From Rhodoligotrophos sp. CJ14 (GTDB lineage Bacteria; Pseudomonadota; Alphaproteobacteria; Rhizobiales; Im1), in contig NZ_CP133319.1 in assembly GCF_038811545.1 (NCBI RefSeq), positions 2,075,516 to 2,139,515 on the forward strand: DNA of 64,000 bases, in the 5' to 3' direction. The position numbers and the translations under genes are program-made. Shown here piece by piece: positions 1 through 64,000 of this stretch; the stretch's first letter is position 1, and every line of letters starts with the position of its first letter. The notes under the pieces are model-generated. The model saw only the letters and a list, made by a program, of their open reading frames with translations, made no database searches and had not been told where the DNA came from.

Positions 1-189
1 ACGGCCAATGTGGCGCATTTGCCGGTGATCTCGCGCAGCGATGCGAAGCTGGTCGGCTATATCGGCTGGCGAGACCTGATGGCAGTGCGAGCCAAGCTGC
101 GCGCCGAGGAGCACCAGCGCTCCTCGTTCATTCCCCTGCTCGGCCGGCGCGGGCCAAGCGGCCTCCCCTCCAGGGAAGCCGAGCTCTAG
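1..189 (+). CDS. C-terminal end of a CBS-domain protein, probably a ClC-type chloride channel (partial)
   Basis: The reading frame is open from the first base and stops at 187-189, giving 62 residues whose N-terminal part lies outside the window. The peptide contains HLPVISRSD followed by GYIGWRDLMAVRAK, which is the last strand and helix of a CBS domain, and ends in a basic tail. CBS pairs with a short basic tail like this close the ClcB/EriC-like chloride channels of alphaproteobacteria, but the same ending occurs in other CBS proteins, so the channel assignment is inference. The stop codon overlaps the 3' end of the convergent M20 gene by four bases. Confidence 0.6.
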   Translation, partial: TANVAHLPVISRSDAKLVGYIGWRDLMAVRAKLRAEEHQRSSFIPLLGRRGPSGLPSREAEL

Positions 190-1337
190 TCCAGAGTGGC
201 GAGCAGCCCCGCCATCAGGCGACCGCGCTCGGCCAGGCTTTCCGTGATGATGTGCTCATCCAGCGTATGCGGCCCATCCCCGCGGGCTCCAAGACCATCA
301 AGCGTCGGAATGCCCATCGCGCCGGTGAAGTTTCCGTCCGACCCGCCGCCGGAATTCTGGTGCGGGATGTCAAAGCCCAGGCTCTTGGCAAGCCCGCTGG
401 CATGCTCATAGAGCTGCCATGAGGCATCATTCCGCGTCCACACGGGCCGGATCACGCCGGTTTCCACCTGGACACTCACATCAGCGCCCACCGGCGACAG
501 TGAGTGAATGCGCCGAATGGCTTCCCCCAGCTTCTCGTCCGTCGTCGCGGAGGCCAGAACCTCCGCATGACAGGTGGTTGCAACGCAGTTCGCCCATTGC
601 CCCCCGCGAATGACGCCCACATTGAACCCGATCTCCTCATCCGTCATCGCCTCGATCGCCAGGATCTGACGCGCCATCTCCCGAATGGCCGAAGCGCCTT
701 CGCTCAGTCTGAGGCCTGCATGGCTCGGCCGCCCGCGAATGGTCAGAGTGAACCGCGCAATTGCATAGCGCCCGGTGACCACCCCGCCATTGCGCCGCGC
801 CGGTTCAGGCACCAGCACATACTTGTGGCGTGCGGCTTCCGCCTCGATGAGGCTGCGCGTGCTCGGGCTGCCCACCTCCTCGTCGCTGGTGAACAGAACC
901 GTCACGGGTAGCGATGGCACGAACCCGATCCGCTGCAGCTGCCGAATGGCCTCCAGCGCGAGATAATTGCCCGATTTCATGTCGAGCGCGCCGGGCCCGT
1001 AGCATCTGTCGCCCTCAACGCGCCAGGGCAATTCGTTGAGCGTACCTACGGGATGAACCGTATCGAGATGGCCGAGTATGAGGATGCCGGGCCCGCTATG
1101 ATGCTTCTCTGCAAAGCGGCCCTTAACACAGTCCCCGAACCCCATATGCCCGGGGATGCGCTGCACCTCGGCACCCATCACGCTGAGCTCGCGCGCCGCC
1201 ATGTCCATCATCCGATTGACCGCGTCACGGTCGAAAGTCGGGCTTTCCTGCTCCACCCATCGCTTCAGCCCCGCGGCTATGGCGGCTGGGTCGAATGGCA
1301 ACCTGGCGAAATCCGGAAGACTTTTGGTGTTTGGCAT
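186..1337 (-). CDS. M20 family metallo-amidohydrolase/carboxypeptidase (CPG2/ArgE-like)
   Basis: 383 residues from the ATG at 1337. M20 enzymes are cytoplasmic di-zinc hydrolases that cut peptide or N-acyl amide bonds. The metal-binding motifs are present: GHLDTV (His90, Asp92), bridging Asp119 in GALDMKSG, Glu153/Glu154 in SDEEVGSPS, and a histidine near the C terminus in DGPHTLDEH. The frame stays open to 1655, but the extension would cross the intergenic DNA and the start of the divergent IclR gene, so I reject it. It is divergent from the IclR regulator and the amide/hydantoin operon, and a related M20 gene closes that operon at 12819. The substrate is probably an N-acyl or N-carbamoyl amino acid. 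Confidence 0.87.
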   Translation of the reverse strand: MPNTKSLPDFARLPFDPAAIAAGLKRWVEQESPTFDRDAVNRMMDMAARELSVMGAEVQRIPGHMGFGDCVKGRFAEKHHSGPGILILGHLDTVHPVGTLNELPWRVEGDRCYGPGALDMKSGNYLALEAIRQLQRIGFVPSLPVTVLFTSDEEVGSPSTRSLIEAEAARHKYVLVPEPARRNGGVVTGRYAIARFTLTIRGRPSHAGLRLSEGASAIREMARQILAIEAMTDEEIGFNVGVIRGGQWANCVATTCHAEVLASATTDEKLGEAIRRIHSLSPVGADVSVQVETGVIRPVWTRNDASWQLYEHASGLAKSLGFDIPHQNSGGGSDGNFTGAMGIPTLDGLGARGDGPHTLDEHIITESLAERGRLMAGLLATLD

Positions 1338-1351
1338 GGCTTGCGTATCGT

Positions 1352-1368
1352 TGTGCGATATGATGAGA
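1352..1368 (+). promoter_or_regulatory. Putative IclR-family operator, site 1
   Basis: The 17-mer TGTGCGATATGATGAGA lies between the divergent M20 and IclR starts. It matches 14 of 17 positions, including the first nine, with the minus-strand sequence at 2331-2347 upstream of the first transporter gene. A second GCGATAT follows at 1371. Recurrence on both sides of a regulator gene suggests its binding site. This is inference from two copies only. Confidence 0.35.
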
Positions 1369-1458
1369 TCGCGATATCTTAGGCCTATCGGCTCTGCCGC
1401 GTCAAACCATGAGGCGCCTAGGTCGTCACTCCAGGCAAAAACCAGGCTGAATGAAACC

Positions 1459-2262
1459 GTGAGCACAACGACCAAAAGGATCAAGAACAGGGCCGAGGCA
1501 GACACGTCGATCGAGAAGCCCGATCGGCTTTTCGTCGAATCACTCGCGCGTGGCTTCCGCGTCCTCGAAGCCTTCGCGGAGGCGCCAACCCCTATGTCGC
1601 TCTCGCAAATTGCCAAGGCGGCGGGGCTTGATAAGAGCGCAGCGCAGAGGCTCACCTATACCCTGGCCAAGCTCGGCTATGTCGAGAAAACCGCCGGTGG
1701 CCTCGTGCCCGGACGCAGGTTGCTCGAGCGCTCCTTCGATTATTTGCGCACCACGCCTCTGGTCAATCGGGCGATCCCTATCCTCGCCGATCTCAGGCGG
1801 GCAGTGCAGGAGCGTGTCGACCTCAGCCTGTTCGATGACCTGTCCATGCTCTATCTCGTCCGCATGCAGAGCAAGCGCGATACGTTCTATGCCCATCTCG
1901 TTGGTCGGCGCGTTCCGACCTTCTGCACATCGGGCGGACGGGCGGTTCTCAGCCATCTTCCCGAGGACCGGGTTCTCGACATTCTCGAGCGTTCCGACCG
2001 GCGCAAGATCACGCCGCGCACCACCACCGAAATCAGCGAGATCCTGGAGCGCCTGGCTGAGGTGCGAGAGACCGGCTACTCCCTCGCCATTGAGGAAGTG
2101 CTGATTGGCGAGGTCGCGATCGGCGTGGCGGTGCTCGACAACAAAGGAGCACCCATCGCAGCCATCCACGTGGCCGGCTCGCTCGCCGAGTGGAAACCCG
2201 AAGAATTTGTGCAGCGCGTGGGACCTCTGGTGATTGCGGCCGCCAACGGCCTTCGCGGCTGA
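1459..2262 (+). CDS. IclR family transcriptional regulator
   Basis: 267 residues from a GTG at 1459. An N-terminal winged helix (about residues 27-80, with MSLSQIAKAAGLDKSAAQRL as the helix-turn-helix) is followed by an IclR effector domain (about 90-260) containing the usual GRAVLSHLPE stretch. IclR proteins bind small metabolites and repress or activate adjacent catabolic operons. The start is not certain: the ribosome-binding sequence is weak and the frame extends further upstream, but the extension would overlap the divergent M20 gene. The gene sits between the M20 gene and the importer/hydantoinase operon, and a shared 17-mer occurs on both sides of it, so it likely controls both. Confidence 0.9.
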   Translation: MSTTTKRIKNRAEADTSIEKPDRLFVESLARGFRVLEAFAEAPTPMSLSQIAKAAGLDKSAAQRLTYTLAKLGYVEKTAGGLVPGRRLLERSFDYLRTTPLVNRAIPILADLRRAVQERVDLSLFDDLSMLYLVRMQSKRDTFYAHLVGRRVPTFCTSGGRAVLSHLPEDRVLDILERSDRRKITPRTTTEISEILERLAEVRETGYSLAIEEVLIGEVAIGVAVLDNKGAPIAAIHVAGSLAEWKPEEFVQRVGPLVIAAANGLRG

Positions 2263-2297
2263 CCTTGTTCATAGAACCCGGATCGGCTTCCGCTTTC

Positions 2298-2347
2298 TTG
2301 ACAAGGCAAAACGGCGATGCAAAGCTACAGTGTGATCGTATCGCACA
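2298..2347 (+). promoter_or_regulatory. Candidate promoter and IclR-type site 2 upstream of the transporter operon
   Basis: A perfect -35 hexamer TTGACA lies at 2298-2303. No clear -10 is seen; CTACAG at 2325-2330 is the nearest candidate. Immediately downstream, 2331-2347 read on the minus strand is TGTGCGATACGATCACA, which matches site 1 at 1352-1368 in 14 of 17 positions. The site lies 23-39 bases before the ATG of the next gene. A regulator bound here would overlap the start of transcription. Confidence 0.4.
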
Positions 2348-2369
2348 GCAATACTTCCTGGAGCAGCGT

Positions 2370-3128
<759 letters not shown>

Positions 3129-3163
3129 GAAGACGCCCAATGGAGAAGTGGGAGGCTTGAACA

Positions 3164-4387
3164 ATGCATAGGCGCGATTTTCTGAAAGCGGGCAGTGCCC
3201 TCGCACTGGCCGGAATGCTGCCGCACCAGGCTGCGGCGCAGGAAAACAAGATCATTTTCGGTGGCTCCGTCCCGATGACTGGCGCTGCCGCCGAGACCGG
3301 CCTCAACGTGATGCGCGGCTATGAATGCGCCGTCAAATTCATCAACGAGGAGATGGGCGGCGTCGAGATCGGCGGTCAGAAATACACCGTCGCCCTCAGC
3401 CTGTTCGATGATGCCAGCGACCCCGCCCGCGCCTCCACCTTGATCCAGCGCCAGGTCGATGAAGGCATCGGCTTCTTCCTGGGCTCCTTCGGCAGCAACA
3501 TCGTCCTGCCCACCTGCGCGATCACCGAGGCGGCCGGCCGCATCATGGTGCAGGCGGGTGGCGGATCCGACCTGATCTTTACCCAGGGCCGCAAGCGCGT
3601 TTTTGGCCTGTTCCCGCGCGCCTCCCGCCAGTTCGTCTCGTCGGTGAACATGTTCAAGGAGCTGACCCCGGCGGTGAAGGCGATCAGCATCATTTTCACC
3701 AATGACCCCTTCTCGAAATTCCAGGCCGATGGCGCCAAGGCACTGATCGAGGAAGCCGGTATCGAGGTGAGGGACTTCATCGCATTGCCGGCGCAGGTCA
3801 GCGACGTCTCCAACGTGCTCACCACCATCCGCCAGAATCCGCCGGACGTGCTCGTCTGCACCACCCATGACGAGACCTCGATCCTGATCGCCCGCCAGAT
3901 GGTGTCGACGAATACCAATGTCGGCATGCTCTATCAGACGCTTGGCCCGCAGACTGCCGCCTATAAGGAAGCGCTCGGCAATTATGCGAATGCCGTCGTG
4001 ACTCAAGCTTACTGGTCCGAGCGCGCCCCCTTTAAGGGCGAATATTTTGGCTCGGCGGAGAATTTCGCGAAGTATTACGAAGCGAATTTCGATCGCGAGC
4101 TGACCTATCACATGGCCAGCGGCGCCGCCTGCATCGTCGCCTATCTGCAGGCGGCCAAGAACGCCGGAACGCTCGATCTCGATCCGGTCCGCGATGCGCT
4201 CGCCGCCCTCGACTTTCAATGCTTCTATGGACACATCAAGTTCACGCCTGAGGGCGATGGCCAGGCCGACCTGCTCGGGCCTTTGCTGATCCAGCGCCAG
4301 AAGGGCGAGATGGAGGTCATCTCCCCCGCCGAGAGCGCCTCAGCCAAGCCCATCTATCCCGCGCCCACCTGGGCGGAACGGGCTTAA
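3164..4387 (+). CDS. ABC transporter periplasmic substrate-binding protein (LivJ/amide-binding type)
   Basis: 407 residues with an N-terminal Tat signal, MHRRDFLKAGSALALAGM, and a likely cut after AAA at about residue 25. The mature part is a peripheral-binding-protein type 1 fold beginning IIFGGSVPMTGAAAETG, as in LivJ and the amide/urea-binding proteins AmiC and FmdD. It delivers the solute to the LivHM-like permease of this operon. The start follows a GGGAGG. Export by Tat rather than Sec suggests folding before secretion. The ligand cannot be read from sequence; the enzyme neighbours suggest an amide, hydantoin or acylated amine. Confidence 0.92.
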   Translation: MHRRDFLKAGSALALAGMLPHQAAAQENKIIFGGSVPMTGAAAETGLNVMRGYECAVKFINEEMGGVEIGGQKYTVALSLFDDASDPARASTLIQRQVDEGIGFFLGSFGSNIVLPTCAITEAAGRIMVQAGGGSDLIFTQGRKRVFGLFPRASRQFVSSVNMFKELTPAVKAISIIFTNDPFSKFQADGAKALIEEAGIEVRDFIALPAQVSDVSNVLTTIRQNPPDVLVCTTHDETSILIARQMVSTNTNVGMLYQTLGPQTAAYKEALGNYANAVVTQAYWSERAPFKGEYFGSAENFAKYYEANFDRELTYHMASGAACIVAYLQAAKNAGTLDLDPVRDALAALDFQCFYGHIKFTPEGDGQADLLGPLLIQRQKGEMEVISPAESASAKPIYPAPTWAERA

Positions 4388-4472
4388 GACATCATAAGCA
4401 GCCATGGCTGGACCAGGCCTGATCGGTGCGGGTGTCCAGCCGCGGCATAATCGAAACACGAGGGACGTACCC

Positions 4473-5618
4473 GTGGCACCTCTTCCTCTCCTTGAGCTTG
4501 GCCCCGATCCGCGCGAGCGTGGCAAGACCCATGGCGCGGCGCTGAAAGCAGCAATCCGCGACAATGTCGAAACCTACCTCTCCCGCTTCGAAGCGGGCGG
4601 TGCCGATCGCCGCAAGGTCCTCACGGAGAGCGAAGACTGGCTCGCCTTCATGCAGGGCGACAATGCCGAATATGCAGAGGAGATGGCGGCCGTTGCGGAG
4701 GCATCCGGGACCTCCCTCACCGAGATCGCCATGCTCAATGCCCGTTACGAGATCACCTATTCGATCTTCGGCAGCGAGGCCAAGGCCGTCAGTCAGCGGC
4801 CGGAGCAGGAAGGCTGCACCTCCTTTGGGCTGATGCCCGAAGCAACCGCCAATGGTCACACCTTGCTCTGCCAGAATTGGGATTGGCTCGAGAAAGTCCG
4901 CGGCCGCACCTTTGTGCAGCGGGTCCGCCGCTCATCCAGGCCCGGTGAGGGCAAGCCGGATTTCGTGGGCTTCAGCGAAGCGGGCATCGTCGGCTCCAAG
5001 ATGGGCGTGAATGCCGCCGGCATCGGCCTCTGCGTCAATGGCATCGTCACCCCGCGCGATGGGGCGAACGGTATCCGCAAGCCGTTCCATGTCCGCTGCA
5101 AGGAGATCCTGGATGCCTGGCGCTTCGATCAGGCGCTCGCCCCCGTGGTGCAGACCGACCGGACCGCATCCAGCAATTTCCTCATCGGCCATGCCGAGGG
5201 TGAGATCATCGACATCGAGGCCACCCCCGACCACTGCGCCTATATCTATCCTGAGAACGGGCTGGTGGTGCATGCCAACCACCTGGTCAAGGAAGCCCGC
5301 GTCACCTCCCAGATGGAGCGCATCTCCCCCAACACGCTCTATCGCGGGCCGCGCCTTGAGCGTCTTCTGCGGGCAAAGCTTGGCAGGATCGACTTCGATG
5401 CTCTGCGCGCCGCAATGACAGATCATTTCTCGGCACCGGCAGCCATCTGCCGCCATGCCGATACCGAACTGCCGGAACCCAAGCGGGTGATCACCGTGGC
5501 CGCCATCGTGCTCGATCTCAACGAGCGCGTGCTCTATGCGACCGACGGTCAGCTTTGCCAGTCTGAGCTGCAAGCCTTCCCGCTCTATGCCAATCCCTCA
5601 ATGAGCAACGCCGCGTGA
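4473..5618 (+). CDS. C45 family autoproteolytic acyltransferase/amidohydrolase
   Basis: 381 residues from a GTG at 4473 preceded by GAGGGA; an ATG at 4404 in the same frame lacks a good ribosome-binding site. The C45 family (type: acyl-CoA:6-aminopenicillanate acyltransferase) is made of Ntn hydrolases that cleave themselves before a cysteine, which then becomes the N-terminal nucleophile. Here this is Cys115 in EGCTSFG, followed by CQNWDW and later ASNFLIGH, both typical of the family. Family members hydrolyse or transfer acyl groups on amides. It is encoded between the binding protein and the permeases, so the imported compound probably carries an acyl-amide bond. Confidence 0.85.
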   Translation: MAPLPLLELGPDPRERGKTHGAALKAAIRDNVETYLSRFEAGGADRRKVLTESEDWLAFMQGDNAEYAEEMAAVAEASGTSLTEIAMLNARYEITYSIFGSEAKAVSQRPEQEGCTSFGLMPEATANGHTLLCQNWDWLEKVRGRTFVQRVRRSSRPGEGKPDFVGFSEAGIVGSKMGVNAAGIGLCVNGIVTPRDGANGIRKPFHVRCKEILDAWRFDQALAPVVQTDRTASSNFLIGHAEGEIIDIEATPDHCAYIYPENGLVVHANHLVKEARVTSQMERISPNTLYRGPRLERLLRAKLGRIDFDALRAAMTDHFSAPAAICRHADTELPEPKRVITVAAIVLDLNERVLYATDGQLCQSELQAFPLYANPSMSNAA

Positions 5619-5629
5619 GGAGCGCCACG

Positions 5630-6463
5630 ATGAACGACATGACACCTGTAGCATGGCCCGGCGGGGCCCGTTGCGCCGTGATGCTGACCTTCGACTTCGA
5701 TGCCGAGACCCTGTGGCTCTCGCGCGACCCCGATAATGCCCGCAGGCCCGGTGTGCTCTCGCAAGGCATCTATGGCGGCAAGACAGGTGTGCCCAAGATC
5801 CTGGAGCTGCTGAAGGAGGAGGAGTTGAAGGCCACCTTCTTCGTGCCGGGATGGACAGCCGAGAAATACACCGATCGCATGGAAGCGATCGTCGCCGGCG
5901 GCCACGAGGTTGGCCACCACGGCTATCTCCACGAATGGATCGACCCGGACTATCCGGAAAAGGAGCGCGAGGCCCTGGAGAAGGGTCTTGAGTCCCTGAA
6001 GAAGACCGTGGGCATCAAGCCCGTGGGCTACCGCTCTCCGGCGGGCGAGACATCCAGCAACATGATCGGGCTCCTCCAGGAATACGGCTTCTTCTATGAC
6101 AGCTCGCTCATGGATCAGGTGAGCCCCTATCGCCATGAGCTGCAGAATGGCTCTCGTGGCCCCATAGAATTGCCCTGGCACTGGAGCCTTGATGACGCGC
6201 CCTATGCGCTCTTCGCGATCAAGTCGCCGCGCGCGATCATGACGAATGAGCACATTCTCAGCATCTGGAAGCAAGAATTCACCGAGATCTATCGCTGGGG
6301 CGGGCTGGTCAATGTGGTCATGCATCCACAGGTGATCGGCCGGCCGTCGCGTCTGGCCATGCTCCGCGAATACATCGCCTTCATGAGGCGCTTCCCCGGC
6401 GTGTGGTTTGCCACCGGACGTGAGGTCGCCGAGGCCTGGGCGGCCACAGAAACCGCCCGATAG
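5630..6463 (+). CDS. CE4-type polysaccharide deacetylase family protein (cytoplasmic, PuuE-like)
   Basis: 277 residues from the ATG at 5630, which follows GAGGAG; the in-frame GTG at 5615 overlaps the previous stop and is less likely. The NodB-type fold shows TFDFDAE (Asp22, Asp24), GGHEVGHHGYLHE (His92, His96, His97, His101), the GYRSPAGETS loop, and a late VMHPQVIGR. There is no signal peptide, so it acts inside the cell. Cytoplasmic CE4 proteins include allantoinase PuuE and other amidohydrolases that act on small cyclic amides rather than polysaccharide. Placed between an amidase and hydantoinase genes, a small-molecule amide or imide is the likelier substrate. Confidence 0.83.
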   Translation: MNDMTPVAWPGGARCAVMLTFDFDAETLWLSRDPDNARRPGVLSQGIYGGKTGVPKILELLKEEELKATFFVPGWTAEKYTDRMEAIVAGGHEVGHHGYLHEWIDPDYPEKEREALEKGLESLKKTVGIKPVGYRSPAGETSSNMIGLLQEYGFFYDSSLMDQVSPYRHELQNGSRGPIELPWHWSLDDAPYALFAIKSPRAIMTNEHILSIWKQEFTEIYRWGGLVNVVMHPQVIGRPSRLAMLREYIAFMRRFPGVWFATGREVAEAWAATETAR

Positions 6464-6477
6464 AGCGATCGCGCGCG

Positions 6478-7356
6478 ATGATGCTGTTCCTGCAAACGAC
6501 CCTGAATGGCCTGGTGCTGGGGGGCTTGTACTCCCTGGCAGCCGTTGGCTTCTCCTTGATCTTCGGCGTCATGGGCATCGTCAATCTGACCCATGGCGTC
6601 TTCGTCGTGGCAGGCGCTTACGGCGCTCTGCTCTTGTTCAGGCACTTGGGCATAGACCCCTTCATCGCGATCATACCGATCGGCATCGTGCTCTTCGCCA
6701 TCGGCTATGCCTATCAGCGCACGATCATTCACTGGGCGATCTCGCGCGCATCCCTCGTCGCATCTCTCGTCGTCACATTCGGCGTCGCCATGATCCTGCG
6801 CAATCTCATGCAGCTGGCCTTCGGACCGGATGTGCAGACGATCACCCCGAGCTACAGCTTCACGAGCATCGCGCTGGGACCGCTGCAGATCGACCTCGTT
6901 CGCCTGGTTGCCTTGGGTGCCAGCCTCATCCTGCTTCTCGTCCTCGCCCTTGTCCTTGCGCGCACCCAGTTTGGCCGTGCGGTCAGAGCCACCGCCCAGC
7001 AGCCCCTCGCGGCGGAACTGTCGGGCCTGAGCGTGCAGCGGCTCCATGGACTTACCTTCGGCCTCAGCGCCGCCCTTGCTGGCGCATCGGGCGCCATCAT
7101 CGGCATCGTCCAGCCCTTTTCGGCTGCAAGCGAGGTGGCCTGGACGCTGAACGCCTTCATCGTGGTCGTGCTTGGCGGCATTGGCAGCCCGGCCGGCGCT
7201 CTGGTCGGCGGTCTCCTGCTTGGCCTGATCAACGCCTATACCGCCCAATATGTTGGCCCATCCCTCACCACGGCCATGATGTTCCTCGTGCTCGTGCTGA
7301 TGCTTCTGGTGCGGCCGCAAGGTTTGCTGGGAAATAGCTTCGGGGAATCCAGATGA
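6478..7356 (+). CDS. Branched-chain amino acid-type ABC permease (LivH-like)
   Basis: 292 residues of mostly hydrophobic helices with the LivH opening LQTTLNGLVLGGLYSLAAVG and the conserved GVMGIVNLTHGVF segment. Near the C terminus VLGGIGSPAGALVGG is the cytoplasmic loop that docks the ATPase. It forms a heterodimeric channel with the LivM-like protein encoded next, with which it overlaps by an ATGA. The ribosome-binding site is weak, so translation may depend on the gene upstream. Confidence 0.93.
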   Translation: MMLFLQTTLNGLVLGGLYSLAAVGFSLIFGVMGIVNLTHGVFVVAGAYGALLLFRHLGIDPFIAIIPIGIVLFAIGYAYQRTIIHWAISRASLVASLVVTFGVAMILRNLMQLAFGPDVQTITPSYSFTSIALGPLQIDLVRLVALGASLILLLVLALVLARTQFGRAVRATAQQPLAAELSGLSVQRLHGLTFGLSAALAGASGAIIGIVQPFSAASEVAWTLNAFIVVVLGGIGSPAGALVGGLLLGLINAYTAQYVGPSLTTAMMFLVLVLMLLVRPQGLLGNSFGESR

Positions 7357-8324
7357 AGAAGCCCTTGGCAATCCTGACCGGCATAGTTGTTCTGGCCGTA
7401 CTGGCCCTCCTGCCGCTCTGGCTCGGCCCCTTCTATACCCGCGTCGTCCAGTTCTTCTTCTTTTCCGCAGCCCTGGCGTTGTCCTGGAATATCCTCGGCG
7501 GCTTTGCTGGCTATTGGAGCTTTGGACACACCGCCTTCATCGGCATCGGCGCGTTCAGCGCGGCCCTGTTCGGCATGAATGTGGGGACCTTCGGCACCGG
7601 CCCCGTCTCGATGATCGTGCCGCTGCTTGTTGCCGGCCTTGTCTGCGGCCTGTTTGCAGCCGTCATCGCCTATCCCACCCTGCGGCTGCGCGGCATCTAT
7701 TTCGCGATCGTCATGCTGGGCGTAAGCCAGGTGGTGAGCGAGCTCGTCAACAACATCTCCTGGTTTCAGGGGGGCGTCGGCGTCTTCCTCACCTCGCCCG
7801 TGCCGAGCGGCGTCGCGCCGGAAGACTTCTACTACTACATGTTCGGCGGGCTTCTGCTGCTCGCCTTCCTCATCACCCTCCTGATCAAGCACACGCGGTT
7901 CGGCTACGCGCTGCTGGCGATCCGCGAGGACGAGGACACGGCGATGATGCTCGGCGTCGCAACCGAGCGATACAAGATCCTCGCCTTTGTGCTCTCCGCC
8001 GTGCTGGTGGGCCTTTTGGGTGCGGTATACGGCTACAGCGTCGGTTACTTCACCACCTATACCGTCTTCCGCCTCGACTTCAGCCTGAACATGATCGTGT
8101 TCTGCCTCATCGGCGGCATCGGCACCCTGTTTGGCCCCATCATCGGAACCGCGGTGATGCTGTTCATCACACAAGTGCTCCTCTCGCGCTTCCTCGACAT
8201 TCACCTCCTGATCACCGGCCTCATCGTGGTGGCCATTATTCTCCTGATGCCCGGCGGTATTCTCGGTGCGCTGTCCCGCTCTCGCCGCTCGAGCCTCGCG
8301 CGCAAGGCTGAGGTGCAGCCATGA
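7353..8324 (+). CDS. Branched-chain amino acid-type ABC permease (LivM-like)
   Basis: 323 residues with about nine to ten predicted membrane helices. The LivM features are visible: ALSWNILGGFAGYWSFGHTA near residue 45, and the docking loop GGIGTLFGPIIGTAV near residue 255. It pairs with the LivH-like protein to form the membrane pore. Four-base ATGA overlaps join it to the gene before and the gene after, so the three are translationally coupled. Confidence 0.93.
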   Translation: MKKPLAILTGIVVLAVLALLPLWLGPFYTRVVQFFFFSAALALSWNILGGFAGYWSFGHTAFIGIGAFSAALFGMNVGTFGTGPVSMIVPLLVAGLVCGLFAAVIAYPTLRLRGIYFAIVMLGVSQVVSELVNNISWFQGGVGVFLTSPVPSGVAPEDFYYYMFGGLLLLAFLITLLIKHTRFGYALLAIREDEDTAMMLGVATERYKILAFVLSAVLVGLLGAVYGYSVGYFTTYTVFRLDFSLNMIVFCLIGGIGTLFGPIIGTAVMLFITQVLLSRFLDIHLLITGLIVVAIILLMPGGILGALSRSRRSSLARKAEVQP

Positions 8325-9070
8325 CGGAGATCATCCTGTCCGGACGCGGCGTCACCAAGAAGTTCCGCGGGCTAACGGCCATCGAGAAGGTCGATTTCGA
8401 TATCCCTGCGGGCGCGATCTATGGCCTCATCGGTCCCAATGGCGCCGGCAAGTCGACCCTGTTCAACCTGATCACCGGCTATTACACGCTCACAGCCGGT
8501 GAGATCCGCTTCCGCGGCGAATCCATCGCCAACGTCCCCACCTACAAGCTGAACCAGCGCGGCATTGCGCGGGCCTTCCAGATCTCGAAGCCCTTCCCTG
8601 CTCTCACCGTCCGCGAGAATGTCGCGGTCGGGGCTATGTTCGGCAAGCCGGATCGAGCCGATGTCGACGCGGTCACCCGCGAAGCTCTCCACGTCGCCGG
8701 CATCGAGGACCTCGCCGATCGCACCGCCGAAGGGCTCACCGTCGGCAATCTGCGCAAGCTCGAAATTGCCCGCGCAATCGCCACCCGGCCTGCCCTCTTG
8801 CTCGCCGACGAGCCCTGCGCCGGCCTCAATCCCACCGAAACCGAGCAGATGGTGACCTGCCTTCGCAACGTGCGCGATCGCGGCACCACCGTCTGGCTCG
8901 TTGAACACGACATGAAGGCGGTGACAAGCATCTGCGACCGCATTCTGGTGATTGATGCCGGCCGCAAGATCGCCGAGGGCACCCCGCCGGAGGTGGTGAG
9001 CAACCCTGCCGTGATCGCGGCCTATCTCGGCACCCCTGAAGGCGCAACCTCAGGTGCGCCGGCCGTCTGA
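8321..9070 (+). CDS. Branched-chain amino acid-type ABC transporter ATPase (LivG-like)
   Basis: 249 residues. Walker A is GPNGAGKST (38-46), Walker B is ALLLADEPCAGL, and the switch histidine is in LVEHDM. The ABC signature is degenerate: where most ATPases have LSGGQ this one has LTVGNLRKLEIARA, a variation I recall in other LivG proteins. The partner LivF at 2370 carries a normal LSGGEQQ but lacks the switch histidine, so the two probably share the work of one full ATP site. It overlaps the LivM-like gene by ATGA. Confidence 0.92.
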   Translation: MTEIILSGRGVTKKFRGLTAIEKVDFDIPAGAIYGLIGPNGAGKSTLFNLITGYYTLTAGEIRFRGESIANVPTYKLNQRGIARAFQISKPFPALTVRENVAVGAMFGKPDRADVDAVTREALHVAGIEDLADRTAEGLTVGNLRKLEIARAIATRPALLLADEPCAGLNPTETEQMVTCLRNVRDRGTTVWLVEHDMKAVTSICDRILVIDAGRKIAEGTPPEVVSNPAVIAAYLGTPEGATSGAPAV

Positions 9071-9096
9071 CATATTGCTTATGGAAATGGATTGAG

Positions 9097-11130
9097 ATGA
9101 CGGAACACCAGGTTTCGGCGAGACCAGCCGCGAACCGGATCGGCGTCGAGATCGGAGGCACCTTTACCGATCTGGTCTGGGCTGGCCCCGATGGCCGTCT
9201 ACACACCGGCAAGACCCCGTCCACTCCCCAGGCGATCCACGAGGCCGTGCTGCGCGTGATCAGCGATGCGGGCATGCCGCTCGCCTCGGTCTCGCAAGTG
9301 ACCCACGGCTCGACGGTCGCGACCAACGCGCTCCTCACCCGCCGTGGCGCGCGCACCGGTCTCGTGACCACCGCCGGCTTTCGCGATGTCATCATTCTCG
9401 GACGTGCCGACCGCGATCACGACATCTACGACATGCGCTATCGCCGGCCTCTGCCGCCCATCCGGCGCAGCATGATCAGGGAAGTCCATGAGCGGATCGG
9501 CCCCGATGGCCAGGTGCTCGTCCCGCTCGATCTCGACGCCGCATGGAAAGAGGTCGCGCAGCTCCTTGACCAGGGTATCGAAGGCATCGCCATATGCCTT
9601 CTGCACGCCTATCGCAATCCTGACCACGAGCGCGCGCTCGCCGAGATGATCCGCAGCCGAGCGCCCCATGTGACCGTCTCCGCCAGTCACGAGGTCTCGC
9701 CGGAGTTCCGGGAGTATGAGCGCAGCATGACCTCGGTCGTGAACGCCTTCGTCGGACCGGTCGTCGAGCGCTATATCGCCCGCCTCGAGGCCGGGCTGCG
9801 GGAGGGCGGCTATGGCGGCGTCCTGCAGATCATGCAGTCGAACGGCGGCAGCATGCCGGCCTCCTCTGCCGGCGCCAATGCCGTGCGTATGCTGCTCTCG
9901 GGTCCCGCCGCGGGGGTGCGCGCAGCGATCTGGTTCGCCCGGCGCAACGACATCACCGACGTGATCACGCTCGACATGGGCGGCACCAGCACCGATGTCG
10001 CCATCGCGCCCGGCCTCAATCCCAGCATCGTGCCCGAGCTCAAGGTCGATGGCCTGCCGGTGCGAACCCCGTCCGTGGACATGGCGACCATCGGTGCCGG
10101 GGGTGGTAGCATCGCCTTCATCGACAAGGGCGGCTTTCTCACGGTCGGACCCGAAAGCGCTGGCGCTGATCCAGGCCCGGCCTGCTACGGCCGCGGTGGT
10201 GAGCGGCCGACCGTGACCGATGCGCAAGTGGTCGCCGGTCTGCTGCGGCCCGAGCGCTTTCTCGGTGGGCGCATGAAGCTTCTGCCCGAGCGGGCAACCG
10301 CGGCACTCGGCGCGCTATCCTTGCCCGGCGGGGTCGAAGTGACGGCTGATGCGGTGCTGCGCCTCGTCAACAGCAACATGGCTGATGCGGTCCGGCTTGT
10401 GTCGACGCGGCGGGGGATTGACCCGCGCGACTTCACCATCGTCGCCTATGGCGGCGGTGGGCCGCTGCATGCAGCCATGGTGGCCGAGGAATTGGGCGTG
10501 CGCCAGGTGCTCGTACCTTGGTCTCCGGGCCTGGCCAGTGCCTTCGGGCTGCTGATCGCGGACACGGTGATCGATGTCGCCCAGAGCGGTCTGCACCGCC
10601 TGGCGGATGAAACCCTGAATGGCGCCCGCATCGAGCAGCTGAACCAGCGCGCAGCCGAAGCCGCCAGCCTCAATGGCCTCGAACCGGGCAGCTACCGCGT
10701 CGCCATCGGCATGGACATGCGCTATCTCGGCCAGGCATTCGAGCTCACCATATGGACCGATGGCGCCCCGGCAGCCGCAGCAGAGCTGCGCGCCCTCTTC
10801 GAAACTGAGCACCGCGGCCGCTATGGCTATGCGCGCCCGAAGCTCGACGTGGAAGTCGTGGGCTACCGCATTCGTGTGGTGAGGGAAGCAGAGGGCCATG
10901 TGACGACCCCGCTGCCGGAGGGCGAAGCGCTCAAGCCGGCCATCCTGGACGCCACCATCGGTGGAGCGCGCGTCTCGGCCCAATTCATCGCCCGCGCGAT
11001 GCTTCAACCGGGCACCCGGCTCGATGGCCCCGCCATCATCGAAGAGGCCACGTCTACCACTGTGATACCGCCCGGCTGGCAGCTGGAATGCCTGCCGACC
11101 GGAGACTTGTTGCTGAGGGACACGCGATGA
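9097..11130 (+). CDS. Hydantoinase/oxoprolinase family protein, subunit A (HyuA-like)
   Basis: 677 residues. The N-terminal nucleotide-binding part has GVEIGGTFTDLVW and THGSTVATNALL, and the ATPase core has TLDMGGTSTDVAI, followed by the C-terminal hydantoinase A domain. With subunit B these proteins open 5-membered cyclic amides (N-methylhydantoin, 5-oxoproline, hydantoins) at the expense of ATP, or, in acetone carboxylase, carboxylate a ketone. The next gene encodes subunit B and overlaps by ATGA. Location inside an amide-import operon favours a cyclic amide substrate over ketone carboxylation; the third acetone carboxylase subunit is absent. Confidence 0.92.
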   Translation: MTEHQVSARPAANRIGVEIGGTFTDLVWAGPDGRLHTGKTPSTPQAIHEAVLRVISDAGMPLASVSQVTHGSTVATNALLTRRGARTGLVTTAGFRDVIILGRADRDHDIYDMRYRRPLPPIRRSMIREVHERIGPDGQVLVPLDLDAAWKEVAQLLDQGIEGIAICLLHAYRNPDHERALAEMIRSRAPHVTVSASHEVSPEFREYERSMTSVVNAFVGPVVERYIARLEAGLREGGYGGVLQIMQSNGGSMPASSAGANAVRMLLSGPAAGVRAAIWFARRNDITDVITLDMGGTSTDVAIAPGLNPSIVPELKVDGLPVRTPSVDMATIGAGGGSIAFIDKGGFLTVGPESAGADPGPACYGRGGERPTVTDAQVVAGLLRPERFLGGRMKLLPERATAALGALSLPGGVEVTADAVLRLVNSNMADAVRLVSTRRGIDPRDFTIVAYGGGGPLHAAMVAEELGVRQVLVPWSPGLASAFGLLIADTVIDVAQSGLHRLADETLNGARIEQLNQRAAEAASLNGLEPGSYRVAIGMDMRYLGQAFELTIWTDGAPAAAAELRALFETEHRGRYGYARPKLDVEVVGYRIRVVREAEGHVTTPLPEGEALKPAILDATIGGARVSAQFIARAMLQPGTRLDGPAIIEEATSTTVIPPGWQLECLPTGDLLLRDTR

Positions 11131-12794
11131 CCCAGGACAAGACACGCCTGATCATCATGGCCCGTGGCCTTCAGGCGGCCGCAGACGAAATGGCGGCCAA
11201 CCTGATCCGCTCGGCTTTCTCCGCCGTGGTGCGGGAGGCGCGCGACTGCTCGACCGCCCTGCTCGACGCCCAAGGCCGCGTGGTCGCCCAAGCCGATATG
11301 ATCCCGATGCAGACGGCCGCGCTCAGCGCATCCTTCCGCGCTGCGGCCGAACAGCTTGACCTCGCGAATGTCAAGCCTGGCCAATGCGTGCTGATGAACG
11401 ATCCTTATTCGGGTGGCCAGCACCTCAACGACATCATCCTATTCAGCCCGATCTTTCATGACGGCATGCTGCTTGGCTGGAGCGGCAGCACAGCCCATCA
11501 CCTCGACATTGGCGGTGGCTCGGCTGGCGTGAACACCACGGCCACCGAGCTGATCCAGGAGGGCCTTGTGATCCCGCCGCTATTGCTCGACGTGCAGCGT
11601 GACTGGCACGGCGGCATGATCGAACGGCTCATCTTCGCCAATATCCGCACCCCCGAAATCGGCCTTGGCGATATGGATGCACAATTTGCAGCCAACCATA
11701 TCGGGTGCGAACGGGTCATCGAGATGGCGCGGCGCTTCGGTCCCGACATGGTGGTGAGCGCCATGGACGAGGTCCTGAACTACAGCGAACGCCGGATGCG
11801 CGCCGCCATCGCCGAAATTCCCGATGGCACCTGGAGCGGCGAAGCCTTCCTCGATGGCGATGGCAGAACGCCGGCGGGGCCACCGGTGAAGGTGCGCGCC
11901 ACCGTGACGATCAGGGGCGATATGGCGGTGATTGATTTCACCGGCACCGATCCGCAGGTGCGCACCATGTTCAACTCGCCCCTGGCCAGCAGCATTGCCG
12001 GGGCGGTCACCGCCTTGCGCAGCATTCTCGCCGACACCGACATGCCGGCCAATGATGGTTGCAACCGCCCTCTCACCCTCATCATCCCGGAGGGCTCGGT
12101 ACTCAATCCCCGGCCGGGCGCACCGGTCAGGGCGCGCGCCACGGCCTGCTGCCGGGCACTCGATGCGGTCCATGCAGCCCTGGGACAGGTCCTGCCCGAC
12201 CGGGTGCCGGCCCAAGGCGCCAATTCAACCACCGGCTTCTTCCTCGCCCATGCCCGGCCGCAAGGCGGCTTTGACATCCATATCGACGTGCTGGGCGGCG
12301 GCTGGGGTGCGGCAAAGGACTATGATGCCATTCATGCAACCGATCATGTGTTGTCGTCATGCCGGCTGACGCCGACGGAATCGATCGAGCAACTAAGCCC
12401 GCATATCCTCATCGAAAGTTTCGGCCTCATTCAGGACTCCGCCGGTGCCGGCGAGTTCAACGGCGGCATGGGTCTCTTCCGCCGCTATCTCATCCAGAAG
12501 GATGAGGTGGTGCTGAGCCTCTATTCCGATCGGTTCAAGCTGCCGCCGCTGGGGCGCGAGCTGGGCCTCGACGGAAAGCCGGCAACACTGCACGTCGAGC
12601 GCGATGACGAGGTCATCACCCTCGGGGCCACCAGCACCTTTACTCTGCGGCGCGGTGATATCGTGGAGATCCGCCTGCCCGGCGGTGGTGGCTGGGGCAA
12701 CCCGAAAAACCGCGACCGGGAAGCCGTCGCTGCCGACCTGGAGGATGGGCTGATCTCGTCCGAAAGAGCCAAGCAGGTCTATGGCCTGGGCTGA
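11127..12794 (+). CDS. Hydantoinase B/oxoprolinase family protein (HyuB-like)
   Basis: 555 residues from the ATG at 11127, which overlaps the stop of HyuA. The hydantoinase B family signature NDPYSGGQHLNDIILFSPIF and the following TAHHLDIGG with clustered histidines (probable metal site) are present, and the C terminus ends in the glycine-rich LPGGGGWGNP. It forms the second subunit of the ATP-dependent ring-opening enzyme with the gene upstream. Length and order match N-methylhydantoinase HyuAB pairs of Proteobacteria. Confidence 0.92.
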   Translation: MTQDKTRLIIMARGLQAAADEMAANLIRSAFSAVVREARDCSTALLDAQGRVVAQADMIPMQTAALSASFRAAAEQLDLANVKPGQCVLMNDPYSGGQHLNDIILFSPIFHDGMLLGWSGSTAHHLDIGGGSAGVNTTATELIQEGLVIPPLLLDVQRDWHGGMIERLIFANIRTPEIGLGDMDAQFAANHIGCERVIEMARRFGPDMVVSAMDEVLNYSERRMRAAIAEIPDGTWSGEAFLDGDGRTPAGPPVKVRATVTIRGDMAVIDFTGTDPQVRTMFNSPLASSIAGAVTALRSILADTDMPANDGCNRPLTLIIPEGSVLNPRPGAPVRARATACCRALDAVHAALGQVLPDRVPAQGANSTTGFFLAHARPQGGFDIHIDVLGGGWGAAKDYDAIHATDHVLSSCRLTPTESIEQLSPHILIESFGLIQDSAGAGEFNGGMGLFRRYLIQKDEVVLSLYSDRFKLPPLGRELGLDGKPATLHVERDDEVITLGATSTFTLRRGDIVEIRLPGGGGWGNPKNRDREAVAADLEDGLISSERAKQVYGLG

Positions 12795-12818
12795 GGCATG
12801 AGCAAACAGGAGAACCAG

Positions 12819-14006
12819 ATGCGGAACGACATGGCCGGTGAAAACCTTCCGCGGCCCGCCTCGTTCGACACGGAAACGCTCGCACGGGGGATCATCGATT
12901 GGGTGGAATTCGAGACACCATCCGAGCGTCCCGACCTGATCGATCGGCTTCTTGATCACATCGAGGCTGCCTTCGAAGGGCTTCCGGTCGCGATCCGCCG
13001 GATTCCCGGCCGCGATGGCTGCGGTGGCCAGCTCATCCTCTCCTACGCGCCCGATGGTGTGAGCGGCAAGCCCGCGCTGCTGATGGGCCATATCGATACG
13101 GTTTGGGCCGCGGGCACGCTTGCTGAACGACCTGTCCGGCGCGAAGGCGACCAGCTGTTCGGTCCGGGCATCTTCGACATGAAGGCCGGCTCATACCTGA
13201 TCACCGAAACTCTCCGGCAGATCGCCAAGGCAGGGCTTCGCCCACCGCGCCCGATCACTGTCTTCCTCAACGGCGATGAGGAAATCGGCAGCCCCACCTC
13301 GCGCGCCACTATAGAGGAACTGTCCGCCGGCGCAGCCTTCGTCCTCGTGCCTGAACCCGCCTTCGAGGCGCCGGGCACCGTGATCACCAAGCGCAAGGGC
13401 TGGGGCTTCTTCAAGATGACCGCTTACGGCCGTTCATCCCATGCCGGCGGCAACCTGCGCGACGGCCGCAGCGCCATTCGCGAGATCGCCCGCCAGATCC
13501 TGGAGATTGAGGCGCTGAACGACAGCGAGACCACAGCAACCTTCAATGTCGGCACCATCAAGGGCGGCACGCGCGTGAACGTCGTTCCGGCCGAAGCAAC
13601 CATCGAGATCGACATGCGGGTGGATGATGAGGCGACCGCTCAACGCATGCTCGCGCAGATGCTGTCGCGCCAGCCTCACGACCCGGATATCCGCCTCACC
13701 GTCGAAGGCGGAATGAACCGCCCGCCCTTCGAGCGCAGCCCGGCCGTGATGCGCCTTTACGAAGCCACATGCGCGCTTGCGGCAGAGCTCGGCCTGCCCA
13801 TGGCCGAAACCTCCCGCGGCGGTGTCTCCGATGGCAATTTCTCCGCAGCCTTAGGCCTGCCCGTTCTGGATGGACTGGGCTGCAACGGCGCCGGTGCCCA
13901 CGCGATCCATGAGCATATCCTGGTCTCGACCATCGCACCTCGCGCTGCCCTGATCCATGGCATGCTGATGTCGCGCGCCTTTCAGGAAAAAGCATTGAAC
14001 GGCTGA
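12819..14006 (+). CDS. M20 family metallo-amidohydrolase/carboxypeptidase (CPG2-like), second copy
   Basis: 395 residues from the ATG at 12819, which has AGGAG six bases upstream; an ATG at 12798 in the same frame has its GAGG too close. The di-zinc motifs are GHIDTV (His91, Asp93), FDMKAG (Asp120) and GDEEIGSPT (Glu154/155), with the C-terminal GAHAIHEH. It is related along its length to the M20 protein at 186-1337. As last gene of the hydantoinase operon it probably cleaves the opened N-carbamoyl or N-acyl amino acid to release the free amino acid, as carbamoylases do in hydantoin pathways. Confidence 0.9.
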   Translation: MRNDMAGENLPRPASFDTETLARGIIDWVEFETPSERPDLIDRLLDHIEAAFEGLPVAIRRIPGRDGCGGQLILSYAPDGVSGKPALLMGHIDTVWAAGTLAERPVRREGDQLFGPGIFDMKAGSYLITETLRQIAKAGLRPPRPITVFLNGDEEIGSPTSRATIEELSAGAAFVLVPEPAFEAPGTVITKRKGWGFFKMTAYGRSSHAGGNLRDGRSAIREIARQILEIEALNDSETTATFNVGTIKGGTRVNVVPAEATIEIDMRVDDEATAQRMLAQMLSRQPHDPDIRLTVEGGMNRPPFERSPAVMRLYEATCALAAELGLPMAETSRGGVSDGNFSAALGLPVLDGLGCNGAGAHAIHEHILVSTIAPRAALIHGMLMSRAFQEKALNG

Positions 14007-14137
14007 CAGCCACACCGGAACCTGATCACGTCCTCTCGGTTCCATTGCCGTTGACGTGCTCGACCCGCCACGATGAGATGGCCGGCGGGCTGCTTCGCGG
14101 AGGCGCACATGAACAGAGAGGCCGGGCAGGCAGGCAC

Positions 14138-15130
14138 GTGACGATTTCGCTGGTTCAGCCACGATTGGTGAACGAGCCATTTTCCGATGCGGCCCTCTAT
14201 CTGGATTTCCGCTTCGGCCGGCGCGCTCTGCTGTTCGATCTTGGCGATCTCACCCCGCTCTCGCCGCGCGAGATCCTCCGCATCAGCCATGTGTTCGTGT
14301 CGCATATGCACATGGACCACTTCATCGGCTTCGACCGCCTCCTCCGGCTTTACCTCTATCGCGACACCAAAATCCAGCTCATCGGCCCACCGGGCCTCGC
14401 CGACGCGGTGGAGGCAAAGCTGCGCGCCTATACCTGGAACCTGCTCGATGAGGACTCGCCCGATTTCTCCCTCATCGCATCCGACTGGGCGCCGGGCGGC
14501 GTCGCGCAATCATGCCTGTTTAGTGCGCGTCGCGGTTTCAGGCGCCAACCGGTCGAGGCACCACGACCGGAAGGCAGCATCCTGCTCGATGACCCTGATT
14601 TCCGGGTGGAAGGCTTGCTGCTCGACCATGGCATTCCCTCCCTTTCCTTTGCCTTGCAGGAGAAGATCCGGGTGAATGTACGCAAGGCGCGGCTGGATGA
14701 TCTCGGGCTTCCTGTCGGCCCTTGGCTGACCCAGGCCAAGCGAGCGGTGCGACGAGGCGAGACGGACGCCGAGTTCTGGCCCAAGCCGGAGCGCTGCATC
14801 TCGCTCACCGAACTACTCGAGACAGGCGCTCTGAAGACCTCACCCGGCCAGCGTATCGTCTATGCAACGGATCTCGCCTATGCCGAAGCCAATGTGGAGA
14901 AGCTGATAGCCTTCGCCGAAGGGTCTGATCAGCTCTTCATTGAAGCCGCCTTCCTGGAGGAGGACAGTGCCCTGGCGGCGGCGAAAAAACATCTGACGGC
15001 TGCCCAGGCCGGATCGATCGCGCGACGGGCTGGCGTATCCCGCGCCAGCCCCATGCATTTTTCACCGCGTTATCTCGATCGGGAGGAGGACCTCCGCACC
15101 GAGTTCAGCACTCATATGACCGCGGCTTAG
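14138..15130 (+). CDS. MBL-fold metallo-hydrolase, RNase Z-like
   Basis: 330 residues from a GTG at 14138; the frame is open upstream with an ATG at 14078, so the start is uncertain. The zinc motif HMHMDH (His56, His58, Asp60, His61) follows the RNase Z-type ILRISHVFVS, and later motifs include LLLDHGIPSLSF, YATDLAYAEA and MHFSPRYLDRE. The overall plan matches RNase Z and related hydrolases, but no exosite arm typical of tRNA-processing RNase Z is obvious. It lies just downstream of the amide operon and convergent with the TetR gene; its substrate is unknown. Confidence 0.8.
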   Translation: MTISLVQPRLVNEPFSDAALYLDFRFGRRALLFDLGDLTPLSPREILRISHVFVSHMHMDHFIGFDRLLRLYLYRDTKIQLIGPPGLADAVEAKLRAYTWNLLDEDSPDFSLIASDWAPGGVAQSCLFSARRGFRRQPVEAPRPEGSILLDDPDFRVEGLLLDHGIPSLSFALQEKIRVNVRKARLDDLGLPVGPWLTQAKRAVRRGETDAEFWPKPERCISLTELLETGALKTSPGQRIVYATDLAYAEANVEKLIAFAEGSDQLFIEAAFLEEDSALAAAKKHLTAAQAGSIARRAGVSRASPMHFSPRYLDREEDLRTEFSTHMTAA

Positions 15131-15133
15131 AGG

Positions 15134-15808
15134 CTAGGGGTGCTCGCCGCTTTGCCGACTTGAACCCGCACTCCAACGCAGCCCGTCCATCAGCAGCGAA
15201 ACGAGACGCCGCGAGCGCTCACGCCAATCCGGCGTGTCGGGGGCCGCATAGATGCCGGTGAGCGCATGGAGCACGTCGGTTGCATCGATATCCCCGCGGA
15301 TCGATCCGCTTGCGATGGCATTCTCGACCAGTTTGCCCAGCGCGTGAGTAACCCTGCCCGATGTTTCCGAGAAGAATGTCGCGTTGGTGGTCAACAAAAC
15401 ACGCAAGCTTGCGGCCAGCCCCCGCTTCGTCGCGATATAATCGACGAAGCGCTGCATCCATTGCTCGAGTGCCGCATCAGGCGGCAGCGTGCGTGCGAGT
15501 TCTTCCGCGGCGGCGCAGACCGACTCGACCTCGCGCCGATAGACCACCTCGACCAGGTGCTCGCGTGTGGGAAAATGCCGGTAAAGTGTGCCGATCCCAA
15601 CGCCGGCCTGGCGTGCGATCTCCTCCAGGGAGGCATCAACCCCATACTGGGCAAAGGCGGCGGCCGCCACCTCGATCAGCTTTTCCCGGTTGCGGCGGGC
15701 ATCCGCGCGCAGGGGGCGTTCGGCCGTCTGTTCGGCCCTATTCTCGATGTCCTCGGAGCATTGGGACAGGAATTTTCCCTTGCGTGCCGATTTGGGCTTG
15801 AAACCCAT
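15134..15808 (-). CDS. TetR/AcrR family transcriptional regulator
   Basis: 224 residues. The N-terminal helix-turn-helix (about 45-90, with SLEEIARQAGVGIGTLYRHF as the recognition part) is followed by an all-helical ligand domain beginning near EQWMQRFVDYIATKRG. The first 38 residues are a basic, low-complexity leader, and internal starts are possible. It is divergent from the three-gene molybdenum oxidoreductase operon, and a 28-bp near-perfect palindrome lies 18 bases upstream of its ATG. The simplest reading is a repressor that controls itself and the oxidoreductase and is released by an aldehyde or aromatic ligand. Confidence 0.92.
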   Translation of the reverse strand: MGFKPKSARKGKFLSQCSEDIENRAEQTAERPLRADARRNREKLIEVAAAAFAQYGVDASLEEIARQAGVGIGTLYRHFPTREHLVEVVYRREVESVCAAAEELARTLPPDAALEQWMQRFVDYIATKRGLAASLRVLLTTNATFFSETSGRVTHALGKLVENAIASGSIRGDIDATDVLHALTGIYAAPDTPDWRERSRRLVSLLMDGLRWSAGSSRQSGEHP

Positions 15809-15825
15809 GCCGCAGACCTCTACGT

Positions 15826-15853
15826 CTATAAACGGAGGCGCCTCCGCTTATAG
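15826..15853. promoter_or_regulatory. 28-bp palindrome, probable TetR operator
   Basis: The left half is CTATAAACGGAGGC and the right half GCCTCCGCTTATAG. They are exact reverse complements except for one pair (15832/15847), so 13 of 14 pairs match. The site lies 18 bases from the TetR start and about 170 bases from the first oxidoreductase gene, in the only divergent intergenic stretch here. Size and symmetry fit a TetR dimer-pair operator. Confidence 0.7.
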
Positions 15854-16021
15854 CGGGCTCTTCCGACATCCTCATCTGCAAGCGAGTAGGCCATATCATG
15901 CCTGCCTGCAACTCGAAGCAAACAGCCACCGGCATCCCCAAACGGCAGGCGGGCCTCGCTTGTGCCCTTCACGATAGATCGGTTTTTCCCAATTGAGCGT
16001 CAAGCATCGGAGCCAGGCGCC

Positions 16022-16494
16022 ATGACCAATCCTATTCCCATCAAGCTCAACATCAACGGTCGCAGCGAAACCTTGGAGGTTGAGCCGCGCGTAACGCTGC
16101 TTGATGCCCTGCGTGAGCATCTGGGCCTCACCGGCACGAAGAAAGGCTGCGACCAGGGCCAGTGCGGGGCATGTACTGTCCATGTGGACGGTGAGCGGGT
16201 GCTCGCCTGCCTCATGCTGGCTGCACAGGCGCAAGGCCGCGAAGTTACGACCATTGAAGGCCTTGCCGGACCGAATGGCGAGCTTCACCCGGTCCAGGCC
16301 GCCTTCCTCAAGCACGATGCCTTCCAATGCGGCTATTGCACCCCGGGGCAGATCATGTCGGCGGTCGCTTGCATCCGCGAGGGCCATGCGGGCTCCGATC
16401 ATGAGATCCGCGAATATATGGCCGGCAATCTGTGCCGCTGCGGCGCCTATCCCCACATCGTCGCCGCCGTCCGAGAAGCCGCTGAGGTCGCGTC

Positions 16495-16498
<4 letters not shown>
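16022..16498 (+). CDS. (2Fe-2S)-binding subunit of a xanthine-oxidase-family aldehyde oxidoreductase (PaoA/YagT-like)
   Basis: 158 residues. The plant-type ferredoxin domain has Cys43, Cys48, Cys51 and Cys63 ([13 protein letters not shown]), and the helical domain has Cys103, Cys106, Cys138 and Cys140 (CGYCTPGQ and LCRCG), which together hold two 2Fe-2S clusters. They pass electrons from the molybdenum site to FAD. E. coli PaoA has an N-terminal Tat signal; none is present at this start, so the complex is probably cytoplasmic. First of three genes joined by ATGA overlaps. Confidence 0.92.
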
Positions 16499-17474
<976 letters not shown>

Positions 17475-17478
<4 letters not shown>

Positions 17479-19790
17479 GCCCCAGCGAACCTGCCCGCCA
17501 ATATGGCGATGCCTCGGACAGCGCGGCAAGCGCGCTCGGCGCCCGCCTTACGCGCTTCGATGGTCCCGCCAAGATCCGCGGCGCCGCCACCTACGCCCTT
17601 GAGCACCGCCCCCAGAACATGGCCCACGCGGTGCTTGTCGAGAGCACCATCGCCAGCGGGCGGGTGCGCGCCATCGACAAGAGCGCCGCGGAAGCAGCGC
17701 CCGGTGTTCTGCTGGTGGTTACACCCGACAACACCTTGCGCCTGAATGGCGCCTCGGACTGGCTGGGCAATCCCCCAGCGGTGCCCCAGTACACGCCGCT
17801 CGTCAGTGAGATCAGCTATTCCGGCCAGTTCATTGCAGCAGTGGTGGCCGAGACCTTCGAGCAGGCGACTGAGGCGGCGCGCCTGCTGAAAGTGGACTAT
17901 GAGGCCGCCCCGCCGATCTCCGCCCTCGATGATCCCAATGCAGGCTCCGGTGATCCCATGGAGGCAATGACCTCCGAGTGGGGAGATGCCGCGTCTGCCC
18001 TTGCCACGGCCCCGATCCGCATCGAACGCGAGTATCGAACCCCACGCGAATACCAGACGCCCATCGAACCGCATGGGCTCATTGCCGAATGGCAGGGCGA
18101 TCAGCTCACCATCTGGGAGCCGAGCCAGTGGCTCGACGGCATGGCACGCACCTATGCGGAATGGTTTGGCATCCCGTTCGAGAATGTCCGCATCATCTCG
18201 CCCTATATTGGTGGCGGCTTCGGCTCGAAGGCCTTTGCCTATCCCCACGGCGCGGTCTGCACCATCGCCGCCAAGATGCTGGGCCGGCCGGTGAAGCTGG
18301 CCGTCACCAGGCCACAGACTTTCAGCGCCATTGGCGGACGGGCGGCCACCCGTCAAACCATCGCTCTTGGTGCGACGAGCGAAGGCAAGCTCGTGTCCAT
18401 CGTCCAGCGCGGCGCCAACGAGACATCGATCGCCGAGACCTGGGTCGAGCCGCTGGCGGCAGCGGCCGCGATCATGTACGCCACCCCCAACTTCTCATCT
18501 CGTCAGAACGTCGCGCGCGTGAACACGGTAATGCCGGGAGCCAAACGCGCCCCCGGCGAAAACCCGAGCGCCTTTGCGATTGAGAGTGCGATTGACGAGC
18601 TCGCCTACGAGCTGGGCATCGACCCCCTCGAAATCCGTCTGCTGAACTATGCGGAAGAGGACCCGCAGGCGCGCAAACCGTGGTCCACCCGCCGCTTGCG
18701 CGAAGCCTTCGCCGCCGGCGCTGCGGCATTCGGCTGGTCGAAGCGCAGCCCGCAACCACGCTCCATGCGCGAGGGCAGTCAGCTCATCGGCTGGGGCGTT
18801 GCGGCCGGCAGCTATCCCGTCCGCCGCTCGGCCGGCGAAGCCCTCGTCCGCCTGCTGTCCGATGGCACCGCGGAGGTTTTGAGCAGCACCATCGATATGG
18901 GCCAGGGCGCCTATACGGTGATCGCGCAGGCAGCCGCCGAGGTCTTTGGCCTACCGATGGAGAAGGTCGCGGTCCGCCTTGGCGACTCCGCACTGCCAAG
19001 GGCCGGTGTCACCGGTGGCTCACGCATGGCCAATGTGATGACGGCGGCCGTTCACAAGGCGGCCCTCGCCGTGCGCGAGGAGCTCATCGGGCTTGCGCTC
19101 AACCACCCAGCCTCGCCGTTCCAGTCGGTGCAGGCGAACACGCTTGTGGTTGCCAATGGGCGCCTCGCTTCACCCCGGGGCGATGGTCCGGATCTCTCGA
19201 TAGCGGAATTCCTCGCCGCCATTGGCCAGGAGAAGCTTGAAGCCCGGCGCGATACTTTCGCGGAGAACCGCGTCGACCCTGCCGACAGCTACAAGAACTA
19301 CACCACCATCGCGACCGGATTGGCCCCGACCGACGGCGACTATTCCATGCACAGCTGGTGCGCCCATTTCATCGAGGTGCGGGTGGACGAGGATTTCGGC
19401 ACCGTCCGCGTCTCCCGCGTGGTCTCCGCCCTCGATTCCGGCCGCCTCTATAGCCCGAAGCTGGCCGAAAGCCAGTGGAAGGGCGGTATTATCATGGGTA
19501 TTGGACAGGCGCTGTTGGAAGAAGGCCTGATCGATCATCGCTACGGGCGTGTCATCAACAACAACCTCGCCGACTACCTCATCCCGACCAATGCCGATAT
19601 TCCCGATATCGAGGTGATCTCGGTGGGCATTCCCGACCTGCACGCCTCCGCACTGGGTGGCAAGGGCGTGGGCGAGCTCGGCATTGTGGGCGTCGCTCCG
19701 GCCATTGCCAATGCAGTCTTCCACGCGACCGGCAAGCGCATTCGCGAGCTGCCGATCACGCTGGACAAGCTGATGGCGACCAACGGCTGA
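17475..19790 (+). CDS. Molybdenum-cofactor-binding subunit of an aldehyde oxidoreductase (PaoC/YagR-like)
   Basis: 771 residues, the catalytic subunit. Visible landmarks are GPAKIRGAATYA at the start of the aldehyde oxidase hammerhead domain, IGGGFGSKAF in the cofactor region, GAKRAPGENPSAFAIES where CO dehydrogenase would carry its AYRCSFR loop, and GGKGVGELGIVG with the probable catalytic glutamate near the C terminus. The RAPGE loop is typical of YagR-type aldehyde oxidoreductases. It likely oxidises an aldehyde to the acid with water as oxygen source. The aldehyde may come from the zinc alcohol dehydrogenase encoded convergently at 19819. Confidence 0.91.
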
Positions 19791-19810
19791 CGCCGTCCAC
19801 AATGACGGCG
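19791..19810. terminator. Hairpin between convergent genes
   Basis: A perfect seven-base stem CGCCGTC/GACGGCG encloses the loop CACAAT directly after the stop codon of the PaoC-like gene and nine bases before the stop of the convergent alcohol dehydrogenase. No T-run follows on either strand, so intrinsic termination would be weak. It may work in both directions. Confidence 0.4.
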
Positions 19811-19818
19811 AGGGCGGA

Positions 19819-20889
19819 TCAGCGGGCTGCGGGCTCCAGCACGATCCGCCCCACAACCTTGCCGCCGCGCAGCGCATCGAGAGAGGTCTGCACGTCATCG
19901 AGCGGGCGCGGTGTCACGGGGAGCGGATAGGTTCCGTTTCTACGAATGAGCTCCACCAGCTCCTTCAGGTCCTGCAGTGATCCCACATACGAGCCCGTGA
20001 GCGAGATCCCTCGCATGGCGAGCGTCGGCAATGGCAGCGTGATGGCGCCGCCGAACAGGCCCACGCTGACGAAATGACCGCCCTTGCGCAGCAGCCCGAC
20101 CCCGAGCTCCGCCGTCGAGCTTGCGCCCACGAAATCGATCACCGCGGCAAAGCCGCCCGTCTCTTTGAGCAGCGATTTTCTAAGATCCGGGTCGGCTGGA
20201 TCGACCGCGGCTAAGGCCCCGCCCTTCAGCGCCGCTTCCCGCTTGGCCGGATCGAGATCCGCCACATAGGGCTGAACACCCAGGACTGCACTGGCCAGAT
20301 GCACGGCCGCAAGCCCCACCCCGCCGGCACCGATGACGAGCGCCTTATCGCCCTCACCCAGCCGGCCGATTTTCTTCAGCGCGCCATAGGCCGTGAGCCC
20401 CGAACAGGCATAGGTGCAGGCAAGCGTCTCATCCAGCCCCTCGATGTCGATGAGATAGCGCGAATGCGGCACCACCACATGCGTCCCGAACCCCCCGTCC
20501 ACATTGACGCCGAGCGCCCGTGGCTTGAGGCACAGCTGCTCGTCACCGGCCTGGCAGGTGGCACATTGACCGCAGCCGATCCAGGGATAGATGAGCCGCC
20601 GCTCACCCATGGGAACGGCCCCGGCATCCGGCCCCGCCGCCAGCACGGTGCCGACGATCTCGTGCCCCAGCACATGCGGCAGCTTCATCGCCCGGGACAT
20701 ATCGAGCTTCTGACCCTGCCCGAGATCGAAGTGACCATCGATCAGATGGAGATCGCTATGGCAAACGCCGCAGGCCGAGATCCGCAGCAGTACCTCCGTT
20801 CCGGAAAGCTCAGGCAACGGCTCGTCCACGGCCTCCACCGGCCGACCGAATTCGACAAGCTTGTAACGATGCATGGCCTCTGCGCTCAC
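19819..20889 (-). CDS. Zinc-dependent alcohol dehydrogenase (MDR family)
   Basis: 356 residues from a GTG at 20889 preceded by GGAGGG; an ATG five codons in is a possible alternative. Catalytic zinc ligands are Cys43 in GVCHSD and His76-Glu77 in GHE, and the structural zinc site is Cys106, Cys109, Cys112 and Cys120 (CGQCATCQAGDEQLC). The Rossmann motif GAGGVGLAAV binds NAD(P). It interconverts an alcohol and an aldehyde in the cytoplasm, and the next convergent operon encodes an aldehyde oxidoreductase, so the two could act in sequence. The alcohol is unknown. Confidence 0.91.
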   Translation of the reverse strand: MSAEAMHRYKLVEFGRPVEAVDEPLPELSGTEVLLRISACGVCHSDLHLIDGHFDLGQGQKLDMSRAMKLPHVLGHEIVGTVLAAGPDAGAVPMGERRLIYPWIGCGQCATCQAGDEQLCLKPRALGVNVDGGFGTHVVVPHSRYLIDIEGLDETLACTYACSGLTAYGALKKIGRLGEGDKALVIGAGGVGLAAVHLASAVLGVQPYVADLDPAKREAALKGGALAAVDPADPDLRKSLLKETGGFAAVIDFVGASSTAELGVGLLRKGGHFVSVGLFGGAITLPLPTLAMRGISLTGSYVGSLQDLKELVELIRRNGTYPLPVTPRPLDDVQTSLDALRGGKVVGRIVLEPAAR

Positions 20890-20907
20890 GAGCTTCCCTC
20901 CGTTTCC

Positions 20908-20955
20908 AGCATTTCAAGCGAAGTGGACGCCGGTTCGCGTGAAGAAACGCGATCA
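20908..20955. repeat. Rhizobiales-type interspersed repeat, copy A (partial)
   Basis: The segment contains AGCGAAGTGGACGCCGGTTC followed by GCGTGAAGAAACGCGATCA, between the alcohol dehydrogenase start and the DJ-1 gene. Its core GCGAAGTGGA..CCGGTTCGCGTGAAGA is repeated at 52822-52850. Elements with this core are common between genes in Bradyrhizobium, Rhodopseudomonas and relatives. Only the left part is recognisable here. Confidence 0.65.
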
Positions 20956-21013
20956 GCCTCCCGGCAGTCTTAGCGTCTTATCGGCTGAGGGCGCGAAAGA
21001 AAAGGCTGCACCC

Positions 21014-22168
21014 TCACTGCTGCGCACCCCTTGGATATTCAAGCTGCATGGCGACGAAATCGGCGGTCCGCGATCCGTATCGAGCCTCGATCGTCTCGAG
21101 CGTGCGCCGCAACACCTCTGCAGGCGGCTGGTCTTCCATGTCCGGCGCGCGCTCCCGTTGAGGCCAGCGCATGGCGACCTGATCAGGAAGAATGCGAAGG
21201 CCGTTGCGGGACGTAACGGCCCCCTCGTTGCCGGCGAACGTCGCCGCCTGTGAACGATAGGTGCGCGACCACGCATCCGCGGCAAGCGCCAGGGATACCT
21301 CGTCGATGCCGGGCACGAGCGGAAGGCCAAGCTGCTCATGCGACCAGAATGCCACCAGATTGGTGATCGCCGTCAAGGCGAAGGCACGGGTGAAAGTGAA
21401 TGCGCGGCTGTCATGGCGCGCATCCCATTCCGCAAGCCCAAGCTCTTGACCGACCTGCCGCGCCTTGTCCGCACCGGCGATCGCCTCGATCAGCGTGAGC
21501 ATCATGGGCATCGACGCGGTGATCCCGGTCGTCGTGGCAATGCGCCCATCCACCACGAAGCGCCGATCGGCGACATATCGAATGGTGGGATGTTTCTCGA
21601 GCAGCTCTTCCAGATAATACCAGTGGGTTGTCGCCCGCTTGCCATCGAGAAGCCCGGCGGCGGCAACCACCTTGGCTCCGGCGCACACGCCGATGATCAT
21701 GGCACCCTTCTGCGCCTGATCCTTGAGCCATTGCATGACCAGGGGGTGATCATCACGGCTCATTGCGGGCACGATGACGTAATCGGCGCCATCCGGGTGA
21801 CGCTTGTCGAACTCGGCGACACTGGCCTCCGCCTCGACCTTGAGCGCCGGGTAAAGGATCACCTGGCCCCGTTCCGTCGCCAGTGCCACCACATCGGCGA
21901 TGTCGGCGCGCCGGAGAATGCCATAGGGCATGAGATAGTCGGTGGTTTCGGTCGCATCATTGATGCCGATGATCGCGACGAGTGGCCGCTGCCGCTTGGT
22001 CGGCTTCAGGGCTGCGATCATTGCGTCAGCCTCGTCCTGCCCGAGCATCGGCATGACGCGCGGAGCCGGCGCGGAGGGCAGCGACAATATCCACGCGAAA
22101 CACGCGGCCAGAAGCAGGGCGGCGACCACCAAAGCCGCTCCTATCGCGCTTTTCCCTGTCCAGGTCAT
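21014..22168 (-). CDS. Membrane-anchored DJ-1/PfpI family protein
   Basis: 384 residues from the ATG at 22168. One hydrophobic segment (about 8-30) precedes a short linker, then a DJ-1/PfpI fold (about 62-245) with the nucleophile elbow GVCAGAKVVAA around Cys162. A further helical region of about 130 residues follows and contains no AraC helix-turn-helix, so this is not a GlxA-type regulator. The frame extends upstream to 22246, but the GTG/ATG choices there lack ribosome-binding sites. DJ-1 proteins include glyoxalases, amidases and proteases; the function here is unknown. It is divergent from cofE. Confidence 0.75.
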   Translation of the reverse strand: MTWTGKSAIGAALVVAALLLAACFAWILSLPSAPAPRVMPMLGQDEADAMIAALKPTKRQRPLVAIIGINDATETTDYLMPYGILRRADIADVVALATERGQVILYPALKVEAEASVAEFDKRHPDGADYVIVPAMSRDDHPLVMQWLKDQAQKGAMIIGVCAGAKVVAAAGLLDGKRATTHWYYLEELLEKHPTIRYVADRRFVVDGRIATTTGITASMPMMLTLIEAIAGADKARQVGQELGLAEWDARHDSRAFTFTRAFALTAITNLVAFWSHEQLGLPLVPGIDEVSLALAADAWSRTYRSQAATFAGNEGAVTSRNGLRILPDQVAMRWPQRERAPDMEDQPPAEVLRRTLETIEARYGSRTADFVAMQLEYPRGAQQ

Positions 22169-22342
22169 GTCCTCAGCGGCACCTCTCCAACAGGTCCCCG
22201 TCACCGGCACTGGCTGTGCCCCAACGGCCCGGCTACCCAGCATCATGCATTTGGACTATAGACCCGGTTCATTGGACCGCGTCTATTCGCTGACGACATC
22301 TCTTCCGAGCTCGGCGAAACATCGGCTGCAATCGAGGGCTCA

Positions 22343-23104
22343 ATGCATAGTTTCTCCGTGTCCGCCTTTTCAGGCTTTCCCATGGTCGGGCGCGGCGATG
22401 ATCTTGCCGAGATCATTATCGCCGCGGCAGAAAGGAACGGATATGCGCTTCAATCCGGCGACGTCATTGTCCTTGCTCAGAAGATCGTGTCCAAGGCGCA
22501 AGGACGCACCGTCGACCTAGCCTCCGTGACACCCTCGCCCCGCGCCCGACAATTGGCTGAGGAATGCGATAAGGATCCGCGTCTGGTTGAGGTGATCCTG
22601 CGCGAATCGACCGAGATCGTCAAAACGGCGCGCGGGCTCATCATCGCCGCCCATCGCTGCGGGGCGGTACTGGCCAATGCCGGCATCGACCGTTCGAACG
22701 TGACCGGCGATGACGAGACCGTGCTGCTCCTGCCGGATGATCCCGATGGTGCCTGCGCCGAGCTCCGTGCACGCTTTGCTGAACGGCTCGGCGTGGATGT
22801 GGCCGTGATCATCGCAGACAGCCTGGGACGACCGTGGCGGATGGGCACGACAGGCACCGCGATCGGCGCCAGTGGCCTGCCCTCGCTCCTTGATTTGCGT
22901 GGCAGGCCGGACCTGTTCGGCCGCACGCTGATGGTTAGTGAGGAAGCCATTGCCGATGAGCTCGCAGCGGCCGCATCCCTCGTGCAGGGCCAGGGCGCGG
23001 AAGGCCGGCCGGTGGCCGTCATCCGCGGTCAATTCCCTTGGCGTGGCGCCGACATTCCCGCTGCGGCGCTCGTTCGCCCGAAAGATCAAGATCTGTTTCG
23101 CTAG
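22343..23104 (+). CDS. cofE: Coenzyme F420-0:L-glutamate ligase
   Basis: 253 residues, the length of stand-alone CofE. It adds gamma-linked glutamates to F420-0 using GTP. Family landmarks are SGDVIVLAQKIVSKAQG near residue 40, a TGDDETVLLLPDDPD stretch, and ADSLGRPWRMGTTGTAIGAS, which contains the metal/GTP-binding region. In actinobacterial FbiB this domain is fused to a C-terminal flavin reductase that saturates dehydro-F420; that domain is missing here. The gene is nine bases upstream of cofD and divergent from the DJ-1 gene, so it probably leads a two-gene transcript. Confidence 0.93.
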   Translation: MHSFSVSAFSGFPMVGRGDDLAEIIIAAAERNGYALQSGDVIVLAQKIVSKAQGRTVDLASVTPSPRARQLAEECDKDPRLVEVILRESTEIVKTARGLIIAAHRCGAVLANAGIDRSNVTGDDETVLLLPDDPDGACAELRARFAERLGVDVAVIIADSLGRPWRMGTTGTAIGASGLPSLLDLRGRPDLFGRTLMVSEEAIADELAAAASLVQGQGAEGRPVAVIRGQFPWRGADIPAAALVRPKDQDLFR

Positions 23105-23113
23105 GAGCCAGTC

Positions 23114-24052
23114 ATGCCAAAGGTCATTGCCCTGTCCGGCGGGGTGGGCGGCAGCAAGCTCGTTGAGGGCCTTGCGCGCGCGTGCCGGCCGGAGGACCTG
23201 TTGGTCATCGCCAATACAGGCGACGATTTCATCCATCTCGGCCTGCACATTTCCCCCGACATCGACACGGTCATTTATACCTGCACCGGACGCAGCAATC
23301 TTGAACAAGGCTGGGGACAGGCTCACGAGACCTGGTCGTTCATGGACATGCTGCGCACGCTTGGCGGCCCGGACTGGTTCCAGCTCGGCGACCGCGATCT
23401 TGCCATGCATGTCTGGCGCACCTATCGGCTGTCGCAAGGGGCGTCGCTGACCGCTGTGACGCAAGAGCTCGCTCAACGCTGCGCACTGCCGTTCGCGCTT
23501 CTACCCATGTCCGATGATCCCGTGCGGACCATGGTCGATACGGCCGAAGGCGTTCTGCCGATGCAGAACTATTTCGTGGAGAAGCGCTGCGGACCGGCGG
23601 TCACCGGTCTTACCTACCAGGGTGCTGAAACGGCCCGACCGAACCCGGCGCTTTTGGCAGCCCTGGAAGACCCCGCCCTCGAGGCGATTGTCATCTGCCC
23701 GTCGAACCCGTTCCTCAGCATCGATCCGATCCTCGCTCTGCCGGGCTTGCGTCAGGCGCTGCGCAATGCACCGGCACCCGTCATTGCGGTCACTCCCATC
23801 ATCGGCGGCCAAGCGGTAAAAGGTCCGACGGCCAAGATGATGGCTGAGCTGGGCCTGCACGTGGATGCGGTGGCGGTTGCGCGCCACTATGCCGGGCTGA
23901 TTGATATCTTCGTGCTTGATCAGCAGGATGCTGCCCTGGCCGATGCCATCAGAGCAAGCGATATTGCGCCCGTTCTCGCCCAGACCCTGATGAAGGGCCT
24001 GTCCGACAAGCGCTCCCTGGCCGAGGCCGTCTTGAACGCAGCAATACGCTAG
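23114..24052 (+). CDS. cofD: 2-phospho-L-lactate transferase (F420-0 synthesis)
   Basis: 312 residues. CofD transfers the phospholactyl (or phosphoenolpyruvyl or phosphoglyceryl) group from a guanylyl donor made by CofC to the deazaflavin FO. Recognisable parts are the N-terminal ALSGGVGGSKLVEGLAR nucleotide-fold loop, NTGDDFIHLGLHISPDIDTV, the GDRDLAMHVWRT segment, and VICPSNPFLSIDPIL in the second half. It directly follows cofE, after a GGAG ribosome-binding site. Its last four bases overlap the 3' end of the convergent LysR gene. Confidence 0.95.
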   Translation: MPKVIALSGGVGGSKLVEGLARACRPEDLLVIANTGDDFIHLGLHISPDIDTVIYTCTGRSNLEQGWGQAHETWSFMDMLRTLGGPDWFQLGDRDLAMHVWRTYRLSQGASLTAVTQELAQRCALPFALLPMSDDPVRTMVDTAEGVLPMQNYFVEKRCGPAVTGLTYQGAETARPNPALLAALEDPALEAIVICPSNPFLSIDPILALPGLRQALRNAPAPVIAVTPIIGGQAVKGPTAKMMAELGLHVDAVAVARHYAGLIDIFVLDQQDAALADAIRASDIAPVLAQTLMKGLSDKRSLAEAVLNAAIR

Positions 24053-24945
24053 AACTTCTGAAGGAGCCACTCCTTGAACAGGCGCGTATGCGCCGTGGCC
24101 TTGTCCTGCCGCTCCACGAAGAAGAACGACTTCGGGATCTTCACGCATTCATCCAGGGCTTTCACCAGCCGGCCGGATGCGATGAGATCGTCTGTCAGAA
24201 GCGTCCAGCCCAGAGCGACGCCCTGCCCTTCGCAGGCCGCCTGAATGACGAGGGGATGGCTGTTGAACTTGAGCATGCGTGAGGCGCGCGACCCATCGAT
24301 GCCCAGCCGGGCGAACCATTCGCCCCAGTCGAGCCGGCCCGGCCGGTCGTCCTCCATGCTGAGCAAAACCTGATGCAGCAGTGAGTCCAGATCCTTCAGT
24401 TCTGGATGCGCTTCGATGTAAGCGGGCGCACAGACCGGGAAGACCGTGCTTTCCTTGAGCAAAGTGGGCGTGAATCCCGCCCAGGCGCCATCGCCGAAGG
24501 CAACGCCGATATCCACCTGATCGGCGACACTGTCGAAGCCGCGATCCGTGGCGATGAGATGAACCTCGAGGTCGGGATGGGCCGCGCGAAAGGCTGGTAG
24601 CCGTGGAATCAGCCAGAAGGTTGCCACCGCGAAGGTAACCCCAACCCGAATGACCGGCGGGCGGCTGGCGGCGCGCATATTCTCCGCAACCGTCGCGATC
24701 TGGCTAAGCGCCGTGCTGACCGTGCGAAACAGTTCCTGGCCCTGTTCGGTGAGATCAAGCCCGCGGTGCAATCGCACGAACAGTGTGACCCCGAGCTCCT
24801 GCTCAAGCATGCGCACCTGCTGGCTCACTGCCGCCTGTGTGACATTGAGCTCCTGCGATGCCAGTGTGAAGCTCTGCAGCCGTGCCGCCGCCTCAAACAT
24901 GCGCAGTCGTGTCAGCCGGGGCAGATGCTTGAGATAATTCACCAT
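24049..24945 (-). CDS. LysR family transcriptional regulator (GcvA-like)
   Basis: 298 residues from the ATG at 24945, which is preceded by AGGGG at a normal distance; an ATG at 24966 has no ribosome-binding site. The N-terminal helix-turn-helix (LTLASQELNVTQAAVSQQVR) is followed by a periplasmic-binding-type effector domain with GVALGWTLLTDDL, as in GcvA. It is divergent from fgd and convergent with cofD, splitting the F420 genes into two transcripts. It is the natural candidate for regulating fgd-cofC-fbiC. Confidence 0.9.
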   Translation of the reverse strand: MVNYLKHLPRLTRLRMFEAAARLQSFTLASQELNVTQAAVSQQVRMLEQELGVTLFVRLHRGLDLTEQGQELFRTVSTALSQIATVAENMRAASRPPVIRVGVTFAVATFWLIPRLPAFRAAHPDLEVHLIATDRGFDSVADQVDIGVAFGDGAWAGFTPTLLKESTVFPVCAPAYIEAHPELKDLDSLLHQVLLSMEDDRPGRLDWGEWFARLGIDGSRASRMLKFNSHPLVIQAACEGQGVALGWTLLTDDLIASGRLVKALDECVKIPKSFFFVERQDKATAHTRLFKEWLLQKF

Positions 24946-25252
24946 TGCCGCGCCCCTGCTGGCCATGGGCTTGAGGGGGTCTCGTCCGGTCTCCCGCGGC
25001 GCTCGACAGCTCGTCTCGATGGGGCGTACAAAGTCATAGGCCTGAAGATTTGTTCCCCGGCGGGCGGTCTGTCAACTCACCTGAGGGAGGCATGCCTGAG
25101 CTTGATGAAACCGGAGCTTGGCCAAGCCCCCATAAAAATCTTTCGTTGAGAGCGAACGGCTGGGTGGTAAAGTCTGCAAACACATCACAAATCATGACGA
25201 AGACTGATGTATCGGTGAGTTCTTTATCGATATTGTCTGGTCTTGCGGATGC
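24946..25252. promoter_or_regulatory. Divergent intergenic region between LysR and fgd
   Basis: About 300 bases with no credible gene. The half nearest fgd is relatively AT-rich. An inverted repeat TATCG/CGATA separated by 13 bases lies at 25210-25232, 20 bases before the fgd ATG, and has the general form of a LysR-type site. No confident -35/-10 pair is seen. Confidence 0.3.
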
Positions 25253-26272
25253 ATGGAGAGACTTGCTTTGCTAAAGATCGGCTACAAAGCATCCGCTGAA
25301 CAGTTCAGCCCGAGTGATCTGCTCAGGTTTTCGGAATACGCGGAATCCCTCGGCTTCGATTCTGTCTTCATCAGCGATCATTTCCAGCCGTGGCGGCACA
25401 CCGATGGCCATGCCCCTTCCGCCCTCGCCTGGCTTGGCGCCCTCGGCGGCCGCACCCAGCGTATCATCATGGGCACCAGCGTGCTCACGCCCACCTTCCG
25501 CTATCACCCCTCCATCGTCGCGCAGACCTTCGGCACCCTCGGCCAGATGTTTCCAGGCCGGGTGATCCTCGGTGTGGGAACGGGCGAATCGCTGAACGAA
25601 GTGCCGGCCACCGGCATGGCCTGGCCTGAGCCCAAGGAGCGCTTTGCGCGCTTGCGGGAAGCATTGACCCTGATCCGCAAACTCTGGACGGAGGAACGCG
25701 TCTCCTTCTCCGGCGAATACTACAAGACCGAGAACGCCACCATCTATGACCGCCCCAGCGAGCCCCTGCCCATCTATATCGCCGGCGCCGGGCCGATGAT
25801 CACCAAATATGCGGGCCGCACCGCCGATGGCTTCATCTGCACCAGCGGCAAGGGCTGGGATCTCTATCGCGAAACCTTGCTGCCCAATCTCGCGAGCGGC
25901 ATCGAAGCTGCGGGACGGCCGTCCGAATCGGTTGACCGCATGATCGAGATGAAGGTCTCCTTCGATACGGATGCCAAGCGGGCGCTGGAAGATACCCGTC
26001 ATTGGGCGGCGCTGGCGCTTTCTCCGGAAGAGAAGATGTCGGTAGAAGATCCCCTGGAGATGGAAAAGCTTGCCGATGCGCTCCCCGCGGAGCGGGCCGC
26101 CAAGCGCTGGATCGTGTCCAGCGATCCCGACGAGCAGGTCGAGCGTATCAAGCCTTACATAGAGCTCGGCTTCCGGCATCTCGTATTCCACGCGCCGGGC
26201 CCCGACCAGATGCGCTTTCTGAAACTCTTTTCCGAGCAGGTCGTGCCGCGTCTCCGCAAGGCCTTTGGGTAA
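25253..26272 (+). CDS. fgd: F420-dependent glucose-6-phosphate dehydrogenase
   Basis: 339 residues, alignable end to end from memory with mycobacterial FGD1. FGD oxidises glucose 6-phosphate to 6-phosphogluconolactone and reduces F420 to F420H2. All residues assigned to catalysis in FGD1 are kept: His43, Trp47 and Glu112 (FGD1 His40, Trp44, Glu109) in SDHFQPWRH and GVGTGES. The phosphate-binding Lys200, Lys261 and Arg285 (FGD1 Lys198, Lys259, Arg283) are also present. This goes beyond generic luciferase-like family membership. The TIM-barrel protein is cytoplasmic. cofC follows after four bases. The ATG at 25253 lacks a clear ribosome-binding site, and TTG at 25268 after GGAGAG is an alternative. 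Confidence 0.93.
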
Positions 26273-26276
26273 GCCC

Positions 26277-26990
26277 ATGAACGCGGACCGGGCCATATTC
26301 AGGCGGTCCCAACGCAACGGCATCTGGGCCGTGGTGCCGATCAAGGCATTGGGCCAGGCCAAGCAGCGCCTGTCCGGCCGCTATAGCGCAGAATTCAGAC
26401 GGCGCCTTGTGCTGGCCATGGCCGACGACGTCCTGGCCGCCTTGGCGGCGGTGAAGACCCTCGCCGGCATCATCATTGTCACGCGAGATGCTGAGGCTGC
26501 GGCCCTGGCTCGGCGCCGCGGCGCCCATCTCCTCGAGACCGAAGCAGATCGCGGCCATACCCGGGCTGTGATGGCAGCGGCCAGCATTCTCGCCGCGGAA
26601 GGGGCCGAAGGCATGCTGGTGCTGCCGGCTGATGTGCCCCTGGTCACACCTGACGAGATTGGCGAGATAGTAGCGGCGCGGCCGCCTTCGCCCTCCTTTA
26701 CGATCGTGCCGGCCCATGACGGCAATGGCAGCAACGCAATTCTGTCCATGCCGCCGAATGCTGTGCCGCTGGCCTTTGGCGACAATAGCTTCGCCGAACA
26801 TTGCCGGCGGGCGCGGGAACGTGGCATCGATCCGCGCATCATGATCAGCCCCGGATTGGCCCTTGATATAGACCATCCCGTCGATCTCGACCGATTTATG
26901 GCGCGCGGGGGCGATACCGCCACGCACGGGGTTGTCCGCGCAGCCATGGCCGGTCAATATCAAGACCTTACGACGCGGAGCGCCGTCTGA
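26277..26990 (+). CDS. cofC: 2-phospho-L-lactate (or analogous) guanylyltransferase
   Basis: 237 residues. CofC/FbiD activates 2-phospholactate, phosphoenolpyruvate or 3-phosphoglycerate with GTP to give the donor used by CofD. The nucleotidyltransferase fold begins WAVVPIKALGQAKQRLSGR, with LPADVPLVTPDEI as metal-binding region and AHDGNGSNAILSMPP as the family signature. Which 3-carbon acid is used cannot be told by eye. It starts four bases after fgd and its stop overlaps the start of the FO synthase gene (TGATG), so the three are coupled. Confidence 0.92.
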   Translation: MNADRAIFRRSQRNGIWAVVPIKALGQAKQRLSGRYSAEFRRRLVLAMADDVLAALAAVKTLAGIIIVTRDAEAAALARRRGAHLLETEADRGHTRAVMAAASILAAEGAEGMLVLPADVPLVTPDEIGEIVAARPPSPSFTIVPAHDGNGSNAILSMPPNAVPLAFGDNSFAEHCRRARERGIDPRIMISPGLALDIDHPVDLDRFMARGGDTATHGVVRAAMAGQYQDLTTRSAV

Positions 26991-29458
26991 TGAGCGAACT
27001 CGCCCGGCTTGATCGCATCCTCGCGGCCGGCGATCTGCCTGCCGCCGAGGACGCCCTCAGCCTTGCGGATATCGCGGATGTCGAGAGCCTGATGAGACGC
27101 GCGGCCTGCCTGCGCGATGAAGGCCACCGGGATCGCGTCAGCTATTCCCGCAAAGTCTTCATTCCGCTGACCCAGCTGTGCCGTGATACCTGCCATTATT
27201 GCACTTTTGCCAAGGCACCGCGCCGGATCGACGCGCCCTATTTGCTGCCCGAGGCCGTCCTGGCCATTGCCCGGGCCGGGGCACGCGCCGGCTGCCACGA
27301 GGCCCTGTTCACCCTCGGCGACAAGCCGGAGCTGCGCTACCGGGTTGCGCGCGAGGCGCTCAACGCCCTGGGCCACGAGACCACCCTCTCCTATCTCGCG
27401 GAAATGGCGCGCCTAGTTGCCAAGGAGACCGGCCTTCTGCCGCATCTCAATCCCGGCGTGCTCTCACCAGCGGAGATTGCCAGCCTGCGGAAAGTGTCCG
27501 TATCCCAAGGCATTATGCTCGAAACGAGCGCGCAGAGACTGAGCGAGCGCGGCGGACCTCATTTCGGCTCGCCCGACAAGCACCCTGCAATCCGGCTGGC
27601 CACCATAGAAGCGGCCGGCAAGGCGCAAGTACCCTTCACCTCGGGCATTCTGATTGGCATCGGCGAGACGAGGCGGGAGCGGATCGAGGCACTTCTTGCA
27701 TTGCGCGAGCTGCACGAGCGCTACGGACACTTGCAGGAAATCATCATCCAGAATTTCCGCGCCAAGCCCGGCACGCGCATGGCCGCAGCGCCCGAGCCCT
27801 CTTTCGCAGACCATTTGTGGACCATCGCCGTTGCGCGCATCCTGTTCGGCCCGGCGATGAACATCCAGGCCCCGCCCAATCTCAGCGCCGGCGCGCTCGA
27901 GCAGCAGATCGCCGCCGGCATCAATGACTGGGGTGGTGTATCACCGGTCACGCCGGACCATGTGAACCCCGAAGCGCCATGGCCGGAAATCACCAGGCTT
28001 GGCGAGGCAACCGCCGCTGCCGGCAAGGTGCTCACCGAGCGCCTCGCCATCTATCCCGATTATGTGCGCAATGCCACGCGCTGGCTCGACCCGGTGATGG
28101 CAACCCCCACCCTGCGCCAGGCGGATGCGGAGGGCTTTGCCCGCGACTGTGCCTGGACGCCGGGCACGCCCGTCGAGATGCGCCACCACACGCCATCGAT
28201 CAACATCCGCCTGACCACCTCATCGCGAAACGCGCTCAGCGATATCCTGGCCAAGGCCAGCGCGGGCCAAGATCTGACCGAAGCGGAGGTCGTCGCCCTG
28301 TTTGCCACCCGCGGGGCCGATGCAGAGCAGGTATATGTCGCGGCCGACGACCTGCGGCGCAGTCAGGCCGGCGATACCGTGCGCTACGTGGTCAATCGCA
28401 ACATCAACTACACCAATGTCTGCTACTATCGCTGCCAGTTCTGCGCCTTTTCCAAGGGCAAGCTCAGCGAGAACCTGCGCGGCCGCCCCTATGATCTCGA
28501 TCATGCCGAGATCTGCCGGCGCAGCCGTGAGGCCTGGGATCGCGGCGCCACTGAAGTGTGCCTCCAGGGCGGCATTCACCCCGACTATACCGGCGCGACC
28601 TATCTCGGCATTGTGCATGCCCTGAAGGCCGCGACACCCGACATCCACATCCATGCCTTTTCACCCCTGGAGATCTGGCAGGGCGCCGCAACCCTCGGCA
28701 TCTCCGTGCGCGACTTTCTCTCCGAGCTGAAGGCGGCAGGCCTCGGCACCCTCCCCGGCACCGCGGCCGAGATCCTCGACGATGAAGTGCGACGCATCAT
28801 CTGCCCGGACAAGCTCACCACTGACCAATGGCTGGAAGTGGTTGAGACCGCCCATGCTGTCGGGCTCAGCACCACGGCCACGATCATGTTCGGTCATGTG
28901 GACGAGCCCCGCCACTGGGCGCGTCATCTCATCCGCATCCGGAACCTGCAGAAGCGCACCGGCGGCTTCACAGAATTCGTGCCGCTGCCCTTCGTACCCA
29001 TGGAAACGCCGATCTATCTGAAAGGCCTCGCGCGCTCCGGCCCAACCTTGCGCGAGGCGCTCCTGATGCATGCTGTCGCCAGGCTGGCCCTTCATCCGCA
29101 TGTTGAGAACATCCAGACCTCCTGGGTGAAAATGGGCGAGGAAGGTGCCAAGCTCTGTCTGCAAGCGGGGGCAAACGATCTCGGCGGCACACTGATGAAC
29201 GAGACCATCTCCAAGGCGGCCGGCGCCGCCCATGGCCAGGAGATGGCGCCTGACCGCATGGAGCGGCTCATCACCTCGCTTGGCCGCATACCCCTGCAAC
29301 GCAGCACGCTTTACGGGCCAGTATCTTCGGAACGGCGAGACGCCTCCTTCGCTGCCGCCCCGCTCACCGAGGCGATCGCCATACCGGCGGCGCGCAAGTT
29401 CCACCGCGAGCGCGGCACCGCCTCGTCGGTACCCGCCACATCCACCGTTTCTGATTGA
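26990..29458 (+). CDS. fbiC: FO synthase, fused CofG-CofH (FbiC)
   Basis: 822 residues, two radical-SAM halves in one protein as in actinobacterial FbiC. The enzyme joins tyrosine to 5-amino-6-ribitylamino-uracil to form the deazaflavin FO. The N-terminal CofG half carries Cys64, Cys68 and Cys71 (CRDTCHYC), and the C-terminal CofH half carries Cys478, Cys482 and Cys485 (CYYRCQFC), each binding a 4Fe-4S cluster and S-adenosylmethionine. Most archaea and cyanobacteria have two separate genes. It starts in the stop codon of cofC. This commits the organism to making its own F420. Confidence 0.96.
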   Translation: MSELARLDRILAAGDLPAAEDALSLADIADVESLMRRAACLRDEGHRDRVSYSRKVFIPLTQLCRDTCHYCTFAKAPRRIDAPYLLPEAVLAIARAGARAGCHEALFTLGDKPELRYRVAREALNALGHETTLSYLAEMARLVAKETGLLPHLNPGVLSPAEIASLRKVSVSQGIMLETSAQRLSERGGPHFGSPDKHPAIRLATIEAAGKAQVPFTSGILIGIGETRRERIEALLALRELHERYGHLQEIIIQNFRAKPGTRMAAAPEPSFADHLWTIAVARILFGPAMNIQAPPNLSAGALEQQIAAGINDWGGVSPVTPDHVNPEAPWPEITRLGEATAAAGKVLTERLAIYPDYVRNATRWLDPVMATPTLRQADAEGFARDCAWTPGTPVEMRHHTPSINIRLTTSSRNALSDILAKASAGQDLTEAEVVALFATRGADAEQVYVAADDLRRSQAGDTVRYVVNRNINYTNVCYYRCQFCAFSKGKLSENLRGRPYDLDHAEICRRSREAWDRGATEVCLQGGIHPDYTGATYLGIVHALKAATPDIHIHAFSPLEIWQGAATLGISVRDFLSELKAAGLGTLPGTAAEILDDEVRRIICPDKLTTDQWLEVVETAHAVGLSTTATIMFGHVDEPRHWARHLIRIRNLQKRTGGFTEFVPLPFVPMETPIYLKGLARSGPTLREALLMHAVARLALHPHVENIQTSWVKMGEEGAKLCLQAGANDLGGTLMNETISKAAGAAHGQEMAPDRMERLITSLGRIPLQRSTLYGPVSSERRDASFAAAPLTEAIAIPAARKFHRERGTASSVPATSTVSD

Positions 29459-29472
29459 GGAGTTGAGACGTC

Positions 29473-30213
29473 ATGATCGTGCTGGCCGCCTATTACAAGG
29501 GCACCGTGGACCCGGCCAATCGGGAGACCTTCGACACCTACGTCAAGGAGGTGCACCTGCCCTTGGTGGCCAAATGGCCGGAGCTGCGCGGCCTGCGTCT
29601 GCTCAAGAACAATCACGAGCCTTATCTCGGCGAGGCACCGCAATATTACCACTGCTTCCAGCTGTTCTATGACGATAAGGAAGCCCTTGCCCGCTCGCTT
29701 GCCTCGGAAGAGCGTGAGGAAACCAAGCGCATCAGCATCGCCGACCGCCCGCGCTTCCGCGAGCTTTTCAAGGGCGATGTATTGCACATGGTGTTCGACA
29801 TCACCTCCTTCCCCTGCAAGGACCGTGACCCTGAGCCCAAGCAGGATCTGACCGGGACCTTCGCCCGCTGCGCCCTCTACATGGGCACGGTTCCGGAACA
29901 GCGCGAACGCTTCGAGACCTATGTGCGAGACGTCCACCTGCCCATGGTTGCCGATTGGCCGAGGCTTAAAGACCTGAAGCTCTTGAAGAGCGATGGCACG
30001 CCCTTCCTGACCGAGCAGCCGAAATATTTCCACACCTTCGAGCTCTATTTCGACAACCAGGCCGATATGGACCTGTGCATGGCCTCGGAGGAGCGCAAGG
30101 AGTGTCGGCGGATCTCGGCTGAAGATGTCGACAGCTTCAAGGGCCTGTTTCAGGGCGAGGTTCATCACGTGAATTTTCAGATCACGGAGATTCCGTTACG
30201 GCCAAAGGCTTGA
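29473..30213 (+). CDS. Tandem EthD-like (dimeric alpha-beta barrel) protein
   Basis: 246 residues made of two clearly repeated halves. The first has YYKGTVDPANRETFDTYVKE, HLPLVAKWPELRGLRLLK and ASEEREETKRIS. The second has LYMGTVPEQRERFETYVRD, HLPMVADWPRLKDLKLLK and ASEERKECRRIS. Each half is an EthD/ferredoxin-like domain that usually dimerises, so this protein probably forms an internal pseudo-dimer. EthD-type proteins accompany oxidative degradation systems, and the fold is also used by monooxygenases and small isomerases. It follows the FO synthase gene by 14 bases and precedes a terminator-like hairpin. No established link to F420 is known to me; a role in the F420-linked pathway is inference. 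Confidence 0.82.
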   Translation: MIVLAAYYKGTVDPANRETFDTYVKEVHLPLVAKWPELRGLRLLKNNHEPYLGEAPQYYHCFQLFYDDKEALARSLASEEREETKRISIADRPRFRELFKGDVLHMVFDITSFPCKDRDPEPKQDLTGTFARCALYMGTVPEQRERFETYVRDVHLPMVADWPRLKDLKLLKSDGTPFLTEQPKYFHTFELYFDNQADMDLCMASEERKECRRISAEDVDSFKGLFQGEVHHVNFQITEIPLRPKA

Positions 30214-30245
30214 GAACTCGAGCCTGAGCCCCTGTGTACCCGATC

Positions 30246-30283
30246 GGGGCCTTTGGCATAAGCTCGCCTTAGGCAAAGGCCCC
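30246..30283 (+). terminator. Intrinsic terminator-like hairpin after the F420 operon
   Basis: A perfect ten-base stem GGGGCCTTTG (30246-30255) and CAAAGGCCCC (30274-30283) encloses an 18-base loop, followed by TGATTATCTTTTGTTG. The T-richness is moderate. It lies 33 bases after the EthD-like gene and separates the F420 operon from the next importer operon, whose start is 180 bases downstream. Confidence 0.55.
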
Positions 30284-30462
30284 TGATTATCTTTTGTTGT
30301 TGCCCCGAGATCGCGGCCATATCATCGAGCAAAAGGGGAGAACAGCCGCGAGATTCTGAGGGAGCAGACTTCGTGCTTCTGTCAGAAATGCTTTTTGAGA
30401 CCTGACTGTCTCTCGGCCCAGAACTAACCAAGCCCAATAATACTAATGCAGGAGGTGGGGTG

Positions 30463-32007
30463 ATGTTTAGCAGGCGAAGCGTCTTATCATTGTCAGCCGC
30501 GTCTACCGCGGCATTGCTGCTGCCGAAAAACCTCTATGCGCAAGGCTCTGCGCCTGCCGTGGGCAAGCCGGGTGGCTCGCTGACCGCAGCCATCTTCGCT
30601 GACCCGCTCTCCCTTGACCCCCACCTCACCGGTAATCTGCAAGGGCGCGCGGCGACCCGCGCCATTCACGACACCCTGTTCACCATCCAAGACGGCCGCC
30701 TTGCGCCGGGCCTGGTGGAATCATGGGAGCAGCCGGACGAGAAGACCTTTGTCCTGAAGCTGCGCCAGGGCATCAAGTTTCACGACGGCACGCCGTTCGA
30801 TGCCGAGGCGGTCAAGTTCAACATAGACCGCATTCGCGATACGAGCATCGGCTCCATTCGTGGCGGTGAGATCACCGCACTCGATACAATCGAAGCGGTC
30901 GATGCCCATACCGTGAAAATGGTGACGAAATACCCGTTTGCCGCATTCCTCTTCCCGTTCACCGATGTCACCGGCTGTATCGGCTCTCCCGCTGCCTTCA
31001 AGAAGCACGGGATCGATTACGGGCTGCACCCGAGCGGCACTGGTCCCTTCAAGCTCGCGGAATACAGCAAGGACAATCGCACCGTTCTCGAGAAGAATGG
31101 CGGCTATTGGCAGAAGGGTAAGCCCTATCTTGACCAGGTCATCCTCCGGCCAGTGCCCACCGACAGCACCCGCCTTTCGGAATTGCGCGCCGGATCCGTC
31201 CAGATCGCTGAGGCCCTGCCGCTGCAGGACATTCAGCGCCTGCGCGCGGCCAATGAGTTCGTGGTGTCTGAAAAGCCGGGCTTTCGCTGGGAATATTTCG
31301 GCTTCAACTTGCGTGACCAATATCCCGGCAAGTCAAAGGCGTTCCGCCAGGCCTTCCAATGGGCCATTGATCGTCAGGCCCTCCATCAGGTCGCCTATTT
31401 CGGCACGGGTGAGATCGGTTATGACGGCATTCTGCCGGGCAGCCCCTTCTATGATCCCAATTACAAACCCTTTAAGCGGGATGTGGATAAGGCGAAGAGG
31501 CTGATCGAGGAATCGGGTCTCGATACCCCAATCCTGATCGGCGCTCCCCTTCAGCCCGACCCGGTGAAGCAGCGTGCCACCCAGATCTTCCAGGCCAATG
31601 CCGCCGAGATCGGGGTGAAGGTCAATATCGAGCAGATCGACAGCGCCGGTTATCGCAACATGCTGCGTGACGGCATGATGCCCATGGATGCGCAGGGATG
31701 GTGGGGCTATCGGCCTGATCCCGATCAATATCTCGCCATTTTGCTCGGGTCCGAGGGCTCTTACGCGAAATATCACGCCTATTCGAACCCTGAGATGGAC
31801 AAGCTCATCCAGGCGGAGCGCGCCGGACGCACCGAGGAGGAGCGCCGCATCGCCTTCCGGAAGATCTCGGAGCTGATGAACGAGGACGCGGTCTATGTGC
31901 CTTGGCATTACAGCTCCGACTTCAAGGGCCTGGACCCAAAGGTGAAGGGGTTCCAGCACGCTGCCGACGGCATCATCAATTTCGCCGAGCTCTGGATCGA
32001 GGCCTGA
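30463..32007 (+). CDS. ABC transporter substrate-binding protein, family 5 (oligopeptide/DppA type)
   Basis: 514 residues from the ATG at 30463, with GGAGG upstream; a GTG three bases earlier is possible. A Tat-like leader MFSRRSVLSLSAASTAALLL ends near LYAQG. The mature protein is a family 5 extracellular solute-binding protein with SLDPHLTGN, the WEQPDEKTFVLKLRQGIKFH segment and GTGPFKLAEYS. It collects a peptide, nickel complex or other bulky solute for the DppBCDF-like importer at 33375-37263. Two catabolic genes lie between it and the permeases, so the ligand is probably their substrate rather than ordinary peptide. Confidence 0.93.
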   Translation: MFSRRSVLSLSAASTAALLLPKNLYAQGSAPAVGKPGGSLTAAIFADPLSLDPHLTGNLQGRAATRAIHDTLFTIQDGRLAPGLVESWEQPDEKTFVLKLRQGIKFHDGTPFDAEAVKFNIDRIRDTSIGSIRGGEITALDTIEAVDAHTVKMVTKYPFAAFLFPFTDVTGCIGSPAAFKKHGIDYGLHPSGTGPFKLAEYSKDNRTVLEKNGGYWQKGKPYLDQVILRPVPTDSTRLSELRAGSVQIAEALPLQDIQRLRAANEFVVSEKPGFRWEYFGFNLRDQYPGKSKAFRQAFQWAIDRQALHQVAYFGTGEIGYDGILPGSPFYDPNYKPFKRDVDKAKRLIEESGLDTPILIGAPLQPDPVKQRATQIFQANAAEIGVKVNIEQIDSAGYRNMLRDGMMPMDAQGWWGYRPDPDQYLAILLGSEGSYAKYHAYSNPEMDKLIQAERAGRTEEERRIAFRKISELMNEDAVYVPWHYSSDFKGLDPKVKGFQHAADGIINFAELWIEA

Positions 32008-32105
32008 TCACGCCACCCCGTTTCCGCACCGGCCGGAAGCCTGCCCGGCCGGTAGGGACAGCCATGAACTCTCTTACCGAGCAGGCAAAGCAAAGGATTG
32101 AATCA

Positions 32106-32303
32106 ATGCCAGTCGTGCGGGTTTGTTTCTATGAAGGCCGTTCACCAGAGCAGAAGCGCAAGATCGCGGAGGCGATAACGACGGCGCTTGTCGATATTGC
32201 CGGCTCCAAGCGCGATGCGGTGAACGTGATGTTCGACAACTTCACCCGCGAAGATTGGGTGATCGGTGGCGCCCCGGAATTTTCCGACAAATCCAAAGGC
32301 TAA
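32106..32303 (+). CDS. 4-oxalocrotonate tautomerase family protein
   Basis: 65 residues from the ATG at 32106, which follows AAGGA. This start places proline second, so after Met removal Pro1 is the catalytic base as in 4-oxalocrotonate tautomerase; an upstream in-frame ATG at 32064 would bury it. EGRSPEQKRKIAEAITTAL supplies the arginine (Arg11 equivalent) and helix of the beta-alpha-beta fold, and the length is that of hexameric family members. These enzymes move double bonds between enol and keto forms of unsaturated acids or dehalogenate them. It sits between the importer binding protein and a flavin/F420 reductase, suggesting a shared catabolic route. Confidence 0.85.
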   Translation: MPVVRVCFYEGRSPEQKRKIAEAITTALVDIAGSKRDAVNVMFDNFTREDWVIGGAPEFSDKSKG

Positions 32304-32329
32304 AGACAAAAGCCGGACAGGAGATCAAG

Positions 32330-33370
32330 GTGAAGCCCACACTCGGTGTTCTGCTGTTTTCTGAAGGCCCCATCAGCGAGCTGGTTGACATCGCCCGCGA
32401 GGCCGAAACGCTCGGTTATGAGTACCTGTGGTACACGGATGTGCGCTTCGCCCGGGAGTGCTATGTGGGGCTCACCGCGGTTGCCCTGAACACGAAATCC
32501 CTGAAGATCGGGACAGGTGTCACCGACCCCTATTCCCGTCATCCCGCCATCACCGCGGCCGCCATGGCGACGCTCGATGAGGTGAGCAATGGCCGGGCGG
32601 TGCTCGGCCTCGGCACCGGTGGCGCCGGCTTCAAGGAGCTTGGGCTCGAGCGGGTGCTGCCGATCGCGGCCATGCGTGAGACCGTCACCATGATCCACGC
32701 CCTGCAGCGTGGCGAGAAGGTGACCTCGCAAGGCAAGGTCGTCTCGATCGATGGTGGCCGGTTCAACTTCAAGCCGGTGCGCGATCATATCCCCGTCTAT
32801 TTCGCCACCCACGGACCTCAGATGACGCGCCTGGCCGGCGAAATCGCCGATGGCGTGCTGATCGCCAATACGCTCAATCCCAAAGCCTTTGATTTCTACG
32901 TCGGAAAGCTGAACGAGGGTCTTGCCAAGGCGCAACGCTCGCCGGACAGTCTGGATATCGGCTTGCGCGTGGAGGCCTGTATCGATGACGACGATGAGAA
33001 GGCTCTGGAGGTGATGCGCAGGCGTGTCGCATCGCGGCTGATCAGTCAATATCCGCACTGGGACTATCTCGACGAGCTCGGGATCACTCTGCCCGAAGCC
33101 TTCGTCGAGCTTGCCAAGATGGAAGGCGGCCACGACGTCAGCCGGGCCGCGAGCCTCATGCCCCTGGAAGTGGTGGAATCCATGGTGCTCGCCGGCAATC
33201 CCAAGCGGGTCAGCGAGCAGCTCGCCAAGGCGCTTCATCCGAGCGTCACCCAGGTGACCTTGCGCCCCCATGCGGTCCCGGGCGGGAAACAGGCGTCCGT
33301 GGTGCGCGCCTTCGCGGAGCAGGTCTTCCCCGAAGCCTTGCGCAGGAGAGCAGAAAGCGTAGCGGCCTGA
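32330..33370 (+). CDS. Mer-like luciferase-family oxidoreductase, probably F420-dependent
   Basis: 346 residues from a GTG at 32330 with AGGAG eight bases upstream. The protein is a luciferase-like TIM barrel. The region LKIGTGVTDPYSRHPAITAA followed by TLDEVSNGRAVLGLGTGG closely resembles methylenetetrahydromethanopterin reductase (Mer), which binds F420 rather than FMN. F420 and FMN enzymes cannot be separated with certainty by eye, but the Mer-type signature and the F420 genes 2-10 kb upstream favour F420. It is embedded in an importer operon, next to a tautomerase, so it probably reduces an imported unsaturated compound or its product. Confidence 0.82.
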   Translation: MKPTLGVLLFSEGPISELVDIAREAETLGYEYLWYTDVRFARECYVGLTAVALNTKSLKIGTGVTDPYSRHPAITAAAMATLDEVSNGRAVLGLGTGGAGFKELGLERVLPIAAMRETVTMIHALQRGEKVTSQGKVVSIDGGRFNFKPVRDHIPVYFATHGPQMTRLAGEIADGVLIANTLNPKAFDFYVGKLNEGLAKAQRSPDSLDIGLRVEACIDDDDEKALEVMRRRVASRLISQYPHWDYLDELGITLPEAFVELAKMEGGHDVSRAASLMPLEVVESMVLAGNPKRVSEQLAKALHPSVTQVTLRPHAVPGGKQASVVRAFAEQVFPEALRRRAESVAA

Positions 33371-33374
33371 CGAG

Positions 33375-34325
33375 ATGGTCAAGTTTATCGCCCAGAGATT
33401 TGCCGCGACACTTCCCGTTCTGGTGCTGACCTCGGTCATCATCTTCGTCTTGATGCGGATCCTTCCGGGTGATCCCGTGCTCATGCTCATCGGCGAGCAT
33501 TCTGAGGTGAGCGAGGAGACCATCACCACACTGCGCAAGCAGTACGGGCTCGACCAGCCTCTGCCGGTGCAATATCTGATCTGGGTGAAGAACGCGGTCT
33601 CCGGTGACCTCGGCCGGTCGATCCACGGCCGGCAACCGGTCTGGGACGTGGTGGCGCCGCGTATTCTACCGACGGCCCAGATTGGCCTCACCGCCTGGAT
33701 CTTCGCCGTTATCGTGGCGGTGCCTTTGGGCGCCCTCAGCGCCGCCCGAATGAACACCTGGCTTGATTGGCTGGGAACTTTGCTCGCACTGATCGGTGCG
33801 GCAATGCCCTACTTTCTCCTGGGCGGCCTTTTGATCTACGGCGTCGCCCTCAAGACCGGCTGGCTGCCCATCTCCGGCTATGTCTCCCCGGCCGTGGACA
33901 TTGGCCGCAGCATACGCTCCACCATCTTGCCGGCCGCGACCCTGAGCCTGGCGCTGATCGCCGTGATCACCCGCCAGGCGCGCTCCAGCTTTGCGGATGT
34001 CCTGAACCATCCCTTCATCCGTACCGCCCGGGCCAAGGGCCTCTCGGAGCGGAACGTCATCATCCGCCATGCCTTGCGTAATGCCATGGTGCCCATCGTC
34101 ACCATATTGGGCCTGCAGCTTGGCACCTTGTTCAGCGGCGCGGTGGTGACGGAGATGGTCTTTGCCATTCCCGGCGTGGGCCGCCTGCTCGTCGACTCCA
34201 TTCTCAGCCGCGACTATCCAGTCGTGCAGGCAGTGGTGCTGTTTATAACTTTCTGCGTGGTCATGGCGACCATGGCGGTAGATATCGCCTATGGCCTGCT
34301 CGACCCCAGGTTGCGGCCGAGGTAG
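33375..34325 (+). CDS. ABC transporter permease, DppB/OppB type
   Basis: 316 residues, six predicted membrane helices. The first helix begins VKFIAQRFAATLPVLVLTSV, followed by RILPGDPVLMLIGEHSEVS, which is the periplasmic DppB motif. The docking loop is RTARAKGLSERNVIIRHALRNA near residue 225. It forms the membrane pore with the next gene product. It starts four bases after the Mer-like gene, within the same operon. Confidence 0.93.
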   Translation: MVKFIAQRFAATLPVLVLTSVIIFVLMRILPGDPVLMLIGEHSEVSEETITTLRKQYGLDQPLPVQYLIWVKNAVSGDLGRSIHGRQPVWDVVAPRILPTAQIGLTAWIFAVIVAVPLGALSAARMNTWLDWLGTLLALIGAAMPYFLLGGLLIYGVALKTGWLPISGYVSPAVDIGRSIRSTILPAATLSLALIAVITRQARSSFADVLNHPFIRTARAKGLSERNVIIRHALRNAMVPIVTILGLQLGTLFSGAVVTEMVFAIPGVGRLLVDSILSRDYPVVQAVVLFITFCVVMATMAVDIAYGLLDPRLRPR

Positions 34326-34331
34326 CGGACC

Positions 34332-35225
34332 ATGGCGAGCGACGGCCCCAGCATCGTGAGCCACACATCGCCTTACCGGGCCGGGCGAAGTCTCGCCGTT
34401 CGAGGCGCCCTCACCCGCAATCTCATGCTGATCGCTGGCCTGGTTCTCGTTGCCGTCCTGGCCGCAGGCGCAATTTTCGCGCCTTTGCTCACCCAGTACA
34501 CGCCCGAGTCCATGGATTACATGGCCATGCTCCAGGGACCAAGCGCCGCCCATCTCTTCGGAACGGACGAGCTGGGCCGCGATATCTTCAGCCGCTCCCT
34601 CTATGGTGCGCGCCTGTCGATGAGCGTGGGCCTGAGCGCCGTTCTGCTGTCGGTCGCCATGGGCGTGCCGCTCGGCCTGATTGCAGGCTATGTCGGCGGC
34701 ATCACCGATGCGATCTTCATGCGCATCCTCGACAGCCTGATCGCCCTGCCGCCGCTGGTGCTCGCGCTCACCATTTCCGCGGTGCTCGGCACCGGTCTCG
34801 TGAATGCCACCATCGCTATCGCCATCGTATCGGTGCCCACATTCGCCCGCCTGATCCGCGGACAGGTGCTGTCGCTCAAGCATCTCGAATTCATCCAGGC
34901 CGCCGAGTCGATCGGCGTCTCATCACCGCTGATCATCCTGCGCCATATCCTGCCCAACGCGATCAACCCGGTCATCGTCCAGTCATCGCTGGCGGTGGGC
35001 TTCGCCATCATCCTCGAATCCAGCCTGAGCTTCATCGGCCTTGGCGCTCAGCCGCCGGCGTCGACCTGGGGCTCCATGGTGCAGGTGGGCTTTCAATATC
35101 TCGAGCTCGCCCCCTGGTATCCGCTCATCCCGGCCACGATGATCTTTTTCGCCGTGCTCGGCTTCAACATGCTCGGTGAAGGTCTGCGTCAGATGCTCGA
35201 TCCCGCCTCGCGGAGCCGGCCATGA
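34332..35225 (+). CDS. ABC transporter permease, DppC/OppC type
   Basis: 297 residues. A cytoplasmic N-terminal arm of about 33 residues leads into the first helix, followed by [20 protein letters not shown], the hallmark of DppC proteins, and the docking loop [20 protein letters not shown]. The C-terminal [19 protein letters not shown] is also conserved. It pairs with the DppB-like permease and overlaps the following ATPase gene by ATGA. Confidence 0.93.
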
Positions 35226-36280
35226 GCAGCGCGCAGCTTTACCAAAGTGCTGCCAGCGCGCCGGCACCCCATCCGGCGCAGGCACAGGCCGTGCTCGAGG
35301 TGGAGAACCTTACGACCAAGATTCGCACCCGCAGCGGCGAGCTTGGCGTGGTGAACGGCGTGTCATTCCATGTGAATGGTGCGGAGACCTTGGGCGTCGT
35401 CGGCGAATCCGGCTGTGGCAAGAGCATGACCGCGCTTTCGATCCTCAGGCTTCTGCCGCCGGCGGCGAGGATCGCCGACGGGCATATCCGCTTTGCCGGC
35501 CGTGATCTGGTGAGCCTCGAACCCGAGGAGATGCGCGCCATTCGTGGCAAAGACATCTCCATGATTTTCCAGGAGCCGATGACCTCGCTGAACCCGATGA
35601 TGACCATCGGGAGACAGATCGCCGAGGTCATCACCCTGCATGAAGGGCTCAGCCGGCGGGACGCAATGGCCAAGGCGGTCGAAATGCTGCGCCTGGTCCG
35701 CATCCCGGAGCCGGAACAGCGGGTGGACGAATTCCCGTTCCAGATTTCCGGCGGCATGCGGCAGCGGGTGATGATCGCCATCGCGCTGGCCTGCAATCCG
35801 AAGATCCTGCTGGCGGACGAGCCGACCACCGCGCTCGATGTCACCATCCAGGCTCAGATCATGGACCTGATGACCGATCTGCAGGAGCGCCTGCAAACCG
35901 CAATCGTCCTGATCACCCACGATCTCGGACTGGTGGCGGAGAATGCCGACCGGGTCATGGTGATGTATGCCGGCCAGGCCGTCGAGGAGGCCGACGTTGC
36001 GCAGCTCTTCGAGTGCCCCCATCACCCCTACACCAGAGGTCTGCTGGGCTCCGTTCCCCGGCTTGGATCATCCACCCTTTCTGGCGGCCGCAAGCGCCTG
36101 GTCGAGATCGAAGGCAACGTGCCCGCCCTCAACCAGCTGCCGGCCGGTTGTTCCTTCGCGCCGCGCTGCCCGTTTGCAACCCAGCAATGCCGTGAAGTCC
36201 CGCCCCCGATGGTCGAGAAGCGGCCAGGGCAATGGGCGGCTTGCTGGAACTCCGATGCAGTGATTGCGGCAGGCCCATGA
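35222..36280 (+). CDS. ABC transporter ATPase, DppD/OppD type
   Basis: 352 residues. Walker A is GESGCGKS in [19 protein letters not shown], the signature is [15 protein letters not shown], Walker B is [14 protein letters not shown], and the switch histidine is in [11 protein letters not shown]. The C-terminal oligopeptide extension has the cysteine-containing [15 protein letters not shown], which binds a 4Fe-4S cluster in some DppD proteins. It energises the importer together with the DppF-like protein encoded next. Confidence 0.93.
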
Positions 36281-37263
36281 TGGAATCGGCAATGGCTGAA
36301 GCCGCCCCTACCCTCATCGTCGAAAACCTGGTGAAGCGCTTTCCCGTGGGCGCCGGGCTCCTCTCGAAGCCCCGCGAATTCGTGCATGCGGTCGATGGGA
36401 TTTCCTTCTCGGTCGGCCGCGGGGAGACCTTGGGCCTCGTGGGCGAAAGCGGCTGTGGGAAGTCGACGGCCGGCAAGACCATCATGCGCCTTGTCCAGCC
36501 GACCTCCGGCAAGATCACCCTGCTCGGCAAGGATATAACCGGCCTCAGCCACTCGGAACTGCGACCCCTGCGCCGGCAGATGCAGATGGTGTTTCAGGAC
36601 CCCTATTCCTCGCTCGATCCGCGCATGCCGGCCGGCAAGATCGTCGCCGAGCCGCTCTCCACCCATGGTCTGGCCAAGGGGCACAGAAGCGAGGCGGTCG
36701 CCGAGCTGTTCCGGCGCGTGGGTTTGAGGCCCGATCAGATGAAGGACTACCCGCACCAATTCTCCGGCGGGCAGCGCCAGCGCATCGCCATTGCCCGCGC
36801 GCTTGCAGTCAATCCCAGCCTGATCATCGGCGATGAGCCGGTCTCGGCGCTAGATGTCTCGATTCAGGCCCAGGTCGTCAACCTGCTGATGGATCTGCAG
36901 GACGAATACAAGCTCTCCTACATTTTCATCGCGCACGATCTCGCGGTGGTCGAGCAGATCAGCCACCGCATCGCCGTCATGTATCTCGGACGTATCGTCG
37001 AAATGGCGGACACGCCCACCCTGATGAGCGCGCCTCTCCATCCCTATACCGAAGCCCTGCTTGCCGCCGTTCCGGTCCCCCAGCCGAGGAAGCGGCGCCG
37101 CCCGAGACCGATCGGCGGCGATGTTCCAAGCCCGATCCGGCGCCCTTCCGGATGCCACTTCCACACACGTTGCCCCCGTGCGGTGGACCATTGCCGCATC
37201 GAGGCCCCGGCGTTGCGCGAATTACAGCCCGGCCATTTTGTGGCGTGCCACTTAGCAGCGTAA
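36277..37263 (+). CDS. ABC transporter ATPase, DppF/OppF type
   Basis: 328 residues from the ATG at 36277, which overlaps the stop of the DppD-like gene (ATGA); the frame is open back to 36232 but that would give a 49-base overlap. Walker A is GESGCGKST, the signature is [15 protein letters not shown], Walker B is [14 protein letters not shown], and the switch histidine is in [11 protein letters not shown]. The C terminus has a cysteine-bearing oligopeptide extension ([14 protein letters not shown]). It is the last gene of the operon that began at 30463. Confidence 0.93.
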
Positions 37264-37429
37264 ACCCGAAGCCCCGGCCTTGTCCCGCCGAGCTGTCTCC
37301 CTTATGACCGGCACGCCTGCATCCTATCGGTTGCTGCGAATGGCCAGCGCCTCCATACTCACGCCGTCGCCATAAACACGTCAGGTGCAATTGAGTGCAT
37401 CCTGGTTTCCACCGAGAGGAGCAAAAGCG

Positions 37430-37876
37430 ATGGGCATCTTTGACACGATTAAGAACGCAATCTGGGGCGGTCATCAGGCGTCATCCGCAAGGCCTGGCGC
37501 CACCCTGGTCGCCGATGCTCAACCCGCACCAGCCGCCAAGCCGGCCGCCGCATCCACCGCCACGCCAGCAGCCGCGCCTCAGGCCGCCTCCACCGCAGCC
37601 AGCGCTGCACCTGCCGGTGGACCCGTGGACGTTGCCGCAGTTCTGGATGCCGCCGTCAAGAAGAAGGGGCAATCCCTTCAATGGCGCACATCGATCGTGG
37701 ACCTCATGAAGGCGCTCGACCTCGACAGCAGCTTGGCCCACCGCAAGGAGCTTGCGCAGGAGCTCGGCTATACCGGCGATATGAACGACTCCGCTGCCAT
37801 GAACATGTGGCTGCACAAGCAGGTCATTCAAAAGCTCCAGCAGAGTGGTGGGAAAGTGCCCGCGGATCTGCTCTGA
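37430..37876 (+). CDS. DUF3597 domain protein
   Basis: 148 residues from the ATG at 37430, preceded by AGAGGAGC. An N-terminal amphipathic stretch MGIFDTIKNAIWG is joined by an alanine/proline-rich linker (about 22-62) to a folded C-terminal domain (about 63-148) with VDVAAVLDAAVKKKGQSLQW and RKELAQELGYTGDMNDSAAM. This matches DUF3597 proteins, which are common single genes in Rhizobiales and whose function is unknown. It stands alone between two importer operons and is probably unrelated to them. Confidence 0.8.
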   Translation: MGIFDTIKNAIWGGHQASSARPGATLVADAQPAPAAKPAAASTATPAAAPQAASTAASAAPAGGPVDVAAVLDAAVKKKGQSLQWRTSIVDLMKALDLDSSLAHRKELAQELGYTGDMNDSAAMNMWLHKQVIQKLQQSGGKVPADLL

Positions 37877-38459
37877 CCGTCCCGCTCCCAAGCCCGACGC
37901 CGGTCTTCCGGCTGCTCTATAACCCTGTAATCCTGCCGTGGAGTGCTCCTCGGCGGGTCTCGCCATCGCCTGTTCTCTGAGAAGCCTCCGCCCGCGAGAC
38001 TTCGGTTGCGCCTGTCGAACGCCGGCCGATTGCTCCGCACCGGCGATGGCAAAGCTACGGCAGAGCCCCTGATCCGTTCGATAGCTGCCGAGGATCGAGA
38101 ATTCGCGCATCTGCCCTTCGATGATGAGCGTCCGCGATTGGCCACGGATCAGGTCGCACAAACTGCCTCATCCCCATGTCCAATTTGGGCATGAGCAATG
38201 TCCAATCTCGGAGTAACCACATCCCTCTGTTTTCGGAATGATCAAACCTTAGAATGATTTTCGAAGATCAGCACCGTAAATGTAAGATTTCATATCCGAT
38301 AGAACAGCGGAAGATGATTTATATAGATAGCCCGTCAATAAATAAACAATAGCGTCTGCAACGCATATTCCTTCCGCTCTTGATAAATCGATTGTCGCGC
38401 CGATGGCAGCAAACCGCTCAAACCGGGCACGCTGCCAATCGATAACTAAGGGGTGGGCG
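37877..38459. other. Intergenic region, 583 bases; possible gene remnant and AT-rich promoter region
   Basis: The left part (37877-38161) is GC-rich and has open minus-strand reading with the peptide SYRTDQGLCRSFAIAG, which vaguely resembles the C-terminal motif of small anti-sigma or surface proteins, but it has no start context and no matching continuation. I treat it as at most a decayed fragment. The right part (about 38200-38400) is markedly AT-rich, with TTATATAGAT at 38320 and several A/T runs, and probably holds the promoter of the importer operon that starts at 38460. No RNA gene is recognised. Confidence 0.4.
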
Positions 38460-40055
38460 ATGTCGTCTGATCAATACAAAAAACCTGGCCAGGGTGAGCG
38501 TACAGTCCGCGACGGGATCAGCCGCCGCCTGTTCAACACGGGCATGTTGGCGGGCGGTCTCGTCGCCGCCAGCGGGCTGCCATTGGTGTCGGAAGCAAGG
38601 GCGCAACAGCCCAAGCGCGGTGGCCTCGTCCGGCTCGCGCTCTACCAACAGAGTACCGGCGATACCTTCGATTCAGCGCGCTACGACAAGGGCAACGATT
38701 ATATCAGGGGCACCAGCGTCTATAGCTATCTCACGAGCATGGACGAGGGCGGCAATGCCCGGCCGGAAGTCGCGATTTCTTGGGAGCCGAACAAGGAGGC
38801 GACCCGCTGGGCATTTAAGATCCGCAAGGGCATCACCTTCAGCGATGGCGCGCCGCTCACCATCGACGACATCATCTTTTCCATCATGCGCCACAAGGAG
38901 GAGAAGGTCGCCTCCAGCGCAAAGCAGCTCGTGGGCAACATCACGGCTGTGAAGGCTGATGGTGATGACGGCTTCACTGTGGAGCTGGCATCTCCGGACG
39001 TCGACTTGCCGATCCTGATCGGCCTCTTCCAATTCGCTCTCGTCAAGAATGGGACCTATGATTTCAGCAAGCCGATCGGCACTGGCGCCTTCATTATGAA
39101 GGAGTTCCAGCCGGGCATCCGGACGGTGCTGACGCGCAACCCTAACTTCTGGAAGGAAGGCCGCCCCTATATCGACGAGTTCGAGATGTTTCCCATCCCG
39201 GATGCATCCGCCCGTGCCAACGCGCTACTCTCCGGCGATGTGGACATGATCCTCGAATTGCGCGGCAATGGCATCGAGGAGGTGGCGAAATCGGGCACGG
39301 CCGATGTCTTCGTGACCCCGAGCACGCGTTATACGGCCATCCAGGCTGCCGTTGATCGAGCGCCGTCGAACAATCTCGATCTCACCCTGGCCATGGCCTA
39401 TATGATCGATCGTAAGCGGCTTCTCGATACCGTGCTGCGCGGCTATGGCATGATCGCCAACGATCATCCGATTGGTCCCAAGAGCCCCTACTACAACGCC
39501 AACCTGCCTCAGCGCGAGCTCGACCTGGACAAGGCCAAATATCACTTGGGCAAATCCGGCATCGGCAATGCGCGGGTTCAGGTCTGCGTGGGCGATGGTG
39601 TGCTCTACAGCATTGATATCGGCCAGCTCTTGCTGAGAGAGGCAACGCGCGCGGGGCTCAATCTCGACATCAAGCGGGAACCGGCCGAGAGCTACTGGAC
39701 CGCGGTCGCAGGCAAGCGGCCCTATGCCGCCACCAATTTCCATCCGCGCCCCACCTACAATATGCTGCTCAATCTTGCCTGGCGTAAAGGTGCGCCATGG
39801 AACTTCTCGCACTACAACAACGACAAGCTGGAAAAGCTGATCGATGAATCCCGGGCCACGCTCGATATGCAGAAGCGGGTCGAATACTACCACGAGATCC
39901 AGTCGATCATTCACAATTCAGGCGCGATCATTCTGCCCTGCTTCCTGAGCTACATCGACGGTGTGTCGAAGCGGATCAAGGGGCTTACGCCATTGCCGAT
40001 CGGCAGCCTTGGTGGGTTCAACTTCGCCGACCGCATATGGCTCGAAGAAGTGTGA
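38460..40055 (+). CDS. ABC transporter substrate-binding protein, family 5 (oligopeptide type), second system
   Basis: 531 residues from the ATG at 38460, which follows AAGGGG; the frame extends to 38403 without a ribosome-binding site. A long Tat signal has the twin arginines at 22-23 in ISRRLFNTGMLAGG and ends near SEARAQQ (about residue 49). The mature protein is a family 5 binding protein with WEPNKEATRWAFKIRKGITF. It serves the importer at 40101-43629. The enzymes downstream suggest that the ligand is a small acid or amine, perhaps N-methylated, rather than a peptide. Confidence 0.92.
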   Translation: MSSDQYKKPGQGERTVRDGISRRLFNTGMLAGGLVAASGLPLVSEARAQQPKRGGLVRLALYQQSTGDTFDSARYDKGNDYIRGTSVYSYLTSMDEGGNARPEVAISWEPNKEATRWAFKIRKGITFSDGAPLTIDDIIFSIMRHKEEKVASSAKQLVGNITAVKADGDDGFTVELASPDVDLPILIGLFQFALVKNGTYDFSKPIGTGAFIMKEFQPGIRTVLTRNPNFWKEGRPYIDEFEMFPIPDASARANALLSGDVDMILELRGNGIEEVAKSGTADVFVTPSTRYTAIQAAVDRAPSNNLDLTLAMAYMIDRKRLLDTVLRGYGMIANDHPIGPKSPYYNANLPQRELDLDKAKYHLGKSGIGNARVQVCVGDGVLYSIDIGQLLLREATRAGLNLDIKREPAESYWTAVAGKRPYAATNFHPRPTYNMLLNLAWRKGAPWNFSHYNNDKLEKLIDESRATLDMQKRVEYYHEIQSIIHNSGAIILPCFLSYIDGVSKRIKGLTPLPIGSLGGFNFADRIWLEEV

Positions 40056-40100
40056 GGGGGCGAACCTCACCTGAGGACTCGTTGTGAAGGGAAGGTAAGC

Positions 40101-41093
40101 TTGGCGGCACTCATCTTAAGACGGCTGGGCGCGACGCTGGTGCTGCTGTTTGTGGTGTCGCTGCTCATCTTCGCAGGATGCGAGATACTCCCCGGCGACG
40201 TGGCGCAAGTGGCGCTGGGTCAGTTCGCAACCGAGGAGAATGTCCAGGCGCTGCGGGTACAGATGGGCCTCGATCGCCCGGCACCCGTCCGCTACCTTGA
40301 ATGGCTGGCGGGCGTGGTGCAAGGCGATTGGGGCACCTCCATCGTGACGCGCAACAGCGTCTCGTCAATGCTGTCCGAACGCATCGCCAACACCGCGATG
40401 CTCGCCGGGTTGACCACGATTATCGCCGTGCCGCTCGCCATCCTGCTCGGCCTGGCCATGGCTATGCGGCGCGGCAGCACGGTCGATCGGGCCACATCGG
40501 TCGTCATACTCGGGCTTTCGGCAACACCGGAATTCCTGATCGCGACGCTTGGTGTGCTGCTCTTTGCCGTCCATCTCGGATGGCTGCCGGCGGTCGCCTA
40601 TCTCAGTCCAGGCGCCGATATCGCCGACACGCTTCGTGCCCTGCTGCTGCCCACCCTCACCCTCGTGATCGTGGTGACCGCGCAGATCTCGCGCATGACC
40701 CGGGCGATCATCGCCAATATTCTCAATGAACCCTATATCGAAATGGCGGCCCTCAAAGGCATTCCCCACCACCGCGTGGTTGCCTATCACGCCCTCCTCA
40801 ATGCGATTGGGCCGATTGCCAATGTGGTCGCGCTGAACGTCGCCTATCTCGTCAGCGGCATCGTCGTCGTCGAGACGGTATTCGCCTATCCAGGGCTCGC
40901 CCAATTGATGATCGACGCGGTGCAGTCGCGCGACATGCCGGTGATCCAGGCCTGTGCGATGATCTTCTGCGCGACCTATGTGCTGCTGGTTTTGCTCGCT
41001 GATATCATCGCTCAGGCTTGCGATCCACGTGCCAAGGCGGCCGGCCGAGCTGTCGCACAGACTGGCCTCTCCAATCCGGCGGAGGCGCAATGA
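40101..41093 (+). CDS. ABC transporter permease, DppB/OppB type, second system
   Basis: 330 residues from a TTG at 40101 preceded by GAAGG; no ATG or GTG lies near the expected start. The opening LILRRLGATLVLLFVVSLLI is the DppB first helix, followed by EILPGDVAQVALGQFATEEN and, further on, the docking loop EMAALKGIPHHRVVAYHALLN. Together with the next gene it forms the pore. It overlaps that gene by ATGA. Confidence 0.9.
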   Translation: MAALILRRLGATLVLLFVVSLLIFAGCEILPGDVAQVALGQFATEENVQALRVQMGLDRPAPVRYLEWLAGVVQGDWGTSIVTRNSVSSMLSERIANTAMLAGLTTIIAVPLAILLGLAMAMRRGSTVDRATSVVILGLSATPEFLIATLGVLLFAVHLGWLPAVAYLSPGADIADTLRALLLPTLTLVIVVTAQISRMTRAIIANILNEPYIEMAALKGIPHHRVVAYHALLNAIGPIANVVALNVAYLVSGIVVVETVFAYPGLAQLMIDAVQSRDMPVIQACAMIFCATYVLLVLLADIIAQACDPRAKAAGRAVAQTGLSNPAEAQ

Positions 41094-41920
41094 GCACGGT
41101 TCTCACCATAGCGCGCCGCAGGCCGCGGATCACGTTATGGGTCAGCGTCGCCATCCTGGCCTTCTTCATTTTGGTGGCAATCCTGTCGCTCGGCCCCTTG
41201 CCGCACGACCCCACCGAGTTCATCACCGACGAGCCCTTTGCGCCGCCCACCTCTGGCCTGTGGCTTGGCTCCGACTCCCTCGGCCGCGACGTGCTCTCGC
41301 GCCTGATCGAGGCCACCCGCATCACCCTGGCCATGGCGCTGGCGGCCACCATTCTTGCCCATCTCATCGGCGACACGCTGGGACTGCTCGCAGCGATCAA
41401 GGGCGGGATCATCGACGGCATGCTCAGCCGCGCGGTCGATGTGGTCCTGTCCCTACCCAAGATCATCATTGGTCTGGTGGTTGTGGCAGCCCTCGGCCCC
41501 TCGATCGGTGTCATCGTGGGGCTGGCAGCCATCGTCTATGCGGCAGGCGTGTTCCGGATCGCCCGTGCCCTCGGCAATGATCTCGTCAATATGGACTACA
41601 TCACTGTCGCGCGGTCCCGCGGCGAAGGCCTGGGCTGGATCCTGTTCGGCGAGATGCTGCCGCATGTCGTAAGGCCGCTTGCTGCGGATTTCGCCATTCG
41701 CATGAGCTTCGCCATCCTGTTCATGAGCAGCCTCAGCTTCCTCGGTCTCGGCGTGCAGCCGCCGCAGGCTGACTGGGGCGGCCTTGCCCGCGAGGGCTTG
41801 AGCGGCCTTTCCTCGAACCCTTACGCCGCCGTTGCGCCCGCTGTCTGCATCGCGCTGGTCTCCATCAGCCTGAACCTGCTGGTTGATGCGCTTGAGCGCA
41901 CCCCGGTCCGGGGGGAATAG
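41090..41920 (+). CDS. ABC transporter permease, DppC/OppC type, second system
   Basis: 276 residues from the ATG at 41090 in an ATGA overlap. WLGSDSLGRDVLSRLIEATR is the DppC hallmark, the docking loop is DYITVARSRGEGLGWILFGE, and the end has LSFLGLGVQPPQADWGGLA. The N-terminal arm is shorter than usual. Two bases separate its stop from the ATPase gene. Confidence 0.92.
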   Translation: MSTVLTIARRRPRITLWVSVAILAFFILVAILSLGPLPHDPTEFITDEPFAPPTSGLWLGSDSLGRDVLSRLIEATRITLAMALAATILAHLIGDTLGLLAAIKGGIIDGMLSRAVDVVLSLPKIIIGLVVVAALGPSIGVIVGLAAIVYAAGVFRIARALGNDLVNMDYITVARSRGEGLGWILFGEMLPHVVRPLAADFAIRMSFAILFMSSLSFLGLGVQPPQADWGGLAREGLSGLSSNPYAAVAPAVCIALVSISLNLLVDALERTPVRGE

Positions 41921-41922
41921 CG

Positions 41923-43629
41923 ATGGGTGATACCATTCTCACCGTCGACAATCTGCGTATCGTTTCGGATGCCGGCGTGCCGATCGTGCAGAACGTGTCC
42001 TTCTCCGTGGCGCGCGGTGAGGTGCTGGCCCTCATCGGCGCCTCTGGCTCCGGCAAGACGACCCTTGCCCTTTCCGCGCTTGGACATTTGCGGCCCGGCC
42101 TGCACCTGCAAGAGGGGCGGGTGACGCTCGCCGGCATCGATCTCCTCGCCGCGCCACGGCGCCAGCTCAATGGCCTGCGTGGGCGCAAGGTCGCTTATGT
42201 CGCCCAGAGTGCCGCTGCCGCCTTCAATCCGCGGATCAGGCTGATGAATCAGGTGACTGAGGCAGCGCGCATCCACCGGACGCAATGGGCGAGCTCGGCC
42301 CAGCAGCGCGCCCTTGCGTTGTTCCAGTCCCTGAGCCTGCCGGACCCGGAACGGGTCAGCCGGCGGTTCCCGCACGAGGTCTCTGGCGGTCAGCTCCAGC
42401 GCTTCATGATCGCCATGGGTCTCCAGGAGGAACCGCTGTTGCTGGTCTGCGACGAGCCCACCAGCGCCCTCGATGTCACCACCCAAGTCGAGGTGATGCG
42501 GCTGCTCAAGCGCGCCATTCACGACAACAACACCGCCGCCTTGTTCGTCAGTCATGACCTGGCGGTTGTCGCCCAGATCGCAACCCGGATCATCGTTCTG
42601 CGCAGCGGTCATGTGGTTGAAACGGGCACGACGGAGGAAATCCTGAACCGGCCGCAGGCGGACTATACCAAGGAGCTGATTGCCGCCTGCCGCCACCTCT
42701 CCGTGAAAGCGGCGGGCAAGGGCAGCACGCAGGGGCAGATAACCCATCTTCCGGCCGCGAGCCCCCTGCTCGAGGTGAGCCGCCTCACGGCCGGATATGG
42801 CCGGCTCGACAATGGACAGCCGGTCGCCACCACTTTGCGTGATGTCAGCCTGAGGGTTGGCCGGGGTGAGATTGTGGCTGTTATCGGCGAGTCCGGCTCG
42901 GGCAAGACCACATTGGCGCGCGTGATCGCAGGGCTCCATGAACCCGCCTCTGGCACCGTGATGCTGCAGGGCAAATCCTTGGCCGGCGCGGATCGCAGCC
43001 GATCTCTGGACGAGCGCCGCCTTGTGCAGCTGGTCTTTCAGACCGCCGACACTGCCCTCAATCCGAAGCAGAAGATCAGGCAGATCCTCGGCCGTACACT
43101 GAAGTTTTTTCATGGCACCAGACGCCAGGCCGCCGAAGCCCGCATGATCGAGCTCCTGAACATGGTTCAGCTCCCGGCAACCTATCTCGATCGCCTGCCC
43201 AGCGAGCTCTCCGGCGGTGAGAAGCAGCGCGTGAACTTGGCACGGGCACTGGCCGCCAACCCGGAGGTGCTGATCTGTGATGAGATCACCTCGGCCCTCG
43301 ATACCATCGTTGCACGGTCGATCATCGCACTCATCGAGCGTCTCCGTTCGGAACTTGGTCTCGCCATCATTTTCATCAGCCACGATCTGGCGACGGTTGC
43401 CTCGATCGCCGATCGGGTCACGGTTCTGCGCCAGGGCCGCGTGGTGGAGAGCGGGTCTGCCGCAACGGTGCTGGCCGCGCCCGCCGATCCCTACACCAAG
43501 CTTTTGATCGCATCGGTTCCGGAGCTGCGGCCCGGCTGGCTGGAAGAGGCCGTCGCCGCCCGTCAGCAGCTCGAGCTCGCGCCTCCAGGTCAGGTGGCGC
43601 GTGAAGACCGTGCGAGCCTCATGTCGTAA
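41923..43629 (+). CDS. Fused double ABC ATPase (DppD-DppF in one chain)
   Basis: 568 residues with two complete ATPase domains. The first has GASGSGKTT, VSGGQLQRFMIAMGL, LLVCDEPTSALDVT and VSHDLAVVA. The second, from about residue 280, has GESGSGKTT, LSGGEKQRVNLARAL, VLICDEITSALDT and ISHDLATVA. This is the GsiA/YejF arrangement in which one gene replaces dppD and dppF. The second Walker B reads CDEITSAL in place of the usual CDEPTSAL. It powers the importer with binding protein 38460 and permeases 40101 and 41090. Confidence 0.93.
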   Translation: MGDTILTVDNLRIVSDAGVPIVQNVSFSVARGEVLALIGASGSGKTTLALSALGHLRPGLHLQEGRVTLAGIDLLAAPRRQLNGLRGRKVAYVAQSAAAAFNPRIRLMNQVTEAARIHRTQWASSAQQRALALFQSLSLPDPERVSRRFPHEVSGGQLQRFMIAMGLQEEPLLLVCDEPTSALDVTTQVEVMRLLKRAIHDNNTAALFVSHDLAVVAQIATRIIVLRSGHVVETGTTEEILNRPQADYTKELIAACRHLSVKAAGKGSTQGQITHLPAASPLLEVSRLTAGYGRLDNGQPVATTLRDVSLRVGRGEIVAVIGESGSGKTTLARVIAGLHEPASGTVMLQGKSLAGADRSRSLDERRLVQLVFQTADTALNPKQKIRQILGRTLKFFHGTRRQAAEARMIELLNMVQLPATYLDRLPSELSGGEKQRVNLARALAANPEVLICDEITSALDTIVARSIIALIERLRSELGLAIIFISHDLATVASIADRVTVLRQGRVVESGSAATVLAAPADPYTKLLIASVPELRPGWLEEAVAARQQLELAPPGQVAREDRASLMS

Positions 43630-43652
43630 CCCCCGCGGTGAGAAGGAACGTC

Positions 43653-45203
43653 ATGCGCCAGCCCCTCCCGTCTCTCGAAGGCCAGATATTCGATGTCGCC
43701 GTGATCGGCGGCGGCGCGGCCGGCGCGAGTGCAGCCCAGCATCTCGCCGCAAAGGGCTATAGGACGGTTCTGGTCGACAAGGGCGATTTTGCCAGCGGCA
43801 CCAGCAGCCGGTCGAGCCGCTTGCTCTATTGCGGCCTTGCCTATTTCTCACCGGATTATGAGCTGTGGCGCTATGCCTATCGCTGGGGCGACCTCAAGAA
43901 CCGGGTCTATATGGCGCGCCTCGCCATGCAATGCCGCACCCAGCTTGCCACCACAATGCCGGAGCGCCTCTCCCGCCACACGTTCTTCTTTCCGGTGTTC
44001 CGAGATGGTGCCTTTCCCGGATGGAAGGTGGACCTGGGCTACAGGGCATTGAGCCTGTTCGGCTCGCCCCAGGCGCCCCTTGACTACCATCGCCTGCCGG
44101 CTGCAGCAGCGGCGAAACAATATGGCCTGGTCCGCCTCATGGACCAGAGCCGGCTCGACAGCGTCGGCGTGTTTCAGGAATATCAATACAAATGGGCTGA
44201 GCGCATCTGCCTGGACACGGTGCTGGATGCGGAACGCTGCGGCGCCACCATACGCAACTACACCGAGGTGACCGCGATCGAGAGAGTGCCGTCAAACCGG
44301 TGGCGGCTGACGCTTCAAGACAGCATTGCCAGGGGCGTCACGACTCAGATCGAGGCCCATGCGCTGGTCAACACAGCCGGTCCTTGGGCAGACCGGGTGA
44401 CGGCGCGGGCCGTTCCCCGGCCCAAGCAGCGCCTTGTCGGCATTAAGGGCGTCAACGTTCTGGTGAAGCTGCCGGATGACTGCCGCGGGCTCGGCATGGA
44501 GACGATCAGCAGTATAGATCAGCCCTTCTACTGCATGCCCTGGGGCGACTATCACTTCTTCGGCCCCACCGAGACGATCTTCGAAGGCGATCCGGATACG
44601 GTGCGGGTCTTGCCGGAAGAGGTGAGCTTCATCTTGAACGAGGCCAATCGCGTCTTCCCGACCCTGAAGCTCACCACCGATGATGTGGTCTATAGCTGGT
44701 GCGGCGTGCGGCCGCGCACCCATAGCGAGGCGGATGAGGGCGTGAAGTCGGTCAGGATCCACGATATGGCCGAGGAAGGAATGCCCAACGCCCTCACCCT
44801 TACTGGAACACCCATCATGATGCACCGCTATGCCGGACGGAAGATCGCCGAGCAGGTTTCGGATACGGTCCGCCCGTCGGGAGAACCGCGCCCGCTCTCC
44901 TACGGGGCGAAGCTGCCGCCGAAAGGTGATGCGCCGCAGGCGGCAATCCCGGTCGAGGCGCTGCGTCATGCGGCGGCGAACGAGCATGCCGTAACCCTCA
45001 TCGACCTCTTGTTCCGCCGCGTGATGGTCGGTTGGCAGCCGGGCATGGGTGTGGCCGAGGCCCGGGCCGCAGCCGAGGCGGTCGCCGACATCTTAGGGTG
45101 GAGCGATGCGCGCATCACCGCGGAGGTGGAGGCCTATGTCACCTTCATTGCCGAACATTTCTCGCCCGCAATCCTCCGCGCCCGCCAGGCGGCCGTTGCC
45201 TGA
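43653..45203 (+). CDS. FAD-dependent oxidoreductase of the GlpD/DAO family
   Basis: 516 residues from the ATG at 43653, preceded by AAGGA; a GTG at 43638 is less likely. The FAD-binding start VAVIGGGAAGASAAQHLAAKG and the following GDFASGTSSRSSRLLYCGLAYF are the GlpD signature, and VVYSWCGVRPRTHSEADEG resembles the GlpD substrate region. GlpD oxidises glycerol 3-phosphate and passes electrons to quinone. Here the enzyme lies in an importer operon with amine- and acid-metabolising enzymes, so it may oxidise a different alcohol or amine. Its specificity is unknown. Confidence 0.85.
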   Translation: MRQPLPSLEGQIFDVAVIGGGAAGASAAQHLAAKGYRTVLVDKGDFASGTSSRSSRLLYCGLAYFSPDYELWRYAYRWGDLKNRVYMARLAMQCRTQLATTMPERLSRHTFFFPVFRDGAFPGWKVDLGYRALSLFGSPQAPLDYHRLPAAAAAKQYGLVRLMDQSRLDSVGVFQEYQYKWAERICLDTVLDAERCGATIRNYTEVTAIERVPSNRWRLTLQDSIARGVTTQIEAHALVNTAGPWADRVTARAVPRPKQRLVGIKGVNVLVKLPDDCRGLGMETISSIDQPFYCMPWGDYHFFGPTETIFEGDPDTVRVLPEEVSFILNEANRVFPTLKLTTDDVVYSWCGVRPRTHSEADEGVKSVRIHDMAEEGMPNALTLTGTPIMMHRYAGRKIAEQVSDTVRPSGEPRPLSYGAKLPPKGDAPQAAIPVEALRHAAANEHAVTLIDLLFRRVMVGWQPGMGVAEARAAAEAVADILGWSDARITAEVEAYVTFIAEHFSPAILRARQAAVA

Positions 45204-45213
45204 GGATATGGGT

Positions 45214-46173
45214 ATGCGCTTCGTCGATGCCGAAACCGTGCACAGGCTGCTCGATTGGCCCGGATTGATCGAGGCTTTGCGCCGCGCGCATAAGGGGCCG
45301 GCGCCCAAGACCGCGCGCGCCGTGCTGGAGGAGCCGCGGCCCGAAGGCTTGCCGAACATGCTGCTGGCCCTGCCCACTTGGCAGCATGGCCAAGCGCTGG
45401 GTGTGAAGCTGGTGGCCTCCTTCCCCGGCAATGTCGCCTCCTACGGCGTGCCGACAGTCGATGCCCTCTACATCCTGTTTGATCCGAACACCGGCAAGCC
45501 CCAGCTTGTCATCGATGGCGAGGCGCTGATCTTCCGCAAGACAGCTGCGGACTCAGCCCTTGGCGCGGGCTTCCTTGCGCCGCGACATGCAAGCCGACTG
45601 CTGATCGTCGGCGCTGGCGCTCTGGCACCCTATGTGGTGCATGCGATGCGCGCCGTCCGTCCGGAGATCAGCACCATTCGCATCTGGAACAGGACACCCC
45701 AGCGCGCCTTCGCCCTTGCCCGAGACTTGCGGGAGCAGGACCTTCACGCCGAAGCCACCGTAGATCTCGATCAGGAGGTCGCCGCGGCAGACATCATCAT
45801 CGGCGCCACGATGGCAACGCGTCCTCTGATCAAGGGCGCCCATCTGAAGCCGGGCACCCATGTCAATCTCATCGGCTCCTTCACGCCGGAAATGCGGGAA
45901 GCTGATGACGAGGTCCTGCGCCGCGCCCGCATCTATGTCGATGATTTCGGCTGCCTCGATCGCTCCGGCGAATTCATTGAGCCCTTGCGCAATGGCGTGA
46001 TCAATCGCGAAGCCGTGCTGGGCAATCTCTTCGATCTGTGCCAGGCGCCTCAGCCCCCACAGCTTAGCGCCGAAGACATAACCCTGTTCAAGAACGGCGG
46101 CGCCGGCCAGCTCGATCTCTTTGTTGCAAGTCACCTTCGTCAGCGTCTCGCCGAGACGGAACTGGCGCCCTAA
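45214..46173 (+). CDS. Ornithine cyclodeaminase/mu-crystallin family protein
   Basis: 319 residues from the ATG at 45214, eight bases after GAGG; the frame runs back into the previous gene. The Rossmann region SRLLIVGAGALAPYVVHAMR (from about residue 129) and the preceding IFRKTAADSALGAGFLA are family hallmarks, as is the DDFG near residue 247. Members include ornithine cyclodeaminase, ketimine reductase, alanine dehydrogenase and EutC of ectoine use, all acting on cyclic imines or amino acids with NAD(P). It fits an operon that handles an amine or cyclic amino acid. Confidence 0.87.
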   Translation: MRFVDAETVHRLLDWPGLIEALRRAHKGPAPKTARAVLEEPRPEGLPNMLLALPTWQHGQALGVKLVASFPGNVASYGVPTVDALYILFDPNTGKPQLVIDGEALIFRKTAADSALGAGFLAPRHASRLLIVGAGALAPYVVHAMRAVRPEISTIRIWNRTPQRAFALARDLREQDLHAEATVDLDQEVAAADIIIGATMATRPLIKGAHLKPGTHVNLIGSFTPEMREADDEVLRRARIYVDDFGCLDRSGEFIEPLRNGVINREAVLGNLFDLCQAPQPPQLSAEDITLFKNGGAGQLDLFVASHLRQRLAETELAP

Positions 46174-46251
46174 GCCATGGTCTTCGAAACCCCATGAGGC
46201 CCAGAACCGATAGGCCGTCCGCGAGACTCTCCCATCATGAGGCTAAACCCC

Positions 46252-48282
46252 ATGTCCTCTGAAGATCCGCTCCTCCAACCGCTGACCATCAAACATGTGA
46301 CCCTCAAGAACCGGGTCATGAGCACCAGCCATGCCATCAGCTATGGCGAGGAGGGCAAGCCCAAGGAGCGCTATCAGCTTTATCACGAGGAAAAGGCCAA
46401 GGGCGGCATCGGACTTACCATGTTCGGCGGCTCATCCAATGTGTCGCCGGATTCGGGCTCGGTCTTTGGCCAGCTCTATGTGGGCGATGACACCATCATC
46501 CCCTATTTCCGGGAATTCTCCGAACGCGTGCACAGGCACGGCACCGCAATCATGTGCCAGATCACCCATCTTGGTGGACGCAGCCATTGGCGCGCCGATA
46601 ACTGGCTGCCGACCGTCTCCCCTTCGCGCTATCGCGAGCCTTCGCATCGCGGCTTCACTAAGGAGATGGATCACCACGACATCCGCCGCATCGCGAAACA
46701 ATTCGGTGATGCCGCCTGGCGTTGCCGTGAGGGCGGGCTCGATGGCCTCGAGATCCATGTTCATGGCCACCTCGTCGGCCAGTTCTGGAACCCTCTGGTC
46801 AATAAGCGCACCGATGAGTTCGGGGGCTCGCTCGAAAACCGTTGCCGCTTTGGCCTGATGGCCCTCGAAGAAATCCGCCGCCGGGTGGGCGACCGGTTCC
46901 TGGTGGGCCTGCGCATGGCCGTCGGTGAGGGGCGCGATGGGGATGAGGGCCTCTCAACCCATGACTATCTCGAGATCGCAAAGCTCCACGAACGATCGGG
47001 ACTGATCGATTTCTTCAACTTCACCTATGGCCGCATCGATACCGAAGTGGGGCTCGCCAACTACATGCCTGGCATGCATGTCGGTCTTGCGCCGCAGCTC
47101 GCCCATGTGGCGGCGTTCAACGGCCATCTCAATCTACCCATCTTCCATGCAGCGCGGATCAGCGACATCGCCACCGCCCGTTATGCCGTCCGCGAAGGTA
47201 TCGTCGATTTGGTGGGGATGACGCGGGCGCATATCGCTGATCCCCATATCGTCAACAAAATTGCCCGGGGTGAAGAAGACCGCATCCGCCCTTGCGTCGG
47301 TGCCACCTATTGCTCCTGGCAGAGACGTTGCATCCATAATCCGTCCATCGGCCGCGAGAAGACGCTGCCCCATCTGATCACGCCGGCGGAGCAGCGGCGC
47401 AAAGTGGTCGTGGTGGGTGCGGGCCCCGCCGGCCTCGAAGCCGCACGCGTCTCGGCGGAACGGGGACATGAGGTGGTGGTGTTCGAGGCAGCCTCGCGCG
47501 CCGGCGGTCAGGTGTTGCTCGCAAGCCGCATGCCCAAGCGCCGCGACCTCATTGGCGTCATCGATTGGCGGGTTGCCGAGGCTGAGCGGCTGGGCGTGGT
47601 CATTCACTACAACAACTTTGCCGACCGCGAGATGATCGAGGCGGAGAACCCGGATGTGGTAATCATCGCCACTGGCGGCTTACCCGATCGCATGGAGGGC
47701 GAGGTAGAAGGCGCGGAGCTTGCCGAGACCGTCTGGACCCTGCTCGAAGCGCCGGCCGAGCCGCAGGGCGCGATCATGCTTTATGACGGCACCGGCACGA
47801 TCACCGGAGCATCTGCGGCCGAGATGCTGGCCATGCAAGGCGCCGAACTCATCTATGTCACACCCGATCACCATGCCGGCCAGGAGGCAAGCTATCTCGA
47901 TCGTCCCTTCATCATGCGCGAGCTCTACAAGGCCGGCACCCGCATCCACCCGGACCGGCGGCTCGCCCGCATCGCGAGGGTCGGCAACCGGCTGCAGGCA
48001 ACGCTCATCAACGAATATAGCGATGATGCGGAAACGCTCACCTGCGATCGGCTGATCATCGAGCGGGGATCGATCCCTCTGGATGAGCTCTATCAGGAGA
48101 TGCGGCCTGGCTCCCGCAACGACGGTGTCATAGATCTCGACGCTTTCGCTATCGGCGACAAGCAGGATCTCACCCTGAACCCGAACGGCGCTTACCAGCT
48201 CTACCGGATCGGGGATGCCGTGTCTTCGCGCGATATCCACGCCGCGATCCTTGATGCGATGCGACTGTGCAAGAACCTGTGA
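46252..48282 (+). CDS. TMADH/2,4-dienoyl-CoA-reductase-like flavoprotein (N-methylproline demethylase-like)
   Basis: 676 residues from the ATG at 46252, nine bases after GAGG; an ATG at 46237 is also possible. The N-terminal half is an FMN-binding old-yellow-enzyme barrel with NKRTDEFGGSLENRCRF, and the C-terminal half is an FAD/NADH domain starting KVVVVGAGPAGLEAARVSAE. In trimethylamine dehydrogenase a 4Fe-4S cluster between them uses four cysteines. Here only Cys348, Cys354 and Cys360 are seen (CVGATYC, then SWQRRC), with changed spacing. Proteins starting STSHAISYGEEGKPKERYQL are usually annotated as N-methylproline (stachydrine) demethylases. This suggests removal of N-methyl groups from the imported compound. 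Confidence 0.85.
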   Translation: MSSEDPLLQPLTIKHVTLKNRVMSTSHAISYGEEGKPKERYQLYHEEKAKGGIGLTMFGGSSNVSPDSGSVFGQLYVGDDTIIPYFREFSERVHRHGTAIMCQITHLGGRSHWRADNWLPTVSPSRYREPSHRGFTKEMDHHDIRRIAKQFGDAAWRCREGGLDGLEIHVHGHLVGQFWNPLVNKRTDEFGGSLENRCRFGLMALEEIRRRVGDRFLVGLRMAVGEGRDGDEGLSTHDYLEIAKLHERSGLIDFFNFTYGRIDTEVGLANYMPGMHVGLAPQLAHVAAFNGHLNLPIFHAARISDIATARYAVREGIVDLVGMTRAHIADPHIVNKIARGEEDRIRPCVGATYCSWQRRCIHNPSIGREKTLPHLITPAEQRRKVVVVGAGPAGLEAARVSAERGHEVVVFEAASRAGGQVLLASRMPKRRDLIGVIDWRVAEAERLGVVIHYNNFADREMIEAENPDVVIIATGGLPDRMEGEVEGAELAETVWTLLEAPAEPQGAIMLYDGTGTITGASAAEMLAMQGAELIYVTPDHHAGQEASYLDRPFIMRELYKAGTRIHPDRRLARIARVGNRLQATLINEYSDDAETLTCDRLIIERGSIPLDELYQEMRPGSRNDGVIDLDAFAIGDKQDLTLNPNGAYQLYRIGDAVSSRDIHAAILDAMRLCKNL

Positions 48283-48300
48283 GCGCTCGGGGGGAAACGC

Positions 48301-49473
48301 ATGAAGCTGAAATCCGCCAATATCTACCTCGTCGAAAGTGGCGGCATCCGCCCCGTGCTCCTCGAGCTGAAGACCGACGAAGGAATAACCGGCTTGGGTG
48401 AAGCCGCCGTGGCCTATGGCATTGGCGGCACGGCGGCAGCCGGTATGCTCAAGGACATCATCGAGCGCTACCTGATGCGGAATGTCGATCCGTTCCGCAT
48501 CGAGAGCCTGTGGACGGAAATCTACGACCACGGCTTCTGGGCGAAAGGCGGCGGGCCCGTGATCTTCTCGGCGATGAGCGCGATCGAGCAGGCCATGCTC
48601 GACATCAAGGCGCGCGCGCTCAAGGTGCCGGTCTACGAGCTTCTCGGCGGTCGGATGCGGGACGAGCTCCGAACCTACGCCAATGGTTGGTATTTTGGCT
48701 GCACCAGCGATGCCGAATTGCCTGCTGCCGCGGAACAGGCGGCAGCGGACGGTTATGACGCCCTCAAATTCTATCCCTTCGCCACCGTGCTGCCCGAAGG
48801 TCGCCTGCGCCATCCTTCGCTGCGTGCGGCCAGCGATCCCAGCGTGGTGAAGCGTGCCATCGAGCGGGTGGCCTCCATTCGCTCGGCCGTCGGTCCCCAT
48901 GTTGAGCTGATGCTCGACCTCTCAGCCGGCATTACCCCGGACGATACGATCAGGTTCTGCCGCGGGATCGAGAAATACGACATCACCTATGTGGAGGAGC
49001 CCGCTGATCCCGGCGATCTCGGCTCGCTGATCAAGATCTCCAAGGCGATCTCGCAAAGAATTGCGGTCGGCGAGCGGATCTATACGCGCTATGGCTTCCG
49101 CGATGTCCTGGAATCACGATCGGTCGACATTCTGCAGCCCGATATCGGCAACACCGGCGGCCTCCTCGAAACCCGAAAGATCGCCGCGATGGCGGAAGCC
49201 TATAGCCTCAAGGTGCAGCCGCATATCTGCGCAAGCCCACTCTCGACTGCCGTCGGCATGCATTTGAGCGCCTCCATCCCGAACTTCTATATCCAGGAGC
49301 ATTTTCCCTATTGGGCGCGCATTCCCGGCCATACCGAGGTGCTGGAAGATCCACTGGAGCCGAAGGTCAAGAACGGAATGCTGCCCGTGAGCGACGCACC
49401 GGGCTTTGGCGTGACGCTCCGCGCTGAGGCTTTGCAGAACTCCCTCTATGGCACCTTCACGCTGTCGCCATAG
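48301..49473 (+). CDS. Mandelate racemase/muconate lactonizing enzyme family protein (MR subgroup)
   Basis: 390 residues. The capping domain is followed by an enolase-type barrel with metal ligands Asp206 (MLDLSA), Glu232 (YVEEPADP) and Glu258 (VGERIY). Lys156 sits on the second strand (DALKFYP), and Asp281 (QPDIGNTGG) with His308 (QPHICASPL) form the Asp-His dyad of the mandelate racemase/D-galactonate dehydratase subgroup. The lysine on the sixth strand used by muconate lactonizing enzymes and hydroxyproline betaine epimerase is absent. It therefore abstracts the alpha proton of a carboxylate, as acid-sugar dehydratases do. It is the last gene of the operon beginning at 38460. Confidence 0.88.
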   Translation: MKLKSANIYLVESGGIRPVLLELKTDEGITGLGEAAVAYGIGGTAAAGMLKDIIERYLMRNVDPFRIESLWTEIYDHGFWAKGGGPVIFSAMSAIEQAMLDIKARALKVPVYELLGGRMRDELRTYANGWYFGCTSDAELPAAAEQAAADGYDALKFYPFATVLPEGRLRHPSLRAASDPSVVKRAIERVASIRSAVGPHVELMLDLSAGITPDDTIRFCRGIEKYDITYVEEPADPGDLGSLIKISKAISQRIAVGERIYTRYGFRDVLESRSVDILQPDIGNTGGLLETRKIAAMAEAYSLKVQPHICASPLSTAVGMHLSASIPNFYIQEHFPYWARIPGHTEVLEDPLEPKVKNGMLPVSDAPGFGVTLRAEALQNSLYGTFTLSP

Positions 49474-49537
49474 CGAACTTGTCTTGGCGCGGTGCCGTCC
49501 GCTGATTTAGCATGCTCACGTTGGTGGATGGAAAGAG

Positions 49538-50563
49538 ATGTACACGATCGCCTTTCTCTTGCTGCCAGAGTTCCAACTGCTCGGCGTGGTCTCGGCGATG
49601 GAGACCTTGCGGGTTGCCAATTCGCTCTACCCGGACCCGCGCTTCTCGACCATCCTCGTACACGATACAGATCCCATGGTGCCCTCGAGCAGCGGCATTC
49701 CGCTCAAGGCCCATTGCCATATCCGTGATCTCCGCGATTTTGACGCGCTCATCGTCTGTTCGAGCTTCAAGCACGACAAATACGAGAACAGCGAGACGCA
49801 GAACCTCATCCGACGCTTCGCCCGGCATGGAAAAGCCATCGGATCGGTCGAGAGCGGTGTCTATCACATCGCCAAGGCGGGAGTGCTCAATGGCCATACG
49901 GCCACTGCCCATTTCAACAACCTGCCCCTGTTCGCCCAGCTCTTTCCGGATGTGAACTTCGTAAAGCGCATCTACACGTGGTGCGATACGCGCATGACCT
50001 GCGCCGGCGGCACCGCCTGTGTTGATCTCATGCTGCACCTGGTCAGCACCCAGCTGGGTCACGCTGTGGCGGCCCGGGTGGCGAACACCATCATCCATCC
50101 TTATCGGCGCGATCTCTGCGCGCCCCAGGACGACATCTTCACCTCGGCCTATAATGGCTTGCCCTCCACCGTCCGCGAGGCTTGCCGGCTGATGGAAGAG
50201 GCCATTCAAGAGCCCCTTAAGATTGAGGACATTTCAGACAGACTCGGCCTGTCTCGGCGCCATCTCGACCGCATGTTCTGCAGCACGCTGAAATGCAGCA
50301 CCTCCGACTACTACCGCAAGATCCGCCTGGCGCGGGCGCGCAAGCTGGTCAAGGCCACCAAGATCGACTTCTCGACCATCAGCACCCGCTGCGGCTTCAA
50401 CTCCTACTCTCATTTCCTGCAGCGCTATCGTGAGGCTTACGGCGTTTCCCCGACGGAAGACCGTTCGTCCCACACATTGGTGCCGACTGAACCGACCCAA
50501 TTGTCACCGCTGAACGACCTGCATCCCTATCAGAACCAGCTCGACCCCATTCGCATGATATGA
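49538..50563 (+). CDS. GlxA family transcriptional regulator (DJ-1-like domain plus AraC helix-turn-helix)
   Basis: 341 residues from the ATG at 49538. The N-terminal DJ-1/PfpI-type domain (about 1-190) starts YTIAFLLLPEFQLLGVVSAM and is probably a ligand sensor. The C-terminal AraC module (about 215-310) has IEDISDRLGLSRRHLDRMF and the second helix-turn-helix KIDFSTISTRCGFNSYSHFL. Regulators of this group (GbdR, CdhR, ArgR of Pseudomonas) control use of betaines, carnitine and arginine. Placed just after the operon at 38460-49473 in the same direction, it is the likely regulator, which agrees with an N-methylated substrate. Confidence 0.92.
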   Translation: MYTIAFLLLPEFQLLGVVSAMETLRVANSLYPDPRFSTILVHDTDPMVPSSSGIPLKAHCHIRDLRDFDALIVCSSFKHDKYENSETQNLIRRFARHGKAIGSVESGVYHIAKAGVLNGHTATAHFNNLPLFAQLFPDVNFVKRIYTWCDTRMTCAGGTACVDLMLHLVSTQLGHAVAARVANTIIHPYRRDLCAPQDDIFTSAYNGLPSTVREACRLMEEAIQEPLKIEDISDRLGLSRRHLDRMFCSTLKCSTSDYYRKIRLARARKLVKATKIDFSTISTRCGFNSYSHFLQRYREAYGVSPTEDRSSHTLVPTEPTQLSPLNDLHPYQNQLDPIRMI

Positions 50564-50580
50564 CGCGCGGTCGCCAGCAG

Positions 50581-51072
50581 CTACAAGCTGGCCCTGTTTG
50601 ATTTGATATACTCGACCATCTGATCGACCACCGTGTTCCAGCCATCGAAGAAGCCCATCTCCTCGTGGCTTTTCCGCGTGGCATCATTTCCATGGATGGC
50701 AATGGCCGTATATTTTGTGCCGCTCCCCTGCCGGGCAAGCTCGAGCACGGCTGTAAAGAACGGCTTTGGTGACGGCCGATAGCCGGGCAGCAGCGTATCC
50801 GTGAAGATCAGCCGCTCATTCGGCGTGACTTCGAGATAGCACCCGAGATTTGGATATTCCTGCCCGTCCGGCGAGCGCATGACTGTGCTGAACATCCCGC
50901 CCGGCCGCAGATCCAGCTCGCAAGAGGCAATGGTCCATGGCTTGGGCACGAACCACTGGCGAAGATGCTCGGGCGTCGTCCATGCCTTCCAAACCAGCTC
51001 GACCGGAACATCGATCTCGCGCTCGATGACGAGGTCGAGCTTCGGGTCGATCTTGATCACTGGTGATGTCAT
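50581..51072 (-). CDS. SRPBCC/AHSA1 domain protein
   Basis: 163 residues from the ATG at 51072, which follows GAGGAGG. The START-like fold is recognised by [20 protein letters not shown], the HLRQWFVP motif, [11 protein letters not shown], and [12 protein letters not shown] at the end. Such proteins bind hydrophobic ligands and are usually paired with an ArsR repressor, as here: the ArsR gene is upstream on the same strand with an ATGA overlap. The ligand is unknown. Confidence 0.9.
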
Positions 51073-51446
51073 TTCGCTTCCTCCTCTTTCATTTTCATAA
51101 GATAGCTGTCGAGCTGGTCGAGGCGGCGCTCCCACAGGCTGCGCTGCCGGCTGAGCCAGCTCTCCGCGATTTTCAACGGCTCGGGCGCGAGCTGGTAGGT
51201 GCGCACGCGGCCAACCTTTCGAGAACTGACCAGCCCGCTGCTCTCGAGCACTTTCAGGTGCTCCATGAAGGACGGCAGCGCCATCCGATAGGCTTTGGCC
51301 AGTTCGCTCACAGAAGCGGGCCGTGAACTCAGTCGCTCCAGCACGTCGCGCCGTGTCGGGTCGGATAATGCGCGAAAGACACTGTCCACGACCGCCGTCG
51401 GGACCTGCTGGCGATCCTGTCCTTTGCCGCCGGCTTGCGGTGTCAC
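51069..51446 (-). CDS. ArsR family winged-helix regulator
   Basis: 125 residues from a GTG at 51446. The winged helix (about 22-100) shows [20 protein letters not shown] and [20 protein letters not shown], followed by a wing with [13 protein letters not shown]. There are no metal-binding cysteine pairs, so it belongs to the metal-independent group that represses its own operon with an SRPBCC partner. It overlaps the downstream SRPBCC gene and is probably autoregulated. About 180 bases without a gene separate it from the MBL gene at 51630. Confidence 0.92.
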
Positions 51447-51629
51447 TGATCCGCTCTCTGCTCTCTGCCTTGTCGGGAAGTGTCATATACCGAGTAGACA
51501 GTTAGGTCAAACCCTAACTATCCGCCCGGATCGGCATTCCGACGCGCCCGCCTTCAACGAGAAGAGGAGCCGGTTGGCGCGTCCCGACCGGCCCCAAAGA
51601 TCGTGGAGATGAGTTTGGTTGAGCGCACT

Positions 51630-52274
51630 TCACTTTAGCGAATGGGCAGCTTCCTCGAGCGCTGCCTGCCATTCGCCTTGGGAGAACCTGTGGAAGCCCT
51701 CATCCGTCAATGTCGCGCTGAAAAAGACAACATCGGGAGTTAAGCGCGCCAACGCGGCGAGGCTCTGCTTGAGCTGCGATTTATCCCCACCTTCATCGGG
51801 GAAAACGACAGCCTCCCACCCGTCTTTTGCCGGGAAGATCGTGTCGCCGACGAAAAGATAAGTCTCACCTTGGCGCGACTGCACCTTCAAAGCGACATTG
51901 CTCGCAGTGTGCCCGGGTGTGCGGATGACTTCCACCCCGTCCACAAAAACATCTCCGCCCTCCAGACGATGATCAATCTCGGTATGCGGACTCACATCCC
52001 GGGCAGCAGCGCGGTGTGCAAGCAGCACATTGCCGAACCGCTTTTTGATCGCGGCCAGCCCCGGTCCCGCCTCGTGTCCATGGGCAATGTAATGCCGCGC
52101 GACACCGCCAAGCTTTGCCATGTCAGCGTGATCGGAAGCATGCTCGCTGCGATTGAACAGCAGATTGCCACGCTCTCTCATCATCAGAAATCCATTGAAC
52201 TTGAGATCGGGCCAATTCTGGCGGTCCGGCCATTCAGGCTCGGTCATCCACACATCCGGGAGTATCTGACGCAT
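51630..52274 (-). CDS. MBL-fold hydrolase-like protein, probable SoxR target
   Basis: 214 residues from the ATG at 52274, which follows AAGGAG. The metallo-beta-lactamase fold is visible from RTPGHTASNVALK and YLFVGDTIFPA, which carry the later metal ligands His and Asp. The first motif, normally HxHxDH, reads His65-Gly-His67-Glu-Ala-Gly, so the Asp and third His are missing. Metal binding may be reduced or changed. The gene is divergent from soxR, and a SoxR box lies in its promoter, so it is probably induced by redox-active compounds and might act on them. Confidence 0.82.
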   Translation of the reverse strand: MRQILPDVWMTEPEWPDRQNWPDLKFNGFLMMRERGNLLFNRSEHASDHADMAKLGGVARHYIAHGHEAGPGLAAIKKRFGNVLLAHRAAARDVSPHTEIDHRLEGGDVFVDGVEVIRTPGHTASNVALKVQSRQGETYLFVGDTIFPAKDGWEAVVFPDEGGDKSQLKQSLAALARLTPDVVFFSATLTDEGFHRFSQGEWQAALEEAAHSLK

Positions 52275-52309
52275 CTGTTGTCTCCTTGCCTGTTGATCAG
52301 ATGCGTCTT

Positions 52310-52340
52310 GCTCTACAAGTTCAAGCTAACTTGAGGTCAA
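52310..52340 (-). promoter_or_regulatory. SoxR box within the promoter of the MBL gene
   Basis: Bases 52319-52336 read GTTCAAGCTAACTTGAGG and match 15 of 18 positions of the E. coli soxS SoxR box CCTCAAGTTAACTTGAGG. On the minus strand a -35 TTGACC (52335-52340) and a -10-like TAGAGC (52310-52315) are separated by 19 bases, the overlong spacer that MerR-family activators act on. The -10 lies 35 bases from the MBL gene ATG, so the promoter points away from soxR. Confidence 0.82.
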
Positions 52341-52365
52341 GCAGCCTTTTGAGTAAATTCCTCCC

Positions 52366-52911
52366 ATGGACACGACACTCACCATCAACCAGATCGCCCG
52401 GCGCAGCGGCATTGCCGCTTCTGCGCTTCGCTATTACGAAGAACGTGGCTTGATCACCTCGGAGCGTGCAGGTTCGGGCCACAGGCGTTTTCCGCGGCAC
52501 GTGCTCCGCCGGCTCTCCTTTATCGTCTTCGCACAGAAGCTCGGCATGCGGCTCGACGAGATCAAGCAGGAGCTCGATAAGCTGCCGACTGATCACATCC
52601 CGACAGGCGAGGACTGGGCCTTGCTGTCGGAGAAATGGACGAGACGCATCGATGAGCAGATCGCTCAGCTACAGCGCCTCCGGTCAGGGCTGGATGACTG
52701 TATCGGATGTGGCTGCCTGTCGATGAAGACCTGCAAGATGCTCAATCCCGACGACGCGATGGGAAAGCAAGGCCCCGGGCCGAGATGGTGGATCACCGGC
52801 GAAGCACCTAGAGCATTTTCGAGCGAAGTGGATACCGGTTCGCGTGAAGACAATGCGACCGAGCAAGAGCTTGCGGTTTCGCGATTTCAAATGAAAGCGG
52901 AAACGCTCTAA
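52366..52911 (+). CDS. soxR: Redox-sensitive transcriptional activator SoxR
   Basis: 181 residues. The MerR-type helix-turn-helix (LTINQIARRSGIAASALRYY) is followed by a dimerisation helix and the cluster motif CIGCGCLSMKTC (Cys-x2-Cys-x-Cys-x5-Cys), which holds the 2Fe-2S sensor of SoxR. Redox-cycling compounds oxidise the cluster and activate target promoters. Ordinary SoxR ends soon after PGPRWW; here the last 35 residues or so, including the stop, are encoded by an interspersed repeat (52809-52910), so the tail is an acquired extension. A SoxR box lies 30 bases upstream, in the divergent MBL promoter. Confidence 0.95.
   Translation: MDTTLTINQIARRSGIAASALRYYEERGLITSERAGSGHRRFPRHVLRRLSFIVFAQKLGMRLDEIKQELDKLPTDHIPTGEDWALLSEKWTRRIDEQIAQLQRLRSGLDDCIGCGCLSMKTCKMLNPDDAMGKQGPGPRWWITGEAPRAFSSEVDTGSREDNATEQELAVSRFQMKAETL
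52809..52910. repeat. Rhizobiales-type interspersed repeat, copy B (full, 102 bp)
   Basis: The element begins TAGAGCATTTTC and ends GCGGAAACGCTCTA; read inwards, the ends are imperfect inverted repeats (TAGAGC[A/G]TTT[T/C]C). Its core GCGAAGTGGATACCGGTTCG is shared with copy A at 20908. It lies in the 3' end of soxR and supplies its last codons, and the CTA at 52908-52910 is the TAG stop of the convergent ureohydrolase gene. It encodes no protein of its own, so it resembles a MITE or palindromic repeat. Confidence 0.8.
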
Positions 52912-53840
52912 GTGTTTTGCGAAACCGTGAGGAACAGGAATTCGCGCATGCAGGATGCGGCGAGGAAGGCCGTCATGCCACCGGGATCATGGGGCGGGCT
53001 CACCGTGTTGACGTCATAGGCAACGAAATTCAATCCCCTCAGTGCACGGATCAGCGACAAGCCCTCATATGCCGTAAGGCCACCCCAGGTCGGCGTGCAC
53101 ACACCAGGCGCACAGCTCGGGTCGAAGATATCCATATCGAAGCAGAGATAGACCGGGCGGCCCGCGAGCATATCGTGGATCTCGGCGACCACATCATCCA
53201 TGCCCCGTTTGCGCATGAGGTAATCGGGAATGACGCGATAGCCCAGAGAACTCGCATGCGCCCAGGCATCCTGCCGGTAGGTCGGCCCGCGCGTCCCCAC
53301 GTGTAAGGAATGAGCGGTCTGTACGAGGCCTTCCTCGGCGGCACGCGTGAAGGTGGTCGCCGTGCTGTAGCGGATGCGATCGATCCCGTCCTCGGGAAAC
53401 GTATCCGTATGCGCATCGATATGCAGCACCACGAGGTCCGGATGCTGACGATGAATCGCACGCAGCTGGGGAAGGGTCACCGCCCCGTCGCCACCCATGG
53501 TGACCGGTATGACGCCGCGGCTCGCGATTTCCGTGACCATCTCCTCGATCGCCGCGAAGGACTCCCGCACCGACGAGGGAAACACCTGCACGTTCCCATA
53601 ATCCACAGCGCCAAGCGCGGTAATGGGGTTGAAGTCTTGCTCCGGTGGCTCATACGCGCGCACCAGCACCGACTGCTCGCGGATCGCAGCCGGCCCGAGC
53701 CGCGAGCCGATTCGAACCGGATGCGTCCCGCTGTCATAGGGAATGCCGAGGATGGCAACCTTCGCCCCGCTGAGATCCCGCGACAGCGGCGCGCCCATGA
53801 AGCTTTGCAATCCAAACCGGTCAGCACTGTCCAGGCTCAC
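52908..53840 (-). CDS. Ureohydrolase-fold (arginase/agmatinase family) protein with altered active site
   Basis: 310 residues. The family motifs are visible: MGGDGAVTLPQL (113-125), HIDAHTD (Asp142, His144, Asp146), and CFDMDIFDPSCAPG (Asp235, Asp237), which hold two manganese ions in arginase and agmatinase. Two key residues differ. The metal-binding histidine of GGDHS is Gly119 here, and the guanidinium-binding glutamate of the DVVEVSPPYD motif is Thr279 in DVNTVSPPHD. It may bind one or a different metal, or act on a non-guanidine substrate. Its stop codon comes from the adjacent repeat. The ketopantoate-reductase-like gene lies 21 bases upstream in the same direction. Confidence 0.88.
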   Translation of the reverse strand: MSLDSADRFGLQSFMGAPLSRDLSGAKVAILGIPYDSGTHPVRIGSRLGPAAIREQSVLVRAYEPPEQDFNPITALGAVDYGNVQVFPSSVRESFAAIEEMVTEIASRGVIPVTMGGDGAVTLPQLRAIHRQHPDLVVLHIDAHTDTFPEDGIDRIRYSTATTFTRAAEEGLVQTAHSLHVGTRGPTYRQDAWAHASSLGYRVIPDYLMRKRGMDDVVAEIHDMLAGRPVYLCFDMDIFDPSCAPGVCTPTWGGLTAYEGLSLIRALRGLNFVAYDVNTVSPPHDPGGMTAFLAASCMREFLFLTVSQNT

Positions 53841-53861
53841 GGTATGTCCTCCGATTGCTCG

Positions 53862-54842
53862 TCAGGCGAGCCTTAGCATCTTGGCCTTCTGCCTGATCAG
53901 GCCAAGAACGGTGTCGATCGCTGGCGTTGCGACCCCGAGATCGCGGGAAAGCGCAGCCACGGCCCCGATAATGGCATCAATCTCGAGCCGGCGACCAGCC
54001 TCCAGATCCTGCAGCATTGATGTGCGGAACGCCCCTGCCAAAGCGGCCTTGGTCAGCCTCTCCTCCACCGTCAAGTCGAACCGAACGCCGGTCCGCTCGG
54101 CAACCGCCTGCGCTTCCGCCATCATGGCCATGACCAGCGGCCGTGTCTCCGCGCTCGTGATGATCTCGTCCATGGCAGCCCCGGTCAGCGCACTGATCGG
54201 GTTGAAGGCGAGATTGCCCCACAGCTTGGTCCACACCTCCTTGCGAATGTCACGCGTGACGCGCCCATCGATGCCGGCATCGATCATGGCTGCGGAAAGT
54301 TGCGCCAGCACACCATCCTCTCGACCATCCGGCCGCCCCAGAACGAAGGTGCTATCGCTGACGTGATGCGCTTCGCCCAGGCCGGAATTGCGCACATTCG
54401 CGTAAGTGACGCAGCCGATGGTGCGGTCGCCTGGTATGGCGGCAGCCAAACGGCCGCCCGGATCAAGCATCTCGCCGGCCGATGAACGCTCACCGGCAAA
54501 ATACCACCAGGGCAACCCGTTCTGGACGAACACCACCTGAGTGGCTGCCCGTGTTTCCGGTGTTCCGACCAAGCATCGCATGGTATCGGTCGTCTCTGGC
54601 ACCGAATAGCCTTTGACGGTCACCAGCACGTAATCCTGCGGGCCGAGCTCTTCGCCGCGCTCGGCCACATGGGGCCGCTCGCGGATCGGATCACCATCGG
54701 CGCAGGTCAGGATGATGCCCTTGCTGCGAATGGCTGCCGCCCGCTCGCCACGCGCCACCACCGCGATCTCATGCCCCGACTTTGCAAGCCGCGCGGCCAG
54801 GAACACGCCGATCGCGCCGGCGCCGATGATGCAGAGTCTCAT
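53862..54842 (-). CDS. 2-dehydropantoate 2-reductase family protein (ApbA/PanE)
   Basis: 326 residues. The N-terminal NADP-binding motif is IIGAGAIGVFLAARLAKSGH, with VARGE following the second strand. The C-terminal helical domain has KLWGNLAFNPISALTGA, the ApbA/PanE signature containing the catalytic lysine and asparagine. True PanE reduces ketopantoate in pantothenate synthesis, but catabolic clusters often hold paralogues that reduce other 2-keto acids. Located between a ureohydrolase-like gene and an importer binding protein, it is probably one of these. Confidence 0.88.
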   Translation of the reverse strand: MRLCIIGAGAIGVFLAARLAKSGHEIAVVARGERAAAIRSKGIILTCADGDPIRERPHVAERGEELGPQDYVLVTVKGYSVPETTDTMRCLVGTPETRAATQVVFVQNGLPWWYFAGERSSAGEMLDPGGRLAAAIPGDRTIGCVTYANVRNSGLGEAHHVSDSTFVLGRPDGREDGVLAQLSAAMIDAGIDGRVTRDIRKEVWTKLWGNLAFNPISALTGAAMDEIITSAETRPLVMAMMAEAQAVAERTGVRFDLTVEERLTKAALAGAFRTSMLQDLEAGRRLEIDAIIGAVAALSRDLGVATPAIDTVLGLIRQKAKMLRLA

Positions 54843-54862
54843 GTCAGCAATACTCGACTGCT

Positions 54863-55849
54863 TTACTGCTGCGGCAGGTAGTCATTGGTGAAGATCTGTT
54901 CCGGCTTCATCGTTGGCTTGAGGGCGCCGCCCTTCTCCATGATATCCTGCATGGCCGCCCAGTCCTCTGTCAGCATCACGCCCATGGGCTTGCCCTCTGT
55001 GCTTTTGGTCGAAAGCCCTGGCAGCGAGGCTTGCCACTGCACCAGCAGCACATCCCGATTGCGGTCCTGCTGCGGCATCTGCTTGATGATGGCGTCCACA
55101 GCCTCTTCCGGATTGGCCTTTGCCATCTCCAATGCCTTGATGGTCGCGCGCAGGAAGCCGCGCACCGCCTCCGGCTTCTCCTTGAGGAAGGCATTGTTAG
55201 CAACCGCGCCCTGCCCCATCAGGCTCACCCCAAAATCCGAATACAGGAAATGGGTGGTCTTCATGCCAAGCTTTTCGATCTGCGCCGGCTGCACGTTGAT
55301 ATTGCCGGGAATAGCATCTGCCCGCCGCTGCAGCAGCAGCGTGTTCTTCGCGCCGGTGGCTGGGCTCAGGATATTGACCTTCTTGATATCCCCGCCATCC
55401 GCGCTCATCAGTGCGCCAAAGGCAATGCCGCTGGACTCGGAAGGCGCATAGGCAATGATCTTTCCTTCGAGTTCCTTGGGCGACTTGATCGGCGCATCGG
55501 CGGGCGAGATCACGCCCAATATGTCGCTGACGATGCGCATGACGGCAGTGACGGGCAGCCCCTGCTCGACGCTGAACAGCAATGTGGAAAAGTCGATCAG
55601 GGCCAGCTGGTCCTGCCCTTGCGCCAGCTGCTGCACCACAGTGGCCGAGCCTTGGCCTTCATGGATGCTGACATCCAGCCCTTCTTCCTTGTAGAGCCCC
55701 TTTTCCAGGGCCAGGAAGAACGGCGCATGAACGCCGTAAACGGTCCAGTCGAGCCTGAAGCTGATCTTCTCCTCGGCCCGGCTCGTGCCCGCAACGAGGG
55801 TAACGAGAAGACAAGCCAGCGACGTGAGACGCAAAAATCTCCATAACAT
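54863..55849 (-). CDS. ABC transporter substrate-binding protein, NMT1/THI5-SsuA type
   Basis: 328 residues from the ATG at 55849, preceded by GGGGAG; the frame is open to 55960. A Sec signal (MLWRFLRLTSLACLLVTLVAG, cut near SRAEEK) precedes an NMT1/THI5-like domain starting ISFRLDWTVYGVHAPFFLAL. Proteins of this group bind pyrimidine, sulfonate or other small aromatic or heterocyclic ligands. Its permease and ATPase partners are at 60720 and 59912 on the same strand, 4 kb upstream and split off by four other genes. No TPP riboswitch is seen in its leader. Confidence 0.9.
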   Translation of the reverse strand: MLWRFLRLTSLACLLVTLVAGTSRAEEKISFRLDWTVYGVHAPFFLALEKGLYKEEGLDVSIHEGQGSATVVQQLAQGQDQLALIDFSTLLFSVEQGLPVTAVMRIVSDILGVISPADAPIKSPKELEGKIIAYAPSESSGIAFGALMSADGGDIKKVNILSPATGAKNTLLLQRRADAIPGNINVQPAQIEKLGMKTTHFLYSDFGVSLMGQGAVANNAFLKEKPEAVRGFLRATIKALEMAKANPEEAVDAIIKQMPQQDRNRDVLLVQWQASLPGLSTKSTEGKPMGVMLTEDWAAMQDIMEKGGALKPTMKPEQIFTNDYLPQQ

Positions 55850-56024
55850 GGTCACCGCTCCCCAATTCTTTGCAACGCCTGCAGCCTTCGGCGTCTGCCT
55901 CACCCACAGCCGCCAGCATGCTCTTGTGGCTATTTCTGGCGGGATTTTCACTTTTCCCAATCCGGCCGCCTGTTTCGACTGGCCGCTGTTCGGTGATTAT
56001 TGAGCTTGGGTTGTGTGACGTCCA

Positions 56025-56047
56025 ATGACTTTGCTTACCAAAGTCAT
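56025..56047. promoter_or_regulatory. Perfect inverted repeat at the end of the LysR gene
   Basis: ATGACTTT (56025-56032) and AAAGTCAT (56040-56047) are exact inverted repeats around a seven-base spacer. The LysR stop codon lies inside the right arm, and the start of the binding-protein gene is about 175 bases further on. It could be a terminator hairpin, though no T-run follows, or a LysR operator controlling the binding-protein gene. Confidence 0.45.
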
Positions 56048-57045
56048 GAATTGGAGGTTATGGACTCGCGCTCGTCTTGTCCTGCATTGACCGGCAGCTG
56101 TGCCGCCAGCCCACTCATGGTGAGCCGGAACTCTTCGAGAAAGCGTCGGGCGAGCTGCGAGGCCGGCCGATAAATTGACTGGATGCAGAAGATACGCAGC
56201 GGAATCCGCGGGCGGAATGTTCGCATGACCAGCTCGTGGTCGCTATGGCCCGGCATCATCGTCGGGTCGATCAGCGCCACACCGATCCCTTGTGCGGCCA
56301 TGGCTTTGGCCACCGATGAGCTGTTCGTCTCGAACTGATCCCGAGGCACAAGACCTTCCCGCAGGAAGGCCTCTCGCACAAGCTGGCTGGGCGGCGTATT
56401 CTGCTCCCACAGAATGACCGAATGCCCATCGAGCACCTGGGGAGTGAGCACCTGGTGCTCAGAAAGCGGATGATCCCGGTGCAGCACAGCCACCACCTCC
56501 AGCTCGGCAACAAGCTCCGCGGTCAATGATTTGTCCGGCCCGGGATGATTATACATAAAGCCCAGATCCACCTGATGCAGGCCGACTTGGGTGATCATAT
56601 TTGCGGAATTCTCCGACATCAGCAGTGTGCGGATATCGGGCCGCTCTCGCGCGAAATCAGCAAGGCACCTTGCAACGACCGAGCTTGCGAGCGATGGAAT
56701 GGCGGAGATGGCGACGGTGCCCGCCTGGCTCGAGCGCAACCCCTCCATTCCATCATTCAGCGCCTCGAGCTGCACGAACAGCCGTTCGACCTCGATGAGC
56801 AGCCGGGAGGCATCCCCGCTGGGATAGAGCCGGCCGCGCACCCGTCGAAACAGGCGGACCCCGAGGCTGCTCTCCAGGCTCGCGATCATCTTGCTCACAG
56901 CTGGCTGGGTCACATTGAGCTGGCGGGCAGCCTCGGTCACGTTCTGCGTCTGCATCAGAATGCGGAACATGTGCAGCTGCCGAAGGTTGGGTAGGCGCAT
57001 GGGGTGAGTGCTCCTGCCGGAAACCGTGCCGTGCCAGAGTGTCAT
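56044..57045 (-). CDS. LysR family transcriptional regulator
   Basis: 333 residues from the ATG at 57045, preceded by AGAGGA; an ATG at 57000 (starting MRLPNLRQLHMF) is the start expected from the family and is also possible. The helix-turn-helix is NVTEAARQLNVTQPAVSKMI, followed by a LysR substrate domain with GTVAISAIPSLASSVVARCL. It is encoded within the minus-strand importer and catabolic gene group, between the MFS gene and the binding protein, and probably regulates that group. Confidence 0.9.
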   Translation of the reverse strand: MTLWHGTVSGRSTHPMRLPNLRQLHMFRILMQTQNVTEAARQLNVTQPAVSKMIASLESSLGVRLFRRVRGRLYPSGDASRLLIEVERLFVQLEALNDGMEGLRSSQAGTVAISAIPSLASSVVARCLADFARERPDIRTLLMSENSANMITQVGLHQVDLGFMYNHPGPDKSLTAELVAELEVVAVLHRDHPLSEHQVLTPQVLDGHSVILWEQNTPPSQLVREAFLREGLVPRDQFETNSSSVAKAMAAQGIGVALIDPTMMPGHSDHELVMRTFRPRIPLRIFCIQSIYRPASQLARRFLEEFRLTMSGLAAQLPVNAGQDERESITSNS

Positions 57046-57069
57046 GCGCGTCCTCTGAAGCAAATGCCT

Positions 57070-58302
57070 TTATCCGGCGGCCTTGGGCCGGCGGGATGGG
57101 AGAACCACGAGGATCGCCCCGAGGAAATAAACCAGGCCGATGGTCAGGAAGATGCCCTTGAACTGGCCATGATCATAGAACAGGCCGAACAGCAATGGCG
57201 CGATGATGCCGCCAATGCTGAGGCCGGTGCTGACAATGGCAAAGGCCCGCCCATAGGTGCCAGGCGCGCTCGCGGCGCGAACGATCAGATCGCGGGATGG
57301 CAGCACGACCCCATTCAGCAGGCCGGCAGCCGAGGCCACGACCAGCACGCCGATCGGCCCGATCGGAGCCAAGCCACCGGTCAGCAGCAGGAGCGCGGTT
57401 CCGGTAAGGCCGAGGGCCGCCACCAGGTTGTGGCGCGCCGTCCGGGCAGCGATCATGCCGCCGGTCAGAATGCCAACCGCCATGGCAAGCAGGAAGGCCG
57501 AAAGGGCAAGATTGGCGAGATCCAAGCTGAGCCCATTCAAAGCATGCCAGGTGAGCGCCGCGTAGCTCTGCACCCCGGTTCCAGCCAGTGAAAGCAGGAT
57601 CCAGATCAAGCTGTTGCGCAAAATCTCCGGCGACCTGAGTAGAGCAAGCGACGATGTCTTCTCATCCGCGTGCTTGCCAGCCTGCTGACTTGTCCCCGCG
57701 GAATGAGAACCAGGCGCTTGCAGCCAGCGCAACTGCAGCAGAAGCAGCAGCGCGACCGCATAGCCAAGCGCCGCTGCCACCCACAGGCCAGTCCGCCAGC
57801 CGAACTGGTACGCGATGAAGGCAAGGCTGGCCGGTGCCGCAGCCGAGCCGATGAAGCCGGCGAAGGTGTGCACGGAAAATGCCGTGCTGACCCGGCGCGG
57901 CGAGACCTTTTCCGACAGAATGGCGTAGTCGGCCGGATGGTAGATGGCATTCGCCGCCCCCGCTGCTGCGAAGGCGAGGATGAACACACCATACAGAGGC
58001 ACGAGAGCGGCGAGCGCGAACCCGCTGGCGCCCACGACCAGCGCTCCGATCAGCAGCTTCACCCGATCCATGCGGTCGGCGAGAATCCCCGCCGGCGTCT
58101 GCAATATGGCAGTGATCAGGTTGAACACCGAAATCAGCAGCGCCAGCTCCGTATAGCCGATGCCCAGCTCACGATTGATGAAAGGCATTAGCGGCGGTAG
58201 CACCAATAGGTAGAAATGGCTGATGAAATGGGCCGCGCTGACATTTGCGGTCACGCGCCAATCCGCGCCACTCTCCCCCGGCAGGCTGCTGGCTTGATCC
58301 AT
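57070..58302 (-). CDS. Major facilitator superfamily transporter
   Basis: 410 residues from the ATG at 58302, preceded by AAAGGA; the frame is open to 58338. Twelve hydrophobic segments are discernible. The first half contains GILADRMDRVKLLIG, the MFS loop 2-3 motif, and HPADYAILSEKVSPRRVSTA, and a hydrophilic central loop lies around residues 190-220. The substrate is unknown; it may export a product or import an alternative substrate of this gene group. It lies between the gamma-glutamyltransferase-like gene and lysR, with short gaps. Confidence 0.88.
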   Translation of the reverse strand: MDQASSLPGESGADWRVTANVSAAHFISHFYLLVLPPLMPFINRELGIGYTELALLISVFNLITAILQTPAGILADRMDRVKLLIGALVVGASGFALAALVPLYGVFILAFAAAGAANAIYHPADYAILSEKVSPRRVSTAFSVHTFAGFIGSAAAPASLAFIAYQFGWRTGLWVAAALGYAVALLLLLQLRWLQAPGSHSAGTSQQAGKHADEKTSSLALLRSPEILRNSLIWILLSLAGTGVQSYAALTWHALNGLSLDLANLALSAFLLAMAVGILTGGMIAARTARHNLVAALGLTGTALLLLTGGLAPIGPIGVLVVASAAGLLNGVVLPSRDLIVRAASAPGTYGRAFAIVSTGLSIGGIIAPLLFGLFYDHGQFKGIFLTIGLVYFLGAILVVLPSRRPKAAG

Positions 58303-58316
58303 GATGATCCTTTGGG

Positions 58317-59906
58317 TCAAACGCCCAAGGCATAACACTCCCGGCGAGGATCGGCACCGCCCATGAGCAGCCCATCAGCCATGCGCCTTATGGCATTGAC
58401 TCCGCCCATCAGCCGCGACCAGCCATCGACCCGCTGCACGGTCCATCCGGCATCCTGCAGAACCGTGGTCCAGCTTTCGGGGCAGCGAGCCTCCAGCAGC
58501 ACCGTGCTGCCCTGATCATGTCGGATGCGCGGCCACTCGATCGCGGACTGGATATCGAGCCCTTGCTCGAAATGCCTCCGCATCACTTGCAGCAGCGACT
58601 GCGGCTGTCCGTGATCACCCGGCGTGGCGATCGCGAGTTCCAGCCCATCTTGGCCCGTGACCAGCGCCGGGCAGAGCGTATGAAACGGCCTGTACCCGCC
58701 CTTCAGGCTACGGACCGGATCATCATCGAGCCGCTCCAACATGGCGCGATTATGCAGCACGATCCCGTGCTGGGCGCAGACAATGCCCGACCCGAATGCC
58801 TCGAACAGCGACTGCACCCACGAAACCGCATTTCCGGCACCGTCCACCACCACCAAGGTGGAGGTATCGCCGCCGCCGGAGACTGAGATGGGCTCCCGCG
58901 CGCTCTTCCGCAGAGCAGAAAGGGATTGGGGCGTCAGAATATCGGCTGGCAAGCTGATCCGCCGCGGGTCGCCGCAATAGGCATCGCGAATACGAAAAGC
59001 TGCAGTTTTGCGCATCAGATAGGCCACGGGATCAACCAACGGGTCATCGGCTCCCGTTGCGCGATCCTCTTCCTCATTCGCAAGACCGAGCATGGCCAGC
59101 AGAGCGATGCCTTGCGAATTGGGCGGCGCCACATGAACCCGCCGGCCGCCCCAATCGAGCGAGAGGGGCTTATCGAACAAGGTCTCGTGCTCGGCAAGAT
59201 CCGATGCCTCGATGAGCACGCCTTGCGCCTGCGCCTCGGCGAGCCAGGCCGCCGCGAGCGGGCCCTCATAGAATGCGCGCCAACCCTGTTGAGAGAGGTT
59301 GCGCAAGGTCTCAGCGACTTTGGGCTGTCTCAGCCTCGCGCCCAGCTTGGCCGTGCCTGGCTGTCCATAAAGGCTTGGAAGGCCCGGGAATTCCGCCGCG
59401 AGCTCCGCATATTCCGGCCCGTTGAAGAAGGCGACCGATGTCCGGTCGAGCGGCACGCCTCCTTCCGCCAGCTGAATGGCGGGCGCCAGCACCTCGGCCA
59501 GAGACTTGGTACCGAATTGCTCGAGCGACTGCGCCCAAGCGGCAACCACGCCCGGGACAGAAACGCCAAGCGGGCCACGACGCGGCAAGGCGGAAAGCCC
59601 GCGCGCCCGCATGGCCTCGGCGGTTGCGGCCTTCGCCGTCTTGCCCGAGCCGTTGATCGCGGTCACCCCGGACTTTGCATCGAACCACAGCCCGATCGCA
59701 TCACCGCCAAGCCCATTCATGAACGGAATGGCAACGCCAAGGGTCGCGGCGGCGGCGATCGCCGCATCCATGGCATTCCCGCCCGCCCGCAGAATCGCGG
59801 TGCCAGCCTCCGCTGCCCGTGGATGCCCCGCCACCACCATGCCGCGATCGCTCATCACGATCGGCCGATGGGCCGGAAGCGACAGTCTGGGCTGACTCAC
59901 GCTCAT
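58317..59906 (-). CDS. Gamma-glutamyltransferase family Ntn hydrolase
   Basis: 529 residues from the ATG at 59906, preceded by GGAG. The protein opens with VVAGHPRAAEAGTAILRAGG, typical of the family, and its self-cleavage site is GGGDTSTLVVVD, with Thr348 as probable nucleophile of the small subunit. Classical enzymes have Thr-Thr-His-x-Ser here; this one has Thr-Ser-Thr-Leu, as in gamma-glutamyltransferase-like amidases. No signal peptide is seen, so it is probably cytoplasmic and hydrolyses a gamma-glutamyl or other amide. It lies five bases after the ATPase gene of the importer. Confidence 0.88.
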   Translation of the reverse strand: MSVSQPRLSLPAHRPIVMSDRGMVVAGHPRAAEAGTAILRAGGNAMDAAIAAAATLGVAIPFMNGLGGDAIGLWFDAKSGVTAINGSGKTAKAATAEAMRARGLSALPRRGPLGVSVPGVVAAWAQSLEQFGTKSLAEVLAPAIQLAEGGVPLDRTSVAFFNGPEYAELAAEFPGLPSLYGQPGTAKLGARLRQPKVAETLRNLSQQGWRAFYEGPLAAAWLAEAQAQGVLIEASDLAEHETLFDKPLSLDWGGRRVHVAPPNSQGIALLAMLGLANEEEDRATGADDPLVDPVAYLMRKTAAFRIRDAYCGDPRRISLPADILTPQSLSALRKSAREPISVSGGGDTSTLVVVDGAGNAVSWVQSLFEAFGSGIVCAQHGIVLHNRAMLERLDDDPVRSLKGGYRPFHTLCPALVTGQDGLELAIATPGDHGQPQSLLQVMRRHFEQGLDIQSAIEWPRIRHDQGSTVLLEARCPESWTTVLQDAGWTVQRVDGWSRLMGGVNAIRRMADGLLMGGADPRRECYALGV

Positions 59907-59911
59907 ATCGA

Positions 59912-60718
59912 TCACTCCACGAAGCTGGCCGCGTTCATGAGACTGCGTACGCGCTCAGACGCTTGAAAGAACACAGGATCACGCATCACGGAAAAATCGC
60001 GCGGTCTCGGCAGGGGAACCGGCACGATCTCCTGAATGCGTCCGGGCCGCGGTGTCATAACCACCACCCGATCAGCCAGCAGCACCGCTTCCGTGATGCT
60101 GTGGGTGATCAGCAATACCGTTTTCGGCGACTGCATCCAGATCCGCTGCAACTCCAGATTCATCTGCTCACGCGTAAGCGCATCCAGCGCACCGAACGGC
60201 TCGTCCATGAGCAGCAGCGAAGGCGAGGTCACCAATGCCCGGCACAGCGCCACCCGCTGCTGCATGCCGCCCGAGAGCTCGTAGGGCTTCTTCTCCTCGA
60301 ACCCGCTCAGACCCACCAGCGTGAGCAGCTCGTCCACATGGGACCGCTGCTCGTCCGATCCCGCCTGAATATCCAGTGGCAGCTCCACATTCCGCCGCAC
60401 GCTGCGCCACGGCAGCAGCACCGGGGTCTGGAACACGATGCCGGTTCCGGGCCCGGGACCTGTCACCGGCACGCCACCCACGAGGATCTCGCCGGAAGTG
60501 GCGGGCAACAGACCCGCGACCAGCCGCAGCATGGTCGATTTTCCACAGCCGGAAGCACCGACCACCGCTACGAACTCGCCCGGCGCAATATCGAGACTGA
60601 TGCCGGTCAGCGCCTCGACTGCTCCCGTGCGTGTTTCAAAACGCTTGCCGACATCGCGCAGCTGAATGGATTGCGATATCTCCCGGCTTGCGGAGAGGTT
60701 CGGCTGAGGGCTGTTCAT
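59912..60718 (-). CDS. ABC transporter ATPase, SsuB/TauB/ThiZ type
   Basis: 268 residues from the ATG at 60718, preceded by GGGAG. Walker A is GASGCGKST (54-62), the signature is LSGGMQQRVALCRAL, Walker B is LLLMDEPFGALDALT, and the switch histidine is in LITHSITEAV. The ending RPRDFSVMRDPVFF is typical of the nitrate/sulfonate/taurine group. It works with the permease encoded immediately upstream and, probably, the binding protein at 54863. Confidence 0.92.
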   Translation of the reverse strand: MNSPQPNLSASREISQSIQLRDVGKRFETRTGAVEALTGISLDIAPGEFVAVVGASGCGKSTMLRLVAGLLPATSGEILVGGVPVTGPGPGTGIVFQTPVLLPWRSVRRNVELPLDIQAGSDEQRSHVDELLTLVGLSGFEEKKPYELSGGMQQRVALCRALVTSPSLLLMDEPFGALDALTREQMNLELQRIWMQSPKTVLLITHSITEAVLLADRVVVMTPRPGRIQEIVPVPLPRPRDFSVMRDPVFFQASERVRSLMNAASFVE

Positions 60719-60719
60719 C

Positions 60720-61499
60720 TCAGGAAGCTCCCGCGCCGCTATGCAGCCGCACGACGTTGTGCCAGGGGATCGCAATCTTTTCCAGAAGCTCGATCGCGTA
60801 ATAGACGACCACGCCGATGACCATCAGCGCGGCGAGCACTGCAAACAGCAACGTGGTATCGAGGCTGGCATTGGCCTGAAGCAGGAGATAGCCGAGCCCC
60901 TGGGATGCCCCGACCCACTCCGCGATCACCGCGCCCACAACAGCGAAGGCCACCGAAACCTTCATGCCTGCGAAGATGTTGGGCAGCGAGAGCGGCAGGC
61001 GAAAATACCAGAAAGTCTGCAGCCGGTTGGCCCGCAGCGCCTGCGCAAGTTCGAGCACCTCACGCTCGACCGATCGCAACCCCACGATGGTCGAGATGAC
61101 CACGGGAAAGAAGGCGACCAGAAAGGTCACCACCAGCTTGGGGAATAGACCAAGCCCGAACCACACGACGATCAAGGGGGCAAGCGCCACTTTCGGAAAG
61201 GTCTGGCTCAGGATCAGCCATGGCATCACCGCCTGCTCCAGCGTGCGCCAGGCAACCAGCATGATGGCCAGCGGAATACCGATCAGCACCGACAGGAGAA
61301 AGCCGCCAAGCGTGACATAGGTCGTTATCCAGCTATGGTGCAGCAGGAACGAGAAATCCTCGATGATCCGCTGCAGGACCGCGCCGGGCAACGGCAGCAG
61401 ATAGGGCGGAATGTCGAAGATCTCCACTGCCGCATACCAGCCGGCAATCATGATCACGAGGGCGACCGCGGGATAGAGTCCTGGAATTGGCCATCTCAT
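60720..61499 (-). CDS. ABC transporter permease, SsuC/TauC/ThiX type
   Basis: 259 residues with about six membrane helices. The conserved docking loop ELAQALRANRLQTFWYFRLP near residue 155 and VGASQGLGYLLLQANASLDT near 205 are hallmarks of the group. One base separates its stop from the ATPase start, and its own start lies directly after the racemase-like gene, so these genes are cotranscribed. It forms a homodimeric pore. Confidence 0.92.
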   Translation of the reverse strand: MRWPIPGLYPAVALVIMIAGWYAAVEIFDIPPYLLPLPGAVLQRIIEDFSFLLHHSWITTYVTLGGFLLSVLIGIPLAIMLVAWRTLEQAVMPWLILSQTFPKVALAPLIVVWFGLGLFPKLVVTFLVAFFPVVISTIVGLRSVEREVLELAQALRANRLQTFWYFRLPLSLPNIFAGMKVSVAFAVVGAVIAEWVGASQGLGYLLLQANASLDTTLLFAVLAALMVIGVVVYYAIELLEKIAIPWHNVVRLHSGAGAS

Positions 61500-61500
61500 G

Positions 61501-62271
61501 TCATGTCAGCCCGGAAAAAGGATGCCGGGCGCAGGCATTGTGCACCATCGCCACGAGATGGGTAAAGTCGAACACCGGAAGTCCCGTCGCCTCTTGCACG
61601 GCAGCGGCATAGGGCGGCAGCAGCGAGCATTCGAGCAGGATCGCGCCCACCTCCGGGTTGCGCTCCACCATGGCCCGCGCCACGTCGACCACCTCGGCCT
61701 CGGCCAGATCGAAATCGAGCCACGGACGATCGTCCCAGGCGGTTGCCGCAAATTCCGGGCAGCTCTCCACGCCGACGATCACCACGGGATCGCTGATCCC
61801 CGCCGCACGAAGATGATTATCAGTCAGGCTCGCCGCCTCCGCTGTGATGATCCCAAGCCGCCGCGAGCTTTTCAGCATGCGCGAGATCATCGGCGCGAGC
61901 ATCAGCGAGGAGGCGAAGACCGGCACATCGACCGCATCGCACAGGTGCTTCTGGAACAACGCCGCAAAGCCGCACGATGTGGTGATGGCCCGGCAGCCCT
62001 GCGCAACGAGGCTCTGTGCCCCGTCGAGCCAAGGCCGGATGGCCTCGTGGAATTCGGCGCTGTCCGGATCCATCGCGCCGAGCTCCCGCACGGTCCGACT
62101 GCCGGAAAAGCCCTTCACGACATGATGGAGGACGGGAAAGGGGAAGCTTGCTGCATTGCCGATTGCGCCCGGCGGCCGCGGAAAGTGCCCCTCGATCAGC
62201 AGAATGCCGATCCTGTGTCCGTAAATATTGTGGCCGCCGTGCAGCACGCGGCGACGCGCCGGTGCGGTCAT
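61501..62271 (-). CDS. Aspartate/glutamate racemase family protein (EutA-like)
   Basis: 256 residues. The two catalytic cysteines expected in the family are Cys100 (TTSCGFAA) and Cys215 (LLECSLLPP), one in each lobe. Members include aspartate and hydantoin racemases, maleate isomerase, arylmalonate decarboxylase and EutA of ectoine use. The neighbour upstream is a DoeA/EutD-like hydrolase, a pairing also seen in ectoine clusters. The other ectoine genes (doeB/eutE, eutB) are not in view, so the substrate is open. Confidence 0.87.
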   Translation of the reverse strand: MTAPARRRVLHGGHNIYGHRIGILLIEGHFPRPPGAIGNAASFPFPVLHHVVKGFSGSRTVRELGAMDPDSAEFHEAIRPWLDGAQSLVAQGCRAITTSCGFAALFQKHLCDAVDVPVFASSLMLAPMISRMLKSSRRLGIITAEAASLTDNHLRAAGISDPVVIVGVESCPEFAATAWDDRPWLDFDLAEAEVVDVARAMVERNPEVGAILLECSLLPPYAAAVQEATGLPVFDFTHLVAMVHNACARHPFSGLT

Positions 62272-62275
62272 GACC

Positions 62276-63448
62276 TTACGCCTTATATGTCAGCTCGCGC
62301 GGATAATCCGCAAAGCACTCGGCTCCATTCTCGGTGACGGCGAAGCTCTCCGAGATCACCAGGCCATAGTGTTCCATCCAAATGGCCGGGATGCAATGGA
62401 ACGTCATGTTCGGCTCGAGCACCGTCCGGTCGCCAGCTCTGAGGCTCGCCGTGAGCTCACCCCAGGTGGGAGGATATCCGATGCCCACGGGATAGCCGAT
62501 GCGGCTGTCCTTCTCGATGCCATGGCGCGAGATCACCGCCTTCCATGCGGCAGCAAGCTCCTCGCAAGCGACCCCCGGCTTGACCTTGTCGAGCACCGCC
62601 TGCAGGCCTTCGGCGATGACCTTTGCCACATCCTGCATCTCCTGCGTCGGCCTTCCCAGATAGATGCAACGCGACAAGGGCGAGTGATAGCGATGCCGGA
62701 TACCGCCAAGCTCGATATAGAAGATCTCGCCCTCGACCAGCGGCGCATCCGTCCAGGAAAGATGGGGGGCTGCGCAATATTCGCCCACCATGGCGTTGGG
62801 CGGCTTACAGGGGAAGGTGCCACCGAATTCCGGCAAGCCGGCGGTGGTGACGCGATAAACCTCGGCCATCACGTCGCATTGTCGGACGCCCGGTTCGGCC
62901 TTGTCATAGGCCGCCTGTTGCGCGGCCGCGGCGATCTTGCCGGCCTGTCTCATGAACTCGAGCTCGCGCTCGGACTTCACCATGCGACACCAATTGACCA
63001 GCAGGAACGCGTCAAGGAAGCGTGCATTGGGCAAATCGCGCTTCAGAATCGCATCCCACTTGGCCGTGTAATAGTAATCGTCGGTCTCGACCCCGATCGT
63101 GCCCTTGTCCCAGCCGCGGCGCTTGAGCTCTTCCGCAACGAACTCGATCGGATGGCGCTCAGTCGAGGCGACGTAAGTGTCCGGATACGGAACGACGTTT
63201 TCTTCCGCCAGGAAGGCCGTGAACTTTGCGCCCACCGCATCCATCTTCCGGCCGATCCAGACCGGCTCTTCCTGGCGAAGGCTCACGGCCACCATCTGCG
63301 GTGTGTAGAACGACCAGCCGTCATAGCCGGTCAGCCAGAACTGATTGGCCGGTGACGCGACAAGCAGCAGGTCGATGCCGCGCTTGCTCATCTCCGCCTT
63401 GGCACGCGCAATGCGCGCGAGAAACTCGCTGCGTTCGAACAGGATCAT
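62276..63448 (-). CDS. M24 family hydrolase, ectoine hydrolase DoeA/EutD-like
   Basis: 390 residues from the ATG at 63448, preceded by AGAGG. The N-terminal creatinase-type domain (about 1-150, with NQFWLTGYDGWSFYTPQ) is followed by a pita-bread domain. Two of the usual metal ligands are replaced: FYIELGG has Glu for the first Asp, and YHSPLSR has Pro for the second. The same replacement occurs, as far as I recall, in ectoine hydrolase, and creatinase likewise works without metal. The motifs GIGYPPTWGE and VLEPNMTFHCIP also match DoeA. It probably hydrolyses a cyclic amidine or amide. It is the first gene of the minus-strand group. Confidence 0.85.
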   Translation of the reverse strand: MILFERSEFLARIARAKAEMSKRGIDLLLVASPANQFWLTGYDGWSFYTPQMVAVSLRQEEPVWIGRKMDAVGAKFTAFLAEENVVPYPDTYVASTERHPIEFVAEELKRRGWDKGTIGVETDDYYYTAKWDAILKRDLPNARFLDAFLLVNWCRMVKSERELEFMRQAGKIAAAAQQAAYDKAEPGVRQCDVMAEVYRVTTAGLPEFGGTFPCKPPNAMVGEYCAAPHLSWTDAPLVEGEIFYIELGGIRHRYHSPLSRCIYLGRPTQEMQDVAKVIAEGLQAVLDKVKPGVACEELAAAWKAVISRHGIEKDSRIGYPVGIGYPPTWGELTASLRAGDRTVLEPNMTFHCIPAIWMEHYGLVISESFAVTENGAECFADYPRELTYKA

Positions 63449-63539
63449 GTTTTGACCTCTCACCCGGCCTTATCGGCTTTTGCGCAGCAGCATCACGCCT
63501 GCGGAATGAGAAGTCTAATGATATGTATGCCCGAACCCT

Positions 63540-63555
63540 ATAACTCGCAGGTTAT
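63540..63555. promoter_or_regulatory. Short inverted repeat in the divergent intergenic region
   Basis: ATAAC and GTTAT are separated by six bases, giving a 16-base site of the form used by LysR-type regulators. It lies about 90 bases upstream of the M24 gene and 120 bases upstream of the cupin gene. The region 63449-63674 holds no gene. Confidence 0.25.
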
Positions 63556-63674
63556 GCCTGGACGCGAGCCCTGCGATTTACTGCAGCTAATCCCGCGCGT
63601 CATAATTCCTAAATTGCGCACCCGGCCTCTTCCTGGCGACTTTGTACGGCACCAAGCAAGAGGCCGCGCAGCGA

Positions 63675-64000
63675 ATGCAACCCAATGAAATCAAGCCGTC
63701 TGACCCCCGCCAATCCGCCGAGGCATCGGATATCGGCACTATTGTGAAGCTCGGCAGCGCAGGGATCAGCGCCTATGTGCCGCCTCTGTCGGACTATCAG
63801 AATGTGTCCGAGACCTGGCAAGAAGCGGAATATCGCTGCTACGAAACGGAAGGGCGAAAGGTCACGATCGGCTACTGGACAGGCGAACCGGGCCAGATAT
63901 CGCTTGATCCTTGGCCTTACACGGAGGTCTGTTCGATTGTCACGGGACGCGTGGCACTGCGCGATCAGCGCGGCAAGGAAATCGTCTTTGGCGCCGGCGA
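63675..64000 (+). CDS. DUF861/cupin_3 family protein (partial, runs off the window)
   Basis: 108 complete codons from the ATG at 63675 to the window end. The peptide has CYETEGRKVTIGYWTGEPGQ, then YTEVCSIVTGRVALRDQRG and IVFGAG, the pattern of DUF861 (EutQ/ureidoglycine-aminohydrolase-like) cupins, in which the strand after the glycine-rich turn would carry further metal ligands beyond the end. Such cupins often accompany amine catabolic genes. It is divergent from the M24 gene. The ribosome-binding site is distant, so the start is not certain. Confidence 0.72.
   Translation, partial: MQPNEIKPSDPRQSAEASDIGTIVKLGSAGISAYVPPLSDYQNVSETWQEAEYRCYETEGRKVTIGYWTGEPGQISLDPWPYTEVCSIVTGRVALRDQRGKEIVFGAG

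Follow-up and report, generated by a model that had tools for sequence, protein, structure and literature searches.

A predicted F420-dependent sugar-6-phosphate dehydrogenase of Rhodoligotrophos and the putative LysR-controlled F420 island around it

Why Proteobacteria make F420 is left as an open question in the relevant passages of a 2021 review (PMC8498797). These passages also describe the F420-reducing dehydrogenases and F420H2-dependent reductases of bacteria outside actinobacteria as unstudied at that time. A locus of Rhodoligotrophos sp. CJ14 raises the same question in a concrete form. It lies in the window, which is the whole 64,000-nucleotide stretch of DNA analysed here, and contains a gene which the original prediction, made from the sequence, took for an FGD (Table 1). 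For what purpose would such an enzyme reduce F420 in an alphaproteobacterium? The answer that we consider rather probable is that an F420-dependent hexose-6-phosphate dehydrogenase, acting mainly on glucose 6-phosphate (G6P), is the charging arm of an inducible F420 island under LysR control. What could be directly established is the family of the enzyme, its residues and predicted fold, the order of the genes, the presence of the pathway genes and the sharing of DNA sites. The locus provides a testable answer to the role of F420 in Proteobacteria: G6P as the donor and, in a stretch of about 15 kb, a regulator gene, two DNA sites, genes for an importer and the gene of a candidate acceptor enzyme.

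Table 1. Features of the putative F420 island, in window coordinates
Feature	Position	Strand	Basis
cofE, F420-0:glutamate ligase	22343..23104	+	TIGR01916 272.2 bits (cut-off 180.65)
cofD, 2-phospho-L-lactate transferase family	23114..24052	+	TIGR01819 291.2 bits (cut-off 257.45)
LysR-family regulator, GcvA-like, divergent from FGD	24049..24966	-	Two best NCBIfam matches, below their cut-offs
Conserved site in the LysR-FGD gap, putative LysR operator, 35 bp	25115..25149	+	Alignment of 4 gaps
FGD, F420-dependent glucose(sugar)-6-phosphate dehydrogenase	25253..26272	+	TIGR03554 over cut-off, residues, model
cofC/fbiD guanylyltransferase	26265..26990	+	TIGR03552 148.9 bits (cut-off 105)
cofGH, fused FO synthase	26990..29458	+	NF006687 1159.1 bits (cut-off 1018)
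EthD-family protein, two EthD stretches	29473..30213	+	TIGR02118 (2 stretches), PF07110
Weaker copy of this site, upstream of the SBP gene	30264..30301	+	Leave-one-out matrix, rank 2
ABC solute-binding protein (SBP), peptide/nickel/opine type	30460..32007	+	Similarity
4-oxalocrotonate-tautomerase-family protein, 65 aa, Met-Pro start	32106..32303	+	PF01361, translation
Mer-like luciferase-family protein (LLM), candidate F420H2 user	32255..33370	+	TIGR03555, PDB matches
ABC importer, two permease and two ATPase genes	33375..37263	+	PF00528, PF00005, PF08352

Residues, predicted fold and substrate range

The FGD open reading frame starts with ATG and encodes 339 amino acids. Its product scores 484.6 bits with TIGR03554, the model for F420-dependent G6P dehydrogenases (cut-off 420), and is the top match of the genome. 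When sequences of solved structures were searched with phmmer, Rh-FGD1 (E 2e-139) and FGD1 (E 8.9e-135) came first, with Adf, FHMAD and the Thermomicrobium enzyme far behind. Aligned by MAFFT with 3b4y, 5lxe, 9hav, 1rhc and 9fp4, the product shows 194 identities over 332 positions with FGD1 (3b4y, 58%) and 199 over 329 with Rh-FGD1 (5lxe, 60%).

The original prediction had lined up six residues with FGD1, and this alignment of six proteins bears it out. His43, Trp47 and Glu112 fall on the columns of FGD1 His40, Trp44 and Glu109, which we take to be the catalytic residues and which are common to all six proteins. The sugar-phosphate pocket is likewise intact, as had been claimed, since Lys200, Lys261 and Arg285 occupy the columns of FGD1 Lys198, Lys259 and Arg283. 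Among the six residues, only Lys198 is limited to the window enzyme, FGD1 and Rh-FGD1. In Rh-FGD1 the pocket residues Lys197, Lys258 and Arg282 are described as crucial in the mutational part of the published study (PMC5352752), and their presence in the window enzyme thus supports a sugar-phosphate substrate.

An AlphaFold2 model computed from a 41-row alignment (mean pLDDT 91.0) points in the same direction. Compared with FGD1 and its relatives, as the original prediction had suggested, it comes out nearest to FGD1 (Z 47.1, rmsd 1.7 over 329 residues), with Z 46.7 on 5lxe. Thermomicrobium Fgd (Z about 41.0), Adf (40.4) and FGD2 (39.8) give lower matches. The evidence therefore supports a sugar-6-phosphate dehydrogenase that depends on F420 and has kept its phosphate pocket. 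That the enzyme would act instead on a secondary alcohol or a hydroxy fatty acid, as Adf or FHMAD, is very improbable. The superfamily and fold are indeed shared, with 34-37% identity, but the score with the FHMAD model TIGR04465 is 224.7 bits for a cut-off of 470. Moreover, the three phosphate-binding residues of the window enzyme are replaced by Ala/Lys/Asn in Adf and by Gln/gap/Asn in FHMAD. Together with the model, this places the enzyme outside the alcohol dehydrogenase and hydroxymycolic-acid branches.

Assignment to a glucose-specific FGD, which the original prediction had drawn from the six residues, does not follow, because FSDs keep the phosphate residues as well. According to the sections of Mascotti 2018 on substrate recognition (PMC6279831), the phosphate-recognition residues of FGDs and of the broader FSDs are alike, and position 177 of FGD1 works as a switch, with Gly in FGDs, Ser in FSDs and Met in Adf. 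All six residues are kept in 79 of 80 homologous loci, and TIGR03554 is also passed by both Ser177 actinobacterial proteins tested, from Georgenia (L076, 496.5 bits) and Cellulomonas (L070, 471.9); for comparison, a Rhodococcus FGD reaches 730.7 bits. Neither the six residues nor the TIGR03554 cut-off separates a glucose-specific FGD from an FSD, a caution that concerns assignments made in this way. The window enzyme has Ala179 in the Gly177 column, which is neither Gly nor Ser, and Ala is also found in 45 of 51 Pseudomonadota loci (Gly in 3, Ser in 3). G6P is nevertheless its likely main substrate, since FGDs and FSDs both oxidise G6P in the same account (PMC6279831).

A broad enzyme of FSD type, acting on glucose, fructose and mannose 6-phosphate, has somewhat less than an even chance of being the right description. 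The common phosphate pocket and the TIGR03554 scores of the Ser177 proteins are in keeping with it, but the residue at position 177 is Ala and not Ser. The Ser177 rows, on which the comparison was based, are themselves FSD-like by that residue alone. A search of plasmid sequences with the Georgenia protein added no further Ser177 relatives to the comparison. The phylogeny also bears on this point, as described below.

Descent of the gene

The careful tree was unrooted and retained 74 of 97 rows, leaving out 18 near-duplicates and 5 rows of outgroup type. In it, the nine FGD rows from actinobacteria group as a single clade (support 100/99), and the window FGD falls outside this clade, among Pseudomonadota. 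A transfer from actinobacteria had been envisaged, to be looked for in such a tree. The AU test rejects an origin inside the actinobacterial FGD clade as sampled: forcing the window FGD into one clade with the nine rows lowers lnL by 76.2 (AU p 9.9e-7), a rejection that covers a place within this sampled clade and leaves room for an older exchange.

Three Ser177 actinobacterial rows stand on the proteobacterial side, on a branch supported at 98/95. The window clade is thus on the Ser177 side of the unrooted tree, which argues for an FSD-type enzyme. Against this, two alternative groupings are not rejected, one uniting all 12 actinobacterial rows of FGD and Ser177 type (AU p 0.17) and the other joining the actinobacterial FGDs to the proteobacterial clade of 36 rows (AU p 0.15), and the Ser177 rows are the first to diverge in a quick tree with an outgroup, whose branches are very long.

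FGDs labelled Actinobacteria, Planctomycetota and Acidobacteria (L065, L029, L017, L032) were also seen nested in the mainly proteobacterial clade. Such records can be read as transfer or as binning error.

F420 genes, shared sites and the importer module

The genes follow in the order cofE, cofD, divergent LysR gene, FGD, cofC and cofGH. The listed TTG start of cofC overlaps the FGD stop, and an ATG is present at 26277. Among the 80 homologous loci, a cof gene lies within 10 kb of FGD in 48 of 51 from Pseudomonadota, 3 of 14 from Chloroflexota and none of 9 from Actinomycetota. The cof genes were recognised by their resemblance to the proteins of the window, which may leave distant ones undetected, above all in actinobacteria, and some of the loci are of limited length. 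In the window's class, 190 genomes were compared: FGD was found in 6 and cofG in 28, and all 6 FGD genomes have cofG (hypergeometric p 6e-6, or 4e-5 when the window's own genome is left out, values that serve as a guide since the genomes are related). At the threshold used, no FGD was found in the other 22 cofG genomes.

Elsewhere in the same genome, gnd, zwf, a HAD gene and pgl are consecutive, and zwf occurs once more, which gives an outlet to the lactone that FGD would release. Searches of the genome for Fno, the NADPH:F420 oxidoreductase, gave at best 23.7 bits for a cut-off of 149.8, a level at which a divergent Fno could be missed; nothing passed the cut-off for the FbiB C-terminal reductase (39.5 for 249.55 bits). 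Another LLM, from the broader FGD family (152.8 bits to TIGR03554), is encoded elsewhere and may also reduce F420, so that FGD need not be the sole F420 reducer. The genome also encodes an FDOR-A protein resembling F420H2-quinone reductases (L103, PF04075, 139.9 bits), possibly another F420H2 user.

The closest match of the CofC in the window is the 3-phosphoglycerate enzyme 7p97, at 116.6 bits, whereas FbiD reaches 67.4. The CofC of the window has Gly at the Ser162 place, and the Met91 and Cys95 places are occupied by His and Val, the meaning of these places being taken from the part of PMC8764529 that describes them. Despite the proximity of 7p97, 3PG-F420 is not supported in view of these three residues, Ser being absent from the diagnostic Ser162 place. 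In 41 CofCs from FGD loci, this place holds Gly in 40 and Ala in 1, and His at the Met91 place recurs in 15 of the 41.

Downstream of cofGH lie the EthD gene and a module comprising SBP, tautomerase, LLM and importer genes. The SBP resembles binders of peptides, nickel, heme and opines, a resemblance that does not name its ligand. The LLM scores 225.6 bits with TIGR03555, under the cut-off of 348.7, and its best six PDB matches are all Mer, the F420-dependent methylene-H4MPT reductase. Given this score below the Mer cut-off, it could use FMN instead. With the TTG start that is listed, the LLM gene would overlap the tautomerase gene, and the actual start probably lies further inside. Further downstream, the segment 38403-49473 encodes another ABC importer of peptide type, together with a DAO-family oxidoreductase, a flavin oxidoreductase fusion and two proteins resembling ornithine cyclodeaminase and mandelate racemase, and is possibly a catabolic set.

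Should this module be seen as a mere passenger? FGD would then be a housekeeping reductase of a general F420 pool, a reading that we find unlikely but that has observations on its side. As seen above, cof genes accompany FGD in nearly all Pseudomonadota loci. In comparison, SBP, tautomerase and LLM come together in only 2 of the 80 FGD loci (the flanks of some being short), so that no general association of FGD with the module emerges. Among the 190 genomes of the class, the LLM itself was found in the window's own genome and one other, and the FDOR-A protein would provide the general pool with a user. What speaks against a passenger is that the module, taken as SBP, tautomerase, LLM and two permeases, lies beside FGD in five genomes, among which the order and orientation of the genes vary, and that its promoters share a site with the FGD promoter. 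These genomes are three of the window's genus (the window's own, L119 and L120), Bosea sp. BK604 (L038) and an alphaproteobacterial MAG (L019, which L115 overlaps and with which it was counted once). A relative of the LysR gene adjoins the module in L119, L120, L019/L115 and L038. No EthD match was found in the MAG locus L019.

Two observations concern genomes with more than one FGD-family gene. L118 and L119 are two FGD loci of one species of the window's genus, the former with cofC-cofGH and the latter with the whole island. In a Burkholderiales MAG (L021), a 46% identical FGD-family fragment, cut by the locus end (1-576), precedes cofE-cofD-cofC, and a 75% identical FGD (10001-11002) precedes cofC-cofGH about 9 kb further on.

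The shared site is composite. In the LysR-FGD gaps of four genomes it reads AGCTTGGCCA, a spacer of 12 or 13 bases and AATCTTTCGTTGA, with small changes; the pattern has a single match in the window and none in 100 shuffles. Its core, AATCTTTNRTTGA, has 8 matches (6 distinct) in 1.57 Mb from 88 sequences, where 0.07 would be expected from base composition, and all 8 are in loci with the module, before FGD, EthD-FGD or SBP. This core was derived from the same gaps, and a held-out matrix is a fairer test. The leave-one-out matrix was trained only on FGD- or EthD-side sites of other genomes. In the 64-kb window it gave 47.9 bits for the FGD promoter and 20.7 for the SBP promoter, the next match being at 9.0. 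In Bosea it gave 36.3 for the EthD-FGD promoter, 27.6 and 17.4 for the SBP/cofC gap in its two directions, and 8.4 for the next. The FGD and SBP promoters scored 39.2 and 11.8 in L119 (next 6.4) and 46.4 and 10.4 in L120 (next 7.7). The SBP site of the MAG L019 only ranked third, at 1.8 bits. With a matrix built only from the two more distant loci, L019 and L038, the two window sites still ranked first and second (21.8 and 15.1, next 10.3); the SBP site ranked fourth in L120 and lay outside the top five in L119.

The SBP-side site of the window has two mismatches to the 13-base core. Exact core matches number three in the whole genome, one of them in the FGD promoter. The other two, inside a long open reading frame (L123) and at the start of one on the opposite strand (L124), were taken as chance and discarded as regulatory sites. 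No core match with up to three mismatches was found in the 105 bases before cofE. The MAG genome has a paralogous locus with LysR, tautomerase and LLM genes (L117), in which the core has no match. The divergent LysR protein would bind both window sites.

The preferred reading, a LysR-controlled island charged by FGD, would then work as follows. FGD would transfer the hydride from C1 of G6P to F420, yielding 6-phosphogluconolactone, to be processed by Pgl and Gnd of the same genome. In the presence of some compound, LysR would jointly induce the FGD-cofC-cofGH-EthD genes and the SBP-tautomerase-LLM-ABC genes. The ABC importer would take up this inducing compound and the Mer-like LLM would reduce it with F420H2, the tautomerase and the EthD protein acting on intermediates. 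In this reading we infer the turnover of G6P, LysR binding, the use of F420H2 by the LLM, the substrate and the inducible logic.

A wider proposal, put forward tentatively and with not quite an even chance in our estimation, is that alphaproteobacterial F420 is an inducible catabolic cofactor, a single LysR turning on its biosynthesis, its G6P-driven reduction and its use by a Mer-like LLM. If true, this would give F420 a defined job in Alphaproteobacteria and account for the trace amounts of F420 that have been reported in cultures of two members of this class.

Comparison with known systems

The FGD enzyme itself is of an ordinary, already known type. FGD1 and Rh-FGD1 carry the same six residues at the identities given above. 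FGD1 differs from the window enzyme by Gly in place of Ala at position 177, and actinobacterial FGDs of the FGD1/Rh-FGD1 type form a separate clade. FSD-Noca and FSD-Cryar have, by the description in the sections of PMC6279831 cited above, the same phosphate-recognition residues as the window enzyme, and Ser where it has Ala; the comparison is by description only. Adf (1rhc) has Met and Cys in the FGD1 177 and 252 columns, where the window enzyme has Ala and Leu.

The original prediction had also tied F420 reduction to the oxidative pentose phosphate pathway outside actinobacteria. Such a tie is in keeping with the pathway genes of the genome, and it is not new. Citing Ney 2017, the passages of the 2021 review on alphaproteobacterial F420 producers predict an Fgd in them (PMC8498797), which is the same gene class in the same bacterial class as here. 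They also state that these producers have Fno, whereas none passes the cut-off in the window genome. The Thermomicrobium enzyme, described as an Fgd in the portion of PMC12750041 that deals with it, is likewise a non-actinobacterial F420-dependent G6P dehydrogenase. It is more distant (9hav, Thermomicrobium roseum, 132 of 321 positions identical to the window enzyme), has Asn at the Lys198 position and is of TIGR03557 type, with 208.4 bits to TIGR03554 (L102), far under the cut-off.

Gene neighbourhoods set the window apart from the plasmid-borne genes of Rhodococcus. The window FGD lies among F420-biosynthesis genes; of four annotated Rhodococcus plasmid fgd copies, one is by gnd and pgi, one by glpX and tkt, and two by neither gene pair. 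On plasmid pRHL3 of Rhodococcus jostii (L100), fgd stands between gnd and pgi, a gene-order link to the pentose phosphate pathway, and pDK1 carries the copy by glpX and tkt.

In the open-licence literature searched, no account was found of a LysR-linked island combining F420, LLM and importer genes. What seems to be new is therefore the divergent LysR gene, the shared 35-bp site and the importer-LLM module beside FGD. The closest working analogy is the Rhodococcus picrate pathway with its F420H2-dependent LLHT, as presented in the corresponding passages of PMC8498797; it is used here as a possible model for the island, with no claim of membership.
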